From the NCBI GenBank assembly GCA_016195085.1, contig JACQAG010000080.1, positions 1-61,680 on the forward strand: a DNA stretch of 61,680 bases, given 5' to 3'. The stretch's first letter is position 1. Every line of letters begins with the position of its first letter. Made by a program: the position numbers and the translations under genes. This DNA is from Pseudomonadota bacterium. Its GTDB lineage: Bacteria; Pseudomonadota; Alphaproteobacteria; SHVZ01. The notes under the pieces were generated by a model that was not told the DNA's origin, made no database searches, and saw nothing but the letters and a program-made list of their open reading frames with translations. Positions 1 to 61,680 of the stretch are shown in pieces.

Positions 1-26
1 AGACCCGCAAAGATGCTATCGAGGTG

Positions 27-102
27 GCGCATGCCCGGCTTCCCTTCTGAGTCTCGACAACCAGAAGGTACCCGGCAATCGCAGGGTTTGCCGGGCATGC
101 GC
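27..102. repeat. Stem-loop with 13-bp perfect arms
   Basis: The arms are GCGCATGCCCGGC at 27-39 and its exact complement at 90-102, with a 50-base loop. The form is that of an intergenic REP-like element. The stretch 1-336 holds no convincing gene, only this palindrome and the composite repeat that follows it. Confidence 0.6.
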
Positions 103-120
103 CTGCGACCAATCGACTCA

Positions 121-304
121 TTCCCCGGACACCCGTGCGCGATGCGGGAGAGGGGTCTATGGGCGAGCCTTTCGTAGCCCCTCTCCCGCACCGCGGGGTC
201 GGGACGGTCGGGGACGGGTCCTCCCGTCCCCGACGCCGCGCCGGGAGGATCCGGCGCGGCCGTCCCCGACGGTGCCGAGCGCGAGCGAGGCGGGTGAGGG
301 TCTG
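121..304. repeat. Composite palindromic repeat, left end of window
   Basis: It begins with TTCCCCGGACACCCGTGCG (121-139). Two hairpins follow: arms 143-155/178-190 (TGCGGGAGAGGGG and complement) and arms 207-218/223-234 (GTCGGGGACGGG and complement, 4-base loop). A further copy of CCGTCCCCGAC lies at 260-270. The element ends with GGGTGAGGGTCTG (292-304). The opening motif and the ending recur in inverted orientation at 61488-61559. The segment 271-304 recurs almost identically, inverted, at about 50266-50298. This is a multi-copy element of the genome. Confidence 0.7.
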
Positions 305-336
305 TTTACCGCGCATTTACGACTCGGGGAACTAGC

Positions 337-1506
337 GTGGCGGAGAGTTTCGATTTCGTCGTCGTCGGTGCCGGCATCTCCGGGGCCAGCACCGCCTATC
401 ATCTGAAGCGCCGCGGTGTGCCCAAGGTGTTGCTGATCGAGCGGGCGAGCCCGGCCTCGGGCGGCACCGGCAAGAGTGCGGCGATCGTGCGCCAGCACTA
501 TTCGAGCCCGATCCTGGTCAGGCTGGCGCGCGAAAGCATCGATCTCTTCAAGGCGATGCCGGAGGAGCTCGGACAGAGCGGCGGCTATGTCAATTCCGGC
601 TACTGCTTCCTCATCGCCGCCGACATGCTGGAGGGTGCCAGGCGCAACATCGCCATGCAGCGCACACTCGGCATCGATACCGTACTGGTCGAGGGGGCCG
701 GCTTTCCCCAGCATCTGCCGGAGCTCAATCCTGAAGGGGTGGCCGCGACGGTGTTCGAGACGCTCGGCGGCTATGCCGACCCGGTGAAGTCGACGGAAGC
801 CTATGTCGCCGGCTTCCAGCGCCTAGGCGGCAGCTTCCGTCCGCGCACGCCGGTGCGCTCGCTCCTCAGCGAAGGGCCCAGCATCACCGGCATCGTGACC
901 GACAAGGGGAAGATCGCCGCCGGCACGGTGGTGAATGCCGCCGGGCCCTGGGCGAAGCCGCTCGCCGCCAGCGCCGGGCTCGCGCTCGAGCTGCGCGCCG
1001 TGCTCGAGCAAGACACGGTCTGGCAGGTGCCGCCGGGCCGTCCGGTGCCGTCCGTCTCCATCTCCAACGGCGTCGATGCAACCTATCTTCGACCCTTGGG
1101 CGACCGCCGGTTCGTCATCGGCCGCGGCTTTCCCAAGGAATATGCCGACGTCGATCCCTACAACTATAAAGAGACGGGCGACGAGGCTTTCATTGCCGAC
1201 GTCCAGTCTCGCATCGAAAAGCGGTTCCCCGCCTTCGCCGGCATGCGGCTCATCGATGCCTATGGCGCGCTCTACGATGTGAGCCCCGACTGGTATCCCT
1301 TCGTCGGCACGCGCGCCGGGCTCGCAGGCTATGCCGATGCCTCGGGCGGCAGCGGCCATGGCTTCAAGATCGGCCCGGCCTTGGGACGGGGGCTCGCGAA
1401 CTGGCTGGTCGACGGCGATGCGCCCCAGGATTTCAAGGCGCTCAGCCACGACCGGCTGGCCTCGGGGCGGCTCTTCGTCGGCTCCTTCGGCGGCAATCGG
1501 GGCTAG
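337..1506 (+). CDS. FAD-dependent oxidoreductase, DAO family (sarcosine-oxidase-beta/glycine-oxidase-like)
   Basis: A 389-residue flavoenzyme of the D-amino-acid-oxidase fold, expected to oxidise an amine or amino acid in the cytoplasm. The N-terminus carries the ADP-binding GAGISG motif at residues 11-16 and the acidic Glu35 that would hold the FAD ribose. A GGTGKSAAIVR stretch follows, where sarcosine-oxidase-like proteins contact the flavin. The C-terminus has the GGSGHGFKIGPALG stretch typical of the family's second FAD contact. The start is GTG at 337 with only a weak ribosome site. It lies just upstream of a branched-chain-type ABC transporter, so the enzyme may act on what that system imports. 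No signal peptide is seen. The exact substrate cannot be told from sequence. Confidence 0.88.
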   Translation: MAESFDFVVVGAGISGASTAYHLKRRGVPKVLLIERASPASGGTGKSAAIVRQHYSSPILVRLARESIDLFKAMPEELGQSGGYVNSGYCFLIAADMLEGARRNIAMQRTLGIDTVLVEGAGFPQHLPELNPEGVAATVFETLGGYADPVKSTEAYVAGFQRLGGSFRPRTPVRSLLSEGPSITGIVTDKGKIAAGTVVNAAGPWAKPLAASAGLALELRAVLEQDTVWQVPPGRPVPSVSISNGVDATYLRPLGDRRFVIGRGFPKEYADVDPYNYKETGDEAFIADVQSRIEKRFPAFAGMRLIDAYGALYDVSPDWYPFVGTRAGLAGYADASGGSGHGFKIGPALGRGLANWLVDGDAPQDFKALSHDRLASGRLFVGSFGGNRG

Positions 1507-1558
1507 GAGTCGGTTGATCTGACCCAAGCGCTTTCTACCTCGCGGGCGAGCAAGCTGC

Positions 1559-1661
1559 GCCCCCACCCCAGCCCTCCCCCGTCTGACGGCGAGGGAGGGA
1601 GCAGGTGCGCATTCGACTCCCTCCCCCATGCGCAGCGTGGGGGAGGGCTGGGGTGGGGGCA
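1559..1661. repeat. Intergenic double-hairpin repeat, family 1
   Basis: Outer arms GCCCCCACCCC and GGGGTGGGGGC enclose two inner hairpins (CCCTCCCCC...GAGGGAGGG and CTCCCTCCCCC...GGGGGAGGG) joined by a spacer of about 25 bases. Copies with the same plan lie at 3711, 29329, 42847, 46379 and 57436, with a single-hairpin version at 24521. Confidence 0.85.
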
Positions 1662-1706
1662 CCGTGCGGCGTCGGTCTCCGTTTGCGCAGCCGAGTTACG
1701 AGCTTC

Positions 1707-2414
1707 ATGAGCCTGCTCGCGGTCGATGGTGTCGTTGCCGGCTATGGGCCGCATGACGAGATCTTGAAGGGCGTGGCGATCCACGCGGAGGCCGGCGAGA
1801 TGGTGGCGCTCGTCGGCCCGAACGGTGCCGGCAAGTCGACCCTCCTCAAGACCATCGCCGGCCTGTTGAAGCCGCGCCAGGGCTCTGTGCGCTTCAAGGA
1901 CGAGGACTTGCAGGCGCTGCGTCCACGCGAGATCAGCGCCCGGGGCATCGCCTTCGTGCCCCAGGAGGCCAACGTGTTCGCCTCCTTGAGCGTGAACGAG
2001 AATCTGGAGATGGGCGGCTATCTCGAGCCGGGCCAGGTCAAGCGACGCATGGCCGAGGTCTACGAACGGGTGCCGGAGCTGGCCGCCAAGAAAGTCAGCG
2101 CTGCCCGCACGCTATCCGGCGGGCAGCGGCAAATGCTTGCCATGGGGATGGCGCTCATGGTCGCGCCGACCTTGTTGCTGCTGGATGAGCCCTCGGCCGG
2201 GTTGTCGCCGATCGCAGCGGAGAAACTGTTTGATACCATCAAATCCATACACCAAGATGGCATGACCATCGTCATGGTCGAGCAGAACGCGCTCGAAGCG
2301 CTGGCGATCTCGGACCGCGCCTACATCCTGGTCGATGGCCGCAACAATCGCGACGGCCCGGCCAAGACCCTGGCGGCGGATCCGGAGATAAGACGGGTCT
2401 TCCTGGGCGGCTGA
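1707..2414 (+). CDS. livF: Branched-chain amino-acid-type ABC transporter ATPase (LivF-like)
   Basis: A 235-residue cytoplasmic ATPase. It has Walker A GPNGAGKST at residues 37-45, signature LSGGQ at 136-140, Walker B LLLLDEP near 155-161, and a switch His replaced by Gln in VEQNALEAL, as is usual in LivF. Length and sequence fit LivF rather than the longer LivG. The reading frame is open upstream to 1605, but those codons come from the preceding repeat, so ATG 1707 is taken as the start. The substrate-binding protein and both permeases follow. The partner ATPase LivG is not in this cluster, so the transporter either uses a LivG encoded elsewhere or runs on a LivF homodimer. Confidence 0.9.
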   Translation: MSLLAVDGVVAGYGPHDEILKGVAIHAEAGEMVALVGPNGAGKSTLLKTIAGLLKPRQGSVRFKDEDLQALRPREISARGIAFVPQEANVFASLSVNENLEMGGYLEPGQVKRRMAEVYERVPELAAKKVSAARTLSGGQRQMLAMGMALMVAPTLLLLDEPSAGLSPIAAEKLFDTIKSIHQDGMTIVMVEQNALEALAISDRAYILVDGRNNRDGPAKTLAADPEIRRVFLGG

Positions 2415-2466
2415 CGCGGTCCGGGAGATGCCCAATAAGCTGCCGATCGAACAGGGGAACCAGATC

Positions 2467-3669
2467 ATGAAATCCAGGCTTCAGACCACCCGTCGCACGC
2501 TTCTCCAGGGTGCTGCCGCACTCGGCGCCGGCGTCGCCTTCCTGCCCCGTGGCCTCCGCGCGCAGGCGAGCGGGCCCATCCGCATCGCCGGGCTGGTGCC
2601 CTTGACCGGCGGCGGCGGCGCCTTCGGCCCGAATATGAGCCTCTCGCAGAAGACGGTGGTGGACGAGGTGAATGCCGCCGGCGGCCTCTTAGGACGCAAG
2701 GTCGAGCTCATCACCGAGGACGACCAGACCAACCCCGAAGCCGGCGTGCGCGCCGCGCGCAAGCTCATCGACGTCGACAAGGTCTCGGCGATCATGAGCG
2801 TCTGGGCATCGGCGGTCGGCACCGCGGTCTTGCCGCTCTGCTGGGAGAACAAGGTGATGATGCTGGCGATCTCGGCGGCCGATACCATCGCCGAGCTGCC
2901 GCACCAGGGCTATTTCGTGCGCACCCAGCCGCACACAGCACTCCAGGGCGAGCAGTTCGCCAAGTTCGCCATCGATACCGGCACCAAGCATCTCTACGTG
3001 ATGATGCCGCAGACGCCGTTCACCGAGACGGTGATCAAGGGCATCACCCAGATCTGCCAGTCGAAGAACATCAAGGTCACCTCGATGATCTACGACGCGA
3101 AGAAGACCTCGCTTCGCTCCGAGGTCGACGAGATGATGCGGACGACACCCGACACGCTGATGATCGGCGGCTATCAGCCCGACGACATCGTGCTGGCGAA
3201 GGACGTCTTCCGCGCCAACTACAAGGGCCGCGTGGTCGGCTTCGCCTATGGCATGACCCCGCAATTCGTCGAAGGTGCCGGCGCCGAGGTGACGGAGGGC
3301 ATGTATACGATCGAGCCGATTCCGGCCGCCGGTTCGACCGCCTATGGCCGCTTGCAGAAGCTCCTGAAGAAGGACGCGCTCGACACCTACACCTGCCAGG
3401 GCTACGACCACGCCAACCTGGCGCTCCTGGCGATCGCCCAGGCCAAGGAGGCGAGCGGCACCGCCATCCGCGACAACATCCGCAAGATCGGCGACCCCGC
3501 CGGCGTCAAGGTCGACAACGCCGTCGACGGCATCAAGCTCCTGGCCGAAGGCAAGAAGATCAACTACGAGGGCGCGTCGGGGCCCTGCAAATTCACCGAT
3601 ATCGGCAACATCCGCGAAGTCGTGTTCCGCTTGAATCAGATCAAGGCCGGCAAGATCCTGCCCGCCTAG
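2467..3669 (+). CDS. Branched-chain-type ABC transporter substrate-binding protein
   Basis: A 400-residue periplasmic binding protein of the Leu/Ile/Val (peripla_BP_6) family. The N-terminus TTRRTLLQGAAALGAG is a twin-arginine-like signal followed by an LRAQA cleavage region, so Tat export is likely. The mature part starts with IRIAGLVPLTGGGG and contains the family's EDDQTNPEAGVRAARKLI region. Start ATG 2467 is chosen because AGGGGAAC lies just upstream; an earlier in-frame ATG (2428) has no good ribosome site and would bury the signal. The ligand is unknown. The neighbouring DAO oxidoreductase suggests an amino acid or amine. Confidence 0.9.
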   Translation: MKSRLQTTRRTLLQGAAALGAGVAFLPRGLRAQASGPIRIAGLVPLTGGGGAFGPNMSLSQKTVVDEVNAAGGLLGRKVELITEDDQTNPEAGVRAARKLIDVDKVSAIMSVWASAVGTAVLPLCWENKVMMLAISAADTIAELPHQGYFVRTQPHTALQGEQFAKFAIDTGTKHLYVMMPQTPFTETVIKGITQICQSKNIKVTSMIYDAKKTSLRSEVDEMMRTTPDTLMIGGYQPDDIVLAKDVFRANYKGRVVGFAYGMTPQFVEGAGAEVTEGMYTIEPIPAAGSTAYGRLQKLLKKDALDTYTCQGYDHANLALLAIAQAKEASGTAIRDNIRKIGDPAGVKVDNAVDGIKLLAEGKKINYEGASGPCKFTDIGNIREVVFRLNQIKAGKILPA

Positions 3670-3710
3670 GCCCGAGCCGATCCTGCCGGCTTTCGTCGAT
3701 GCCAAAGAAG

Positions 3711-3815
3711 GCCCCCACCCCAGCCCTCCCCCGCCGATGACGGCGAGGGAGGGAGCGAGACGCGCCTCTTCACTCCCTCCCTCGCCAAAGGCGGGGGAGG
3801 GTCGGGGTGGGGGCA
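3711..3815. repeat. Intergenic double-hairpin repeat, family 1
   Basis: Same plan as the copy at 1559: GCCCCCACCCC, two facing C-rich/G-rich hairpins, then GGGGTGGGGGCA. It sits between the binding-protein gene and livH, inside an apparent operon, so it may act as an mRNA hairpin that lowers downstream expression. Confidence 0.85.
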
Positions 3816-3849
3816 CTACCGTAGCCTCCGATACCCGGTCCTAGCCGCC

Positions 3850-4716
3850 TTGTCAGCGCAGGTTCTGCAGCTCATCGTCAACGGCGTGGTGGCGGGCACC
3901 ATCCTGGCGGTGCCCGCCATAGGCCTCTCCACCATCTTCGCCGTGCTGCGCTTCGCCAATTTCGCGCTTGCCGGCCATATGGCGATCGGCGCGTTCGCCG
4001 GCTATGTCGCCAATGCCTGGCTCGGGCTCCCGGCTTATGTGGCGATCCTGGCGGCCTTCGCCGCCGCCGGCATCGTCGGCATCGTCTCCGACCATTTCGG
4101 GCTTCGCCCCTTGCGCAACTACGGGGCGCTGACCTTGGCGATCGCCTCCATCGCGCTCAATCTCGTGCTCGAGAACGTGCTGCGCTTCGGCTTCGGCAAT
4201 CGGCCGCGCGATTATGCCATCAAGCTGGTGCGCGACTGGACCTTCGGTCCCATCCGCATCGGCCCGCAGCAGCTGGAGAATTTGGCGATCGCGGTCGCCG
4301 CCATGGCGCTCATCTTCCTCTTCCTGGCGCTCACCACCACCGGCAAGGCCATGCGCGCGGTCGCCGACAACCCGATTTTGGCCGACATCAAGGGCATCGA
4401 TCCCGACCGCATGGCGCGCTTCGCCAACTTCATCGGCATGGGCCTGGGCGGCGTCGGCGGCATGCTCGTCGGCCTCGACACCTCGGTCGATCCCTTGGTC
4501 GGCTTCCGCGCCCTTCTCTCGGTGTTCGCCGCCGCGGTCGTCGGCGGCCTCGGCAGCATTCCCGGGGCGGCGATCGGCGGGCTCTTTATCGGCCTGGCGG
4601 AGGAGCTGTCGCTCTTGGCGCTGCCGGCCAGCTACAAGACCGCGGTCGGCTTTCTGGCGATCCTCATCATGCTCACGCTGCGCCCGCGCGGCATCCTGGG
4701 CGAGCGCGGCCTATGA
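3850..4716 (+). CDS. livH: Branched-chain-type ABC transporter permease (LivH-like)
   Basis: A 288-residue inner-membrane permease with about eight hydrophobic segments. The N-terminal LIVNGVVAGTILAVPAIGLS and the RFANFALAGHMAIGAF stretch are typical of LivH. The C-terminal GGLGSIPGAAIGGLFIGLAE is the conserved loop that couples to the ATPase. The start is TTG at 3850 with a weak ribosome site, so expression may depend on readthrough from upstream genes. Its stop overlaps the livM start by four bases, showing translational coupling. Confidence 0.9.
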   Translation: MSAQVLQLIVNGVVAGTILAVPAIGLSTIFAVLRFANFALAGHMAIGAFAGYVANAWLGLPAYVAILAAFAAAGIVGIVSDHFGLRPLRNYGALTLAIASIALNLVLENVLRFGFGNRPRDYAIKLVRDWTFGPIRIGPQQLENLAIAVAAMALIFLFLALTTTGKAMRAVADNPILADIKGIDPDRMARFANFIGMGLGGVGGMLVGLDTSVDPLVGFRALLSVFAAAVVGGLGSIPGAAIGGLFIGLAEELSLLALPASYKTAVGFLAILIMLTLRPRGILGERGL

Positions 4717-5627
4717 CCAGCTATCTCGTCGCCATGGCCACCTTCGGGACCATCTATGCGCTCCTGGCACTGTCGCTCAACGTCATGTGGGGCATGACCG
4801 GTATGGTCAATCTCGGGTTGACCGGCTTCTTCGCCGTCGGCGCCTATGCCTCCGCCTTGCTGACCGTGCGCCTCGGCATGCCGGTCGCCGTCGGCTTCCT
4901 TGCCTCGATGGCGGTCGCCTCATGCGTGGCGGCGGTCACCACCTTCGGCCTCATGCGGCTCCGCGACGACTATCTCGCCATCGTCACCCTCGGCTTCGCC
5001 GAGGTGGTGCGCATCGCCGGCGAGAACGAGATCTGGCTCACCAACGGCACCGACGGCATCTCGCGGATCCCGCAGCCGCTCAAATCCACCCTCGGCCCGG
5101 ACTTCAACACGTTCTATCTGGGCTTGGCGCTCCTGGTGCTGGCCATCGTCTTCTTCCTCCTGGAGCGGCTGCGGCTCTCGCCCTTCGGCCGCGTGCTCCG
5201 CGCCATCCGCGAGGATGCGCAAATGGCCGCGGTCGCCGGCAAGAACGTGCTTCTCTTCAAGGTCTGGGCGTTCGCGATCGGCGGGCTCATCGCCGGGCTC
5301 GCCGGCGCGCTCTACGGGCACTACACCAGCTACATCGTCCCGGAGCTGTTCCAGCCGCTCTTGACCATCTACATCTTCCTGGCGCTGACGGCCGGCGGCC
5401 GCGGCAACAATTGGGGCGCGGCGATCGGCGCCTATGTCGTGGTCTTCTTCCTGGAATCGACCCGGTTCCTGACCGGCATCCTGCCCGGCATATCGGTCGT
5501 GCAGATCGCCGCCATGCGCGAGCTCCTGGTGGGCCTCGGGCTACTTCTGGTCCTGCATGTCCGCCCCTACGGGCTCATGCCGGAGCGGCTGCCGCGGCTG
5601 GAGGCGCCGCGCGCTCCGAGGAGCTAG
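4713..5627 (+). CDS. livM: Branched-chain-type ABC transporter permease (LivM-like)
   Basis: A 304-residue inner-membrane permease that would pair with the preceding LivH-like protein. It has the family's NVMWGMTGMVNLGLTGFFAV segment near the N-terminus, the LRDDYLAIVTLGFAEVVRI segment in the middle and a coupling segment with TAGGRGNNWGAAIGAYVVV near the C-terminus. Start ATG 4713 overlaps the livH stop (ATGA). The protein is shorter than E. coli LivM, as is common in alphaproteobacteria, which lack the extra N-terminal helices. It is the last gene of the liv cluster; 216 bases without a gene follow. Confidence 0.9.
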   Translation: MTSYLVAMATFGTIYALLALSLNVMWGMTGMVNLGLTGFFAVGAYASALLTVRLGMPVAVGFLASMAVASCVAAVTTFGLMRLRDDYLAIVTLGFAEVVRIAGENEIWLTNGTDGISRIPQPLKSTLGPDFNTFYLGLALLVLAIVFFLLERLRLSPFGRVLRAIREDAQMAAVAGKNVLLFKVWAFAIGGLIAGLAGALYGHYTSYIVPELFQPLLTIYIFLALTAGGRGNNWGAAIGAYVVVFFLESTRFLTGILPGISVVQIAAMRELLVGLGLLLVLHVRPYGLMPERLPRLEAPRAPRS

Positions 5628-5843
5628 AGCCTCGTCACCCTAACCTTGGGCAGAGATCACGCGCGCTGCCTATTTGGTCATCGCCCGGCGATCCGCGGCC
5701 CCGCGGGCAAGCGGGAAAAAGCGCGGATGGGATTGTGGCATGAGGCGTGCACCCCCTTGTAAGGCGGCGGGCAAGGCAGCTACGTTTGTCGTAAAGGAAA
5801 CTCGGTCGCGACAGGCGACGGCTCTTCACCCTAGGAGTGCATC

Positions 5844-7430
5844 ATGAAGCTCGGAAGCCATTGGCGGATTCGATTGCTCTTGGCCTCGGCGGCGGCGACC
5901 GCGCTCGTGGCCGGCGATGCCTCGGCGCAGCAATTCGCCTGCCCGAAGAAGGGCGGCGAAATCGTCTTCGCCCAGGAAGCCAAGGTCAACAGCCTGGACC
6001 AGCACACCTCGTCCACGATCTCGACGCGCAACGTCGCCATGAACATGTTCGAGTCCTTGATGACCCGCGACGAGAACTTCAATCCGATGCCCGAGCTGGC
6101 GGCCTCGGTCGAAGAGAGCAAAGACGGCATGACCTACGTCTTCAAGCTCAGGGACGGCATCAAGTTCCACAACGGCAAGCCGATGACCACCGCCGACGTG
6201 GTGGCGACCTTCGACCGTTATAAGAAGGTCGGTATCGATCGCGGGATTTTGGACGTGGTCGAGAGCTGGGAGGCGAAGGATGCCTCGACCTTCATCCTCC
6301 ACATGAAGGTGGCGCAGCCGACCTTCCTGGAGAATTTCAGCTCCTTCAGCATTCCGATCGTCATCGTGCCGGCGGAGAACGCCAAGGCCGAGCCGATGCA
6401 ATTGGCGACCGTCGGCACCGGACCGTTCCAGTTCGTCGAGTTCGTCGCCGATAGCCACGTCAAGATGAAGCGCTATGACGGCTACAATGCGGACACCCGC
6501 TACAAGGAGATCGACGGCTTCGGCGGCTACAAGCAGGCCTGCGTCGACAGCGTCAATTTCCGCATCGTGACCGAGCCCGGTGCCCGCGTCGCCGGGCTGG
6601 AGACCGGCGAGCTGCATGGCGCCGAGGACGTGCCGACTAAGTCCCAGGAGCGCTTGAAGCAGAACAAGGACATCGTGCTGAAGCCGCTCAAGAACTTCTG
6701 GATCCAGATCGCGACACCGAACGTGTCCATTCCGCCCACGGACAATCTCAAATTCCGCCAGGCGGTGCAGGCTGCAATGGACATGGACGAAGTCATGGAG
6801 GCGGCAACCGACGGCGCCTATCAGCTCAACATCGGCTTCCAATATCCAGGACAGAATTTCTACACCGAAGCCGGCAAGGAGACCTACAACCAGAAGAATG
6901 CCGCGAAGGCGAAGACGCTGCTCGCCGAGAGCGGCTACAAGGGCGAGGAGATGATCCTCTTGACCAACCGCGACTACACCAACATGTACAACGCGGCCTT
7001 GGTCATGTCCGAGCAGCTGAAGGCCGTCGGCATCAACGCCAAGCTCCTGGTCATCGACTGGCCGGCCTCGGTGCAGATGCAGCAGAACACCAACACCGGC
7101 TGGAACTGGTTCTTCACCGGCTACGGCACCAACACGGCCTTGGGCGGTGTGGCGGCCTTGCGCTTCCATGCGCCGCCGTTCAACACCTACAAACCGAAGA
7201 CGCCGGAAGACGCCGACAAGGAGTTCATTGCCGCGTTCCGCGCCATCGAGAATGGCAAGACGCTGGACGAGCGCAAGGCTGCCTTCGCCAAGGCGCAGGC
7301 ACGCGTCCTGGACCAGGTTCTGGCGCTGCCCTTCGGCTCCTTGACCAAGGTCCAGGCCGTGCGCGCCAATGTGCAGAACTTCAAGCCGTTCCGCATCCCG
7401 CGCATGTCGAACGTGTACTTCTCGGGCTGA
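5844..7430 (+). CDS. ABC transporter substrate-binding protein, family 5 (peptide/nickel type)
   Basis: A 528-residue periplasmic binding protein of the DppA/OppA (SBP_bac_5) family. It has a Sec signal (basic start, hydrophobic core, cleavage after ASA near residue 29) and the family signature around NMFESLMTRDENFNPMPELA. The segment YVFKLRDGIKFHNGKPMTTA is highly typical of this family. Start ATG 5844 is fixed by TAGGAG about nine bases upstream. Family 5 proteins bind peptides but also sugars, opines and heterocycles. The amidohydrolase at the end of this operon suggests a nitrogen-containing ligand. Confidence 0.92.
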   Translation: MKLGSHWRIRLLLASAAATALVAGDASAQQFACPKKGGEIVFAQEAKVNSLDQHTSSTISTRNVAMNMFESLMTRDENFNPMPELAASVEESKDGMTYVFKLRDGIKFHNGKPMTTADVVATFDRYKKVGIDRGILDVVESWEAKDASTFILHMKVAQPTFLENFSSFSIPIVIVPAENAKAEPMQLATVGTGPFQFVEFVADSHVKMKRYDGYNADTRYKEIDGFGGYKQACVDSVNFRIVTEPGARVAGLETGELHGAEDVPTKSQERLKQNKDIVLKPLKNFWIQIATPNVSIPPTDNLKFRQAVQAAMDMDEVMEAATDGAYQLNIGFQYPGQNFYTEAGKETYNQKNAAKAKTLLAESGYKGEEMILLTNRDYTNMYNAALVMSEQLKAVGINAKLLVIDWPASVQMQQNTNTGWNWFFTGYGTNTALGGVAALRFHAPPFNTYKPKTPEDADKEFIAAFRAIENGKTLDERKAAFAKAQARVLDQVLALPFGSLTKVQAVRANVQNFKPFRIPRMSNVYFSG

Positions 7431-7470
7431 GGCAACGCTTGGCGACGCAGTGCCGGACCGGATGAAGCTA

Positions 7471-7570
7471 CCCCCCTCCCTATCCCTCCCCCGCAAGGGG
7501 GGAGGGGAAACAAGCTGCGGTGTTGGTCTGGCCTCCTCCCCCTTGAGGGGGGAGGGGTGGGGAGGGGGTG
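7471..7570. repeat. Intergenic double-hairpin repeat, variant of family 1
   Basis: CCCCCCTCCCTATCCCTCCC at 7471 leads into two hairpins (CCTCCCCC...GGGGGGAGGGG and a second copy) and ends GGGGTGGGGAGGGGG. It has the same two-hairpin plan as family 1 but a different core. It separates the binding-protein gene from its permeases. Confidence 0.7.
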
Positions 7571-7615
7571 ACGCATGCGAGTTCGCAGGTTCGTCGCGAT
7601 GACCGAGGAAGGCGC

Positions 7616-8560
7616 ATGGGTCGCTACATCCTCAATCGGCTGATCCAGGCGATCCCCGTCATCTTCTTGGTGAGCCTGATCTCATTCTGCATCATGCAGC
7701 TCGTGCCGGGCGATCCGGCGATCCTGATCGCCGGACCCAGCGCCACGCCGGCCGAGCTCGACAATGTCAGGCGCAATCTCGGCCTGGATCAGCCCTTCTA
7801 CGTCCAGCTGACGCGCTACTACACGAACCTCCTGCAGGGCGATCTCGGCCGGTCGCTCTTCCTCGGCAAGCCGGTCTTGGATGCGACGATCGAGCGCCTG
7901 CCGGTTTCCATGTCGATTGCACTTTACTCAATGGTGCTGACCTTGTTGCTCGGGCTGTTGAGCGGTCTGGTTGCGGCCATGCGCCAGAATACCTGGGTGG
8001 ACCAGGCAGTGATGCTGTTCGCGCTGCTCGGCGTCTCGATGCCGAATTTCTGGCTCGGCCTGATGATGATCGTGCTGCTGGGCGTGCATTGGGGTTGGCT
8101 GCCGACCGGCGGTTACATTCCCTATACGACCAGCTTCTACGGCTGGCTCGCCACCACCACCATGCCCGCGGTCTCGCTCGCCATGCTGAACACCGGGTTG
8201 CTGGCCCGCATCACCCGCTCGACCATGCTGGAGGTGCTGCGCCAGGACTATATCCGCACCGCCAAGGCCAAGGGCCTGCCGGGATGGATGATCATCGGCA
8301 AGCACGCCTTGAAGAACGTGATGATCCCGGTGATGACCGTCATCGGCATCATCTTCAGCCTGCTTCTGTCCGGCTCGCTGGTGATCGAGTCGATCTTCTC
8401 GGTGCCGGGCATCGGCTCGCTCTTGGGCTCCGCCATCCTCCGGCGCGACTATCCGATGATCCAGGGCGGACTGCTGTTCGTGGCCACCTCGCTCATGCTG
8501 CTCAACATCACGGTCGACATCCTCTATGCCTATTTCGATCCCCGCGTTCGCTATGACTGA
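7616..8560 (+). CDS. Dipeptide-type ABC transporter permease (DppB/GsiC-like)
   Basis: A 314-residue inner-membrane permease with the DppB-type N-terminus MGRYILNRLIQAIPVIFLVS, a periplasmic loop containing LGLDQPFYVQLTRYYTNLLQGDLG, and six hydrophobic segments. The coupling loop DYIRTAKAKGLPGWMIIGKH is the conserved EAA motif of this family. Start ATG 7616 has GAGGAAGG just upstream; an earlier ATG would draw its codons from the repeat. The DppC-like permease begins 12 bases after its stop. Confidence 0.92.
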   Translation: MGRYILNRLIQAIPVIFLVSLISFCIMQLVPGDPAILIAGPSATPAELDNVRRNLGLDQPFYVQLTRYYTNLLQGDLGRSLFLGKPVLDATIERLPVSMSIALYSMVLTLLLGLLSGLVAAMRQNTWVDQAVMLFALLGVSMPNFWLGLMMIVLLGVHWGWLPTGGYIPYTTSFYGWLATTTMPAVSLAMLNTGLLARITRSTMLEVLRQDYIRTAKAKGLPGWMIIGKHALKNVMIPVMTVIGIIFSLLLSGSLVIESIFSVPGIGSLLGSAILRRDYPMIQGGLLFVATSLMLLNITVDILYAYFDPRVRYD

Positions 8561-8572
8561 ACGGGCCCTGCC

Positions 8573-9484
8573 ATGATTGAAGCCGACACGACGCTCGTTG
8601 CCATCCCCGAGACGATCCAGGCGCCGCCGCCGCGCTGGGCGTTCTGGCGTCATGCGACATTCCGCCGCCTGATGCACCACCAGCTCTTCCTCTCCGGCTC
8701 GATCCTGTTTGCCATCATCTCGCTGGTGGCGGTCTTCGCTCCGCTGATCACCGACGCCGATCCCAACAAGCTCGCCATGCGGCTCCGCTTCCATGCGCCG
8801 GATTGGGACTATCCCTTCGGCACCGACAATCTCGGCCGCAGCCAATTGAGCCGCGTCCTCTATGGCGCCCGGCTCTCGCTTGCCATCGGCCTCGGCGTGG
8901 TCATCCTCAACGGTGTCTTTGGCGTGCTCATCGGCGCCATCAGCGGCTTCTTCCGCCATCTCGACGACATCCTGATGCGCATCTCCGACGCGCTCATGGC
9001 GTTTCCGCCGCTCTTGCTGGCGCTCGGCATCGCCGCTGCCCTCGGGCCCTCCTCGAACACCGCGGTCATCGCGCTCTCGGCAGCCTACATTCCGCGTACG
9101 GCGCGCATCGTCAGAGCCTCGGTGCTGGTGGTGCGCGAGATGGAATATGTGCAGGCGGCCCAGGCCTGCGGCGCCAAGTCGTTGCGCATCATGTGGACCC
9201 ATATCCTGCCCAACTGCATGGCCCCCTTGATCGTGCAGCTCACCTTCATCTTCGCCTATGCCGTGCTAACGGAGGCGACCTTGAGTTTCCTGGGCTTGGG
9301 CGCCGAGCCGCCGACTCCCACCTGGGGCAACATCATGGCCGAAGGCCGCACCTATCTGCGCGAAGCCGAATGGATCACCCTCATCCCCGGCATCGCCTTG
9401 GCGATGACCGTGCTCGGCCTCAACCTCCTGGGCGACGGGTTGCGCGACGTGCTCGACCCCAGGCTCAAGGTGCAGCAGGGCTGA
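8573..9484 (+). CDS. Dipeptide-type ABC transporter permease (DppC-like)
   Basis: A 303-residue inner-membrane permease. The [20 protein letters not shown] segment after the first membrane helix is a hallmark of DppC/OppC. The EAA coupling loop reads [20 protein letters not shown], and [20 protein letters not shown] is the family's C-terminal signature. It would pair with the DppB-like permease to form the channel. The stop shares its last base with the ATG of the next gene. Confidence 0.92.
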
Positions 9485-10509
9485 TGCCGGGAATGACCCA
9501 CCCTCTGCTCCGGGTGCGCAACCTCACCACCGTCTTCGCCACCGGCCGGGGCGAGGTCGTCGCCGTCGAGGACGTCAGCTTCGATCTGGCCCAGGGCGAG
9601 GTCTTGGGCATCGTCGGCGAGTCCGGCTCCGGCAAGAGTGTGACCGCGCTCTCCATCATGGGCCTCCTGCCGCAGCCGCCGGGACGGGTGGCCAAGGGCG
9701 AGGTCTGGCTCGAATCGCGCAATCTCCTGACGCTGTCGGAAGGCGAGATGCGGCGCATCCGCGGCAACCGCATGGGCATGATCTTCCAGGAGCCGATGAC
9801 CTCGCTCAATCCGGTCTTCCCGGTGGGCAACCAGATCATGGAGACCTTGCGGGTGCATCAGCGCCTGGGCGGCGTGGCGGCGCGCGCGCGGGCGGTCGAG
9901 CTCCTGGCCAAGGTCGGCATCCCGTCACCGGAACGGCGCATCGACGACTATCCCCATCAGCTCTCCGGCGGCCAACGCCAGCGCGTCATGATCGCCATGG
10001 CGCTGGCCTGCAGCCCGCAGCTCCTGATCGCCGACGAGCCTACCACTGCGCTCGACGTCACCATCCAGGCGCAGATCCTCGACCTGCTCCGTCAGCTGCA
10101 GGAAGAGTTCCGCATGGCGGTGATCATCATCACCCACAACATGGGCGTGGTCGCCGAATTCGCCCATCGCGTCATCGTCATGTATGCCGGCCGCGTGGTC
10201 GAGCAGGCGACGGTGGATGAGATCTTCGACCATCCGGCCCATCCCTACACGGAGGGGCTGCTCCACAGCATTCCCGACATGGAGAGCGATGCGAGGCGCC
10301 TGACCACCATCCCCGGCGTGATGCCGAGCCCGTTCGCCTTGCCGCCGGGTTGCCGCTTCCAGCCCCGCTGCGCCTATGCGCGACCGGTCTGCGGCACCCA
10401 GCAGCCGCCCCTGATTCAAGCCGACGACGCCCATGTCGCCGCCTGCATTAGGCTCACGGATTATCGCTTTCCGTTTCCCCAACCGGCGCTGGTGGAGGCG
10501 GGATCGTGA
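9484..10509 (+). CDS. Oligopeptide-type ABC transporter ATPase (DppD-like)
   Basis: A 341-residue ATPase with Walker A GESGSGKS, the segment [17 protein letters not shown], signature LSGGQRQR and Walker [13 protein letters not shown]. The C-terminal oligo_HPY domain has the Cys pattern around [18 protein letters not shown], which in DppD proteins binds an Fe-S cluster. Start ATG 9484 overlaps the previous stop by one base; a second ATG nine bases on is possible. The stop overlaps the GTG of the next ATPase. It forms a heterodimer with that protein. Confidence 0.92.
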
Positions 10510-11528
10510 GCCAGGGCAGCATCGAAGCCGAGAGGATGACCGCTTCCGGCACCGGCGGCACGCTGCTGCGCGTCGAGAATCTGGTCAAGCACTTCCCGAT
10601 CAAGCGCGGCTTCATCATCTCCCGGCATGTCGGCACGGTGCAGGCGGTGGATGGCGTCAGCTTCACCGTCAACCGCGGCGAGACTTTGGGACTCGTCGGC
10701 GAGTCCGGCTGCGGCAAGTCGACCACCGGGCGGCTCATCCTCCGTCTCCTGGAGGCCACATCGGGCCGCGTCGTCTATGACGGCACCGACATCTTCCGCC
10801 TCGATCAGGAAGCGATGCGCCGGTTCCGCCGCGACCTGCAGATCATCTTCCAGGATCCCTACGGCGCCCTCGACCCGCGCATGACCGTGGAAGAGATCAT
10901 CGCCGAGCCGCTGGTGATCCAAGGCGCCAAGCGCGGGCCCGAGACCCGCCGCGCGGTGGAGCGCATGCTCGATGTCGTCGGGCTTGCCTCCTACCACGCC
11001 GGCCGCTATCCCCACGAGTTCTCCGGCGGCCAACGCCAGCGCATCGGCATCGCCCGCGCCCTGGCACCGCGGCCGAAATTCATCGTCTGCGACGAACCGG
11101 TCTCCGCCCTCGACGTCTCCATCCAGGCGCAGATCGTCAACCTCCTGCAGGATCTGCAGGAGGAGTTTAATCTGACTTATCTCTTCATCGCCCACGATCT
11201 GGGCGTGGTGAAGCACATCTCCGACCGGGTCGCGGTCATGTATCTCGGCAAGATCGTCGAGATCGCCGCCAAGAAGGCGCTCTACGCCACGCCGAAGCAC
11301 CCCTACACCCAGGCGCTGCTCTCGGCGATCCCGGTGCCGCGGCCGCGCGCGCGGCGCCAGCGCCAGGTGCTCACCGGCGACGTGCCGAGCCCGATCAACC
11401 CGCCCGCGGGGTGCCGCTTCCACACGCGCTGTCCCTATGCCGAGGCCGTGTGCCGCGTCGAGGAGCCGCCGCTCCGAGAAGTTGCGGGCGGGCAGTTCGC
11501 CGCCTGCCATCTGGTGCCGGCGCTCTGA
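10506..11528 (+). CDS. Oligopeptide-type ABC transporter ATPase (DppF-like)
   Basis: A 340-residue ATPase, partner of the preceding one. It has Walker [10 protein letters not shown], the DppF-type [20 protein letters not shown] segment, signature FSGGQRQR, Walker [13 protein letters not shown] and a C-terminal oligo_HPY domain with a Cys-rich segment around [15 protein letters not shown]. The start is GTG 10506, overlapping the upstream stop (GTGA). The amidohydrolase begins seven bases after its stop, so the hydrolase very likely belongs to the same transcript. Confidence 0.92.
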
Positions 11529-11535
11529 GGCGACC

Positions 11536-12759
11536 ATGCCGTCCCAGCCGGCGCCGGACTTCGTCCTTGCCAATGCCTTGATGCCGGACGGCAGACGCGG
11601 CGCCATCGGCATCGCCCAAGGCCGCATCGTCGAGATCGCCGCCACACCGCGCCCGGGCGTCCCCGGCATCGACCTTGCGGGCGATCTCGTAATGCCCGGC
11701 TTCGTCGACGGGCACATGCATCTCGACAAGACGTTGGTCGGCCTCGGCTGGATGCCGCATCAGGCCAAGCCCGATCGCATGAGCCGGATCGAGACCGACA
11801 AGCGCATCTGGCCCACCCTCAACCTCTCCGTAGCCGCGCGCGCCGCCAATCTGATCGAGCTCTGCATCGCCCACGGCACCACTCAGATCCGGACCCACGT
11901 TGACGTCGACACCGAGGGCAAGCTCTCCCAGCTCCATGGCGTTCTGGAGGCGCGCGAGCGCTACCGGGATCGCGTGTCGATCGAGATCGTGGCCTTTCCC
12001 CAGAGCGGCGTCATGCGCCGGCCCGGCACCCTCGATCTCCTGGATGCCGCGGTGGCGGACGGCGCCGATCTCGTCGGCGGCATCGATCCCTTGGAGATCG
12101 ATCGCGATCCGGCCGGCCAGCTCTCCGGCATCTTCGCCATCGCGGAGCGCCGGGGCATCGGCCTCGACATTCACCTGCACGAGCCGGGAGAGCTCGGCCT
12201 CTTCAACGTGCATGAGATCTGCCGGCGCACCGAGGCCTCGGGTCTCGGCGGCAAGGTCACCATCAGCCATGGCTTCTGCCTCGGCATGGTCGCCGACGCC
12301 AAGGCCGATGATGCGGCTTCGCGCATGGCGCGGGCCGGCGTGTCCCTGGTCACCCATGGCGGCGCTTCGGCGGCGATCCCGCCCCTCCTCAAGCTGCGCG
12401 CGGCAGGCGTGGAGGTCTTCGCCGGCAATGACGATGTCCGCGACACCTGGTCGCCCTATGGCAGCGGCGACATGCTGGAGCGGGCCATGCTGATCGGCTG
12501 GCGCTCCGACTTCCGGCGCGACGATCAGCTGGCACTCGCCTTCGATTTGGTGAGCGCAGCCGGGGCTCGGGCCCTCGGTCTCGGGCCCCATGGCATCGCC
12601 GTCGGCGCGCCGGCCGATCTCTCGGTGGCGGCGGCGTCGGGCGTGCCAGAGGCGGTGGTGGCGCATCCGCCTAGAAAATGGGTGATGAAGCGGGGACGCA
12701 TCGTGGCGCGCGGCGGGAGTACCTTGGCGCGGCCTGAGGCACCGGTCGGTCTTGCCTGA
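11536..12759 (+). CDS. Cytosine-deaminase-like amidohydrolase
   Basis: A 407-residue metal-dependent hydrolase of the amidohydrolase superfamily, nearest in feel to cytosine deaminase (CodA) and the AtzC branch. Metal ligands appear in GHMHLDKT (the HxH after the first strand; 'HLDKT' is characteristic of the CodA branch), IHLHEPGE, ISHGFCLG, and the catalytic Asp in AGNDDVRDTW. Start ATG 11536 follows the upstream ATPase stop by seven bases. It probably deaminates or hydrolyses a heterocycle or N-substituted amine imported by the Dpp-type system. Which compound is not known. It is convergent with the ridA-like gene. Confidence 0.85.
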   Translation: MPSQPAPDFVLANALMPDGRRGAIGIAQGRIVEIAATPRPGVPGIDLAGDLVMPGFVDGHMHLDKTLVGLGWMPHQAKPDRMSRIETDKRIWPTLNLSVAARAANLIELCIAHGTTQIRTHVDVDTEGKLSQLHGVLEARERYRDRVSIEIVAFPQSGVMRRPGTLDLLDAAVADGADLVGGIDPLEIDRDPAGQLSGIFAIAERRGIGLDIHLHEPGELGLFNVHEICRRTEASGLGGKVTISHGFCLGMVADAKADDAASRMARAGVSLVTHGGASAAIPPLLKLRAAGVEVFAGNDDVRDTWSPYGSGDMLERAMLIGWRSDFRRDDQLALAFDLVSAAGARALGLGPHGIAVGAPADLSVAAASGVPEAVVAHPPRKWVMKRGRIVARGGSTLARPEAPVGLA

Positions 12760-12766
12760 GTGGACG

Positions 12767-13147
12767 CTAAGGTTCCTGCCGCAACGCCAGCACTGCGATT
12801 TCGACAAGACTCCCGTCCGCAAGAGTCGCGCCGATGCAGGCTCGTTGCGGCCAATGCTGCGGTTCTGGTCCTACCCAGTCGAGCCATTCCTCGTCGAACA
12901 GCGGCTTTTGGCGGAGATCCGCCAGCCAGACTGTCGCCGAGATGATGTTTCGTTTGTCGCTGCCCATCTTGAGCAGCTGGCTCTGAAGCTTCTCGAAGAC
13001 CTGCCGGACTTGCACCACCAGGTCGCCAGTCTTGTCGGTCGCTGTCGTCGCCGTCCACGCGAAGGGGCCATGCGCGGAGCCAGCGCTTCTCCCCGGAGAC
13101 CGCCCGGGCAGGCGCTGAATCTTCGCCGGTTTGCTGCGGCTCGGCAT
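12767..13147 (-). CDS. RidA/YjgF-family protein
   Basis: A 126-residue protein with the RidA core: the helix VVQVRQVFEKLQSQLLKMGS, the strand NIISATVWLADLR, and the conserved Arg102 in QRACIGATL that binds the carboxylate of imines. Family members hydrolyse reactive enamines/imines made by PLP enzymes and oxidases, or act in specific catabolic steps. The gene lies directly behind the GntR regulator gene with a 13-base gap on the same strand, so they probably share a transcript. The N-terminal 35 residues are poorly conserved. It could serve the adjacent island, but this is inference. Confidence 0.75.
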   Translation of the reverse strand: MPSRSKPAKIQRLPGRSPGRSAGSAHGPFAWTATTATDKTGDLVVQVRQVFEKLQSQLLKMGSDKRNIISATVWLADLRQKPLFDEEWLDWVGPEPQHWPQRACIGATLADGSLVEIAVLALRQEP

Positions 13148-13160
13148 CCGAGTTGCTCGC

Positions 13161-13994
13161 TCAGGTTACGGCGAGCTCGAAGGCTTCGCCGCCGATGTAG
13201 AATTGCACCCGGTCGCTGGGGTAAGCCATGATCGAGTAGAATACCGGCTGTCCCGATCGGTCGATGCTGACGGACTCCGTCTCGATCACGTAGTCGCCCG
13301 GAGCGACCTCGAGATGCTCGATGTCTTCGCGTGTGGCTTCGCGTGCGCGCAGCCGGATGTCTTTGCGCCGATATTGCGCGATGCCGATGGAGCCCAAAGT
13401 CGCCGAGACGGAAAATCGCTCAGGTGATCCCTTCGCCGCTTTCTTGAATGCATTCTCGACGCCAGTCATCCGGCTGCTCGGGAAATAAATGCGAGCGAGA
13501 GCGACGGGCATACCATCCGCCTTGCCCAGCGTGCCGACAAACAGCACCGGCGTTGCCAGCTCCAGCTCGAGCTTAGCGGCGATTGCCTGCGTCGCGGGGA
13601 GGGTGTGCATTTCGATCATCTCTCGCCGCGGGGTCATGGAGTTCTCGGCGAGATTCTCCTCGAAGGTCTTGCGGGCCGAGATGCGGTACTCGAAGACCTT
13701 GTCGGTGACGAAAGTCCCGCGTCCATGCTCGACCCGGAGCAGGCCCTCGCTCTGCAAATGCGACAGCGCCCGCCTTATCGTCTGCCGGGCAACGCCGTAG
13801 CGGCTCGCAAGAGCGATCTCCGCGGGCAGCTTATCGCCCGCGCTGAGGACGCCTTGATCGATGTCGCGCACGATCGCGTCGCCGATGCGGCGCCAACGGC
13901 TGATTCCTTCAACTTTCACGGGTGCTTCCATCCGCTCGAGGGGTTGCTCGCCAGTGTCCAACCGCCGCGCTGCGTCATTGCCAGCTCTCGCCAT
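13161..13994 (-). CDS. GntR-family regulator, HutC/PhnF type
   Basis: A 277-residue repressor-like protein. The N-terminal winged helix-turn-helix runs from about residue 30 to 100 (AEIALASRYGVARQTIRRAL is the recognition region). The C-terminal UTRA ligand domain runs from about 120 to 265 (REDIEHLEVAPGDYVIETES is typical). The type matches PhnF, often linked to phosphonate genes, although HutC-type members control many pathways. ATG 13994 is taken as the start; ATG 13931, nearer the HTH, is possible, and neither has a clear ribosome site. It is divergent from the ABC operon it probably controls, with HutC-like operator candidates between. Confidence 0.85.
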   Translation of the reverse strand: MARAGNDAARRLDTGEQPLERMEAPVKVEGISRWRRIGDAIVRDIDQGVLSAGDKLPAEIALASRYGVARQTIRRALSHLQSEGLLRVEHGRGTFVTDKVFEYRISARKTFEENLAENSMTPRREMIEMHTLPATQAIAAKLELELATPVLFVGTLGKADGMPVALARIYFPSSRMTGVENAFKKAAKGSPERFSVSATLGSIGIAQYRRKDIRLRAREATREDIEHLEVAPGDYVIETESVSIDRSGQPVFYSIMAYPSDRVQFYIGGEAFELAVT

Positions 13995-14020
13995 GAAACT
14001 ATCATGGGTTGGTCATAGTT

Positions 14021-14032
14021 GTCTATAAGTAC
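14021..14032. promoter_or_regulatory. Candidate GntR (HutC-type) operator 1
   Basis: GTCTATAAGTAC fits the HutC-type pattern GT...TA...AC. It lies in the divergent region between the regulator gene and the ABC operon, upstream of the candidate -35 box. Confidence 0.4.
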
Positions 14033-14039
14033 GAACGTC

Positions 14040-14069
14040 TTGACATAGGGTCTATCAGACATCTATCGT
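14040..14069 (+). promoter_or_regulatory. Candidate sigma-70 promoter for the CUT1 ABC/phosphonate-type operon
   Basis: A perfect -35 box TTGACA (14040-14045) is followed after 18 bases by TATCGT (14064-14069), a four-of-six match to TATAAT. The coding start is about 60 bases downstream. A HutC-like operator lies in the spacer, which would allow repression by occlusion. Confidence 0.45.
14050..14060. promoter_or_regulatory. Candidate GntR (HutC-type) operator 2
   Basis: GTCTATCAGAC has GTCT/AGAC half-sites and again fits GT...TA...AC. It sits between the candidate -35 and -10 boxes and 18 bases from operator 1. Confidence 0.45.
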
Positions 14070-14129
14070 GACGTAAAGCCGAGGGGAGGCTCGGTCATCG
14101 GCCGGGCCGCCGTCAAGCGGGAGGTGCGG

Positions 14130-15293
14130 GTGTCGGGACTGTCGCTCCAGCGCATCACCAAGAGCTTCGGCGCGACTGCCGTGCTCAAAGGCGTGTCGCT
14201 AGACGTGGCGCCCGGCGAGTTCCTGACTCTGCTTGGCCCGAGCGGTTGCGGAAAATCGACCTTATTGCGCGTGATCGCCGGGCTCGAGGCCCATGATTCC
14301 GGCAGCGTCTCGATCGGCGGCGCTCAGGTCGACGGCGAGCGGCCGAAGTATCGCGACGTCGCCATGGTGTTCCAGTCTTACGCGCTTTATCCGCACATGA
14401 CGGTGGCCCAGAACTTGGCGCTGCCGCTGCGAATGCGGCAGCTGTCGGCCGCCCAACGCTTGCCCCTCGTCGGTCGTTGGCTGCCTGGAACGCGCGGCAG
14501 AACCGAAGCGATCGACCACGAGGTTCGGCGGACCGCCGCCGCGCTCGAAATCGGACATCTGCTCGATCGCAAGCCGGGTCAGCTCTCCGGCGGCCAGCGA
14601 CAGCGGGTCGCCCTCGGCCGCGCCATGGTCCGTCACCCGGCGATCTTCCTCATGGACGAGCCACTCTCGAACCTGGACGCGAAGCTGCGGGTGGCAACAC
14701 GCGCCGAGATCAAGGAATTGCATCAGCGGCTCGGCGCGACCTTCGTCTATGTGACGCATGATCAATCCGAGGCGATGACATTGTCGGATCGGGTCGCTGT
14801 CATGCTCGACGGCGAGCTTCTGCAGGTAGCGTCGCCTCGCGAGATCTACGCCGAGCCGGCCGATCGGCGCGTCGCCGAGTTCATCGGCTCGCCGAAGATC
14901 AACATGCTGACGGGCAGGGTTCGCGACCGGGATTTCGTCGATGTGGCCGGGGCGACGCTTTCGCTGCGCACCGGAGTCGCTTCCGGCGGCACGATCAGGC
15001 TCGGGATCAGACCGGAAGCGTTTCAGCTGGCCGATGGCACGACGTCGGGAACCTTGGCGACGCGGCTCCGTTTCGTGGAGCATCTCGGCTCCGATCTGTT
15101 CGTGCACCTGGACGCGCCCGGCGAAGCCGAGCCGCTCATCGCTCGCCTGGATGCCGAGAGGACTCCGGATCTGGTGCCCGGTTCCACGGTCCATCTCGAG
15201 GTTCGCCCGGGGCGCATTCTTCTATTTGACGAGGCGGGCTGCCGCATCCGGCTGGAACGGCCCAGGATCGCCGCGCTTCGGAGCTACGCCTAA
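14130..15293 (+). CDS. CUT1-type ABC transporter ATPase (UgpC/MalK-like)
   Basis: A 387-residue ATPase with Walker A GPSGCGKST, the CUT1-typical VFQSYALYPHMTVAQNLALP, signature [19 protein letters not shown], Walker B FLMDEPLSNLDAKLR and His switch in VTHDQSEAM. A regulatory TOBE/MalK-type C-terminal domain follows from about residue 240. An insertion around LVGRWLPGTRGRT before the signature is also seen in rhizobial UgpC-type proteins. The start is GTG 14130, chosen because GGGAGG lies five bases upstream; GTG 14124 is an alternative. The next gene starts directly after the stop. It would energise the two permeases that follow. Confidence 0.9.
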   Translation: MSGLSLQRITKSFGATAVLKGVSLDVAPGEFLTLLGPSGCGKSTLLRVIAGLEAHDSGSVSIGGAQVDGERPKYRDVAMVFQSYALYPHMTVAQNLALPLRMRQLSAAQRLPLVGRWLPGTRGRTEAIDHEVRRTAAALEIGHLLDRKPGQLSGGQRQRVALGRAMVRHPAIFLMDEPLSNLDAKLRVATRAEIKELHQRLGATFVYVTHDQSEAMTLSDRVAVMLDGELLQVASPREIYAEPADRRVAEFIGSPKINMLTGRVRDRDFVDVAGATLSLRTGVASGGTIRLGIRPEAFQLADGTTSGTLATRLRFVEHLGSDLFVHLDAPGEAEPLIARLDAERTPDLVPGSTVHLEVRPGRILLFDEAGCRIRLERPRIAALRSYA

Positions 15294-16235
15294 GTGAGCT
15301 CCTCACCGTTCATAGCGGGATCCTCGGCCCGGGGCAGGGCCACTCGATCCGCAGCAGCCGCTCGCGCCGATGAAGCGCTGGCCGGCTATGCGTTGGCCGG
15401 TCCCGCGTTTCTCCTGCTTTTGTGCCTCTTCATACTGCCCACACTCAGCGTTCTGCTGATAGCCACAACCGACTGGAAGTTCGGCGCGCGCACGCTTTCG
15501 TTCGTGGGTCTGCGAAATTTCGCCGAGCTGTTTTCCGATCCCGTGTTTCGCATTTCGGCTGTCAATACCGTCCTGTATGTCGCCGTGGTCGTGCCAGCCA
15601 CGGTCTCCTTGGGACTGACGGTCGCGCTTCTCATCGAGAGCGGCCGAAGCCTCCGCGCCTTCTATCGAGCAGTCCACTTCTTGCCCTTCATGGCCACGCT
15701 CGCGGCTATGGCGATCGCGTGGGAAATGCTGCTCCATCCCACGATTGGATTGGTCAATCAGGTGTTCACCCTGCTTGGTCTACCGGCGGCGAATTGGCTC
15801 AGAAACGCCAACACCGCCTTGCCTGTCTTGGCGGTAATCGGCGTTTGGCAGGACCTCGGCTTTGCGATGGTGCTGTTTCTCGCCGGTCTCAAGGCGATCC
15901 CGCAGGAGCTCTATGACGCCGCCGATGTCGATGGGGCCGACCGCATGCTCGACCGCCTGCGAACCGTAACGCTGCCGCTCCTCGGTCCGGTGACGATGTT
16001 CGTCGTGATCGTGATGACGCTGAAGGAGCTAAGAGTGTTCGATACCGTGAAGATCCTCACAGAAGGCGGCCCCGCCAAGGCATCGGAGGTTCTGCTCTAC
16101 ACTCTATATGTCGAGAGCTTCGAGTATATGCGGACCGGATACGGCGCAGCGATAACGGTGCTGTTTCTGGCTGTGGTCGTCGGGTTGACGCTGCTGCAGG
16201 CGAAGGTCATGGACAAGCGAGTCCATTACTCATGA
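15294..16235 (+). CDS. CUT1-type ABC transporter permease (MalF/UgpA-like)
   Basis: A 313-residue inner-membrane permease with six hydrophobic segments; the first is around LAGPAFLLLLCLFILPTLSV. The EAA coupling loop reads IPQELYDAADVDGADRMLDR. The TEGGPAKASEVLLYTLYVES stretch is a hallmark of sugar and glycerol-phosphate-type permeases. GTG 15294 starts immediately after the ATPase stop, and the stop overlaps the next permease's ATG. Gene and codon composition look less GC-rich than in the flanking Dpp and glutamate-synthase operons. Confidence 0.9.
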   Translation: MSSSPFIAGSSARGRATRSAAAARADEALAGYALAGPAFLLLLCLFILPTLSVLLIATTDWKFGARTLSFVGLRNFAELFSDPVFRISAVNTVLYVAVVVPATVSLGLTVALLIESGRSLRAFYRAVHFLPFMATLAAMAIAWEMLLHPTIGLVNQVFTLLGLPAANWLRNANTALPVLAVIGVWQDLGFAMVLFLAGLKAIPQELYDAADVDGADRMLDRLRTVTLPLLGPVTMFVVIVMTLKELRVFDTVKILTEGGPAKASEVLLYTLYVESFEYMRTGYGAAITVLFLAVVVGLTLLQAKVMDKRVHYS

Positions 16236-17071
16236 TTGGGCCTGCTTTGCATAGCAGGGTCCGTGGCTTGCTGAGGCACGCGATCCTCTCCACGACCGCG
16301 GCCGCCTCGCTCGTTCCTTTCGTCTGGATGATCAGCCTCTCGCTGAAGCCCCGCAACGAGATCTTTCAGTCGACTATCTCCCTGCTTCCCGCCCATTGGC
16401 ACGCCTGGGAAAACTATGCGCGCGCGCTCACGGCGGCGGCGCTTCCTCGCTACTTGCTGAATGGCGCGGTGGTGTGCGCCGCCATCTTGACGTTGCAGAT
16501 CCTGGTCTGCGCACCGGCTGCCTACGCGCTCGCCAAGCTCAGGTTCAAGGGCCGCGAGGCGCTGTTTGGATTGGTGCTCGTCGGCTTGCTAATTCCCCAG
16601 CAGGTGCTCGCTTTGCCGCTCTTCATCCTCGCCTATCAGGCGGGAATCCTGAACAGCTACGCGGCCTTGATCTTTCCCTTCGTGGTGTCGCCGTTCGGTA
16701 TCTTTCTGTTCCGGCAATTCTTCAAGACTATCCCTGATGACATCGTGCATGCGGCGCGGCTCGACGGGCTGTCGGAGCTCAGCATCGTCTGGCGGATCAT
16801 GGTTCCGATGGCGCTTCCGGCCCTCATCGCGTTCTCGATCTTCTCCGTCGTCAGCCACTGGAACGATCTGTTCTGGCCATTGATCGCCGTACAGTCGGAA
16901 GCGCTGATGCCGCCGACGCTCGGCGTGGTGACCTTCAAGAACGCGGAAATGGGTCACGACTATGGCCCATTGATGGCGGGCGCGACGCTGGTCATCGCGC
17001 CGCTGATCATCGCCTTTCTGTTTGCGCAACGATGGTTCATCGAAGGCCTGATGGTGGGCAGCGTGAAATAG
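16232..17071 (+). CDS. CUT1-type ABC transporter permease (MalG/UgpE-like)
   Basis: A 279-residue inner-membrane permease. SLVPFVWMISLSLKPRNEIF near the N-terminus is the MalG/UgpE signature, and the coupling loop is IPDDIVHAARLDGLSELSIV. NDLFWPLIAVQSEALMPPTL is also typical. It starts at ATG 16232 within the preceding stop (ATGA). The dioxygenase gene starts 30 bases after its stop, so the order is ATPase, permease, permease, dioxygenase, binding protein. Confidence 0.9.
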   Translation: MIGPALHSRVRGLLRHAILSTTAAASLVPFVWMISLSLKPRNEIFQSTISLLPAHWHAWENYARALTAAALPRYLLNGAVVCAAILTLQILVCAPAAYALAKLRFKGREALFGLVLVGLLIPQQVLALPLFILAYQAGILNSYAALIFPFVVSPFGIFLFRQFFKTIPDDIVHAARLDGLSELSIVWRIMVPMALPALIAFSIFSVVSHWNDLFWPLIAVQSEALMPPTLGVVTFKNAEMGHDYGPLMAGATLVIAPLIIAFLFAQRWFIEGLMVGSVK

Positions 17072-17100
17072 CGGCGTGTGGCCGGAATCGGGAGTGTGAA

Positions 17101-18027
17101 ATGGAAAGCTCTATGCGTCTCGATCTGCGGCCTGCGACCCCGCATATCGGGGCCGATGTCGAGGGCCTCGATCTCGGCAAGCTTGCAGACGATCAGAGTG
17201 CCGAGACCCTCGATACCCTTCGGCGTGCGCTCGACCGGCATATCGTGCTGCGGTTTCGCGGCCAATCGCTCTCGCCGCAGCAAATGGAACGATTGGGCGG
17301 GTATTTTGGCCCGCTCTTGAGCCTAAAGCGACCGGAGAACAAGACCGCCGATCACATCCGTGGCGTCGAGTTCCTGAAGATCATTTCCAATGCGCGCACC
17401 GCCGATGGCCGCCCGTTGGGCGACGGCAGTCCCAATGCTCAGGATTGGCACAGCGACGGGGCGATGAAGCCGCGTCCGGCCACCTATACCTACTTCTACG
17501 CGCGCAAGGTGCCGCGAATTCCGCCACGAACCTATTGGATGAACGCATATCTGATCTACACGTCGCTGCCGGACAATGTGAAGGCACGGATCGCGGGGCT
17601 GAGCGTGATCCATCATCATTTCACTGCCGGCAACGAGTTTCCGCTCCCGCAGTCGCTGCCGCTGGAGGTACGCCAGAGTGGACCGCGGCACCCGCTCGTC
17701 CGCGTACATCCGTCGACCGGGCGGCCCAGCCTCTATCTCCCGCATCGCTCCGACGCGCTCATCATCGGCATGAACTCCGGCGAGAGCGCCGAGCTTATCA
17801 GTTATCTCAGGGATTTTGCGCGGCTCGCCCCGTTCTGGTGGGCGGCGGCCATGGAGGTGGACGACGTGGTCATCTGGGACAACCGGCCCGCCCTCCACCG
17901 GCGCGATGGCTGGGATCCGTCGGAGGAGCGAGTGCTCTGGCACCTCGCTAACGAAGGCGAGGCACCAATCCCATACAGCGCAAATTCTGGCGCCTCAAAA
18001 GCGACAAAGGTGCAGATGGCATCGTGA
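17101..18027 (+). CDS. TauD/TfdA-family Fe(II)/2-oxoglutarate dioxygenase
   Basis: A 308-residue non-haem iron dioxygenase. The facial triad is His117-x-Asp119 (DWHSDGA) with distal His266 (NRPALHRRD), and Arg277 (ERVLWH) is placed to bind 2-oxoglutarate. The family hydroxylates next to sulfonate, ether, amine or phosphonate groups and so releases the group. Here it sits between the permease and binding-protein genes, which implies action on the imported compound. Start ATG 17101 follows a GGAGTG ribosome site. The family alone does not tell the substrate. The gene ends four bases into an alternative upstream start of the next gene. Confidence 0.85.
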   Translation: MESSMRLDLRPATPHIGADVEGLDLGKLADDQSAETLDTLRRALDRHIVLRFRGQSLSPQQMERLGGYFGPLLSLKRPENKTADHIRGVEFLKIISNARTADGRPLGDGSPNAQDWHSDGAMKPRPATYTYFYARKVPRIPPRTYWMNAYLIYTSLPDNVKARIAGLSVIHHHFTAGNEFPLPQSLPLEVRQSGPRHPLVRVHPSTGRPSLYLPHRSDALIIGMNSGESAELISYLRDFARLAPFWWAAAMEVDDVVIWDNRPALHRRDGWDPSEERVLWHLANEGEAPIPYSANSGASKATKVQMAS

Positions 18028-18104
18028 TGCAAAGCGCGGCGCGGGTACGAAAGAAGGCCCGGCCGTCGAAAGATCGGCAATCAATTTACGACAGGAGGTT
18101 TCAA

Positions 18105-19370
18105 ATGAGAGCATTTCGGGCAGCGCTCGCCGGGATTCTCGGTCTTCTGGGAACCGACCCAGCGGCCAGCGCTCAGACCATGGTCGACATCAGGGCCAGC
18201 TCCTATATCAAGCCCGTCTATGAGCAGCTGGTCACGGAGTTCAATCAAAGCGCCAAAGGCATCGCCGCCAAGTTCACTGTGACGGCGCGCGATGAGGAGG
18301 AGGCGGTACAGCAGCTCCTCCGCAGCGGCCTTGTCGGCAGCGATGTTCCGGACGTGCTCTATATCAGCGGAACCTTCGTCCGTCTGCTCGCGGATCGCGG
18401 CCTCGCGGTGGACCTGGATCCTCTCATCAAGTCCGACCCAAATTGGAGCAAGCAGGGATTCACGGAAGCCGTAGCCGCGGCGGGACGCGTCAACGGCCGC
18501 ACTTACGGGCTGGCATTCGGCCTTTCGATGCCCGTAGTCCTTTTCAACTCGGAGCTTGTGCGCAAGGCGGGCGGCGATCCCGGCAAGCTGCCGGGCGAGT
18601 GGTCCGGAATTCTGAGTCTGGCCAAGAAGATCGACGCGCTCGGCTCGAGCAATGTCGGTGGGTTTCTCGAGCATGACAATGGCGGCTCCTTCAGCCTGCT
18701 CTTTCTGCTCGAAAGTCATGGCGGGCAGATGTTGAGCGCCGACGAGAAGAAAGTGACGCTCAAGACCCCGCAGGGTTTGAAGGCACTCGAGGTGCTGCGC
18801 GGCTTTGGCGAATCGGGCCAGGCGCGGGCCAGCATGACGCGCGATCAAGCGCGCCAGGCCTTCGGCGCCGGCAATCTCGGCGTGTTCGTGACCATGAGCA
18901 GCACCATTCCCGCCCATGAGCAGGCATCGGCCGGCCATTTCGAGGTGCTCTCGGTCCCGTTTCCGATCGCGGCGGCGGAAGGTAAGTTGCCTGCTGCGGG
19001 CCCGATCGGCGTCATGCTGACCCATGATCCAGCCAAGCAGAAGGCGGCGTTCGAGCTGATGAAGTTCGCATCGGGACCGCGCGGCCAGACGATCCTAGCC
19101 ACCGGCAGCGGCTACGCGCCGGTCAACGAGATTGCGATCAAGGACGCATCGATGCTCGGCGAAGTCTTGTCGAAGCGAAAGAATGCCCACTCCTATATCG
19201 CTCGCCTGAACGTCGCCACCAGCTGGTATGCGCCGCCCGGTGACAACGCCATCAAGATCTCGAGGGTGGTCAAGGATGACCTCGAGCAGGTGGTCACGCT
19301 CCGCATGACGCCGGAGCAAGCTCTCGATGCCATGACCAGCGAAATCCAGCCGCTGCTTCCCAAGCAGTAG
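18105..19370 (+). CDS. ABC transporter substrate-binding protein, family 1 (CUT1)
   Basis: A 421-residue periplasmic binding protein (SBP_bac_1, UgpB/MalE-like). A Sec signal with cleavage after ASA near residue 23 is evident. The body has YISGTFVRLLADRGLAVDLD and the FMS/AFG-type ligand region, with PAKQKAAFELMKFASGPRGQ near the C-terminus as in UgpB-like proteins. A strong ribosome site AGGAGG at 18093-18098 fixes ATG 18105; an earlier in-frame start at 18024 would bury the signal. This is the binding component of the transporter at 14130-17071. UgpB relatives often take glycerol-phosphate or similar anions, compatible with an organophosphonate ligand but not proof. Confidence 0.9.
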   Translation: MRAFRAALAGILGLLGTDPAASAQTMVDIRASSYIKPVYEQLVTEFNQSAKGIAAKFTVTARDEEEAVQQLLRSGLVGSDVPDVLYISGTFVRLLADRGLAVDLDPLIKSDPNWSKQGFTEAVAAAGRVNGRTYGLAFGLSMPVVLFNSELVRKAGGDPGKLPGEWSGILSLAKKIDALGSSNVGGFLEHDNGGSFSLLFLLESHGGQMLSADEKKVTLKTPQGLKALEVLRGFGESGQARASMTRDQARQAFGAGNLGVFVTMSSTIPAHEQASAGHFEVLSVPFPIAAAEGKLPAAGPIGVMLTHDPAKQKAAFELMKFASGPRGQTILATGSGYAPVNEIAIKDASMLGEVLSKRKNAHSYIARLNVATSWYAPPGDNAIKISRVVKDDLEQVVTLRMTPEQALDAMTSEIQPLLPKQ

Positions 19371-19423
19371 GCTTCCCGGCCGTCTGTGCCGAGCAAAACA
19401 AGGCCGGAGAGGGTCTGCGGTCA

Positions 19424-20539
19424 ATGACCCCAGGTGCCGAGACCGCACCCCTCTTGCCGGGCGAGAGGCTGATCCGCTCGGCCGGATTCCCGGCGCTCGC
19501 CTATTTCCGCGCCGGCCGCCGCGATAGGCCCCTCATCGTCTTTTTGCCGGGCGCGGGGTTCCTCGCCAGGGTGGCCTATGGGCACCCCGGGGGGGTAAAG
19601 CCTGACTTTCTCGATCATTGGCTCGCGCTTCGAGGATATCCTCTGCTGGCGCTTTCCTACCCGACCGACCATCCTACCTTCGATCGGCTCTATCCGGCCA
19701 TGACCGTTCGCGATTGGGGCGAGAGCGCCGCGCACACAACCGCAACCCAGCTGCAAGCAGCAGGAATCGAGCCGCAGCGTCCGATCATCCTCTTGGCCTG
19801 GAGCATGGCAGGGCGCGTCGTCAGGGCTTACAACGTCGCCACCACGCGTCTCGGTCTTAATCTCGAGTGCTGCGTATCGCTGGCCGCAAGTGCTCCGATT
19901 CCCGGCATGATTCCCCGATCGCCGGATGGGGAGCCTCTCACCGCGGCCGGTCTGTGGGAGGTTGGCGCTCCGCTACCCAGGGGGCGTGGACGACGGGGAG
20001 CTTGGTTGGCGGAGCTGGCAGCGATCGCGAAGGCGAATGGGCGGGAGGTCATCTCGGAAGTGGTGTGCCGGGATTTCTACTGGGCCAATACGCCGATCCA
20101 GCTCCGCGGCGAGTCGCAGCGCATCGGCGCCGATAGCCGGATGGTCGACGACTTGGCCGGCGCTCTGGCCGATCTCGGAACCCTTAGCTTTGGCGACTTC
20201 CCCGTGACGGCGGCAATCGTTCCAAAGCACCCGATCGACGCCAGACACGCTCTGACCGATAGTGCAACATGGGCGTTTTTCAATGCCCATAAGATCTTTC
20301 AGACGTGGCTCACGTCGTCCGGCGGCGACCCGGCTTCGCTTTCGGCACCGGCATGGCAAGAGTTGAGAACGCTCATGCTGGACTTGCCGAACCGATTGAC
20401 GCGCTCGATCGATGGCGGGCATTTCTTTTTCATCGGTGAAATCGGGGCTCGGCAGACCGTTGAGCACATTGCCGATCTCGCGGGCGAAGCAAGGTCGATC
20501 CGCCGGGAGCTGTCCGAACTGACCAACCATGGCCGATGA
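19424..20539 (+). CDS. Alpha/beta-hydrolase-fold protein of unknown substrate
   Basis: A 371-residue protein with an alpha/beta-hydrolase core: strand IVFLPGAGF (oxyanion region), strand LLALSYPTDH, and a nucleophile elbow AWSMAG with Ser127. A GGHFFFIGE stretch near residue 345 probably carries the catalytic His. The elbow departs from the usual G-x-S-x-G, having Ala at the first Gly place, so activity is not certain. No signal peptide, so it is probably cytoplasmic. Start ATG 19424 follows the binding-protein gene by 53 bases. In this operon it could cleave an ester or amide of the imported compound. I do not recognise a named family. Confidence 0.7.
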   Translation: MTPGAETAPLLPGERLIRSAGFPALAYFRAGRRDRPLIVFLPGAGFLARVAYGHPGGVKPDFLDHWLALRGYPLLALSYPTDHPTFDRLYPAMTVRDWGESAAHTTATQLQAAGIEPQRPIILLAWSMAGRVVRAYNVATTRLGLNLECCVSLAASAPIPGMIPRSPDGEPLTAAGLWEVGAPLPRGRGRRGAWLAELAAIAKANGREVISEVVCRDFYWANTPIQLRGESQRIGADSRMVDDLAGALADLGTLSFGDFPVTAAIVPKHPIDARHALTDSATWAFFNAHKIFQTWLTSSGGDPASLSAPAWQELRTLMLDLPNRLTRSIDGGHFFFIGEIGARQTVEHIADLAGEARSIRRELSELTNHGR

Positions 20540-20582
20540 TGATTGGCTTCAGCAATTCGTGCCTATCGGGAGAAATCGACGC

Positions 20583-21455
20583 ATGAGCAAGGCGAAGCGG
20601 CTCCGCGCCGCCATGGCTGAGGCCGGCTTGGTCCATATCATGGCGGCGCACAGCCCGCTCTCGGCCGCTTTGGCCGAGGAAGCGGGCTTCGACGGGCTTT
20701 GGGCGTCGGGCTTCGAACTCTCGGCGCTCTACGGGCTCCCCGATGTGAGCCTTGTCACCATGACCCAACACCTGGAGATGACGCGCGCCATGGCGGAGCG
20801 CTCGCAGCTCCCCATCGTCGCCGACATCGACACCGGCTTCGGCAACGCACTCAACGTGATCCATGCGATCGAGCGCTATGAGCAGGCCGGCGCCGCCGCG
20901 GTGGTGATCGAGGACAAGAGCTTTCCCAAGGTGACGAGCCTGGTGGCCGGCGGCCGCCAGGAACTGGTGCGCTCGCAAGAGTTTCAGGGCAAGATCGAAG
21001 CCGCGATCGCCACCCGCAAGGATCCGGACTTCCTAGTGATCGCCCGCACCGAGGCCCTAATCGCCGGGCTCGGCGAGAAGGAAGCGCTCATCCGCGCCCA
21101 CGCCTATGCCGAAGCCGGCGCCGACATGATCTTCGTTCATTCCAAGCAGAAGACACCGGACGAGGTCGAAAGTTTCGCCCGAGCCTGGTCCGGCCGATTG
21201 CCGCTGGTGCTGGTTCCGACCGCCTATCCCGATCTCGACGCCGCGCGCATTCGGGCTTTGGGCAAGGTCAAGATGGTCATCTATGGCAACCACGCGATCC
21301 GCGCCGCGGTGACTGCGATGCAGAGCGTCTTCCGCCGCATCCGTGAGGATGGCGGCATCAAGAACGTGCACAAGGACATCGTCTCGGTCGAGGAGATCTT
21401 CCGCTTGCAGGGCATGGACCGGGTGAAGGCGAACGAGGCGCGATTCCTCAAATAG
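20583..21455 (+). CDS. Phosphonopyruvate-hydrolase-like enzyme (PEP mutase/isocitrate lyase superfamily)
   Basis: A 290-residue enzyme, the same length as I recall for Variovorax Pal2 phosphonopyruvate hydrolase (PphA/PalA), which splits phosphonopyruvate to pyruvate and phosphate. The metal/substrate residues are present: ADIDTGFG (Asp81, Asp83) and VIEDKSFPK (Glu110, Asp111, Lys112). At the gating loop it reads FPKVTSL with Thr118, the residue I recall for the hydrolase, where PEP mutase has Asn. GRQELVRSQEFQGKI and HSKQKTPDEVE also match what I remember of the hydrolase. The isocitrate lyase KKCGH motif is absent. Start ATG 20583 has GGGAGA upstream; ATG 20529 overlaps the previous gene and is less likely. 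Confidence 0.8.
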   Translation: MSKAKRLRAAMAEAGLVHIMAAHSPLSAALAEEAGFDGLWASGFELSALYGLPDVSLVTMTQHLEMTRAMAERSQLPIVADIDTGFGNALNVIHAIERYEQAGAAAVVIEDKSFPKVTSLVAGGRQELVRSQEFQGKIEAAIATRKDPDFLVIARTEALIAGLGEKEALIRAHAYAEAGADMIFVHSKQKTPDEVESFARAWSGRLPLVLVPTAYPDLDAARIRALGKVKMVIYGNHAIRAAVTAMQSVFRRIREDGGIKNVHKDIVSVEEIFRLQGMDRVKANEARFLK

Positions 21456-21558
21456 ACTGCGGCGAAGGGTCGGATCGGCGCCCGGGCGCAACTCCCCGTG
21501 TCGGCTCGGAAAATATCGCTATAGAATGGCCGAGGGAGTTCGGCCGAGGAGCAGATGC

Positions 21559-22458
21559 ATGTGCGGCATTGTAGGTCTTTTCCTCAAGAACCCGGCCTTG
21601 GCGCCCTCTCTCGGCGATCGCCTGTCGGCGATGCTGATCGAGATGAGCGACCGCGGACCGGACAGCGCCGGCGTCGCGTTCTATCGCGAGCCGGCACCTC
21701 CAGGTGCCGTCAAGCTCGTGCTGTTCCACCCTGATCCGGGCTTTTCCTGGCTCGAGCTGGCCGAGCGCCTGGCCGCCGAGCTTGCCACCGAAGCCGAGCT
21801 CGATGTGCGCGCGAGCCACGCGCGCACGGTCATCGCAGCCCCTTACGAGGCCATCGCCGCGTGGCTCGCCCTGACATATCCCGATGTCAGGATCATGAGC
21901 GCCGGCGGGGCCATCGAGATCTACAAGGAGATGGGCCTGCCCGAGGACGTGGTCGAGCGCTTCCAGCTCCGCGGCATCGCCGGCAGCCACGCCTTGGGCC
22001 ATACCCGCATGGCGACCGAGAGTGCGGTTACCACCGAGCACTCCCATCCGTTTTCGACCGGGCTCGATCTTTGCCTGGTGCACAACGGCTCGCTCTCCAA
22101 CCACAACCGCTTGCGGCGCACGCTCTCGCGCCACGGTATCCGCTTCCAGACCGACAACGACACCGAGGTGGCCGCGGGCTATCTCACCTGGCGCATGCTC
22201 GAAGGCGCCACCTTGGCCGAAGCCCTCGAAGCCTCGCTCGCGGATCTCGACGGCTTCTACACCTTCGCCGTCGGCACCAGCAACGGCTTCGCCGTGCTGC
22301 GAGACCCCATCGCCTGCAAGCCCGCGATCCTGGCCGAGACCGACGACTGGGTGGCGATGGCATCGGAATACCGGGCGATCTCGGTCTTGCCCGGCGCCGA
22401 GTCCGCCCGCATCTGGGAACCGGCGCCGGGCAAGGTCTATAGCTGGGGCCGAGCCTAG
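21559..22458 (+). CDS. Glutamine amidotransferase class II subunit (GlxB/MgsA-like)
   Basis: A 299-residue Ntn-type amidotransferase. The chain begins MCGIVG, so Cys2 becomes the N-terminal nucleophile after Met removal, and RGPDSAG, HTRMATES and VHNGSLSNH are the glutaminase signatures. GAGGAG at 21546-21551 fixes ATG 21559. It corresponds to the N-terminal domain of glutamate synthase encoded as a separate gene, as in rhizobial glxB and in mgsA of N-methylglutamate synthase. In that enzyme the released ammonia (or a bound amine) is passed to the FMN subunit. The next two genes supply the other domains. Confidence 0.9.
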   Translation: MCGIVGLFLKNPALAPSLGDRLSAMLIEMSDRGPDSAGVAFYREPAPPGAVKLVLFHPDPGFSWLELAERLAAELATEAELDVRASHARTVIAAPYEAIAAWLALTYPDVRIMSAGGAIEIYKEMGLPEDVVERFQLRGIAGSHALGHTRMATESAVTTEHSHPFSTGLDLCLVHNGSLSNHNRLRRTLSRHGIRFQTDNDTEVAAGYLTWRMLEGATLAEALEASLADLDGFYTFAVGTSNGFAVLRDPIACKPAILAETDDWVAMASEYRAISVLPGAESARIWEPAPGKVYSWGRA

Positions 22459-22467
22459 CCGTCCGCC

Positions 22468-23148
22468 ATGCAGATTGATCTCGATCAGGTGTCGATCCGC
22501 GAGCTGAACCAGCGCTTGCACGGGCTCTCGCCGGAAACAAATTGGCGGGAGGTCCGCATCGTCAATCCGAAGGGACGCCATGCGCTGGCGGTCGGCTTGA
22601 CCCTGCCGATCGAGGTCACCGTCGAGGGCCATGTCGGCTATTACTGCGCCGGCATGAACAAGGAGGCCGCGGTCACCATCGCCGGCCATGCCGGGCCCGG
22701 GGTGGCGGAGAACATCATGTCCGGCGTGGTCAGGGTCGAAGGCAATGCCTCGCAATACGCCGCCGCGTCCGGCCGCGGCGGGCTGGTGGTGATCGAAGGC
22801 GATGCCAGCGCCCGCTGCGGCATCTCGATGAAGGGTGTCGACATCGTCGTCGGCGGCTCGGTGGGCCATCTCTCGGCCTTCATGGCCCAGCGCGGCCATC
22901 TCGTGGTTTGCGGCGATGCCGGCGCCGATCTCGGCGACTCGCTCTATGAAGCGCGCCTCTATGTGCAGGGGCGGGTCGAGAGCCTGGGCGCCGACTGCAT
23001 CGAGAAGGAGCAGACGGCGGCGCATCAAGAGGGCTTGGCGGCACTCTTGGAGCGCGCCCGCATCAAGGCCGATCCACGGGCGTTCCGGCGCTACGGCTCG
23101 GCCAGGCGGCTCTATCACTTTCACACCGACCACGCCCATGCCTATTGA
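22468..23148 (+). CDS. GXGXG-domain subunit of glutamate-synthase-like enzyme (GlxC/MgsB-like)
   Basis: A 226-residue right-handed beta-helix protein, equal to the C-terminal GXGXG domain of glutamate synthase. Glycine-rich strands repeat about every 20 residues from position 55 to 175 (for example GHAGPGVAENIMSG, GNASQYAAASGRGG, GDAGADLGDS). The domain is structural and bridges the other two subunits. It starts ten bases after the amidotransferase gene. Its stop lies in a 16-base tandem duplication that separates it from the FMN subunit gene. Confidence 0.9.
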   Translation: MQIDLDQVSIRELNQRLHGLSPETNWREVRIVNPKGRHALAVGLTLPIEVTVEGHVGYYCAGMNKEAAVTIAGHAGPGVAENIMSGVVRVEGNASQYAAASGRGGLVVIEGDASARCGISMKGVDIVVGGSVGHLSAFMAQRGHLVVCGDAGADLGDSLYEARLYVQGRVESLGADCIEKEQTAAHQEGLAALLERARIKADPRAFRRYGSARRLYHFHTDHAHAY

Positions 23149-23168
23149 CGTCCATGCCTATTGACGAC
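23137..23168 (+). repeat. 16-base tandem duplication at a gene junction
   Basis: CATGCCTATTGACG occurs at 23137-23150 and again at 23153-23166. Copy 1 contains the stop of the GXGXG gene; copy 2 contains the ATG of the FMN-subunit gene. Without the duplication the stop and start would overlap. Confidence 0.85.
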
Positions 23169-24503
23169 AGCAGCAAGCCCGAGCCGGTGCTAAAGCCGGT
23201 CTTGCGCGAATCCGCGAGCTTCCCGCGCCAGGTCCTGGCCGAGATCCACCGGGCGGCGGCGGAGGGGGTCTACGCGATCCGCGGCTTCGGCGCCAAAAGG
23301 CGCGTGCCGAATTTCGACGATCTCGTGCTGCTCGGCGCCTCGGTCTCCCGCTATCCCTTGGAAGGCTACCGGGAGCGTTGCGCCACGGAGGTCGTCATCG
23401 GCACTCGCTTCGCCAAGAAGCCGATCACCCTCAAGATCCCGATCACCATCGCCGGCATGAGCTTTGGTGCCTTGGGCTCCCACGCCAAGGAGGCGCTGGG
23501 GCGCGCCGCGACCCAGCTCGGCACCAGCACCACCACCGGCGATGGCGGCATGACCGAGGAGGAGCGTCTTGCCTCGAAGACGCTCGTCTACCAGGTGCTG
23601 CCGTCCCGCTACGGCCTCAATCCCGACGATCTCCGGCGCGCCGATGCGATCGAGGTGGTGGTGGGCCAGGGGGCGAAACCCGGCGGCGGCGGCATGCTGC
23701 TCGGCCAGAAGATCACCGAGCGCGTCGCCGGCATGCGCGATCTGCCCGTCGGCATCGACCAGCGGAGTGCCTCCCGCCACCCCGATTGGACCGGCCCCGA
23801 CGATCTCACCATCAAAATCCAGGAGCTGCGCGAGGTAACCGACTGGGAGAAGCCGATCTACGTCAAGGTCGGCGCCACCAGGGTCGCCTATGACGTGGCG
23901 CTCGCGGTCAAGGCCGGTGCGGACGCGGTCGTCGTCGACGGCATGCAGGGCGGCACGGCGGCGACCCAGGATGTGTTCATCGAGCATGTCGGCATCCCGA
24001 CCTTGGCCGCGGTGCGCCTTGCCGCCGATGCCTTGGTCGAGCTCGATCAGCACCGCAAGGTGCAGCTCATCGTCTCCGGTGGCATCCGCAGCGGCGCCGA
24101 TGTGGCGAAGGCGCTGGCGCTCGGCGCCGATGCGGTCTCCATCGGTGTCGCGGCCTTGGTGGCACTCGGCTGCAACCGCGAGGCCTATGTCGAGGACTAC
24201 CAGAAGCTCGGCACCATGCCCGGCTTTTGCCACCACTGCCACACCGGCCGCTGTCCGGTCGGCATCACCACGCAGCTCCCTGAGCTGGAGGCCCGCCTCG
24301 ATCCGGAATTGGGCGCCCGCCATGTCCGCAACTACATCTCGACCTTGGTCCTGGAGCTGCAAACCTTGGCGCGTGCCTGCGGCAAGAGCCATGTGCTCAA
24401 TCTCGAGCCCGAGGATCTGGCCGCCCTCACCATCGAGGCCGCCGCCATGGCCCGCGTGCCGCTCGCCGGCACCAACTGGATTCCAGGGGTGAGTGGCGGC
24501 TAA
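23154..24503 (+). CDS. FMN-binding glutamate-synthase-like subunit (GlxD/MgsC-like)
   Basis: A 449-residue TIM-barrel subunit of the Glu_synthase family. ITIAGMSFGALGSHAKEALG and TSTTTGDGGMTEEER are the barrel entry signatures, GQGAKPGGGGMLLGQKI binds substrate, and VDGMQGGTAATQDVF with GGIRSGADVAKALALGAD forms the FMN phosphate site. CHHCHTGRCPVGI near residue 360 holds the Cys residues of the 3Fe-4S cluster. In the methylglutamate pathway this subunit makes N-methylglutamate from glutamate and methylamine; in rhizobial glx loci the reaction is unproven. ATG 23154 is preferred over TTG 23145. Confidence 0.9.
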   Translation: MPIDDSSKPEPVLKPVLRESASFPRQVLAEIHRAAAEGVYAIRGFGAKRRVPNFDDLVLLGASVSRYPLEGYRERCATEVVIGTRFAKKPITLKIPITIAGMSFGALGSHAKEALGRAATQLGTSTTTGDGGMTEEERLASKTLVYQVLPSRYGLNPDDLRRADAIEVVVGQGAKPGGGGMLLGQKITERVAGMRDLPVGIDQRSASRHPDWTGPDDLTIKIQELREVTDWEKPIYVKVGATRVAYDVALAVKAGADAVVVDGMQGGTAATQDVFIEHVGIPTLAAVRLAADALVELDQHRKVQLIVSGGIRSGADVAKALALGADAVSIGVAALVALGCNREAYVEDYQKLGTMPGFCHHCHTGRCPVGITTQLPELEARLDPELGARHVRNYISTLVLELQTLARACGKSHVLNLEPEDLAALTIEAAAMARVPLAGTNWIPGVSGG

Positions 24504-24520
24504 ACAAGCACGGTGCGGGA

Positions 24521-24576
24521 TGCCCCCTCCCTCACCCTCCCCCACCCATGGGTGGGGGAGGGACGGGGTGGGGGCG
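24521..24576. repeat. Single-hairpin copy of intergenic repeat family 1
   Basis: TGCCCCCTCCCTCACCCTCC pairs with GGGGGAGGGACGGGGTGGGG around the turn CACCCATGGGTG. It lies just before the glutamine-synthetase-like gene. Confidence 0.75.
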
Positions 24577-24600
24577 CAGCCAAGTGAACGGGGGACAGGG

Positions 24601-25908
24601 ATGAGCATCGATCTGGCGAAGGTGGCGCGGGACAAGCGCATCGAGTATTTCCTCATCAGCTTCGTCGACATGGCGGGCACGTCGCGGGCCAAGCTGGTGC
24701 CGGCCTCGGCCATCGCGATCATGCAGAAGAACGGCGCCGGCTTTGCCGGCTTCGCCACCCATCTCGACATGACGCCGGCCGATCCTGACATGTTCGCCAT
24801 GCCGGACGCCGAGAGCCTGGTGCAGCTCCCCTGGAAGCCCGAGCTCGGCTGGCTTGCCGCCGATCTCTGGATGGAGGGAAAGCCGATCCTGACCACGCCG
24901 CGCCTGGTCTTGAAGCGTCTCATCGCACAAGCCCTGAAGGCGGGCTACCGGCAGAAATCCGGCGTCGAATGCGAGTTCATGCTGATCCAACGCGATCAGA
25001 TGGCGGTCTCCGATCCCTTCGATGCAGCGAAGAAGCCCTGCTACGACCAGCAGGCTTTGATGCGCCGCTATGACGTGATCCGCGCCATCTGCGACGGCAT
25101 GCAGCGTCTGGGCTGGGGGCCCTACCAGAACGATCACGAGGACGCCAACGGCCAGTTCGAGATGAACTGGGAATACGCCGACGCCCTGGTGACCGCCGAT
25201 CGCCACACCTTCTTCAAGTTCATGGTGAAGTCGATCGCCGAGCAGCAGGGTCTGCGCGCCACCTTCATGCCGAAGCCGTTCATGAGCCTCACCGGCAATG
25301 GCTGCCATGTGCACATGTCGCTGTGGAACCCCACGGCCAAGCGCAACCTGTTCGAGGATCCCAAGGGCGAGCTCGGCCTCGCGGCCCTGGCCTACAAGGC
25401 GATCGGCGGTCTCGTCGCCAATGCCGAGCCGCTCGCGGCCCTCTTCAATCCGACGGTGAACAGCTATAAGCGCATCAACGCGCCGGTGACGCTTTCGGGT
25501 GCCACGTGGTCGCCCAACACCGTCACCTACTCCGGCAACAACCGCACCCACATGATCCGCATCCCCGAGCCCGGGCGCTTCGAGCTGCGCCTGCCCGACG
25601 GTGCCGCCAATCCCTATCTCTTGCAGGCGGGCGTGCTCGCCGCCGCGCTCGACGGCATCGGCCAGAACCGCGACCCCGGCAAGCGCCTCGACGTCAACAT
25701 GTACGAGGAAGGCCACCGCATCAAAGGCGCGAAGCGCCTGCCGCTCAATCTCCTCGATGCGGTGCGCGTGTTCGAGAAGAGTCAATTCGCCCGCCAGGCC
25801 TTCGGCGATGCCTTCGTCGAGTCCTACGCCAAGCTGAAGCACCAGGACTGGAAGAGCTATATGGCGGCGCTGTCGCCCTGGGAGCTGCAGCAGACCGTGG
25901 ATTGCTGA
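24601..25908 (+). CDS. glnT: Type III glutamine synthetase (GlnT) / gamma-glutamylmethylamide synthetase-like
   Basis: A 435-residue ATP-dependent amide ligase. YQNDHEDANGQFEMNWEY carries metal and glutamate ligands, GNGCHVHMSLW the ATP-site His, NSYKRINAP the glutamate site, and NNRTHMIRIPEPGRFELRLP the phosphate-binding Arg residues. The sequence matches rhizobial GlnT as I remember it. This family includes gamma-glutamylmethylamide synthetase (GmaS), and the upstream trio matches mgsABC, so methylamine rather than ammonia may be the amine. The dehydrogenase genes (mgdABCD) that complete the pathway are not in the window. Start ATG 24601 follows GGGGGACAGGG. Its last 30 bases recur downstream at 27048. 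Confidence 0.9.
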   Translation: MSIDLAKVARDKRIEYFLISFVDMAGTSRAKLVPASAIAIMQKNGAGFAGFATHLDMTPADPDMFAMPDAESLVQLPWKPELGWLAADLWMEGKPILTTPRLVLKRLIAQALKAGYRQKSGVECEFMLIQRDQMAVSDPFDAAKKPCYDQQALMRRYDVIRAICDGMQRLGWGPYQNDHEDANGQFEMNWEYADALVTADRHTFFKFMVKSIAEQQGLRATFMPKPFMSLTGNGCHVHMSLWNPTAKRNLFEDPKGELGLAALAYKAIGGLVANAEPLAALFNPTVNSYKRINAPVTLSGATWSPNTVTYSGNNRTHMIRIPEPGRFELRLPDGAANPYLLQAGVLAAALDGIGQNRDPGKRLDVNMYEEGHRIKGAKRLPLNLLDAVRVFEKSQFARQAFGDAFVESYAKLKHQDWKSYMAALSPWELQQTVDC

Positions 25909-25909
25909 G
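25879..25909 (+). repeat. Left copy of 31-base direct repeat (glnT 3' end)
   Basis: The last coding bases and stop of the glutamine-synthetase gene. They match 27048-27078 at 28 of 31 positions. The two copies bracket the HEPN gene pair. Confidence 0.8.
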
Positions 25910-25973
25910 GGGGAAGGTCGAGGGTGCGGGTCGTGTGGTGGGCAGAAGCGCATGAAGTCGCAGCATCCGACCT

Positions 25974-26034
25974 AGAGCAGCTCCGGTCAGATGGAATCGC
26001 TTTGCGATTTCATCTGGCCGGATAAAGCTGCTCT
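25974..26034. repeat. Palindromic repeat, family 2 (AGAGCAGCT...AGCTGCTCT)
   Basis: Long imperfect hairpin: AGAGCAGCT-CCGG-TCAGATG-GAATCGC pairs with GCGATTTCATCTGGCCGG...AGCTGCTCT around TTT. Elements of this type are familiar from intergenic DNA of rhizobia and relatives. It contains the stop codon of the HEPN gene. Confidence 0.85.
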
Positions 26035-26643
26035 ACTCTTTGAATGATAGGGCAATTTCATCCACCGGCATCGAACCGGATGGTTCGATGCCGGTGGATA
26101 TTGCCCTAGGCACCGCTTATTTCCCGATCGCTCATCTCCGTCGAAGGCGGGGCCAGGAACGACGCCGGCTGCGCTATCTAAGTCCGTTTTCTTAAGGAGG
26201 AGTTGAACGGCGAAGGCTTTGCGATCCTTGCGTGGAGCCGTCCTTAGGCAACCAATCGCTTGTTCCGCCTGGGCAACGGCCGCTAACGCGACAGCACGGG
26301 TCACCCGATGACTCGGATCATAGTCAGCGTCATGCCGCGCTTGTTGCAAACTCACAAACGCGTCGGCGCACGAGCATATGTCCGGCGGGAAACCCAGCCC
26401 GCGAACTTGTCCGCAGGCATTTTTCGCGAACCCATGCTCAAGTGCCCGGTAGGTTTGCGCCCATGCTTTGTCCGGCCTGTCTTGACCGACACCAAGGAGC
26501 AAATCAGCGGCGTCCCGGGCCATGGCATGGAATACCGCGTAGTATGCGGTGCTCACGGCTCGCTTGAGGTCCGCTTGCTTCGGCTTCTTCTTGGTGCTTG
26601 CGTTCGCTAAGCGCTTCGCCGTGGCAATGAGATCATCATCCAC
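25987..26643 (-). CDS. HEPN-domain protein with repeat-encoded C-terminus
   Basis: A 218-residue protein from GTG 26643, whose start overlaps the stop of the upstream small gene. The helical core ADLKRAVSTAYYAVFHAMA and the segment QQARHDADYDP are typical of a HEPN subfamily; HEPN proteins are often RNases in toxin-antitoxin and defence pairs. A clear R-x4-6-H RNase motif is not seen, so activity is uncertain. The last 39 residues are encoded by two palindromic repeats (26049-26107 and 25974-26034), which probably replaced the native end. The DNA looks less GC-rich than its surroundings. An upstream ATG at 26709 would lie inside the small gene and is less likely. Confidence 0.65.
   Translation of the reverse strand: MDDDLIATAKRLANASTKKKPKQADLKRAVSTAYYAVFHAMARDAADLLLGVGQDRPDKAWAQTYRALEHGFAKNACGQVRGLGFPPDICSCADAFVSLQQARHDADYDPSHRVTRAVALAAVAQAEQAIGCLRTAPRKDRKAFAVQLLLKKTDLDSAAGVVPGPAFDGDERSGNKRCLGQYPPASNHPVRCRWMKLPYHSKSRAALSGQMKSQSDSI
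26049..26107. repeat. Palindromic repeat, family 3 (AGGGCAAT...ATTGCCCT)
   Basis: AGGGCAATTTCATCCACCGG with CATCGAA pairs with TTCGATGCCGGTGGATATTG and CCCT, loop CCGGATGG. It lies 14 bases from the family 2 palindrome and is translated as part of the HEPN protein's tail. Confidence 0.85.
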
Positions 26644-26938
26644 GCAACGCCACCACCTTCTGGCGGCTCGAGAAGTGATGACGAATGTAGGGGAATCGCA
26701 TCTCCCCAAGGTCCCATAGCCGATTTCGGAGCTTGGTCACCAAACCGGCGACAACTCTGGGATCTATGGCCCTGCCAGCCGAGCGATACTCGGCATCGAT
26801 CGCTAGAGTTGGATCGCCATCGTGATCTTCAGCGGCGGTTACCTTTACCGACTTGAGACCAAACGGCTCCATCTCCTGCCGGACGATCGTTTCGATGGCA
26901 GCGATCACATCTTCACGGACGACCTGCGCGATCATCAT
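26636..26938 (-). CDS. Small conserved-looking protein paired with HEPN gene
   Basis: A 100-residue protein of unknown function. The N-terminal helix (about 5-25) is followed by strands around KVTAAEDHDGDPTLAIDAEY and a second helical part LVTKLRNRLWDLGEMRFPYI. The acidic DHDGDP turn stands out. Start ATG 26938 or the adjacent ATG 26935; the ribosome site is weak. Its last eight bases overlap the GTG start of the HEPN gene, so the two are translationally coupled. By position and size it could be the antitoxin or the partner subunit of the HEPN protein, but it has no recognised nucleotidyltransferase motif. Confidence 0.6.
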   Translation of the reverse strand: MMIAQVVREDVIAAIETIVRQEMEPFGLKSVKVTAAEDHDGDPTLAIDAEYRSAGRAIDPRVVAGLVTKLRNRLWDLGEMRFPYIRHHFSSRQKVVALRG

Positions 26939-27017
26939 GGCACTCTAACAGTCAGTCTCTTACCGAACTAGCGATGCTAACCGCTCCAACATGTCTCCAT
27001 ACGCTTGGACGCGATGC

Positions 27018-27077
27018 CTATTCTTCGCCGAGCGGCTCGATAGCGCTTGGGAGCTGGAGCAGACCTTGGATCGCTGA
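27018..27077 (+). pseudogene. Remnant of a glnT-like 3' end
   Basis: An open stretch ends FAERLDSAWELEQTLDR-stop, close in form to the C-terminus PWELQQTVDC of the upstream glnT gene. At DNA level 27048-27078 matches 25879-25909 at 28 of 31 bases. Upstream of 27018 there is no further recognisable coding sequence, so this is a tail fragment only. Confidence 0.5.
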
Positions 27078-27078
27078 G
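27048..27078 (+). repeat. Right copy of 31-base direct repeat
   Basis: Matches the glnT 3' end at 25879-25909 with three mismatches, in the same orientation, 1169 bases apart. It forms the other boundary of the HEPN cassette. Confidence 0.75.
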
Positions 27079-27255
27079 ATCGGCTTTCGCGCGGCTTTCT
27101 TTTGGTAAACGCCTGATAAGGCTCGCAGAATTGAGGCGTAGCCGGCGCGGTGCCGGTTCGCCCGTTGCCTCGCTGGGGCGGCCTGCGTACAGTCCGGCTA
27201 GAACAAATGCCGCCAAAATCCCATCCATCCGACGGCGAATGAAGGAACCCCGGCC

Positions 27256-27678
27256 ATGCGCATCAACCGCTTCGCCTTGCTCGCGCTCCCGTTCGTCGCC
27301 CTGGCGCTGCCGGCCTTGGCGCAGACGCCGGCGCCGCCGGGGGCCACGGTGTATTTCATCGAGCCTGCGGACGGGGCCTCGGTGAAGAGCCCGGTCACGG
27401 TCAAGTTCGGCTTGAAGGGCATCGGCGTGGCGCCGGCCCTGGTGGAATGGCCCAACACCGGCCACCACCACCTCCTGGTCGACCACGACGCCGCACCCCC
27501 GGGCAAGCCCATTCCAAACGATGCGACCTCCGTGCATTTCGGCGGCGGCCAGACCGAGGCGGCGGTGACCTTGACACCGGGCACCCACACGCTCCTCCTC
27601 GAGCTCGGCGACCACCAGCACATTCCCCACAACCCGCCGGTCGTCTCCCAGAAGATCACCGTCACCGTGACGCCATAG
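27256..27678 (+). CDS. DUF4399 secreted protein
   Basis: A 140-residue exported protein. The first 22 residues form a Sec signal ending PALA-Q. The mature part is one beta-sandwich-like domain with [38 protein letters not shown] and [14 protein letters not shown], which I recognise as DUF4399. The many His residues (GHHHLL, HQHIPH) hint at metal binding but no function is known. Start ATG 27256 with AAGGAA upstream. The chemoreceptor gene follows after 16 bases, so the two may be co-transcribed. Confidence 0.85.
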
Positions 27679-27694
27679 CATCGGCGAGAGCGCC

Positions 27695-29302
27695 ATGACG
27701 GCTGCCAGCGAAGAGACGGTGCGGCGCGCGACGGAGGCCGGCGGCGAGGCGCCGGCGGTGCTCAGCGGCCGGGCTTGGCTCGACCGCTTCCATTGGACCA
27801 TCGGCCGCCGGCTGATTCTCGCCATGCTGGTCACCGTCACCTTGGGCGTGATCGCGCTGACCGCCGGCCTGGTCTCGGCCGAGCGGGAGCGGGCGCTGGC
27901 GCAGGCAGCAGAGGACTCCCGCCTCTTCCACAAGCTGATGGCAACCGAAGGGGCGGCGGCCCTGCACTTCCGCGAGCTGCCGGCGATCGAGCGCCGTCTC
28001 GCCACCTTCGTGCAGGCCTTTAGCGACACGCTGCTTCGGCTCGAGTCCTTCGATCCGGAGATGAAGCCGCTCTACACCTTCACCGCCCCCGGCGGTGCTG
28101 CGATCGATCTCAAGACCGGACTCGACGCCGAGAAGGCGCGCATGGATACAGGCAAGATTGCCGTGGTCAGGGCCGGGAATCTGGTCGAGATCGGCAGCCG
28201 TGCCGTGCTCGGCGGCGAGACGGTGGGCTATCTCATGACCGGCTGGTCCTTGGCCGGTGTCGCCCAGGCGCACGACCAGGCGGTGCGCGAGCAGTCCTAC
28301 ACCTTGAGCGCGGTCATCGCCGGCGTGGTGCTGCTGGCGGTCATCGCCACGCTTGCCTGGATGGCGCGGCGCTACGTCTCCCGGCCGATCCGCAGCATGA
28401 CAAGCGTCATGAACGAGCTCGCCGCCGGCAACCTCGCGGTCGAGGTGCCCTCCACCGGCGAGCGCGACGAGATCGGCGACATCGCGCGGGCGACGTCGGT
28501 GTTCCACAAAAACGCCATCCGCACCCAGGCCTTGGTCGAGCAGGTGACCCAGAGCGCCCGCCAGGTCGCCGGAGCTGCGAGCCAGGCCAGTTCCGCGGTG
28601 GGCCAGGTCTCCGATGGCTCCCAGACCCAGCTCGACGCGCTTCGCCAGGCCGCGGCGGCACTCAGCCAAAGCGCCCAGGCGATCTCCACCGTGGCCCAAG
28701 GCACGGTGGAGGCGAGCCAGAAGGTGAGGAACGCCGCCGATCTGGTGACCGGCAGCAACGAGCTCGTCGAGGAGATGGTGACCGGGGTCGGCGAGATCGC
28801 CAAGTCGAGCGCCCAGATCGGCAAGATCACCGATGCCATCGGTCGCATCGCCAGCCAGACCAACATGCTGGCCTTGAATGCCGCGATCGAGGCGGCGCGC
28901 GCCGGCGAGCATGGCCGCGGCTTCGCGGTGGTGGCCGAGGAGGTGCGGAAGCTCGCGGAAAATTCCGGCACGCTCGCCCAGGAGATCGCCGAGCTGACGC
29001 AGATGGCGACCAAGCAAGCCGAAGCCGGCGTGAGCTTGGCCGAGAACGTCAAGGCGGGCATGGCCAAGATCGCCGAGGCGGTGCGTACCAGCGACGCCCT
29101 CATCGGCTCGATCGCGACCGCCATGGAACAGCAGCAGCTCACCATCGGCGGCATCGACGCCAATGTCCGCGAGCTGACCCGCATCGGCCAGTCGAATGCC
29201 ACCGCCGCCGAGGAGATCACCGCCACCATGCTCGAGCTCTCCAAGCTCGCCGAGCGCACCAGGCTGCAGGCCGACCAATTCACCGGGGCGAAGGCGACGT
29301 AG
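27695..29302 (+). CDS. Methyl-accepting chemotaxis protein
   Basis: A 535-residue transmembrane receptor. The first membrane helix is at about 40-62, a periplasmic sensor domain of about 140 residues follows, and the second helix is near 208-230. A HAMP domain begins at [20 protein letters not shown], then the coiled-coil signalling domain. The highly conserved tip is [20 protein letters not shown] and [10 protein letters not shown], which bind CheA and CheW. No C-terminal CheR-tethering pentapeptide is present (it ends TGAKAT). It probably feeds the CheA encoded downstream. The sensor domain matches no ligand family that I can name. Confidence 0.93.
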
Positions 29303-29328
29303 CGCCGGCATCGGGGATGCGTGGATGA

Positions 29329-29437
29329 TGCCCCCACCCCGACCCTCCCCCAGCCAAGCTGGGGGAGGGGGCAAGAGATGCACCTTCAGACTCCCTCCCC
29401 CATGCGTAGTGTGGGGGAGGGTTGGGGTGGGGGCATC
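29329..29437. repeat. Intergenic double-hairpin repeat, family 1
   Basis: GCCCCCACCCC, hairpin CCCTCCCCCAGCCAAGCTGG and following G run, then a second hairpin ending GGGTTGGGGTGGGGGCAT. It lies between the chemoreceptor and cheR genes. Confidence 0.85.
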
Positions 29438-29483
29438 AGATCGTCGGTCCCAGCGCCGGCGCGGAAAAGGAGCCCGATAGGGC

Positions 29484-30455
29484 ATGCTCGAGACGATCGA
29501 GGAGACCTTGCGCCAATTGCGGGTGGCGATGGAAAGCCATCGCCGCAGCCTCGCCGCCGAGGGTGCGCCGCTTCCGCCCGGCCCCTCGCCGGTGCCGTCC
29601 GGACGGCTGGCGGAGGTCTATGCCGAGATCGAGCGCACCGCCGGCGTGCATGTCTCGGCAACCGTAGCGGTCAAGCTCGAGAAGCTGTTCGTTGCGTCCG
29701 ACACGGCGGCGCTTGCCGAATGGGTCCGGCGCATCCGCCGGCCTGGACCGATGCATCCCGATCTGCAGCTCCTGATCGAGAGCCTTACCACGCACGAGAC
29801 TTTTCTCTTTCGCGACAAGGGCCAGCTCGAGCTGTTGCGGACCGACATCTTGCCGGCGCTGATCGCAAGGGCGCGGACGACCGGCGAGCGGCGTCTCCGG
29901 CTCTGGTCGGCGGGCTGCTCCAGCGGCGAGGAGGCCTACTCGCTGGCCGTGGTCGTGCTCGCTGCCCTCGCCGATGCCGGGGAGGCGATCGCCGCCAATG
30001 GGCGGGTGACGCCGCTGCCGGACTGGCGGATCGAGGTGTTGGGCACCGACATTTCCGGTCGCGCCATCGATGCCGCTACCGCCGGCGTCTACGGCACCAC
30101 CGGTCTTTCCTCGTTTCGCGCGGTTCCGCCCGAGCTGCTGCACTACTTTCCGCCGGGCGAGGCCGACGCCACGCGGCGCGTCTGCGCGGAGCTCCGGCGC
30201 ATCGTCCGCTTCCAGCGCCTCAACCTCATGGACATCGCGCCGCCGCTGGTGGAATGCGATGTCGTCGCCTGCCGCAACGTCCTCATCTATCTGACGGACG
30301 CGGCCACGCGGCATGTGCACGAGCTGGTGCATCGCGCCCTCATGCCGGGCGGCGCGCTCCTGCTGGGGCCGGCGGACTCGCTCCTGGAGCCGGCGCGCTA
30401 CCGCTCCCATGCGACCAATCGCGGCGTCATCCATTGCCGGCTGGGCTCGCCATGA
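29484..30455 (+). CDS. cheR: Chemotaxis protein methyltransferase CheR
   Basis: A 323-residue S-adenosylmethionine-dependent enzyme that methylates receptor glutamates. The N-terminal helical domain ends in ESLTTHETFLFRDKGQLELL, the CheR signature. The SAM site is LRLWSAGCSSGEEAYSLAVV, followed by VLGTDISGRAIDAATAGVYG and CDVVACRNVLIYL. An N-terminal extension of about 35 residues is non-conserved. There is no TPR tail. Start ATG 29484. Its stop overlaps the start of the triple-CheW gene. Confidence 0.93.
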   Translation: MLETIEETLRQLRVAMESHRRSLAAEGAPLPPGPSPVPSGRLAEVYAEIERTAGVHVSATVAVKLEKLFVASDTAALAEWVRRIRRPGPMHPDLQLLIESLTTHETFLFRDKGQLELLRTDILPALIARARTTGERRLRLWSAGCSSGEEAYSLAVVVLAALADAGEAIAANGRVTPLPDWRIEVLGTDISGRAIDAATAGVYGTTGLSSFRAVPPELLHYFPPGEADATRRVCAELRRIVRFQRLNLMDIAPPLVECDVVACRNVLIYLTDAATRHVHELVHRALMPGGALLLGPADSLLEPARYRSHATNRGVIHCRLGSP

Positions 30456-31783
30456 CCGGGGCCGGGCAATCCTCGGTCCTGTTCGAGGTGGGCGGGCGCA
30501 TCTATGCGGTTGCCTCCGAGCGCGTGCACGGCATCGTCGAGCCGCCGGTGGTCGCGGCCGTTCCCTTCGCGCCCGCCCATGTCGAGGGTGTGGTCGCCAT
30601 TGGCGGCACTATTCTGCCCTTGGTCGATCTCGCCTCTTGGGCGGGCGCCGCCGCGCTTCGCTCCGGAAGCGGCTGGACCACGAGCCAGGTCGTGGTCCTC
30701 GACAGCCTCGCGGGTCAGGTGGCGGTCAGGGTCACCCGGGTGGTGGCCTTCGTTCCGGAGAGCAGCTTGGGCGACCCGGCGGCACCCGCTTGGAGCGGCC
30801 GGCCGGTCATGCGCTTCGGCTACGATGCGATCGATCTCGGCCGTCGGGAGCTGCTCGAAGACGACGGGCTGCCGGACGCGGTCGGCGAAACGGCCGAGGC
30901 GGAGGCGCCGGCGGAGCGGCTGACCGAGCCCTTCGTGGTGGTCGGCGTCGGTCATGAGCGCTACGCGCTGCCGATCGGGTCGGTGCGCGAGATTGCGCCC
31001 CTTCTGGGATATGCCGGGGGGGAACTCTTTGGCATGCCGGGCGCGCCCATGCCGGTGCTGGGTCTGACCTATCTCCGGGGGGCGCCGCTGGCGGTCTTGT
31101 CGCTGGCCGTCCATCTCGGTCGTCCGGCGCGGAACGACGGCGTGCTGATCGTGCTTCTCAGAGAGAATGGCAAGTTCGCGCTGCTGGCCGACCAGGTGCT
31201 TGGCGTGCGCCGGTTCGTCGAGAGCCGGGTCCGCGCCGAGGGCTATCTCGATGACGATGATACCGTGGTGCTGCCGCTCGACGCCGCGACGCTCATCCCC
31301 GATTCCGTGCCGTGGCGCTTCCAGAGCGGCAGCGAAGCCGCCGCAATGCCGGCCGCGCAAGCGACGCCGATGCGCCAGCTCGTCACCTTCGAGGCAGCGG
31401 GCGAGACCTGCGCGCTCCCGGTCGAGGAGGTCGAGCGGGCGGTCGAGTATCGCCTACCGACGCGCGTGCCGCGGACCGGAGCGGGCATCGCCGAGGCGAT
31501 CGAGGTCGGCGGCGCGGTGGTGCCGATCATCGATCTTCGGGCACAGCTCCGGCCGACCCGGGAGGCGGGGGCGCCCGGCGCCTGCCTGGTGACCCGCATC
31601 GGCAAGAACGGCTACGCGCTCGCCATCGACCGGTTGGATCGCTTGGCCTCGGTGCCTTTGGCTGCGATCGAGACCATCATCGGCGATGACGGGCCGATCA
31701 CCGGGCTGGGCCGGCTCGCCGGACGGCCATTCTGGATGCTCTCGGCCAGGCGGCTTGTCGCCCGCGCGGGGGTCGCGCTGTGA
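30452..31783 (+). CDS. Protein of three tandem CheW-like domains
   Basis: A 443-residue scaffold. Three CheW-type beta-barrels follow one another: about 8-140 (FEVGGRIYAVASERVHGIVE...GVVAIGGTILPLVDL), about 160-290 (VVVGVGHERYALPIGSVREI...LTYLRGAPLAVLSL) and about 305-440 (FEAAGETCALPVEEVERAVE...AIEVGGAVVPIIDL). CheW normally has one such domain and links receptors to CheA. Three may cross-link the receptor array or provide docking sites of different affinity. ATG 30452 overlaps the cheR stop; its own stop overlaps the cheB start. An open frame upstream to 29321 lies in the repeat and cheR and is not coding. Confidence 0.85.
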   Translation: MTGAGQSSVLFEVGGRIYAVASERVHGIVEPPVVAAVPFAPAHVEGVVAIGGTILPLVDLASWAGAAALRSGSGWTTSQVVVLDSLAGQVAVRVTRVVAFVPESSLGDPAAPAWSGRPVMRFGYDAIDLGRRELLEDDGLPDAVGETAEAEAPAERLTEPFVVVGVGHERYALPIGSVREIAPLLGYAGGELFGMPGAPMPVLGLTYLRGAPLAVLSLAVHLGRPARNDGVLIVLLRENGKFALLADQVLGVRRFVESRVRAEGYLDDDDTVVLPLDAATLIPDSVPWRFQSGSEAAAMPAAQATPMRQLVTFEAAGETCALPVEEVERAVEYRLPTRVPRTGAGIAEAIEVGGAVVPIIDLRAQLRPTREAGAPGACLVTRIGKNGYALAIDRLDRLASVPLAAIETIIGDDGPITGLGRLAGRPFWMLSARRLVARAGVAL

Positions 31784-32862
31784 ACGCGCCCGCCTCGGCA
31801 CCGGTCATCCGCGCGCTCATCGTCGACGATTCCAGCTTCATGCGCATCGCCTTGCGCAAGATCATCGAGGCCGACGGCGACATTCGCGTCGTCGGCGAGG
31901 CGCGCAACGGCCTGGAGGCAATCAGGCTCGCCCAGGAGCTGCACCCCGACGTGGTCACCATGGATATCATGATGCCGGAGATGGACGGGATCGAAGCCAC
32001 CAAGCGCATCGTCAGCGACGTGGTGCCGCCGCCGCGCATCATCATGGTCAGCTCTTGCACCCAGGAAGGTGCGGAAGCCACCTTGAAGGCGCTGCATTCC
32101 GGCGCGGTGGATTTTCTTTCGAAGTCCTCCGCCTTCGCCGCTACCGATTTGGGCTTCCTCGACACCGAACTGCGCGATCGGCTGCGCCAATGGCGGCCGG
32201 CGCCGTCCGCATCGTCGTCTCCCGCCCGCTTCGAGCAACTAGCCGGAGCCGCGCGCACTGTGAAGGGTGGTGCCGTCGACCTGGTGGTGATCGTCGCCTC
32301 GACGGGTGGACCCCTAGCGCTGCCGGTGCTGTTGGCGGCGATGGGGAGGATCGAACCGCCGGTGGTCATCGCCCAGCACATGCCCGTGCATTTTACCCAC
32401 AGCCTGGCGAGCCACCTGGCGAAGGAGGTCGGCGTCGACGTGCGCGAAGGCAGCATGTTCACCCCGCTGCCGCCGCGCACGGTGACCATTCTGCCCGGCG
32501 GTCAGGACGGCATCGTCGCCTCCGATCGCCTGGGCGGCTTCGAGCTCCGACCCGGATCCACGACCGGCTCGGTGCATCCCTCGGGCAACCTTTTGCTGCA
32601 ATCGGCGGCCCTGGTCGCGCGCCGGCCGGTGGCGGTGGTCCTGACCGGCATGGGCAATGACGGCACCGCGGGTGCCGCCGCCTTCCGTCGCCGCGGTCTG
32701 CCAGTCCTGGCGCAGACGCCGGCGAGCTGCGTGGTCGGCGGCATGCCATCTGCCGCAATCGAAGCGAAAGTCGTGAGCGAAGTCCTGAGCCTGGAGCAGA
32801 TCGGCCAAAGGCTGACCGGTCTCGCCGCGCTCAGACGAACCGCCCAAGCAGCGGAAGAGTAA
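31780..32862 (+). CDS. cheB: Chemotaxis methylesterase/deamidase CheB
   Basis: A 360-residue response regulator. The receiver domain has acidic pair Asp16-Asp17, phospho-acceptor Asp62 (VTMDIMMP), Ser in IIMVSS and Lys in FLSKSS. The C-terminal esterase domain starts near residue 165 and holds the catalytic Ser in VASTGGP, His in IAQHMP and Asp in LTGMGNDG. It removes methyl groups from the receptor, opposing CheR. The start is GTG 31780, overlapping the previous stop (GTGA). CheA follows after three bases. Confidence 0.93.
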   Translation: MNAPASAPVIRALIVDDSSFMRIALRKIIEADGDIRVVGEARNGLEAIRLAQELHPDVVTMDIMMPEMDGIEATKRIVSDVVPPPRIIMVSSCTQEGAEATLKALHSGAVDFLSKSSAFAATDLGFLDTELRDRLRQWRPAPSASSSPARFEQLAGAARTVKGGAVDLVVIVASTGGPLALPVLLAAMGRIEPPVVIAQHMPVHFTHSLASHLAKEVGVDVREGSMFTPLPPRTVTILPGGQDGIVASDRLGGFELRPGSTTGSVHPSGNLLLQSAALVARRPVAVVLTGMGNDGTAGAAAFRRRGLPVLAQTPASCVVGGMPSAAIEAKVVSEVLSLEQIGQRLTGLAALRRTAQAAEE

Positions 32863-32865
32863 GCG

Positions 32866-35406
32866 GTGGGACTCGATCTCGAACGGCTCTGGGAGGAGTT
32901 TCAGAACGAGGCCGAGGAGCACCTCGCCACTTCCGACCGTCTCATCGATCAGGCGCTGCAGCGGGCGCTGGCGAAGGGCGAGATCGGCGAGCTGTTTCGG
33001 GCCTTCCACTCCTTGAAGGGCATGGCCCGGGTCATGGGGCTGGGCGGCCTGGAGCAGATCGCGCATTGGACCGAGAGCCTCCTGGGGCTGGTGCGCGACC
33101 GCGGCGTCGCCCTCGATGAGGAGCTGCTGCAGGGCCTCGCCGTCGCCGTCGACCAGATGGACCAGATGCTGACGGAGATCGCCCGCGCCCACGCCGACGT
33201 GTCGGCGCCGGCCGAGCTCCTGGCGGCCTTGGTTCAGTTGAACGAGAAGCGCGGGGAGGGCGGTGCGACCGCTCCCTCCGGCGCCGAACCCCCGCCGCCA
33301 TCTGCGGGGGGCAACGAGATGCATGGGCTCCTGGCCGAGCTCATGCGCGAGTTCCTGCCGGGCATCGCCCAATTGGCGGCGCCCAGCATCGAGGCCGAGG
33401 CCGCTGCCGGCATCGCCGACCCGGTGGTGGCACTCACCAATGCGGCCGAGGTGCTGCAGCTTCCGGAGTTCGGCGAGATTCTGGCCGGCCTTGCCGCCTT
33501 CGCCGGTCCGATCGGGCCGGAAAGCCTGGCCGCCCGGCACGCGCTCTTGGCACGCCTCCACGCCCAGGCGATCCAGATCGGCAAATTGGCCGGCGCCGAT
33601 GCGGGTGCCGATGCCTTTGCCGCGGCGCTGGCGCCGCTCATGCAGCTACAAGCGGCCGGCGAGGGCGCCACGGGCGCTGCCGAAGAGGCGGAGGCGAGCA
33701 TTGCCGGCCTGGCGCTGCCGGCGGAGTTCCATCCGCTGCTGTCAGCGGAGAGCCGCCGCGATCTGGAGCGGGCCGTCGGCGACGGACAGTCGGTCTATGC
33801 GGTCGAGGTCGCCCCCGATGGCCTCGAAGGCGGCGGCGCGTTCGAGCGCTTGGCCGAAATCGGCAACCCCATCGCCCGACGCGAGGTGCCCGGCGACGGG
33901 GAAAGCCGGGTCGAGGTCTTGCTGGTATCGCCCTTGGCTGAGATCGAGATGCGGGGCTCGGTGGCGGCACTCGATCCGAACCGGCGCTGGATCAAGGCGG
34001 TTCGCCCGATCGGCGAGTCGGTGGATCGCCGCCCGACCCCGTCGGGTGCAACGGACGCGCAGGTGGCCGCCCAGGAAACGGGCAGTGCCGCCGAGCCGGG
34101 ACAAGCCGGCGAATCCTTGGTGCTGCGCGTGCGCAGCGTCGTGCTCGACCGGCTGATGGCCTCGGTCGGCGATGCCCGCGTCATCGCCGGCCAGCTCTCG
34201 CAGACGCTGCTCGAGGATCGGCGGAAGGCCGATGCGCTCTCCGGGCTGCATCGCATGCGGGAAACGCTCCCCGTCGCCATCGCAGCGGAGCTTGGACGGC
34301 ATCTGGAAACCTTGAGAGAGCGCGAGACCGAGCTGGCGGCACTCGACGGCAAGCTCGCCACCGCGCTCTCCCAGCTGCACGCCGACGCCCTCGATCTGCG
34401 CGTGGTGCCGGTCGAAACCGTGCTCGCCCGCCTGCCGCGGGTGGCGCGCGAGGTGGCGCAGAGCCAGGGCAAACGCGTGCATATCCGCATCGAAGGCCGC
34501 GAGGTCAGGATCGACAAGAGCGTGGTGCAGCAGCTCCTGGAGCCGCTCATGCACATGATGCGGAACGCAGTCGACCACGGCATCGAGACGCCGGCGGAGC
34601 GGGAAGCCGCCGGCAAGAAGCCGACGGCGACGATCACGCTCTCCGCCCTGCAACGGGCGAGCGAGTTCCGACTCGAGGTCGCCGATGACGGACGCGGCCT
34701 CGATGCCGACGCCATCGCCAGGAAGGCGGTCGAGCGCGGCTTGGCGACGGCCGACGCGGTCGGCCGATTGCCGCCGGAGCGCATCTACCGGTTCATTTTC
34801 GAGGCCGGGTTCTCCACCGCTAAGGCCGTCACCGAGACCTCCGGGCGCGGCGTCGGCATGGACGTGGTCTTGCACACCCTCAACCGCCTCGGCGGCAGCA
34901 TCGACATCAGGTCGGAGAAGGGGGCGGGAACGACCTTCGTTCTCCGGCTGCCCTTGTCCGCCGCCGTCCTGCCCTCGCTCCTGATCGAGGCGGCGGGCCA
35001 GGCGCTTGCCATCCCGGAACGCAATATCGTCTCGGTCGAGGAGATCGTGCCCGAGCGCATCCGGCAAGCGGGCGGCAGACGGGTGCTGCTGCGGGGCAAT
35101 CTCGTGCTGCCGCTCTATCCCTTGTCCGGGCTGATCGGCCTTGGGGCGCAGGCCGCCGGCGGCGGGCACGCGGTGGTGGTGGCGAGCGGACGCGCCTCCA
35201 TCGCGCTTGCCGTCGACCGCTTGCTCAGGCGCCAGGAGCTGCTGCTGCGCGATCTGCATCCGGCCTTGGCCGCGCTTCCCGGCGTGGGTGGGGCGGCGCT
35301 GCTCGGCGACGGCAGTCCAGTGCTCGTGCTCGATGTCGATGTGCTCATCGAGCTCGCCCGCTCCGGCGGTGCCAGAGCGAAGGCGCGCGCGGCCGGCACC
35401 TCATGA
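32866..35406 (+). CDS. cheA: Chemotaxis histidine kinase CheA
   Basis: An 846-residue cytoplasmic kinase. The HPt domain has phospho-acceptor His48 in AFHSLKGMARVMG. A long Ala-rich middle (about 125-430) has no evident P2 CheY-binding domain but a segment LPAEFHPLLSAESRRDLERA as in FrzE/PilL-type kinases. The dimerisation region is near 440-530. The ATPase domain has N box HMMRNAVDHGIE, G1 VADDGRGLD, F box IFEAGFSTA and G2 TSGRGVGMDVV. A CheW-like regulatory domain ends the chain. No fused receiver domain is present. Start GTG 32866. The ATG of the next gene overlaps its stop. Confidence 0.92.
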   Translation: MGLDLERLWEEFQNEAEEHLATSDRLIDQALQRALAKGEIGELFRAFHSLKGMARVMGLGGLEQIAHWTESLLGLVRDRGVALDEELLQGLAVAVDQMDQMLTEIARAHADVSAPAELLAALVQLNEKRGEGGATAPSGAEPPPPSAGGNEMHGLLAELMREFLPGIAQLAAPSIEAEAAAGIADPVVALTNAAEVLQLPEFGEILAGLAAFAGPIGPESLAARHALLARLHAQAIQIGKLAGADAGADAFAAALAPLMQLQAAGEGATGAAEEAEASIAGLALPAEFHPLLSAESRRDLERAVGDGQSVYAVEVAPDGLEGGGAFERLAEIGNPIARREVPGDGESRVEVLLVSPLAEIEMRGSVAALDPNRRWIKAVRPIGESVDRRPTPSGATDAQVAAQETGSAAEPGQAGESLVLRVRSVVLDRLMASVGDARVIAGQLSQTLLEDRRKADALSGLHRMRETLPVAIAAELGRHLETLRERETELAALDGKLATALSQLHADALDLRVVPVETVLARLPRVAREVAQSQGKRVHIRIEGREVRIDKSVVQQLLEPLMHMMRNAVDHGIETPAEREAAGKKPTATITLSALQRASEFRLEVADDGRGLDADAIARKAVERGLATADAVGRLPPERIYRFIFEAGFSTAKAVTETSGRGVGMDVVLHTLNRLGGSIDIRSEKGAGTTFVLRLPLSAAVLPSLLIEAAGQALAIPERNIVSVEEIVPERIRQAGGRRVLLRGNLVLPLYPLSGLIGLGAQAAGGGHAVVVASGRASIALAVDRLLRRQELLLRDLHPALAALPGVGGAALLGDGSPVLVLDVDVLIELARSGGARAKARAAGTS

Positions 35407-35822
35407 GCATGCATCTGGAGGTGCGGGCCGGACCCTATCGTCTGCTGATTCCCGCCCTGGCCGTGATGGAGGTTTGGGCGAGTGCGGAGGTCGTCGTGCC
35501 GGGAGCCTGGCGCGGCCGGGTTCTGCCCTATGTGGATCTCCGCCAGGTGCTGGGTCAGGAGGCTCGGGCTGGGTGCCCGATGCTCATTGCCTATGGCGAG
35601 AGCCCGGAGGATCCGATGGCGGCGATCCTCGGCCTCGACGAAGTCGCCGGCATGATCGCGCTGGAGCCCGCCTCTCTCAAGCCGTTCCCGCCCGGGCTCG
35701 CCGACGCGCACGGCCTCTTTGATGCGATTGCCATGTTGCCCGGCGAGCCGCCGGGTCCGCTGCGTCTTCGCCTCGGCGTCGATCTCAGCAAAGTGGCCGG
35801 GAGCTCGACCTGGTTAGGATGA
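35403..35822 (+). CDS. Short CheW-like protein
   Basis: A 139-residue protein that appears to be a compact CheW domain: VRAGPYRLLIPALAVMEVWA, then WRGRVLPYVDLRQVLG (the CheW 'lPvidL' strand), then MAAILGLDEVAGMIALE. It is shorter and more divergent than standard CheW. It is coupled to cheA through a 4-base ATGA overlap. Its 3' end overlaps the convergent receiver gene by nine bases. It is likely the second coupling protein of this chemosensory cluster. Confidence 0.75.
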   Translation: MSMHLEVRAGPYRLLIPALAVMEVWASAEVVVPGAWRGRVLPYVDLRQVLGQEARAGCPMLIAYGESPEDPMAAILGLDEVAGMIALEPASLKPFPPGLADAHGLFDAIAMLPGEPPGPLRLRLGVDLSKVAGSSTWLG

Positions 35823-36314
35823 CTCGATCGGCCCGCGCTCTTTGGCGCGGAGCGCCAGGGCATTGAAGTCCGGCGGCGGCAGACCGACCGCGGCATGCAT
35901 CACCTCCAGGAGCTGACGGCCGCGCTTGGGCTTCAGATCGAGGCTGACCGAGCCCGAGGGCTTCGGGATCACATCGAAGGCGCCGAGCCGCTTGGCAGTG
36001 GCGGCGATCTCGGAGGCGGCCTGGGCGACCGAGGAGAGCACGATGACCTTGGCTTGGCTCAGCAGCTTGAGCCGCTCCAGGACCTCGATGCCGCTCATCT
36101 TCGGCATCTCGATGTCGAGCACCACAAGGTCGGGCTTGAGCTTGACGACGGCGAGCGTGGCGGCAAAACCGTCCGCTGCCTCGCCGACGACGTTGAAGAC
36201 CTCGTCCACGGCGATGATCTGCCGCACCAGCGTCCGGATGATGCCGGAATCGTCGACGATGAGCACTTTCGTGCGCCCGTCATCCGGCTTCAGCGCGCCC
36301 ATGAACGATCCCAT
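35814..36314 (-). CDS. Stand-alone CheB-type receiver protein lacking the esterase
   Basis: A 166-residue response regulator with Asp21-Asp22, phospho-acceptor Asp67 (VVLDIEMP), Ser in IVLSS and Lys in FDVIPKPSG. The receiver and the following PSGSVSLDLKPKRGRQLLEV linker resemble the first half of CheB, but no methylesterase domain follows. It could act as a phosphate sink or as the output regulator for the neighbouring CheA. The start is taken as ATG 36314, with GAGGG upstream; ATG 36332 is possible. It is transcribed toward the che operon and ends inside the last che gene. Confidence 0.85.
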   Translation of the reverse strand: MGSFMGALKPDDGRTKVLIVDDSGIIRTLVRQIIAVDEVFNVVGEAADGFAATLAVVKLKPDLVVLDIEMPKMSGIEVLERLKLLSQAKVIVLSSVAQAASEIAATAKRLGAFDVIPKPSGSVSLDLKPKRGRQLLEVMHAAVGLPPPDFNALALRAKERGPIESS

Positions 36315-36400
36315 AGCCGCCCTCGTCCTCATCCTTCGAACGGGTCAATTCAGCGGATAGCAGAAATCGTGCCCGTCGTCGTCACCGGCAACCCCGTGCA

Positions 36401-36432
36401 TTTTAGACAATTAATATAATAATCGCTACTGT
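36401..36432. promoter_or_regulatory. AT-rich island between divergent genes
   Basis: A short AT-rich stretch with TATAAT at 36415-36420 stands out in GC-rich DNA between the receiver gene (minus) and the MFS gene (plus). The complement also offers TAAAAT. No good -35 box was found for either direction. Nothing else is seen between 36315 and 36534. Confidence 0.35.
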
Positions 36433-36534
36433 TACCAACGCCGGCCACGGCTTGGCCCCCTGTCCGCAGCATGCGGACTGAGGCAAGGTAGCCGTGCCGC
36501 GCTTCGTCGCCCGCCACAGCCATCCGATCCGCCC

Positions 36535-37743
36535 TTGCCCTCTCGTTCCTGGCTCGTTCTGCTCGCCGCGACGGTCTTCATCCAGGTTGCGGCCAATTTC
36601 ATGACCCAGGCGGTCTGGGTGCTGGCGCCGGCGCTCACCTCCAGCGCCGCGGTGGCGCCCGAGCGGATCGGCGATCTGGCGGCGCTGGTGTCGCTGGGCT
36701 CCATCATCTTCTTCGTCTTCGGCGGCACGCTGTTGCTGCGCTTCGGCTCGATGCGCATGATCCAGGCCGGCATCCTCGTCACGGTTGCGAGCGTCGGCCT
36801 GCTCCTGTTCGGCAGCTGGCCGCTGATGCTCTTGGGCAACCTCATGATGGGCCTCGGCTACGGCCCTTCGCCTCCGGCCGGCAGCGACATACTGGCGCGG
36901 TCCGTGCCGCCGCGGCAGAAGGCGCTGGCGTTCTCGGTGCGCCAGGCGGGCGGGCCGCTCGGCGCGATGATCGCCGGTGCGACGCTTCCGGCGATCGCGC
37001 TCGCCATGGGCTGGCGCACGGCCTTGGTGGTCTCCGCCATCGTCGGCATCGTTTGCGTGATGGCGCTCCAGCCGCTCCGCGCCGCCGTCGATGCCACGAG
37101 GCAGCGCGATCTCCAGCTATCCTTCAGAAGCATGTTCGGGATTGCGAGCCTGCTCGCCCCGATCCGATCGATGCGGCTGGCACCCTCATTGCCGAGCCTG
37201 ACCGCGGCGGCGGTGGCGCTGGCGCTGGTCCATGGCAGCCTCTCCACCTTCATGGTGACCTACATGACGACCGAGATCGGCCTCCCCTTCACCTTGGCCG
37301 GGATCACCTATTCGGCGCTCCAGCTCGGCGGCATGGTCGGGCGGATCTTCGTCGGCTGGATCGCCGACCGGGTGGGCACGGTCATCGCCACCCTCAAGGT
37401 GCTGGCGGTCACCACCACGGCGATGACCTTGGTCATGGCGGCGATCCAGCCGACCTGGCCGGTGGCGCTCACCCTTGCCGTCATCGTGCTGACCGGCATC
37501 GCCGCCACCAGCTGGAACGGCATTCATCTGGCCGAGGTGGCGCGCCTGGCGCCGGAAGGAAAGGTCAGCGAAGCGGCATCCGGTTCGGTCTTCTTCACCT
37601 TCCTTGCCTACAGCCTCGGGCCGTTCCTCTTTTCGCAAGCGGTGTCCGTCGTCGGCTCCTACGGCCCTGTCTTCGCCGCCAGCGCTCTCCTCGGCCTCGT
37701 CGCCGGCGTGGCCCTCATCTTCGCCGACCGCAAGGCCCGCTAG
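36535..37743 (+). CDS. MFS transporter
   Basis: A 402-residue major-facilitator permease with about twelve hydrophobic segments, from VLLAATVFIQVAANFMTQAV to LLGLVAGVALIFADRKAR. A GWRTALVVSAIVG helix and the mid-protein GGMVGRIFVGWIADRVGT loop carry the family's G-x-x-x-D-R/GR signature. The start appears to be TTG 36535; no ATG or GTG is available without losing the first helix. The next genes are an aminotransferase and hydantoinase subunits, so it may import their substrate. Substrate unknown. Confidence 0.85.
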   Translation: MPSRSWLVLLAATVFIQVAANFMTQAVWVLAPALTSSAAVAPERIGDLAALVSLGSIIFFVFGGTLLLRFGSMRMIQAGILVTVASVGLLLFGSWPLMLLGNLMMGLGYGPSPPAGSDILARSVPPRQKALAFSVRQAGGPLGAMIAGATLPAIALAMGWRTALVVSAIVGIVCVMALQPLRAAVDATRQRDLQLSFRSMFGIASLLAPIRSMRLAPSLPSLTAAAVALALVHGSLSTFMVTYMTTEIGLPFTLAGITYSALQLGGMVGRIFVGWIADRVGTVIATLKVLAVTTTAMTLVMAAIQPTWPVALTLAVIVLTGIAATSWNGIHLAEVARLAPEGKVSEAASGSVFFTFLAYSLGPFLFSQAVSVVGSYGPVFAASALLGLVAGVALIFADRKAR

Positions 37744-37835
37744 CGGCGCGATCCGAAAAATCGGCCAAGCGCGGGTTGCGCCCGGTTTTCGAGGCCGATA
37801 CTGTTCTTCGAATACCCGATCACCCGGAGCCGCCC

Positions 37836-38774
37836 ATGACCGCTCTTCGCCGCAGCACCGATCCGGCACGGCCAGCGCTCGCCGACCCCGCCGCCGGCGT
37901 GGCGTTCATCGAAGGCGCCTATGTGCCGATCACGGAAGCGAAGATCTCGATCCTGGATTTCGGCTTCACCCGCTCGGATGTCACCTACGACGTGGTGCAT
38001 GTCTGGAACGGCAGGTTCTTCCGCTTGGACCGGCATCTCGAGCGCTTCCAGAACTCGATGCGGACGCTGCGCATGTCGCTCCCCTACGGCAAGGACGACA
38101 TCCGCCGCATCCTCTCGGAGTGCGTCAAGCGCACCGGCCTCAAAAACGCGTTCGTCGCCATGGTCTGCACCCGCGGGCGGCCCGAACCCGGCAGCCGCGA
38201 TCCGCGCACCTGCACCAATCAGTTCATCGCCTATGCGATCCCCTTCGTGTGGATCGCCGATCTCGAGCGCCAGGAGAAGGGCTTGCAGGCGATCATCAGC
38301 GCGCGGCCGCGCATTCCGGCCCTCTCGGTCGATCCCACGGTCAAGAACTATCACTGGCTCGACATGGTGATGAGCCTGTTCGAGGCCTACGACAAGGGTG
38401 CCGAGATCCCGATCCTGCTCGACCTCGACGGCAACGTCGCCGAAGGCCCGGGCTTCAACGCCTTCTGTGTGCGGGACGGCAAGGTGCTGACCCCCGACCA
38501 AGGCATGCTGGAAGGTATCACGAGGCGCACCATGCTCGATCTCTGCAAGGGGGCGGGGCTCGCCTTGGAGGTGCGCAAGGTGAGCGTCCAAGAGTTCCGC
38601 GATGCAGATGAGATCTTCCTCTCCTCCACTGCCGGCGGGGTGATCCCGATCGTGACGCTGGACCGGCGCATCTACGGCAACGGCGTGCCCGGCCCGGTCA
38701 CCATGCAGCTCCGCAAGCTCTATTGGGCGAAGCATGACCAGGGGTGGGAGGGAACCCCGATCGACTACGATTGA
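37836..38774 (+). CDS. PLP-dependent aminotransferase class IV
   Basis: A 312-residue enzyme of the branched-chain/D-amino-acid aminotransferase fold. Lys170 (TVKNYHW) is the expected PLP Schiff-base residue, Glu203 (NVAEGPGFNAF) the pyridine contact, and SSTAGGVIPI near residue 268 the phosphate-binding loop. The N-terminal GAYVPITEAKISILDFGFTR is typical of class IV. Members include D-alanine and R-amine transaminases, so L/D choice and substrate cannot be assigned. It starts at ATG 37836. Hydantoinase B follows after 13 bases, suggesting an operon for use of a cyclic amide or a D-amino acid. Confidence 0.85.
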   Translation: MTALRRSTDPARPALADPAAGVAFIEGAYVPITEAKISILDFGFTRSDVTYDVVHVWNGRFFRLDRHLERFQNSMRTLRMSLPYGKDDIRRILSECVKRTGLKNAFVAMVCTRGRPEPGSRDPRTCTNQFIAYAIPFVWIADLERQEKGLQAIISARPRIPALSVDPTVKNYHWLDMVMSLFEAYDKGAEIPILLDLDGNVAEGPGFNAFCVRDGKVLTPDQGMLEGITRRTMLDLCKGAGLALEVRKVSVQEFRDADEIFLSSTAGGVIPIVTLDRRIYGNGVPGPVTMQLRKLYWAKHDQGWEGTPIDYD

Positions 38775-38787
38775 GATTCCATCCGCC

Positions 38788-40587
38788 ATGAGCCAGATCC
38801 GCGACCCCATCGCCTTCGAGCTCTTCAAGAACGCGATCTTCTCCATCGCCGACGAGATGGCGCTCACCGTCTACCGCACCACCTATTCCGGCGTGCTCAA
38901 GGACAATATGGATTACTCCACCGGCTTCGCGGATGCGGAAGGCCGGCTGGTGGCGCAGGGCCTGACCTTGCCCGGGCATCTGGGTTCGGTGCCGACCGCG
39001 CTCGAGTCGATCATGCGGCATTTCCGCGACGACATGGCGCCGGGCGACATTTTCATCATGAACGACCCCTTCGATGGCGGCATGCATCTGCCGGACATCT
39101 TCGTGTTCAAGCCGCTCTATCACGAGGGCGCCCGGCTCGGCTTCGCCGCCACCGTCTGCCACCACACCGATGTCGGCGGCCGCGTCGCCGGCTCGAATGC
39201 CTCCGACTCGACCGAGATCTACGCCGAGGGCCTCAGGATCCCGCCCCTGAAGATGTACGAGCGGGGCAAGCGCAACGAGACGCTGTTTTCCTTCATCGAG
39301 AAGAACGTCCGTTTGCCGGTCAAGGTCTTCGGCGATCTCCGCGCCCAGCTCGCCGCCTGCCACATCGCCGAAAAACAGTTCGCCGAGCTCATCGCCAAGC
39401 TCGGCGCCGAGACGGTAACGCAGTACATGGCGGAGACGATCGATTATGCCGAGCGCTTGACCCGGGCGGCGATCCGCGATCTCCCCGACGGCAGCTGGAG
39501 CTTCGAGGACTGGATCGACGATGACGGTGTGGAGGTCGGCAAGCCGATCCGCCTCTTCGTCACCGTCACCAAGAAGGGCGACGGCATGGTCGTCGACTGG
39601 ACCGGCACGGCACCCCAGGTCAAAGGCGCCATCAACAACACGCTCTCCTTCACCAAGGCCGCCTCCTACACCGCCATCCGCTCGGTCCTGCCGCTGGGCA
39701 TTCCCAACAACGAAGGCGTGTTCCGGGCGATCGAGGTGGTCGCCCCCCCGGGCACGGTGGCGAACGGTGTGTTGCCGGCGGCCTGCGCGGCGCGCGGTTT
39801 GACCGGGTTCCGCATGGTCGATTGCTGCTTTGGCGCGCTCGCCATGATGCTGCCCACCCGTGTCTTCGCCGCTTCCGATGGCGGCAACACCGGCATCTCC
39901 ATCGGCGGCTACCATGCCGACCGCACGCCCTTCATCTATGTGGACTTCACCTGCGGGGCTTGGGGAGCCCGACCTTGGGCCGACGGGCTCGACGGCAACT
40001 CCAACATGTTCGCCAACATGGCCTCGCACTCGATCGAGGTGACCGAGGCCGAGCAGCCCCTGCAGCTCCTGGCCTATGAGTTCGTGCCGAACAAGGCGGG
40101 CGCCGGCCGCTACCGCGGCGGCTCCGCCTTCCGCCGCGACTACCGCTTCATGGAGGAGGAGGGCGTGCTGCAAGTGCGCTCCGACCGCCGCACCTTCCGC
40201 CCCTACGGTCTCTATGGCGGCAGCCCGGGCAAGCCATCGGCGAATTTCCTCAATCCCGAAGCCGAGAACACGGTGCTGCCCTCGAAGCTCACCATGACCA
40301 TCCGCAAGGGCGACGTGTTCCGCCACGAGCTCGCCGGCGCCGGCGGTTATGGCGATCCCTTCGAGCGCGAGCCGAAGAAGGTGCTGAAGGACGTGCGCAA
40401 CGAGCTTTTGAGCCTGGATCTGGCGCGCCGCGACTACGGCGTCGTCATCGATCCCCGGGCCTGGAGCGTGGAGGAGGCAGAGACCAAACAGCTCCGCGCC
40501 GAGCTCCGCCGCCGCCGCGGCTGGACCGAGCCGCCGAAAGTCTCCCGGGAAGACCCGCCCGCAATCACCGCCGAGGCCGCGGAGTGA
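38788..40587 (+). CDS. Hydantoinase B/oxoprolinase family subunit
   Basis: A 599-residue HyuB-family protein. DPIAFELFKNAIFSIADEMA at the N-terminus, GDIFIMNDPFDGGMHLPDIF, CHHTDVGGRVAGSNASDSTE and the C-terminal HELAGAGGYGDPFERE are family signatures. HyuB proteins pair with HyuA to split amide or lactam rings with ATP, as in N-methylhydantoinase, 5-oxoprolinase and acetone-carboxylase-like complexes. ATG 38788 is chosen because homologues start MxxxxDPI. It is followed by hyuA across a palindromic repeat. The substrate cannot be assigned. Confidence 0.9.
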   Translation: MSQIRDPIAFELFKNAIFSIADEMALTVYRTTYSGVLKDNMDYSTGFADAEGRLVAQGLTLPGHLGSVPTALESIMRHFRDDMAPGDIFIMNDPFDGGMHLPDIFVFKPLYHEGARLGFAATVCHHTDVGGRVAGSNASDSTEIYAEGLRIPPLKMYERGKRNETLFSFIEKNVRLPVKVFGDLRAQLAACHIAEKQFAELIAKLGAETVTQYMAETIDYAERLTRAAIRDLPDGSWSFEDWIDDDGVEVGKPIRLFVTVTKKGDGMVVDWTGTAPQVKGAINNTLSFTKAASYTAIRSVLPLGIPNNEGVFRAIEVVAPPGTVANGVLPAACAARGLTGFRMVDCCFGALAMMLPTRVFAASDGGNTGISIGGYHADRTPFIYVDFTCGAWGARPWADGLDGNSNMFANMASHSIEVTEAEQPLQLLAYEFVPNKAGAGRYRGGSAFRRDYRFMEEEGVLQVRSDRRTFRPYGLYGGSPGKPSANFLNPEAENTVLPSKLTMTIRKGDVFRHELAGAGGYGDPFEREPKKVLKDVRNELLSLDLARRDYGVVIDPRAWSVEEAETKQLRAELRRRRGWTEPPKVSREDPPAITAEAAE

Positions 40588-40599
40588 AGGCTCGGCTCC

Positions 40600-40738
40600 T
40601 CTCTTACTCCCTCTCCCATGGGGAGAGGGCCGGGGTGAGGGGAAGAGTCGCCGCCTTCGCGGTGGCGTCGAACTTCTCAGCCAACGCCTCCCCTCACCCT
40701 AACCCTCTCCCCACGGGAGAGGGAATACGAGGGGGTGA
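40600..40738. repeat. Intergenic palindromic repeat pair, family 4
   Basis: CTCCCTCTCCCATGGGGAGAGG forms one hairpin. About 60 bases on, CCTCACCCTAACCCTCTCCC with ACGGGAGAGGG forms another, and CCCCTCACCC/GGGTGAGGGG pair across both. The right end carries GAGGGGG, which acts as the ribosome site of the next gene. Confidence 0.75.
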
Positions 40739-40741
40739 CCT

Positions 40742-42874
40742 CTGTCGCTGAGTCGTTTCCGCGTCGGCGTCGATATCGGCGGCACCTTCACCGACATCGT
40801 CTTCCTCGGCGGCGACGGCCGCATCCACACCAAGAAGATCTCCTCCAGCGTCGAGGACTATGCCCGCGCCATCATCGAGGGCATCGGCGAGATCTTCGCC
40901 CAGACCGGCCTCCAGCCCCCCGACATCGCCGAGATCCGCCACGGCACCACCGTCGCCTCGAATGCCATTCTCGAGCACAAGGGGGCATTGACCGGGCTCA
41001 TCACCACCAAAGGCTTCCGCGACGTGCTCGAGATCCGCACGCTCCGCATGCCGCGGCTCTACGATATCGCCTGGGAGAAGCCGCCGCCCTTGGTCGAGCG
41101 TTATCTGCGCAAGGTCGTCGATGAGCGGGTCGATGCGGTGGGCAACATTCAGCGCCCGCTCGATCCCAAGGACGCCGAGCGCGCAGTCGATGCGCTCCTG
41201 GGCGAGGGTGTCGAGGCGATCGCCGTTTGCCTTCTCAACTCCTTCGTCAATCCCAAGCACGAGCTGATGCTGAAGGAGATCATCCAAGGGAAGGCGCCTG
41301 GCATCGATCTCTCGATCAGCTACGAGGTGCTGCCCGAAATCAAGGAATACGAGCGCACCTCGACCACGGTCATCAACGCCTATGTCATGCCGATCGTGGC
41401 CGGATACTTGACCTCGCTGCGTGCTGCCCTCGATCGGGCCGGCATCGCCGCACCGGTCCTGCTGATGCAATCCAACGGGGGCCTCACCACCAGTGCGGCC
41501 GCAACCCTGCGCCCGATGAACATCATCGAGTCCGGGCCGGCGGGCGGCGTGGTCGGCGGCCAGGCCCTCGCCCGGCGCATCGGCCTCGACAAGATCGTCA
41601 CCTTCGACATGGGCGGCACCACGGCGAAGGCATCGCTGGTCGAGAGCGGCCAGTTTACCCGTGCCGGCGAATATCAGGTGGGCGGCGGCATCATGATCGG
41701 CTCGCGGCTGCTGACCGGTGCGGGCTACCTCTTGAAGGTGCCGGCGATCGATCTGGCCGAGGTCGGCGCCGGCGGCGGCTCCATCGTCTGGCTCGATGCC
41801 GGCGGCTCCTTGCAGATCGGTCCGGAAAGTGCGGGAGCCGCACCGGGCCCGGTCTGCTACGACCAGGGCGGAACCCGGCCGACCATCACCGACGCCAACG
41901 TGATCCTGGGCTACATCAATCCTGGTTATCTCATCGGCGGCGCGCTTACGCTCAATGCGGAGCGCGCCCGCCAGGTCTTTGCCGACACCATTGCCGCCAG
42001 GACCGGTCTCGATCTGGCGGACGCCGCCTACGGCGCCCATATGATCGCCGCCTCCAACATGATCCGGGCGATCAAGGCGGTCTCGACCGAGCGCGGCCGG
42101 GATCCCCGCGACTTCGCGCTCTTCGCCTTCGGCGGCAACGGCCCGATCTTCGCCTGTTCCATGGCCGAGGCCTTGGGTATGCGCCGCGTGGTGATTCCGC
42201 CGATGCCCGGCCTCTTCTCCTCCTTCGGTCTGTTGGCGGCCGAAGTGGAGCATCACTATGGCCGCAGCTTTCGGCGCCTCATCCGCACCATGGATCTAGC
42301 CGAGCTCAACGGTGCCTGGGATCGGTTGACCGCCGATGCGCTGGCTGAGCTGGCATCCGAAGGCTTTGCGGGTGCCCAGACGCGGATCGAGCGCTTCGCC
42401 GCCCTTCACTACCATGGTCAGACCTTTGAGCTCGTCGTGCCCGCACCTTCGGGTCCGATCGACCGACATGCCGTTGCTCACCTTGAAGAAGCCTTCGGGG
42501 CCGAGCATGAGCGGACCTATGGCCACCGTGCCGGACCGGACGAGCCGGTGGAGATCGTCGCCATCCAAGTGATCGGCCGCGGCCTCGAGCAAGGCCCGCT
42601 CCTACCCGAGCGCCTGGTCTCGAGCCGGGCGGACGGGACGAAGCTGCCGCCGCGCCAGGCCTATTTCGGCGCCAAACAGGGTTGGCTCAAGACGCCGGTC
42701 CAGCGCCGAACCGACCTGGCGAAGCCTATGAAGGGCCCCTGCATCGTCGAAGAGTACGACGCCACCACCGTCGTCCCTCCCGGTGCCACCGCCAACCTCG
42801 ACGGGTTTGGCAATATTCTGATCGAGCTAAGAGTTCGCCGCGAAAGCCCCCACCCTCACCCTCCCCCACGCTGA
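40742..42874 (+). CDS. Hydantoinase A/oxoprolinase family subunit, apparent CTG start
   Basis: A HyuA-family ATPase of 708-710 residues. GVDIGGTFTDIVFLGGDG is the N-terminal phosphate-binding motif, RHGTTVASNAILEHKGA, VLPEIKEYERTST, ESGPAGGVVGGQ and FDMGGTTAKASLVE follow, all typical. In this frame a stop lies at 40736-40738 and no ATG, GTG or TTG precedes the motif; the first TTG (40988) would remove about 80 conserved residues. CTG 40742 has GAGGGGG six bases upstream; CTG 40748 would give SRFRVGVDIGG, the usual family start. Either a CTG start or a small indel is needed. The last residues (SPHPHPPPR) are encoded by a repeat. It pairs with the upstream HyuB. Confidence 0.88.
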   Translation: MSLSRFRVGVDIGGTFTDIVFLGGDGRIHTKKISSSVEDYARAIIEGIGEIFAQTGLQPPDIAEIRHGTTVASNAILEHKGALTGLITTKGFRDVLEIRTLRMPRLYDIAWEKPPPLVERYLRKVVDERVDAVGNIQRPLDPKDAERAVDALLGEGVEAIAVCLLNSFVNPKHELMLKEIIQGKAPGIDLSISYEVLPEIKEYERTSTTVINAYVMPIVAGYLTSLRAALDRAGIAAPVLLMQSNGGLTTSAAATLRPMNIIESGPAGGVVGGQALARRIGLDKIVTFDMGGTTAKASLVESGQFTRAGEYQVGGGIMIGSRLLTGAGYLLKVPAIDLAEVGAGGGSIVWLDAGGSLQIGPESAGAAPGPVCYDQGGTRPTITDANVILGYINPGYLIGGALTLNAERARQVFADTIAARTGLDLADAAYGAHMIAASNMIRAIKAVSTERGRDPRDFALFAFGGNGPIFACSMAEALGMRRVVIPPMPGLFSSFGLLAAEVEHHYGRSFRRLIRTMDLAELNGAWDRLTADALAELASEGFAGAQTRIERFAALHYHGQTFELVVPAPSGPIDRHAVAHLEEAFGAEHERTYGHRAGPDEPVEIVAIQVIGRGLEQGPLLPERLVSSRADGTKLPPRQAYFGAKQGWLKTPVQRRTDLAKPMKGPCIVEEYDATTVVPPGATANLDGFGNILIELRVRRESPHPHPPPR

Positions 42875-42951
42875 CGCATGGGGGAGGGAGAGGAGAGCGA
42901 TTTCGACTCCCTCCCTCGCCGACAGGCGGGGGAGGGTGGGGGTGGGGGCAT
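42847..42951. repeat. Intergenic double-hairpin repeat, family 1
   Basis: CCCCCACCCTCACCCTCCCC opens the element, two hairpins follow and it ends GGAGGGTGGGGGTGGGGGCA. It overlaps the last 28 bases of the hydantoinase A gene. Confidence 0.85.
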
Positions 42952-42964
42952 CCGGCGGTAGGAC

Positions 42965-43135
42965 CTATTCTCTTTCGCGTTCGCTTGTGCGTGCTGGTAC
43001 CTGCGCGTGTGTGGGGCTACTTGCCCAAGCCTGGACGATCCCATGCTCCATCACGCGCCCAGCATCGACATCGGCAAGCGCTTCCAATGTCATCCGCCGC
43101 CGTTCTTCGTCTGCGACTCCGCGTGTTCTTGTCAT
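42965..43135 (-). CDS. Orphan antitoxin-like small protein
   Basis: A 56-residue protein beginning MTRTRG with core RRRMTLEALADVDAGRVMEH and then GIVQAWASS. This pattern of a short helix and 'ADVDAGRV..H..VQAW' is what I know from the C-terminal part of CopG/RHH-type antitoxins. No toxin gene follows: downstream lies a repeat and then the end of hydantoinase A on the other strand. TGAGG before ATG 43135 is a fair ribosome site and is formed by the stop of the CocE gene. It may be a decayed or solitary antitoxin. Confidence 0.4.
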   Translation of the reverse strand: MTRTRGVADEERRRMTLEALADVDAGRVMEHGIVQAWASSPTHAQVPARTSERERE

Positions 43136-43142
43136 CGCCGCC

Positions 43143-45229
43143 TCACACCCCGTCGCGCGGGATCTCCGTGTTCCAGTCGCGCTCGAAGACGAGCGTGCTC
43201 CCCTCATAGGCTTCCAGCCGCGCTTCCAGCTTGAAATGCGTCTTGGTCGAGGTCATGACCGTGCGGGTCTCGGTGCGCACCCGCCATTCCGGACGCTTCG
43301 GCCCCGCCGGGCGCTCGTGCAAGGTGGTCCAGGTGCTCTCGACCCGGGCCGAGAGCGGATCGTCGGGGCGGATCTGGAAGCGGTTGCTGCCTTTGAGCTC
43401 GACGGTCAATCCATGTTGGGGGAAGTGGGTGCGGCCGCGGCTGGTCTCGAAGGTGTAGGTCTGGGTGCCGGCGGCGACGTCGCGCTCGACCCGGACCCGG
43501 CGCAAGGCCGGCACCAGCTCGGTTGCCTTCGCTGCCGAAGCGCCCTCGGCCGGCTGAAACGGCGGCAGCCGCGAATCCTCCTTCCGCGGCGGTCGCTCCG
43601 GCAGCGCCAACTTGGCATTTGCGCCGGTGAAGAGCGTGAGCGTCACCGGCTCCGGCGACGGCCACAAGAGCGGCCAATAGGAGGTGGAGATCGCCAGCCT
43701 GAGGCGATGTCCCGGCAGGAAGGCGTGCCCGAGATCGTTGAGCTTGACCGTCACGCGGATGCGCTCGCCCGGCACCAGCGGTTTCGGTTCCGCATGGCCG
43801 TCGCGGTGAGTCAGGTTGAGCGGGCCGTAGCTGACCCGGGTCGAGGCGCCGTTCGGCTCGACATCGCAAAGCCTGACGCAGATGAGGGCGAGCGGCCGGT
43901 CGACTGCGAGCTCCAGGGTGACTTCCGGCGCGCCCAGGACTTCCAGGCGCTCCGCGAGCGGCTCGGAATCGAAGCAAAGCGCGTTGCCGTCATCCTCGCG
44001 CTGGTCGGTCGGCATGTCGCTGTCGCCGCCATAGGGGCACCACACGCCCGACGCGATGCCGGTCGTCTGCTGGGAGCTCAGGGTGAGCGGAACACTCTCG
44101 CCGGCGCCGCCGACGAGCCGGCCAGGTGCCAGGAAATAAGTCTTGGGCTTGATTTGCGGCGACGGCCAGACCCGCTCGCCCACCCAACGGCCGGGGCGTT
44201 CGGTGTAGCGCTGGCGCGGCTCGACGCTGTCCTGCAGCCAGGCCCGCAGCATCGGCTCGGCCATGACGCCGGTGTCGCGGCCCTTCAGCCATTGGTCCCA
44301 CCACCGGAGCGCGTCTTGGAGGAAGCCCACGGGCATGATGTGCGCGGCATGGGGATAGCTGTGCGCCCACGGACCGATCAGCCCTTTGCGCGGCACCTTG
44401 AGGCCGGTCATCAGCCTCGGGATGGCATTGGTGTAGCCGTCCTCCCAGCCGCCGACCGCATAGACCGCGCATTGGATGGCGCCGAAATCCTCATTGACCG
44501 AGCCTTGCTGCCAGAGCGCATCCCGCCGCTGATGGCGAAGCCAGGTCTCGAAGAAGTGCGGGGTCTCCTCCAGCCGCTTCCTCCAGACTTCGCGCCACGC
44601 CTCGCCGACGATGAGCGGATCGGGCGGCCGCGCATTGAAAGCGAACATGGTGCAGCCCCAGCCCATGTTGTTGGTGAGCAAGCAGCCGCCCATGAAATGC
44701 ACGTCATCGGCATAGCGATCATCGGTGGAGCAGAGGGTGATGATCGCCTTCAACGCCGGTGGCCGCCTCGCCGCCACCTGCAGCCCGTTGAAGCCGCCCC
44801 AGGAGATCCCGATCATGCCGACCGCACCCGTCGACCAGGGCTGCTTGGCGATCCAGTCGATCACCTCGACGGCGTCAAGTTGCTCCTGCTCCAGATACTC
44901 GTCCATGAGCACGCCGTCGGAGTCGCCGCTGCCGCGCATGTCGACCCTGAGACACGCATAGCCGTGCCCGGCGAAATACGCGTGGTTGCTGGCATCGCGC
45001 TTGTAGGTGCCGTCGCGCTGCCGGTAGGGCAGGTATTCCAGGATCGCCGGCACCTTGTTGCGCGCGGCATCCTCGGGCAGCCAGATGCGGGCGGCGAGCT
45101 TGGTGCCGTCGGCGAGCGGGATCCACTGGTGCTGGATCTCGCGCACCGCGCGGGGAAAGGTCGAAACGACGCGAATGGCCGGCCCCGGTTCTTTGTTGAC
45201 GGAAGTATCCGGCCCTCTGGAGGCTGCGG

Positions 45230-45233
<4 letters not shown>
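43143..45233 (-). CDS. CocE/NonD-family alpha/beta hydrolase
   Basis: A 696-residue serine hydrolase of the X-Pro dipeptidyl-peptidase/cocaine-esterase family. The first domain has LADGTKLAARIWLPEDA, YRQRDGTYKRDA, VDMRGSGDSDG and the nucleophile elbow GISWGG (Ser144). An Asp/His pair is expected in the DTGVMAEP to GPWAHSYPH region, where His of WAHSYPHA is visible. A C-terminal jelly-roll domain begins near residue 370. The start is TTG 45233, which overlaps the queG stop (TTGA); the frame upstream lies inside queG and is not coding. No signal peptide. Natural substrate unknown (ester or amide). Confidence 0.85.
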
Positions 45234-46354
<1,121 letters not shown>

Positions 46355-46378
46355 CGGTTGTGCCCTTCGCGACCGCTT

Positions 46379-46483
46379 GCCCCCACCCCAACCCTCCCCC
46401 ACGTTGGACGTGGGGGAGGGAGCACGAAGCACCTTTCATTCCCCCTCCCCCGCCGAATGCGGGGGAGGGTCGGGGTGGGGGCA
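46379..46483. repeat. Intergenic double-hairpin repeat, family 1
   Basis: GCCCCCACCCC, hairpin CCCTCCCCCACGTTGGACGT with its G-rich partner, then a second hairpin ending GGTCGGGGTGGGGGCA. It lies between queF and queG inside the minus-strand queuosine operon. Confidence 0.85.
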
Positions 46484-46509
46484 GCCTGCATTACCTGATC
46501 GCGCAACGC

Positions 46510-46962
46510 CTATCCCCGGCCGCGATAGGGAGCGACCTCCTGCGGGGGAATCCACAATCCCTCCGGTGCCGGGCCCGATTGGTAGAAGACGTCGATCGGC
46601 ATGCCGCCGCGGGGGTACCAATAGCCGCCGATCCGGAGCCATTGCGGCTGGATCTCGCGCATGAGCCGTTTGGCGATGTCGAGAGTGCAGGCCTCGTGGA
46701 AGGCGCCGTGGTTGCGGAAGGAGCCGAGATAGAGCTTGAGCGACTTGCTCTCGACCAGATAGGCCCCCGGCAGGTAGTCCAGCACCAGATGGGCGAAATC
46801 CGGCTGGCCGGTGATCGGGCAGAGACAGGTAAATTCCGGACAGGTGAAGCGCACGAGGTAGCGCTCGCCCTGGTGTGGATTGTTGACGCGCTCCAAGACC
46901 GCTTCGCCGGGGGTCGCAGGTAGGGCCACGCGCTGGCCGAGCTGGGTCAGTGTCTCAGTCAT
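46510..46962 (-). CDS. queF: NADPH-dependent preQ0 reductase QueF (type I)
   Basis: A 150-residue T-fold enzyme that reduces 7-cyano-7-deazaguanine (preQ0) to preQ1, four electrons from NADPH. The catalytic Cys48 lies in [14 protein letters not shown], the QueF NADPH motif is ESKSLKLYL, and the substrate-binding Glu/His lie in [10 protein letters not shown]. The length is that of the short, unimodular type. Start ATG 46962 follows AGGAGGG, a strong ribosome site, and overlaps the last eight bases of tgt. Confidence 0.93.
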
Positions 46963-48109
46963 GAGCAATCCCTCCTGCGGCGAGCGCGTCATCCAGCCTC
47001 TCGCCGCCCTCCTGCATGCGGGTGAACTCCGCCTCGAACGCATCCAGCGTCCCGGCCTCGATGGCGCCCCTGATTCCGGCCATCAGCTCCTGATAATAGT
47101 GCAGATTGTGCCAGGTCAGCAGCATCGGGCCCAGGATCTCGCCGGCACGGAATAGATGGCTCAAATAGGCGCGAGCGTAGCCGCGGCAAGCGGGGCAGGC
47201 GCAGCGCTCATCCAAGGGACGCGCGCTCGCGGCATGCACGGCGTTGCGAAGATTGAGCGTGCCGTGGCGGGTGAAGGCCTGGCCGGTGCGCCCGGAGCGG
47301 GTCGGCAGCACGCAGTCGAACATGTCGATGCCGCGGCGGACCGCGCCCATTATGTCTGCCGGTCGACCGACCCCCATGAGATAGCGCGGCCGGTCTTTCG
47401 GCATCGACGGCACGGTCGCATCCAAGACCCGGAACATGGTCTCCTGCCCTTCGCCGACGGCGAGCCCGCCCACGGCGTAGCCGTCGAAGCCGATGGCGCC
47501 GAGCGCGGCCACGGATTCTTGCCGGAGCTCCGGATAGACGCTGCCCTGGACGATGCCGAAGAGGCCGTGGCCGGGGCGCTCGCGGAAGGAAGCCCGGCAG
47601 CGCTCCGCCCAGCGCATGGAGAGCTGCATCGAGGACTCGGCGACGGCGGCATCGACGGGATAGGGCGTGCACTCATCCAGGCACATGGTGATATCGGAGC
47701 CGATGAGATGCTGGATCTCGATGGCGCGCTCCGGTGTCAGCTCATGCCGGCTGCCGTCGAGATGCGATTTGAAGGTGACACCGGTCTCGTCGATGGTGCG
47801 GAGAGCGGCCAGCGACATCACCTGATAGCCGCCGGAGTCGGTCAGGATCGGCAGCGGCCAATTGCCGAAGCGATGCAGCCCGCCCAAGCCATGGATGCGA
47901 TCGGCGCCGGGCCGCAGCATCAGATGGTAGGTGTTGGCGAGCACGATCTCCGCACCGGTGGCGACCACCGAGTCCGGTAGCATGGCCTTGACCGTGCCGG
48001 CGGTGCCGCAAGGCATGAAGGCGGGCGTGTTCACCACCCCATGCGCGGTGGTAAGCCGGCCGCGGCGCGCTGCGCCCGACGTCGCCATCAGCTCGAAGCC
48101 AATGCTCAC
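46955..48109 (-). CDS. tgt: Queuine/preQ1 tRNA-ribosyltransferase Tgt
   Basis: A 384-residue TIM-barrel enzyme that exchanges guanine 34 of the Asp, Asn, His and Tyr tRNAs for preQ1. [11 protein letters not shown] carries the substrate Asp, [15 protein letters not shown] and GGLAVGE shape the base pocket, [17 protein letters not shown] holds the catalytic Asp region and the Arg that grips tRNA. The zinc site is [18 protein letters not shown] with a further His in LTWHN. GTG 48109 overlaps the queA stop (GTGA). Confidence 0.93.
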
Positions 48110-49152
48110 GCCGCCCTCGGCAAGAGGCAGCAATCGCCATAGGAATAGAAGCGGTATCCCGCTTGGATCGCATGGGCATAGGCCTGGCGGATGCGCTCGA
48201 GGCCCGAGAAGGCGGCGACCAGCATGAACAGGGTCGAGCGCGGCAGATGGAAATTGGTGATGAGGCGATCCACTAGCTTGAAGGCGTAGCCGGGAGTGAT
48301 GAAGAGGCGCGTCTCACCTTGAAACGGCTGGAGATAGCCGTCGGCAGAGGTGGCGGATTCGATGAGCCGGAGGCTGGTGGTACCGACGGCGACGATGCGG
48401 CCGCCCTGGGCCCGCGCCCCATTGATCGCCTGGGCCGCGTCGGGCGAGACCTCGCCCCATTCGGCATGCATCTTGTGCCGGCTCGGATCGGCGACCTTGA
48501 CCGGGAGAAAGGTGCCGGCGCCGACATGCAGCGTGACCGTGGCCATGGTGATGCCCCGGTCGCTGAGGCGCTGGATGAGCGCAGGCGTGAAGTGCAAGCC
48601 CGCGGTCGGGGCGGCCACCGCACCGTCGCGGCGCGCATAAACCGTCTGGTAGTCCACTTCATCGGTGGGTTCCACCCCATGGGGGCGGGGAATGTAGGGC
48701 GGCAAAGGCAGCGCGCCGTGGCGCCTGAGCGCATCGGCGAGCCGGCTTTCCGGCATGGCGAAATCGAACACGACTTCGCCGGCCTCGCGCTTGGCGGCGA
48801 CGCGGGCAGCGAAGCCCGGGGCGAATTCGATGGTCTTGCCATCCGCCAGCTTTCGTGCCGGCCGGGCAAACGCGGCCCAAATGCCGTCACCCTCGCGCTT
48901 ATGCAGGGTCACTTCGACCCGGGCTTCGCCCACGCGTCCCACAAGCCGGGCCGGGATCACCCTGGTGTCGTTCAAGATGAGGACATCCCCCGGCGCCAGC
49001 AGCTCGGGGAGCTCGCTCACCTGGCGGTCGACGAGGCCCCCCTGATTCGCGGTGGGGGTGAGATCGAGCAGCCGCGCCCGGTCCCGCGGCCGCGCCGGAT
49101 GCCGGGCGATCCGGTCGGGGGGCAGCTCGAAGTCAAAATCCTCAATGCGCAT
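48106..49152 (-). CDS. queA: S-adenosylmethionine:tRNA ribosyltransferase-isomerase QueA
   Basis: A 348-residue enzyme that transfers and isomerises the ribosyl part of S-adenosylmethionine onto preQ1-tRNA, giving epoxyqueuosine. The start [20 protein letters not shown] is the QueA signature, with [22 protein letters not shown] and [12 protein letters not shown]. Start ATG 49152. It is the first gene of the order queA-tgt-queF-queG; queC, queD and queE for preQ0 synthesis are not in the window, so preQ0 must come from genes elsewhere or from uptake. Confidence 0.94.
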
Positions 49153-49202
49153 GGCGGGCTGGCTATAGACCAAAGGCCCGAGGGAAGGAACCGGGCGCTA
49201 TA

Positions 49203-49235
49203 TTCACAACAAAAATATGTAAAAAATTATTTTGT
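49203..49235. promoter_or_regulatory. AT-rich divergent promoter region with imperfect inverted repeat
   Basis: Between queA (minus) and the ATP-grasp gene (plus), 49200-49235 is strikingly AT-rich. CACAACAAAAAT and ATTATTTTGTG form an imperfect inverted repeat. TTCACA (49203-49208) could be a -35 box with an AT-rich -10 about 17 bases on. Exact boxes are uncertain. Confidence 0.35.
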
Positions 49236-49256
49236 GCGGCACGGAGGAGGTATTTT

Positions 49257-50255
49257 GTGTTGAAGCGCTTGGGCGGCAATGGAATTGTCCCGGCTCTGGC
49301 GCGGAGGATGCGGATGGACAAGATCTATGTGCTGCACGAGAACGCCGAGTGGGTGAAGCCGCTGAAGGCGGCGTTTCAGTCGATCGGCGCGCCCTATGAG
49401 GAGTGGTTCCTCGACCAGGGCATCCTCGACCTCCGCCATGCCCCGCCCGCGGGCGTCTTTTATAACCGCATGAGCGCCTCTTCACACACCCGCGACCATC
49501 GCTATGCCGCGGAATACACCGGCACCGTGCTGGCCTGGTTGGAGCGCCACGGCCGCACCGTCGCCAACAGCGGCCGCGCCCTCCAGCTCGAGATCAGCAA
49601 GGTCGCGCAATACCAGGCGCTTTCCCGCCACGGCATCGCTACGCCGGATACGCTGGCGGTGGTCGGCCGCGACAACATCCCAGCGGCTGCGGACCGGCTG
49701 GGATATCCCCTCATCCTCAAGCACAACCGCGGCGGCAAGGGCCTGGGCGTGCGCCTGTTTTTGAGCCGGGCGGCGCTCGATGAGTATCTCGCAGGCGAGG
49801 GCGATCCGGCTCCGGTCGACGGCATCACCCTGGTGCAGCGCTACATCGAAGCACCCGAGCCCTCTATCACCCGGGTGGAATTCGTCGGCGGGCGCTTCCT
49901 CTATGCGGTGCGCGTCGACACCTCTTCCGGCTTCGAGCTCTGCCCGGCGGATGCCTGCCAAATAGCACCGGCCAACTGCCCGACCGTGGCCCCGGCGGAC
50001 CGCTTCCGCATCATCGAGGGCTTCGACAGTCCTCTAATCGGCCGCTATCAGGAGTTCCTCGCCGCCAACGGCATTCACATCGCCGGCGTCGAGTTCATCC
50101 GCGACAAGGATGGCCGCGCCTATACCTATGACGTGAACACCAACACCAACTACAACCCGGACGCTGAAGCCTTGGTCGGCGTTTACGGCATGGTGGCGAT
50201 CGCGCGCTATCTCGAAGGCTTGCGGGTGAACCAGCGGATCCAAGCTGCGGCCTAG
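49257..50255 (+). CDS. ATP-grasp family ligase (RimK-like)
   Basis: A 332-residue ATP-grasp enzyme. The pre-grasp part has KIYVLHENAEWVKPLKAAF and NRMSASSHTRDHRYA. ATP-binding residues sit in YPLILKHNRGGKGLGVRLF and TLVQRYIEAPEPSITRVEF, and the metal site is in YDVNTNTNYN near residue 300. Members of this group add an amino acid or amine to a carboxylate (RimK, lysine-biosynthesis LysX). The acceptor here is unknown. GTG 49257 has GGAGGAGG six bases upstream; ATG 49314, also with GGAGG, matches how I recall homologues starting. The gene is divergent from the queuosine operon. Confidence 0.8.
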   Translation: MLKRLGGNGIVPALARRMRMDKIYVLHENAEWVKPLKAAFQSIGAPYEEWFLDQGILDLRHAPPAGVFYNRMSASSHTRDHRYAAEYTGTVLAWLERHGRTVANSGRALQLEISKVAQYQALSRHGIATPDTLAVVGRDNIPAAADRLGYPLILKHNRGGKGLGVRLFLSRAALDEYLAGEGDPAPVDGITLVQRYIEAPEPSITRVEFVGGRFLYAVRVDTSSGFELCPADACQIAPANCPTVAPADRFRIIEGFDSPLIGRYQEFLAANGIHIAGVEFIRDKDGRAYTYDVNTNTNYNPDAEALVGVYGMVAIARYLEGLRVNQRIQAAA

Positions 50256-50265
50256 GCGATCGGTA

Positions 50266-50403
50266 AGACCCTCACCCGCCTCGCTGGCGCTCGGCACCCT
50301 CTCCCGCCCGGGGAGGGTCGGGGAGGGGGTGGTCCCCACCCCCTCCCATAGTCCACCCCTAGGCGGGAGAGGGAGAGGCCCGCGTCTTCGCGGGAGGGTG
50401 AGG
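50266..50403. repeat. Composite intergenic palindromic repeat, family 5
   Basis: AGACCCTCACCCGCCTCGCT begins the element and is nearly identical, inverted, to 271-304. A central palindrome GGGGAGGGGGTGG/CCACCCCCTCCC follows, and the far end GGGAGGGTGAGGG pairs with the start. It fills most of the gap between the ATP-grasp gene and the TVP38-like gene. Confidence 0.75.
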
Positions 50404-50439
50404 GCTATCTTAGTTCAATCATGCCGCAAGCAATTCGAG

Positions 50440-51132
50440 CTACTCGGCACCGCCGCGACGCAAGTGCATCAGCTTCGGCAAGGCCAGCGACACCAAGAGC
50501 GCTGCTAGGCCGATCAAGGTCGGCTCCAGCCAATCGGAGCCGCCGAGGGCGCGGCCGCCGGTGGCGCCGGCGCTGACGGCAACCACGGTCGAGGGCACGA
50601 AGCCGATGAAGGTGCCGGCGAGATAGGCGCCCCAGCCGATGGGTGTCAGGCCGAAGGCGTAGTTGACCGGCGTGTGCGGCATGATCGGCAACAGCCGCAT
50701 GGCGACGACCGCCCGCCAGCCGCCGCGCTGGATATGCTGCATCAGGCGGGCGAGCCAGGGCCGCGAATGGGAGCCCAAAACGCCGGCACCGAGATAGCGG
50801 CTGATGGCGAAACCGGTAGCCGAGCCGGCCATGCTGCCCAATGTCGACAGCAGGAGGCCCCACCACAAGCCGAAGATGAGGCCGGCAGCGACCGCCATCG
50901 CCAAGCGCGGCACGAACAGCAGGCTGGCCACGATGTGGAGCCCCACATAAGCGGCGGGCGCCCAGGGATGGTTTGCCAAGAGGGCGAGGATGGCATCGGG
51001 GTTGATGCGGGCGCGCTCGAGATAGACGACCACCATGCCGGCGCCGATGAGCGCGGTTGCCAGCACGCGGAGCGCCAGGGTGCGGCCGGCGATCGGCATC
51101 CCAGCCTCTGTCTGGTGCGACTTGCCGTTCAT
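50440..51132 (-). CDS. TVP38/TMEM64 (VTT-domain) membrane protein
   Basis: A 230-residue inner-membrane protein with about five hydrophobic segments. LLFVPRLAMAVAAGLIFGLW and the re-entrant GSMAGSATGFAISRYLG are the DedA/VTT signature, followed by VVAMRLLPIMPHTPVNYAFG and YLAGTFIGFVPSTVVAVSAG. Family members are lipid-scramblase-like or needed for membrane homeostasis; the precise role is not known here. Start ATG 51132 has GAGGCGG upstream. It is divergent from the protease gene, 83 bases apart. Confidence 0.88.
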   Translation of the reverse strand: MNGKSHQTEAGMPIAGRTLALRVLATALIGAGMVVVYLERARINPDAILALLANHPWAPAAYVGLHIVASLLFVPRLAMAVAAGLIFGLWWGLLLSTLGSMAGSATGFAISRYLGAGVLGSHSRPWLARLMQHIQRGGWRAVVAMRLLPIMPHTPVNYAFGLTPIGWGAYLAGTFIGFVPSTVVAVSAGATGGRALGGSDWLEPTLIGLAALLVSLALPKLMHLRRGGAE

Positions 51133-51215
51133 GGCCGCCTCATAGCACAGGGACGGCGCTCCCGCCCGTTTGTCTTTAGGGCGACCGCTTCCCATATGTC
51201 TCCATCGAGGAGCCC

Positions 51216-52289
51216 ATGGACAGTCCCGTACTCAGCCTTCTCGGCGATGAGTCTGCCAACAGTCTCGCCGCCGCTACATCCGCTTCCACCGGCCAAGTCG
51301 ACGATCAGGACTCGCTCGACGCCTATTCCCGGACGGTGAGCGGCGTGGCTGAGAGCATGGCCGCCGCGGCGATCGGCATCCGCGTGCGCAAGCGGACCAA
51401 GCAAAGCCAGGGTGCGGCCGCCCATGCGCTGGCCGGTGCCGGATCGGGCTTCGTCATCACCCCCGACGGCTACGCCATCACCAACAGCCATGTGGTGCAT
51501 GGCGCCGAAATCATCGAGGCCATGCTGGGCGACGGCAATATCGGCGTAGCCGAGCTCATCGGCGACGACCCGGAAACCGACATCGCCCTCATCCGGCTGG
51601 GCGAGGGCAACCGCCTGACACCCGCCCCTCTGGGATCATCGGGGCCGCTCCGGGTGGGCCAGCTCGTGGTCGCCATCGGCAATCCCTTGGGCCTGCAGGC
51701 GACCGTGACCGCCGGCGTGGTGAGTGCCGTCCGCCGCACTCTCAGGAGCTCGACCGGCGGGCTCATCGAGGACGTGATCCAGACCGACGCGGCGCTCAAC
51801 CCCGGCAATAGCGGCGGCGCCCTGGTCGATTCCCGTGGGCATGTGGTGGGCGTCAACACCGCGATCATCGCCGGCGCGCAAGGCATCTGCTTTGCCGTGC
51901 CGATCGACACGGCGAAGTGGGTTGTCCCGGCGCTGCTGCGCGACGGCAGGGTGGTCCGCGGCCGCATCGGCCTCTCCGGCTCGACCGTGCCGGTGCCGCG
52001 CCGGATCGCGGTCGCCCATGGCCTCGATCTTGCGACCGCGGTCAGAGTGGTCGAGGTGGTGAAGGGTGAGCCGGCCGCCGCCGCCGGCTTGGATGAGGGC
52101 GATCTCGTGATCCGCCTCGACGGCAAGCCGACCGTCACCGTGGACGAGATGCGCCGCATCCTCGCCCGCAACGCCGTCGGCCGCGCGCTCGATCTCGTCT
52201 ATCTCCGCCGCGGCAAGTGGATCGAGACCGTGGTGCACCCCGCGCCGGACCACCCGCCGGCCAAGCCGCGCGAGGCGGTGCCCGCTTAG
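51216..52289 (+). CDS. HtrA/DegP-like trypsin-fold protease with PDZ domain
   Basis: A 357-residue serine protease. The catalytic triad is His92 (TNSHVVHG), Asp122 (PETDIALIRL) and Ser199 (NPGNSGGAL). One PDZ domain follows from about residue 255 (VVKGEPAAAAGLDEGDLVIR). No signal peptide or membrane anchor is visible, and the first 70 residues are low-complexity, so it may be cytoplasmic or exported by another route. HtrA enzymes usually work in the periplasm. GAGGAG upstream supports ATG 51216. It stands alone, followed by an inverted repeat. Confidence 0.88.
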   Translation: MDSPVLSLLGDESANSLAAATSASTGQVDDQDSLDAYSRTVSGVAESMAAAAIGIRVRKRTKQSQGAAAHALAGAGSGFVITPDGYAITNSHVVHGAEIIEAMLGDGNIGVAELIGDDPETDIALIRLGEGNRLTPAPLGSSGPLRVGQLVVAIGNPLGLQATVTAGVVSAVRRTLRSSTGGLIEDVIQTDAALNPGNSGGALVDSRGHVVGVNTAIIAGAQGICFAVPIDTAKWVVPALLRDGRVVRGRIGLSGSTVPVPRRIAVAHGLDLATAVRVVEVVKGEPAAAAGLDEGDLVIRLDGKPTVTVDEMRRILARNAVGRALDLVYLRRGKWIETVVHPAPDHPPAKPREAVPA

Positions 52290-52296
52290 AAGACGC

Positions 52297-52420
52297 TTAA
52301 CCGCAGAGGGCGCGGAGGAGCGCAGAGCGCGCGGAGGAACGAGCGAGATTTGCAGGCGCGCTTCGCGCGCGGACCCCGACCTTGGCGATCTCTGCGCTCC
52401 TCGGCGCCCTCTGCGGTAAA
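52297..52420. repeat. Inverted repeat, family 6 (CCGCAGAGGGCGC type)
   Basis: Arms of 31 bases at 52297-52327 and 52390-52420 match at 29 positions when complemented (TTAACCGCAGAGGGCGCGGA... and its complement). The loop is 62 bases. It lies between convergent genes and could end transcription on both strands. Confidence 0.8.
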
Positions 52421-52438
52421 TCGAATGCTCGATCGGGG

Positions 52439-54103
52439 TCAGTCGTCCGCGGCCGCCGCTTGTCCGTAATCGTTGGTGGCGGCTTTCTTCGAGACGAGAC
52501 CGTCGCGGCGATCGGCGGCGACGAGATCCTTGGCGCGCTGTCTCGGATCGCCGAGGCCGGCGCCGCCGGGCGTGGTGATGAGGAGCCGGTCGCCGGCGGG
52601 AACGGTCTGCGTGCCCTTGCCCTTGAGCTTGGCGCCCGAGGCGAGGCTGACGGCTCCCGCGCGGCCATTGCTGCCGCCGTCGCGGCCCCGGGGGGGATGA
52701 TCGATGCGGTCGAAGGCGGCCAAGAGCTCGAATTCGAGCCCGTCCTTGTGGGCGATCTCCATCACCTGGCCGTGGCCGCCGCGGGTACGGCCGGCGCCGC
52801 CGGAATCCGGCCGGAGCTCCTTCCGCCAGAACAGGAGCGGGGTCGAAGCCTCGACGATCTCGATGGGCGTGCCGCGCACGCCGCTGGGATAGGCGGTGGC
52901 AGAAAGGCCGTCCTTGGTCGGCCGCGCTCCGGTGCCGCCATTCGAGGTGACGGTGATGGCGAAGCCGTATTTGCTGTCGTTGGCGCCGGCCACCGGCCCG
53001 CGGAAGGTCATGTTCCAGAGGCAGGACGTGCCCTCGCTCGGCACCCGATCGGGAATGGCCTGGCGCAGGCAGCCGAACACCACGTCCGGCAACATCTGAC
53101 CGACGATGTGGCGGCTGGAGACCGCGGCGGGGAAGGGCGCGTTCAGGATCGAGCCCAAGGGTGCGGTCACCCGATAGGCGCTGAGCGAGCCGGCATTGTT
53201 GGGCACGCTGGGGGCGACGATGCAGGCCAAGCCGAAGCAGCTATAGGCCTGGGTGTAGGCGATCGGCACGTTGATGCCGCGCCTCGACATCGGGCTGGTG
53301 CCGTCATAGTCGACGGTAATGCCGTCTTTGGCCACCGTGAGCTTGGCGGTCAAGGTGATCGGCTCGTCATAGCCGTCAATGGTCATCGAATTCAGATAGG
53401 CGCCCCGGGGCACGCGCCTTACTTCCGCCAGCACCGCTGCCCGGCTGCTGTCGATGATGTGGTCGGCGAGCGCGTCCAAGGAGGGGAGCTTGAACTCCTC
53501 CATCATCTCGACCAGCCGCTTGACGCCGATGTCGTTGCAGGCGGCGAGCGAATAGACGTCGCCCTCGCTTTCGATCGGCAGCCTGGTGTTGGCCCGGATC
53601 ATCTCGATGAGGGTCGTGTTGATGCGGCCGCGCTCGGCCAGCTTCAGCATCGGGATGTAGATCCCCTCCATGAACACATCGGTGCCGTCCGGCCCGAAGC
53701 CGATGCCGCCGATGTCGTTGAGATGGCTGGTGGAGGAGAGCAAACCGACGAGCTTGCCGCGATGGAAGGCGGGCGTGGTCAGCACGAAATCGTTGAGATG
53801 CCCCGTGCCCTTCCACGGATCATTGGTGATGTAGATGTCGCCTTCCGCCATGGTCTCGATGGGGAAATGGCGGATGAAATGCTTGACCGACTCCGCCATG
53901 GAATTGACATGGCCGGGGGTGCCGGTCACCGCTTGCGCCAGCATGCGGCCCTTGAGGTCGAACACGCCGGCCGACAGATCGCCGCACTCGCGCACGATCG
54001 GGCTGAAGGCGGTGCGGATCAGCGTCTGCGCCTGCTCCTCGACCACGGCCAAGAGCCGGTTCCACATGATCTGCCGATGAATGCTGGAGAGGCCTGTGTC
54101 CAT
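52439..54103 (-). CDS. Hydantoinase B/oxoprolinase family subunit, second copy
   Basis: A 554-residue HyuB-family protein. IHRQIMWNRLLAVVEEQAQT at the start, GDIYITNDPWKGTGHLNDFV, SSTSHLNDIGGIGFGPDGTD and the C-terminal LLITTPGGAGLGDPRQR are family signatures. It is shorter than the copy at 38788 and clearly divergent from it, so the two act on different substrates or in different complexes. Start ATG 54103 lies 16 bases after the stop of its HyuA partner, on the same strand. Confidence 0.9.
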   Translation of the reverse strand: MDTGLSSIHRQIMWNRLLAVVEEQAQTLIRTAFSPIVRECGDLSAGVFDLKGRMLAQAVTGTPGHVNSMAESVKHFIRHFPIETMAEGDIYITNDPWKGTGHLNDFVLTTPAFHRGKLVGLLSSTSHLNDIGGIGFGPDGTDVFMEGIYIPMLKLAERGRINTTLIEMIRANTRLPIESEGDVYSLAACNDIGVKRLVEMMEEFKLPSLDALADHIIDSSRAAVLAEVRRVPRGAYLNSMTIDGYDEPITLTAKLTVAKDGITVDYDGTSPMSRRGINVPIAYTQAYSCFGLACIVAPSVPNNAGSLSAYRVTAPLGSILNAPFPAAVSSRHIVGQMLPDVVFGCLRQAIPDRVPSEGTSCLWNMTFRGPVAGANDSKYGFAITVTSNGGTGARPTKDGLSATAYPSGVRGTPIEIVEASTPLLFWRKELRPDSGGAGRTRGGHGQVMEIAHKDGLEFELLAAFDRIDHPPRGRDGGSNGRAGAVSLASGAKLKGKGTQTVPAGDRLLITTPGGAGLGDPRQRAKDLVAADRRDGLVSKKAATNDYGQAAAADD

Positions 54104-54119
54104 GGCTTCGAGAGATCCC

Positions 54120-56201
54120 TCAGCTCGCCCTTTGCCGCCGCTCGAGGATGATATAGAGGGAGCGGTCGATCGTCGCCTCGAATTTGGCCGATACCACCGT
54201 CGTGGTCTCGTCCTCGGCGATGATCGCCGGGCCGTCGAGGCGCATGCCCGGGCGGAGCCTATCCCGGCGGTAGACCGGAATGCGGATCATCCGCCCCTGA
54301 TCGGCGTCGAACACGGCGCGTTCCCCCGATGGCTTCGGCGCTTCGGCCTTATTCGGCTTGGCGACGCGCCTGGGCACCGTCGCCTCGGTCGCCACGGTCA
54401 CCGCCCAGCTCAAGACTTCGGTCTCGGCATTGGGAATGGTGCGGGCGAAGAGGCTGCTGTATTCGCGATCGAAGCTCTCCTGCAGCAGAAGGCGGTCGGC
54501 CTCGCGCAAATCCCGGGCGGGCAGCGGCACCACGATCTCGTGGCCTTGGCCGACATAGCGCATATAAGCCTGCCTGGTTTCCGTGAGCTTGAGGTCGCCC
54601 GAGCCGGCGCGCACCACCGCGAGCGCTTCCTGTTGCATGGCGCGGAGCAGCTTGTTGGCGATGGCCGGATCGAATTGCGCCACCCGCATGTAGCGGCTGC
54701 GCACGACCTCGTAGGCGATCGGCGCCTTGAGGAAGCCGACGGCAGAGCCGACGCCGGCGTTGGTCGGCACCACCACGCGGGCGATGCCGAGCTTCTCGGC
54801 AAGCCGCGTTGCATGCAAGGGTGCCGCACCGCCGAAGGCGATGAGGGTGTGGTCGGAGATGACTTTGCCGCGCTCGACCGCATGCACGCGCGCCGCATTG
54901 GCCATGTTCTCGTCCACGATCTCGCCCACGCCATAGGCGGCAAGCTCGGTGGTGAGCTTGAGCCTGGCGCCGACGTCGCGCTCGAGTGCCTCGGCGGCGC
55001 GGTTCTGGGCGAGCGGCAGCTTGCCGCCGGCGAAGTCGGCGGCATCGATGCGGCCCAGTTCAAGATCGGCATCGGTCACGGTCGGATGCACGCCGCCCCT
55101 GGCATAGCAGGCGGGACCGGGCTCCGAGCCGGCGCTGTCGGGGCCGACGACGATCCGCCCCATGGCATCCACCCGCGCGATCGAGCCGCCGCCGGCGCCG
55201 ATCTCCACCATTTCAATGACCGGGATGCGCAACGGCAGGCCGCTCCCCTTGAGGAAGCGCGCGGCGCGGTCGACCTCGAAGCTGCGCGAGGTGAAGGGCT
55301 TGCCGTTCTCGATGAGGCAGATCTTGGCGGTGGTGCCGCCCATGTCGAAGGAGACGACCTTGTCGTCGCCGCATTCGGCCGCCACATGGCAGGCGAGGAT
55401 GGCGCCGCCGGCCGGGCCCGATTCCACCAGCCGGATCGGAAAGCGCACCGCCGTCTCCAAGGTGGTAAGGCCGCCGCCTGAAGTCATGAGATAGACGGGC
55501 GCCACCAGCCCGCGCGCCGTCAGCTCCCGGCCGAGCCTGGTGAGATATCCAGCCATCATCGGGCGCACATAGGCGTTGGCGGCGGTGGTGGAGGTCCGCT
55601 CGTACTCGCGCACCTCGGGGCAGACCTCGGCCGAGATGCTGACGGAGAGGCGGGGCAGGGATTTCGCCAGAATGTCGCGAATCCGCTCCTCGTGCCGAGA
55701 ATTGGCATAGCTGTGGATCAAGGCCACGGCGACGCTCTGGACTTGGAGCTCGACCAGGCGCGGGATCAGCGCCTCGACCGCGGCCTCGTCGAGGGGCTTT
55801 AGCACCGAACCGGTGACGTCGACCCGCTCGGCCACGGTCATGCGCAGATGGCGCGGCACCAGCGGCACCGGCTTGTCGATGAAGACGTCGTACTGGTCGT
55901 AGCGGCTCTCATAGGCGATATCGAGGACGTCGCGGAAACCATCGGTGGCGATGAGCGCCGTCAAGGCACCCTTGCGCTCGATGATGGCGTTGGTGGCGAG
56001 CGTGGTGCCGTGGATCAACGTCGCCACCCCCGCCGCGGCGAGTCCGGCATCGGCGAGCACGGCATCGATCCCGGCCAGCACCGCACGTTCCGGTGCGGCG
56101 GACGTGGTCAAGAGCTTGGTGGTCAAGCGGCGCTCGCCGGTATCCAGCACCACGTCGGTGAAGGTGCCGCCGATATCCACCGCCAGTCTCGCCGTGGTCA
56201 T
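54120..56201 (-). CDS. Hydantoinase A/oxoprolinase family subunit, second copy
   Basis: A 693-residue HyuA-family ATPase. RLAVDIGGTFTDVVLDTGER at the start, IHGTTLATNAIIERKGA, VCPEVREYERTSTTAAN, ESGPAGGAILACH, FDMGGTTAKICLIE and GAGGGSIARVDAMG are typical. Start ATG 56201 is well placed; the frame open upstream to 56534 lacks family sequence. It heads a two-gene operon with HyuB, the reverse gene order of the 38788-42874 set. The divergent NAD-epimerase gene begins 211 bases away. The ring or amide substrate is unknown. Confidence 0.92.
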   Translation of the reverse strand: MTTARLAVDIGGTFTDVVLDTGERRLTTKLLTTSAAPERAVLAGIDAVLADAGLAAAGVATLIHGTTLATNAIIERKGALTALIATDGFRDVLDIAYESRYDQYDVFIDKPVPLVPRHLRMTVAERVDVTGSVLKPLDEAAVEALIPRLVELQVQSVAVALIHSYANSRHEERIRDILAKSLPRLSVSISAEVCPEVREYERTSTTAANAYVRPMMAGYLTRLGRELTARGLVAPVYLMTSGGGLTTLETAVRFPIRLVESGPAGGAILACHVAAECGDDKVVSFDMGGTTAKICLIENGKPFTSRSFEVDRAARFLKGSGLPLRIPVIEMVEIGAGGGSIARVDAMGRIVVGPDSAGSEPGPACYARGGVHPTVTDADLELGRIDAADFAGGKLPLAQNRAAEALERDVGARLKLTTELAAYGVGEIVDENMANAARVHAVERGKVISDHTLIAFGGAAPLHATRLAEKLGIARVVVPTNAGVGSAVGFLKAPIAYEVVRSRYMRVAQFDPAIANKLLRAMQQEALAVVRAGSGDLKLTETRQAYMRYVGQGHEIVVPLPARDLREADRLLLQESFDREYSSLFARTIPNAETEVLSWAVTVATEATVPRRVAKPNKAEAPKPSGERAVFDADQGRMIRIPVYRRDRLRPGMRLDGPAIIAEDETTTVVSAKFEATIDRSLYIILERRQRAS

Positions 56202-56412
56202 GAAATGCCAGGTCTCTTGTGCAAAGGGCGGGACTACAGCGGTTTCTTTTGGCTGGCGCAATAGCGCAAACGACCAAGCTCTCGGCCCTTGCGCGGCGCC
56301 GTGCGGCGGGTCCACTCTTCGTTTCCCGCCGCCTCGGGCCCCTTCTTGGAGTCGCGGGGCCATGCCGAGGCATGGGCGCTTTGAGACACCCCCCCAAGGA
56401 CTTTGCCCTTCC

Positions 56413-57411
56413 ATGCGCATTCTGGTCTTCGGCGGCACGCGCTTCGTCGGCCGCCACCTGGTCGAGACTGCGGTCGCGCGCGGCCACAAGCTCACCCTGT
56501 TCAATCGCGGGCTGGAGAATCCCGGCCTGTTCAAATCCCTGGAGCAGCGCCATGGCGATCGAACCGACGATCTGAAGCGGCTCGATGACGGCGCCTGGGA
56601 TGCGGTCTTGGATGTGAGCGGCTATTTCCCGCGGGTGGTCCGCGCGTCCGCCACCTATCTCAAGGACCGCGTGCCCTATTACGGCTTCATCTCGACGGTT
56701 TCGGTCTATGCCGACCGGCGGCCGGAGATGGTGACCGAGGCGCACGAGGTCGGCACCATCGCCGATCCCACCGTCGAGGAGCGCAACACGCCGGCTTACG
56801 GTCCCTTGAAGGCGCTCTGCGAGGACGCGGTGCGCGAGGTCTATCCCAAGAAGGCACTCATCATCCGGCCCGGTCTCGTCTGCGGGCCCTACGATCCCAC
56901 CAACCGCTTCACCTATTGGACGCGTCGCATCGCCGAGGGCGGCCACGTGCTGGCGCCGGAGCCCAAGGACCGGCCGGTGCAGTTCATCGATGCGCGCGAC
57001 CTCGCCCGCTTCACCCTCTCGATGATGGAGCGCCACGAGACCGGCACCTACAACGCGACCGGCCCGGACCGGCCTTTGTCCATGGCCGAGTTCCTGGAAG
57101 CCTGCCGGGTTGCGACCGGCGGCACGCCGAATCTCACCTGGGTTTCGGAAGAGTTCCTGGTCGCCTCCGGCGTCGTTCCCTACACCGAGATGCCGGTGTG
57201 GCTGCCGAACCATGCCGGACACCCCAGCGTGTCCAGGGTCAGCATCGACAAGGGCCTATCCAAGGGGCTCGAGATCCGGAAGCTGGCGGAGACCATCCGC
57301 GACACGCTCGCCTGGGAGCTGGCCGAGCCCGACCCTGGCCGCGGCAAAGCGCTCACCCGTGGGCGCGAGGCGGAGCTGCTGCGGGAGTGGAAAGCGAAGC
57401 AGGCGCATTGA
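56413..57411 (+). CDS. NAD-dependent epimerase/reductase family protein (extended SDR)
   Basis: A 332-residue Rossmann-fold protein. The nucleotide-binding motif is VFGGTRFVGRHLVE at residues 5-18, which differs from GxxGxxG of classical SDRs but fits the isoflavone-reductase/epimerase branch. SYG-type catalysis is suggested by STVSVYADRR and the Tyr/Lys pair in PAYGPLKALCEDAV. RPVQFIDARDLARF is also typical of extended SDRs. ATG 56413 is the start. Substrate unknown. The penicillin-acylase gene follows after a family 1 repeat. Confidence 0.85.
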   Translation: MRILVFGGTRFVGRHLVETAVARGHKLTLFNRGLENPGLFKSLEQRHGDRTDDLKRLDDGAWDAVLDVSGYFPRVVRASATYLKDRVPYYGFISTVSVYADRRPEMVTEAHEVGTIADPTVEERNTPAYGPLKALCEDAVREVYPKKALIIRPGLVCGPYDPTNRFTYWTRRIAEGGHVLAPEPKDRPVQFIDARDLARFTLSMMERHETGTYNATGPDRPLSMAEFLEACRVATGGTPNLTWVSEEFLVASGVVPYTEMPVWLPNHAGHPSVSRVSIDKGLSKGLEIRKLAETIRDTLAWELAEPDPGRGKALTRGREAELLREWKAKQAH

Positions 57412-57435
57412 CACGAAGCTTGCAGAATGCCGACG

Positions 57436-57539
57436 GCCCCCACCCCAACCCTCCCCCGCCTGACGGCGAGGGAGGGCGCAGGACGGAGCTTTCATCTCCC
57501 TCCCCCAACTTGTTGGGGGAGGGTCGGGGTAGGGGCATC
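57436..57539. repeat. Intergenic double-hairpin repeat, family 1
   Basis: GCCCCCACCCCAACCCTCCC with its hairpin, a spacer, then CTCCCTCCCCCAACTTGTTG with its G-rich partner, ending GGTCGGGGTAGGGGCAT. One base differs from the usual right arm (TAGGGG for TGGGGG). Confidence 0.85.
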
Positions 57540-57590
57540 TGCCGTGACCGTCGATCATAGCGTCCAAAGAAGAATGTGGGAGCGACAGCC

Positions 57591-59870
57591 TTGTCCAAGA
57601 AAGCCGTGAGCCGCGTCGTGCCGGGCCTCGAGCACGAGGTCGAGATCATCGTCGACCGTTGGGGCATTCCTCATATCTTCGCCCGCTCCACCCATGATGC
57701 CTTCTTCGCCCAGGGTTGGAATGCCGCCAGGGACCGGCTCTGGCAGATCGATCTCTGGCGCCGGCGCGGCCTGGGCGAGCTGGCAGAGGTCTTCGGGCCC
57801 GCTTATGTGGAGAAGGACCGTGCCGCCCGCCTGCTGCTCTATCGCGGCGACATGGACAAGGAACGGGCGAGCTATGGCGGCGATGCCCGTGCCGTCACCA
57901 CCGCCTTCGTCGCCGGCATCAATGCCTATGTGCTCTGGCTCCGCGACAACACCCGGCATTTGCCGATGGAGTTCAAGCGCCTGGGTCATCGCCCGGCCTT
58001 GTGGCGGCCCGAGGATGTCGTCAGCATCCGCAGCCATGGGCGCGTGCGCAACCTCGAGCACGAGGTGCTGCGCACCGGTGTCGCGACGCGCTTCGGCCTC
58101 GAGGTCGACGCCTTGCGCAAGGGCCTCGAGCCGGAGTGGAAGACCAAGGTGCCCGACGGCCTGGAGCTCGCCGAGATTCCGCCCGGCGTGATGGCCACAT
58201 ATCGCCTCGGCACCGAGCCGGCGACGTTCTCCGCCGATCGGCTCGCCGCGTCCGGCGGCGGCGACGGTGACGGCAGCAACAACTGGGCCTTGGCGCCGGG
58301 GCACACCACCACCGGCCGTCCCATCCTGGCGAGCGACCCGCACCGGGTGCACGACATGCCGTCGCTCCGCTACATCTCGCACCTGTCGGCGCCCGGGCTC
58401 GACGTCATCGGCGCCGCCGAGCCGGCGGTGCCCGGCGTCTCCCTCGGCCATAACGGCAGCATCGCCTTCGGTCTCACCATCTTCCCGGTCGACCAGGAAG
58501 ACCTCTATGTCTACGAGCTCGATCCCACCGATCCCTTACGCTACCGCTACGCCGAGGACTGGGAGCGGTTCCGGGTCACGACCGAGCGCCTGGAGGTGCG
58601 TGGGTCTAGGCCGGTCACGGTCGAGCTCCTGTTCAGCCGCCACGGCCCGATCCTCCACGTCGATCGTGCCCGCAACCGCGCCTATGGCTTGAAGTCGGTC
58701 TGGCTGGAGCCGGGGACGGCTCCCTACTACGCCAGCCTCGACTATATCGGCGCCAGGGATTGGCGCCGCTTCGAAGCGGCAGCCGCGCGGTGGGGCAGCC
58801 CGTCGGTCAATCTGGTCTATGCCGACGTCGCCGGCGGCATCGGCTGGATCACCGCCGGCTTCGTGCCGGTCAGGCCGAATTGGGACGGGCTCATGCCGGT
58901 GCCGGGCGACGGACGCTATGAATGGCGTGGCTTCATGCCGGCCCAGCACCACCCGCGCGAGCACAATCCGAAGCGCGGCTGGGTCGGCTCCGCCAACCAG
59001 ATGAATCTCCCCAAGAGCTTCGATCACGCCGCCCACAAGCCGGGCTTCGAATGGTCCGACCGCTCGCGCTTTCAGCGTCTCTCCGAAGGCCTCGAAAGCC
59101 GGCGCCAGCACTCGATCGAGGCGGTGAAGGCGCTGCAGACGGATTTCACCTCGATGCATGGACGCCGCGTGACGGCGCTGCTCGGGGGACTCGCCAGCGA
59201 CGATCCGAAGATCCGGACGGCACTCGACCTGCTGCTTGGCTGGGACCATGGGCTGGCGGCGAGCTCCGCCGCGGCGGCCTTGTTCGAGGTCTGGTTCGCC
59301 AAGCACCTGGCACCAGCCGTCATCAAGCTGGCGGCACCCGCGGGGGCTCTCGAGCATTTCGGCGTGCTCGATCCTTCCGTAGTCGTGAAGCTCCTGGAGC
59401 ATCCGGGAAACCGCTTCGATCGCAGCACCCGCGACCGCGTTCTCATCGAGAGCTTGGCTTCGGCGATCGCCGAGCTCGAGAAGCGCCTCGGCCGCAAGCC
59501 TGAGCAGTGGCAATGGGGCAAGCTGCATCACGGCTTCTTCGAGCACCCGCTTTCCGGCCACTTGGGCGATCCCTCGCTCAATGTCGGTCCCGGCCCGAAG
59601 GGCGGCAACGCTTACACGGTCAACAACAACGGCTACCGGCCCGAGGACTTCCGGGTGATCAGCGGGGTGTCCTGGCGCATGGTAGTCGATGTCGGCAATT
59701 GGGACAATTCCTGGACCATCAACACGCCTGGGCAATCGGGAGACCCGAAGAGCCCGCACTACCGCGACCTGTTCGAGGCCTGGACGCGCGAGGAGTATGT
59801 GCCGCTGCTCTACACTCGGCCCGCGATCGAGAAGGCGGCGGTGCTGCGCATTAACCTCTCGCCCGGGTGA
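57591..59870 (+). CDS. Penicillin-acylase family (Ntn) amidohydrolase
   Basis: A 759-residue precursor of the S45 family, which cleaves itself so that an internal Ser becomes the N-terminal nucleophile. The alpha part has VDRWGIPHIFARSTHDAFFA and QGWNAARDRLWQIDLWRR. The nucleophile is Ser229 in GDGSNNWALAP, followed by GRPILASDPHR and the conserved GHNGSIAFGLT. Near the C-terminus WRMVVDVGNWDNSWTINTPG and GQSGDPKSPHYRDL are family motifs. TTG 57591 has GGGAG eight bases upstream; GTG 57576 is possible. No signal peptide is seen, although many relatives are periplasmic. Likely substrates are N-acyl amides such as acyl-homoserine lactones or beta-lactams. Confidence 0.88.
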   Translation: MSKKAVSRVVPGLEHEVEIIVDRWGIPHIFARSTHDAFFAQGWNAARDRLWQIDLWRRRGLGELAEVFGPAYVEKDRAARLLLYRGDMDKERASYGGDARAVTTAFVAGINAYVLWLRDNTRHLPMEFKRLGHRPALWRPEDVVSIRSHGRVRNLEHEVLRTGVATRFGLEVDALRKGLEPEWKTKVPDGLELAEIPPGVMATYRLGTEPATFSADRLAASGGGDGDGSNNWALAPGHTTTGRPILASDPHRVHDMPSLRYISHLSAPGLDVIGAAEPAVPGVSLGHNGSIAFGLTIFPVDQEDLYVYELDPTDPLRYRYAEDWERFRVTTERLEVRGSRPVTVELLFSRHGPILHVDRARNRAYGLKSVWLEPGTAPYYASLDYIGARDWRRFEAAAARWGSPSVNLVYADVAGGIGWITAGFVPVRPNWDGLMPVPGDGRYEWRGFMPAQHHPREHNPKRGWVGSANQMNLPKSFDHAAHKPGFEWSDRSRFQRLSEGLESRRQHSIEAVKALQTDFTSMHGRRVTALLGGLASDDPKIRTALDLLLGWDHGLAASSAAAALFEVWFAKHLAPAVIKLAAPAGALEHFGVLDPSVVVKLLEHPGNRFDRSTRDRVLIESLASAIAELEKRLGRKPEQWQWGKLHHGFFEHPLSGHLGDPSLNVGPGPKGGNAYTVNNNGYRPEDFRVISGVSWRMVVDVGNWDNSWTINTPGQSGDPKSPHYRDLFEAWTREEYVPLLYTRPAIEKAAVLRINLSPG

Positions 59871-59960
59871 GCGCGGGCGTCCGCCTCTTGGCGCGGGTTG
59901 CCACCGGAGATTGAGGCCCTAGAATGGCTGCCGGAGATCTTTCGGCGGGGAGGGCTGACG

Positions 59961-61478
59961 GTGCTGTTGGCGAGGCTTTTGATCATCGCCGTCGGATTGC
60001 TTGCCTGCGCGGCGGCGGTCAGCAGCGATGCATCCGCGCAAGGCCTGCATCCCACGGTCAAGGAGGCGGTGGACAAGGCTCAAGCCGCAGCCAAGATCGC
60101 TCAGGATGCGCTCAAGCTCGGCTCCAAGGCGTCGGCTGAGGCCGTCACCGCCGCCACGACCGCGCTTTCCCGGGCAAACGATGCGCGCGCGCTGCCGCCA
60201 TCCTCGCTGGTGACGCTCACCTCCAAGGAGGGCAACCGTCTGCAAGGGCAGGCGCGGGAAGGGAAGATCAACGGCCCCTGCATCCTGCAAGCGACGGACG
60301 GCACCCGCTACGAGGGCGAGTGCCGCGACAACGCGATCACCGGCTATGGAATCGAAGTGCTGCCCAGCGGCTTCCGCTATGAAGGCGCCTTCGAGCGCGG
60401 CAAGCGCCACGGCATGGGCCGCAGCACCTATCCCGACGGATCGCGCTACGAGGGCGCCTGGGTCAGCGAAGTGCGCACCGGCTATGGCGCGATCATTTCG
60501 GCCGTGGGCGACCTCTATGTGGGGCAGGTGGCCGGGGGCAAGGCGAACGGGCATGGCGGGCGGAAGCTGCAGAGCGGGCTTAGCTACACCGGAGAATGGC
60601 GCGAGGGACGTGCCGAGGGCTATGGCGTTCTCACGCTGGCCAATGGCGACTCCTATCAGGGTCAGCTCCGCCAGGGCAAATACAGCGGGCCCGGCGTCTA
60701 CGCCTCGCGCGCCGAGGGCAAGGCGGTCCAAGGTCTCTGGGAGAACGGCACGCTGAAGCAGGAATTGGGTCCGGCCATCGCCAGCGCGCCGCCCGGCAGC
60801 TCGTCCTCACCGCAGCCGAAAGCTCCTGCCAAGAAGGCCGCACCCCCGCAGGTCGCGACCGGCACCGGATTCTTCGTGACCAAGGCCGGCCATATCGTCA
60901 CCAATCATCACGTCGCCGGCGCCTGCAGGAGCCTGCAGGTGCATGCGGTCGGCGAGGCGCCGGTGGGTGCGCGTCTGGTGGCGACTAGCCCGCGCGAGGA
61001 TCTGGCCCTGTTGAAGGTGAGCGAACCCGGCGAAGCCGTCTCCGTCATCCGCGCCGGCCCGGCGCTCCGGCCGGGCGATGGCGTGGTCGTCTTCGGCTTT
61101 CCGCTGCCGGGGCTCGTCACCACATCGGGCAATCTCACCACCGGCAATGTCAGCGCGCTCGCCGGTCTCGCCGACAGCACCGGCTTTTTTCAGATTTCGG
61201 CGCCGGTGCAGCCCGGCAATAGCGGCGGGCCGCTTCTCGACATGAGCGGCAATGTCATCGGCGTCATCGTCTCCAAGCTCGATGCGGCGAAGGTGGCGAG
61301 CGTCATCGGCGACATTCCGCAGAACGTGAACTTCGCCATCAAGGCGAGCGTGCTCACGAGCTTCCTCGAAGCCCACGACATTCGCTACGAGACGGCACCC
61401 TCGAGCGCCACCCTGTCGGTGGCCGATGTCGGCGAGCGGGCGCGCTCCTTCACCGTCATGGTCGAATGCTACAAATAG
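59961..61478 (+). CDS. Secreted MORN-repeat/trypsin-like protease fusion
   Basis: A 505-residue exported protein. GTG 59961, with GGGGAGGG six bases upstream, gives a clean signal peptide (LLARLLIIAVGLLACAAAV) cut after ASA-Q. A helical, Ala-rich spacer follows to about 80. About seven MORN-type repeats of roughly 23 residues lie at 94-270 (for example GTRYEGECRDNAITGYGIEV and GSRYEGAWVSEVRTGYGAII). After a Pro/Ser/Lys linker comes a trypsin-fold domain with His317 (TNHHVAG), Asp347 (PREDLALL) and Ser421 (QPGNSGGPLL). No PDZ domain. MORN repeats bind lipids or mediate contacts, so the protease may be held at a membrane. Substrate unknown. Confidence 0.85.
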   Translation: MLLARLLIIAVGLLACAAAVSSDASAQGLHPTVKEAVDKAQAAAKIAQDALKLGSKASAEAVTAATTALSRANDARALPPSSLVTLTSKEGNRLQGQAREGKINGPCILQATDGTRYEGECRDNAITGYGIEVLPSGFRYEGAFERGKRHGMGRSTYPDGSRYEGAWVSEVRTGYGAIISAVGDLYVGQVAGGKANGHGGRKLQSGLSYTGEWREGRAEGYGVLTLANGDSYQGQLRQGKYSGPGVYASRAEGKAVQGLWENGTLKQELGPAIASAPPGSSSSPQPKAPAKKAAPPQVATGTGFFVTKAGHIVTNHHVAGACRSLQVHAVGEAPVGARLVATSPREDLALLKVSEPGEAVSVIRAGPALRPGDGVVVFGFPLPGLVTTSGNLTTGNVSALAGLADSTGFFQISAPVQPGNSGGPLLDMSGNVIGVIVSKLDAAKVASVIGDIPQNVNFAIKASVLTSFLEAHDIRYETAPSSATLSVADVGERARSFTVMVECYK

Positions 61479-61487
61479 CTGGCAGCG

Positions 61488-61559
61488 GCAGACCCTCACC
61501 CTCCCACGCTATCGCGTGGGCCCCTCCCTCTCCCGGGGTCCGCACGGGTGTCCGGGGAA
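61488..61559. repeat. Composite palindromic repeat, right end of window
   Basis: It begins GCAGACCCTCACCC, contains hairpin CCCACGCTATCGCGTGGG and CCTCTCCCGGGG, and ends CGCACGGGTGTCCGGGGAA. The start and end are the exact complements of the end and start of the element at 121-304, so the two are inverted relatives. Confidence 0.7.
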
Positions 61560-61561
61560 AG

Positions 61562-61680
61562 TCATGCATAGCTGAAGGTTCCCTGGTTGGGGGAGGCGGT
61601 TGGTTGTCGGCGGTTGGGATTAAGCGGGGGCGGTTTGTCGATTTTGGCGAGGGGTTTGCGAACGAAGAGGCAGGAGCCGA
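61562..61680 (-). CDS. Possible 3' end of an unidentified gene running off the window
   Basis: The minus strand is open for 39 codons from the window edge to a stop at 61562-61564, ending QGTFSYA. A basic, Pro-rich tail (KIDKPPPLNPNRRQ) is seen. It is too short to identify; it may be the tail of a mobile-element gene or simply part of the repeat. Confidence 0.2.
   Translation of the reverse strand, partial: GSCLFVRKPLAKIDKPPPLNPNRRQPTASPNQGTFSYA

Follow-up and report, generated by a model that had tools for sequence, protein, structure and literature searches.

An apparently exported MORN-repeat fusion within a group of tailed, PDZ-less HtrA-like proteases

The protease described here resembles the DegS, DegP and HtrA enzymes (S1C; TIGR02037) in its barrel, the order of its triad residues, its TNxHV and PGNSGGP motifs and its export. 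The nearest known protease in working idea is MarP (Rv3671c), an envelope serine protease in which, according to the accessible portion of its description, a disulfide is made to a Cys near the C-terminus (PMC4992679). Repeat modules joined to trypsin domains are also on record: a survey of prokaryotic serine proteases published in 2008 gives Tryp-(Sel1)6 in Pelodictyon luteolum, written with Sel1 after the protease, and the main text of that survey, as far as available, contains no occurrence of MORN (PMC2605481). MORN1 proteins, for their part, form dimers, as stated in the accessible text of PMC7725318. The gene considered here encodes a rare variant, assembled from known parts, within an apparently undescribed group of tailed HtrA-like proteases. 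Our preferred reading, for which we see even chances, is of an exported HtrA-type endopeptidase of this PDZ-less, tailed group, with a MORN rod that would dock or pair the enzyme, a disulfide that would staple its tail, and a role in the cell envelope.

The window, that is, the whole stretch of DNA analysed (61,680 nucleotides), carries an ORF of 505 amino acids with a GTG start at 59961–61478 on the forward strand, to which the coordinates of all its features refer; the contig ends 202 bases past the stop. The GTG at 59961 is preferred over an upstream TTG at 59898, which would add 21 residues, because the purine-rich stretch GGGGAGGG precedes it. From start to end, the chain consists of a signal sequence, two predicted helices, a MORN rod, a linker, an HtrA-like protease and a short tail. 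Chance or a frame artefact was ruled out, the parts of the gene lying in a single frame with even GC and GC3, and an assembly chimera appears less likely given that the MORN–protease architecture recurs in other genomes. The exported MORN–protease fusion with a full His/Asp/Ser triad that had been proposed from the DNA letters was borne out by Pfam, structural models and alignment, with the signal judged by eye, and the gene coordinates and the estimate of about seven MORN repeats were likewise right.

The signal sequence (residues 1–26; 59961–60038) was assigned by eye and by pattern scans, and displays to the eye R5, a hydrophobic core and an ASA-Q site; the location of the protein is most likely periplasmic. 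Residues 6–16, ending in C16, fit a loose lipoprotein pattern and do not fit the strict one. This loose match, together with the presence of a strict lipobox in the MORN relative L134 and a loose one in the MORN relative L109, would favor lipoprotein processing, with cleavage at C16 and anchoring in either the inner or the outer membrane, the MORN rod then serving as a spacer that extends the protease into the periplasm. We consider that arrangement unlikely, as the protein fails the strict pattern, has Leu at position −2 (unusual for a lipobox) and offers a normal ASA-Q site downstream of C16, and as a MORN-only paralogue in the same genome lacks the corresponding Cys. Across the 76 members with the cysteine pair discussed below, 5 of which are cut at the locus edge, a strict lipobox stands at the start of four (L049, L058, L126 and L134), and the loose form occurs in L109 and the protein itself.

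Behind the signal come two helices, predicted with low confidence, at residues 33–52 and 56–76 (60057–60188), which are common to the MORN-only paralogue and the relative L122. Seven MORN units of 23 residues follow in exact register (residues 91–251; 60231–60713), supported by Pfam (PF02493, 78.4 bits against a cut-off of 22.5), by self-identity and by the predicted model; the self-identity at a lag of 23 residues is 0.296, compared with 0.082 ± 0.021 after shuffling, and was reached in none of 10,000 shuffles. The repeat reading and the model add a C-terminal capping half-unit, a partial eighth (60714–60764), after which a linker rich in Pro, Ala, Ser and Lys (residues 270–297; 60768–60851) is evident from the sequence and from the low pLDDT with which the MORN model ends. 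This model is an antiparallel beta-meander rod that superposes on five solved MORN1 entries with Z of 21.6–22.4 (best for 6t69 and 6t4d, both 22.4), the nearest solved structures being apicomplexan and trypanosome MORN1 proteins. C107 (60279–60281) and C121 (60321–60323) lie on neighboring predicted strands, are absent from the MORN-only paralogue and could, going by the model, possibly form a second disulfide.

The original prediction had also suggested that the MORN repeats anchor the protein to membranes or sense lipid, as the name and the common assumption of lipid binding by MORN repeats would imply. In the accessible part of the TbMORN1 study, the protein co-purified with PE and bound PI(4,5)P2 in some assays, but its liposome assays gave no association, the PI(4,5)P2 binding was unconfirmed by liposomes, and the protein dimerises (PMC7725318). 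Among the relatives, moreover, membrane attachment, where visible, looks due to N-terminal lipidation. Because TbMORN1 showed no liposome association, lipid anchoring is the less favored reading, and we hold a membrane-tethering or lipid-sensing role for the rod to be very unlikely.

The protease barrel (residues 298–475; 60852–61385) was recognized as HtrA-like (S1) by Pfam (Trypsin_2, 90.2 bits against a cut-off of 27.6) and by a predicted model of residues 285–505 with a mean pLDDT of 90.6. This model matches DegS with Z of about 21–22 and HtrA1, DegP and DegQ somewhat less well. Alignment identifies the catalytic residues as His317 (60909–60911, in TNHHV), Asp347 (60999–61001, in DLALLK) and Ser421 (61221–61223, in PGNSGGP). 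In an alignment of 52 rows, comprising the protein and its relatives at E 1e-28 or better (L050, L054:2472 and L086 dropped), these letters are kept in 51, 52 and 50 rows, respectively. Given the intact triad and the HtrA fold match, the enzyme is expected to be active, as far as sequence and model can indicate. Repurposed HtrA-like proteins such as MamO do exist, according to the portion of PMC4794232 that was accessible, and the tailed relative L092 has neither the catalytic His nor the serine motif; a degenerate, MamO-like scaffold is nevertheless highly improbable for the present protein, whose triad and PGNSGGP motif are intact. In L092 itself (L092:805-2268, from a genome of the same family), Gln stands in place of the catalytic His and the motif around the serine is altered; this protease is probably inactive, judged from its residues.

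Where HtrA enzymes continue into a PDZ domain, the chain ends 30 residues past the barrel. The predicted model shows this C-terminal tail (residues 476–505; 61386–61475) as a helix at 487–497 followed by a strand at 498–504, in blocks with mean pLDDT of 91–97. Solved structures stop short of it: among the 50 structural matches listed, no alignment to an HtrA structure reaches beyond model residue 191 of 221, and none of the 60 PDB sequence matches listed for a profile built from 31 sequences extends past profile position 181 of 215. We do not put the tail forward as a new fold. No PDZ domain appeared among the Pfam matches of the protein at E up to 1, or in any of the 52 of 76 cysteine-pair members that were Pfam-scanned (the protein and 51 others), the E limits of these PDZ scans being 1, 0.1, 0.001 or 1e-5, depending on the member set. 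A PDZ domain is present in L017 and in the window's own HtrA (51216–52289), the N-terminus of which has no obvious signal sequence by eye.

The tail did not figure in the original prediction, and neither did a recurrent pair of cysteines, one in the barrel and one in the tail. C322 (60924–60926) lies five residues past the catalytic His, and C503 (61467–61469) is the third residue from the end; both were located by alignment. In the 52-row alignment, 49 rows carry both cysteines and 3 carry neither. A larger table of 109 complete rows contains 76 with both, 29 with neither, 1 with C322 only (L123) and 3 with C503 only (L112, L115 and L116), where a Cys aligned anywhere with residues 499–505 was scored as the tail Cys and where matches starting past query position 30, 1 duplicate and 3 incomplete rows were left out. 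An early alignment left out L046, L061 and L062, which are without the trimming motif, and the later counts include them. The co-occurrence gives a Fisher p of 6e-22 with kinship ignored; on the tree, only two to three independent contrasts are available (sign test, median p 0.5), so that significance after correction for the tree was not reached because the contrasts are too few. The 29 rows with neither cysteine include 22 from a starred clade of ordinary HtrAs, to which L017 and the window's own HtrA belong and 18 of which have Ala after the His helix where C322 stands; the remaining seven are L063, L082, L085, L086, L117, L129 and L137. From this pattern, we infer a C322–C503 disulfide that would staple the tail beside the active site.

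Two of the exceptions bear on when such a bond is kept. L063 (without either cysteine) and L123 (without C503) group together with a support of 88, and each of the 32 other rows in the fork that contains them carries the pair; in both L063 and L123, a TerD domain is fused to the tailed protease (L063:3455-4594 and L123:1493-2938), and the chain starts are unlike signal sequences. As the TerD fusions look cytoplasmic and have the pair broken, the disulfide can be read as kept where the enzyme is exported. Against this reading, the tailed relatives L082, L085, L129 and L137 look exported and have neither cysteine, so that the fold does not seem to depend on such a bond. L063 comes from the Pseudomonas aeruginosa plasmid Rms139, where its neighbors are annotated as a carboxylate-amine ligase, a phosphoribosyltransferase and a citrate lyase.

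The protease and its tail are shared, and the module joined to them varies. Among the 52 Pfam-scanned members of the 76, some of which carry two heads, Sel1 occurs in 24, PG_binding_1 in 12 and MORN in 8, with TPR, PAN and cytochrome c in one each and no head recognized over the cut-off in 14. A profile of the seven MORN units, run over 116 protease ORFs, likewise recovered eight with MORN, including the protein itself, and these were confirmed by Pfam (the others being L042, L045, L105, L109, L122, L132 and L134). Some combinations are composite. For example, L045 has Sel1 and MORN on the tailed protease, L122 (L122:1244-3088) is a single chain of signal, helix, MORN, PG_binding_1 and tailed protease, and L127 (L127:2086-3159) places a cytochrome c domain before the tailed protease (Cytochrome_CBB3, 44.2 bits against a cut-off of 27). 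In L105 (L105:2716-4410), from a contig of a viral collection, the order is reversed, with the protease followed by about ten MORN units counted by eye. Many of the head modules are known protein-interaction repeats. Since heads of quite different folds sit on the same protease, protein docking and/or pairing is the most economical role for them. The PG_binding_1, PAN and Sel1 modules would also suit a secreted protease aimed at the cell wall, a host or prey, its heads recognizing surfaces, but the neighboring genes scanned include none that would support this, and we rate it as decidedly improbable.

Among the Alphaproteobacteria sampled, the tailed proteases make up a sizeable group, and in the samples searched this group is mostly alphaproteobacterial. 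In a sample of the class, 51 of 385 genomes match the protein at E 1e-25 or better. A single ORF combines MORN with the tailed protease in at least 6 of the 385 (G000, G109, G118, G198, G284 and G341), a count that leaves out the fragments G339 and G228 for head type. The phylum sample, which overlaps that of the class, gave matches in 39 of 398 genomes, and among the loci fetched from it the fusion was seen only in the window's own genome. No orthologue was seen in six other members of the order, three of which have tailed proteases with Sel1 heads that fall in a separate starred clade. On plasmids, 128 records match, 116 of them from Pseudomonas, none covering 80% of the protein, and the annotations seen among them are generic (serine protease, trypsin-like peptidase, S1C or TPR-containing serine protease). 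A scan of genome contigs gave five loci, with the protease found in the matching frame in none, and a search of viral contigs with the protein's own MORN stretch found no relative. A separate analysis of viral-contig loci used 14 of the 21. In the literature searched, which was mostly non-subscription, no description of bacterial MORN joined to a trypsin, peptidase or serine protease was seen. The fusion is therefore rare but not unique: it had been called unusual, and the low class count, the lack of any plasmid record over 80% of its length and the absence of a description from the papers searched agree with that word.

The same genome offers a clue to the origin of the gene. A MORN-only paralogue (L002:1504-2343; 279 residues) has the layout of signal, helix and MORN, contains no protease and is 34% identical to residues 13–271 of the protein; as a further MORN protein whose start resembles a signal sequence, it has to be weighed against the view that MORN repeats are mainly cytoplasmic. 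The first part of L122 has the same layout (27% identity over 300 columns). Based on the paralogue and L122, the gene appears to have arisen by the joining of an exported, stand-alone MORN protein to a tailed protease. The best tree requires five changes for the eight MORN rows, two of them forced by starred branches, and a single MORN clade is not rejected by the AU test (p 0.304; p 0.333 with seven rows). The best tree and the reversed domain order of L105 hint at several independent MORN fusions, which we do not claim. Neighboring genes that were scanned are metabolic or HtrA, with two lacking a Pfam match, and give no functional hint. On the same strand, 90 bases upstream, lies a gene of the penicillin amidase family (57576–59870; 680.6 bits), with no obvious signal sequence by eye.

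Under our preferred reading, the tail would fold back as an extra strand, stapled by the C322–C503 disulfide adjoining the catalytic His, and the oxidizing envelope could stabilize the mature fold or gate activity through this bond. The MORN rod would stand in for the PDZ domains of DegP and DegS by docking the enzyme to a client or other protein partner and/or by pairing two protease units, and Sel1, TPR or PG-binding heads may play the same part in the relatives. The biological role would be in protein processing or quality control in the envelope. A broader proposal, which we offer tentatively and put well short of an even chance, is that the relatives form a widespread, unrecognized set of envelope proteases whose disulfide-stapled C-terminal tail replaces regulation by PDZ and whose recognition head can be exchanged like a cassette. 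The MORN version would then be paired by its rod and redox-switched at C322–C503, and the cytoplasmic TerD fusions would serve as natural controls in which the switch was lost. If true, these ideas would point to PDZ-free targeting and gating of HtrA-type proteases in the bacterial envelope, to a testable disulfide adjoining an active site, and to a concrete role to test for bacterial MORN repeats.

Relative to DegS, DegP and HtrA, the protein is without PDZ, has a tail with a conserved Cys and carries a repeat head, and it scores 93 bits with the HtrA model TIGR02037 (NCBIfam), below the cut-off of 416.2. The RT-Protease XI profile of PADLOC matches it only at profile positions 348–487 of 506, and the reverse transcriptase expected before the protease, a criterion taken from the family name, was not found by Pfam, MORN standing there instead. 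The MORN1 proteins of Trypanosoma, Toxoplasma and Plasmodium share its MORN fold, with 31–32% identity and Z of about 22, but are eukaryotic, and their solved constructs have no protease. MarP is described, in the text accessible, as having four N-terminal transmembrane helices and its first Cys (214) in another sequence context (PMC4992679). The present protein has instead a single hydrophobic stretch, by eye, followed by helix and MORN, and scores 77.9 bits with the MarP model NF033740, below the cut-off of 250. With a Cys at His+5, a Cys near the end of the tail and no PDZ, it belongs with the tailed group.
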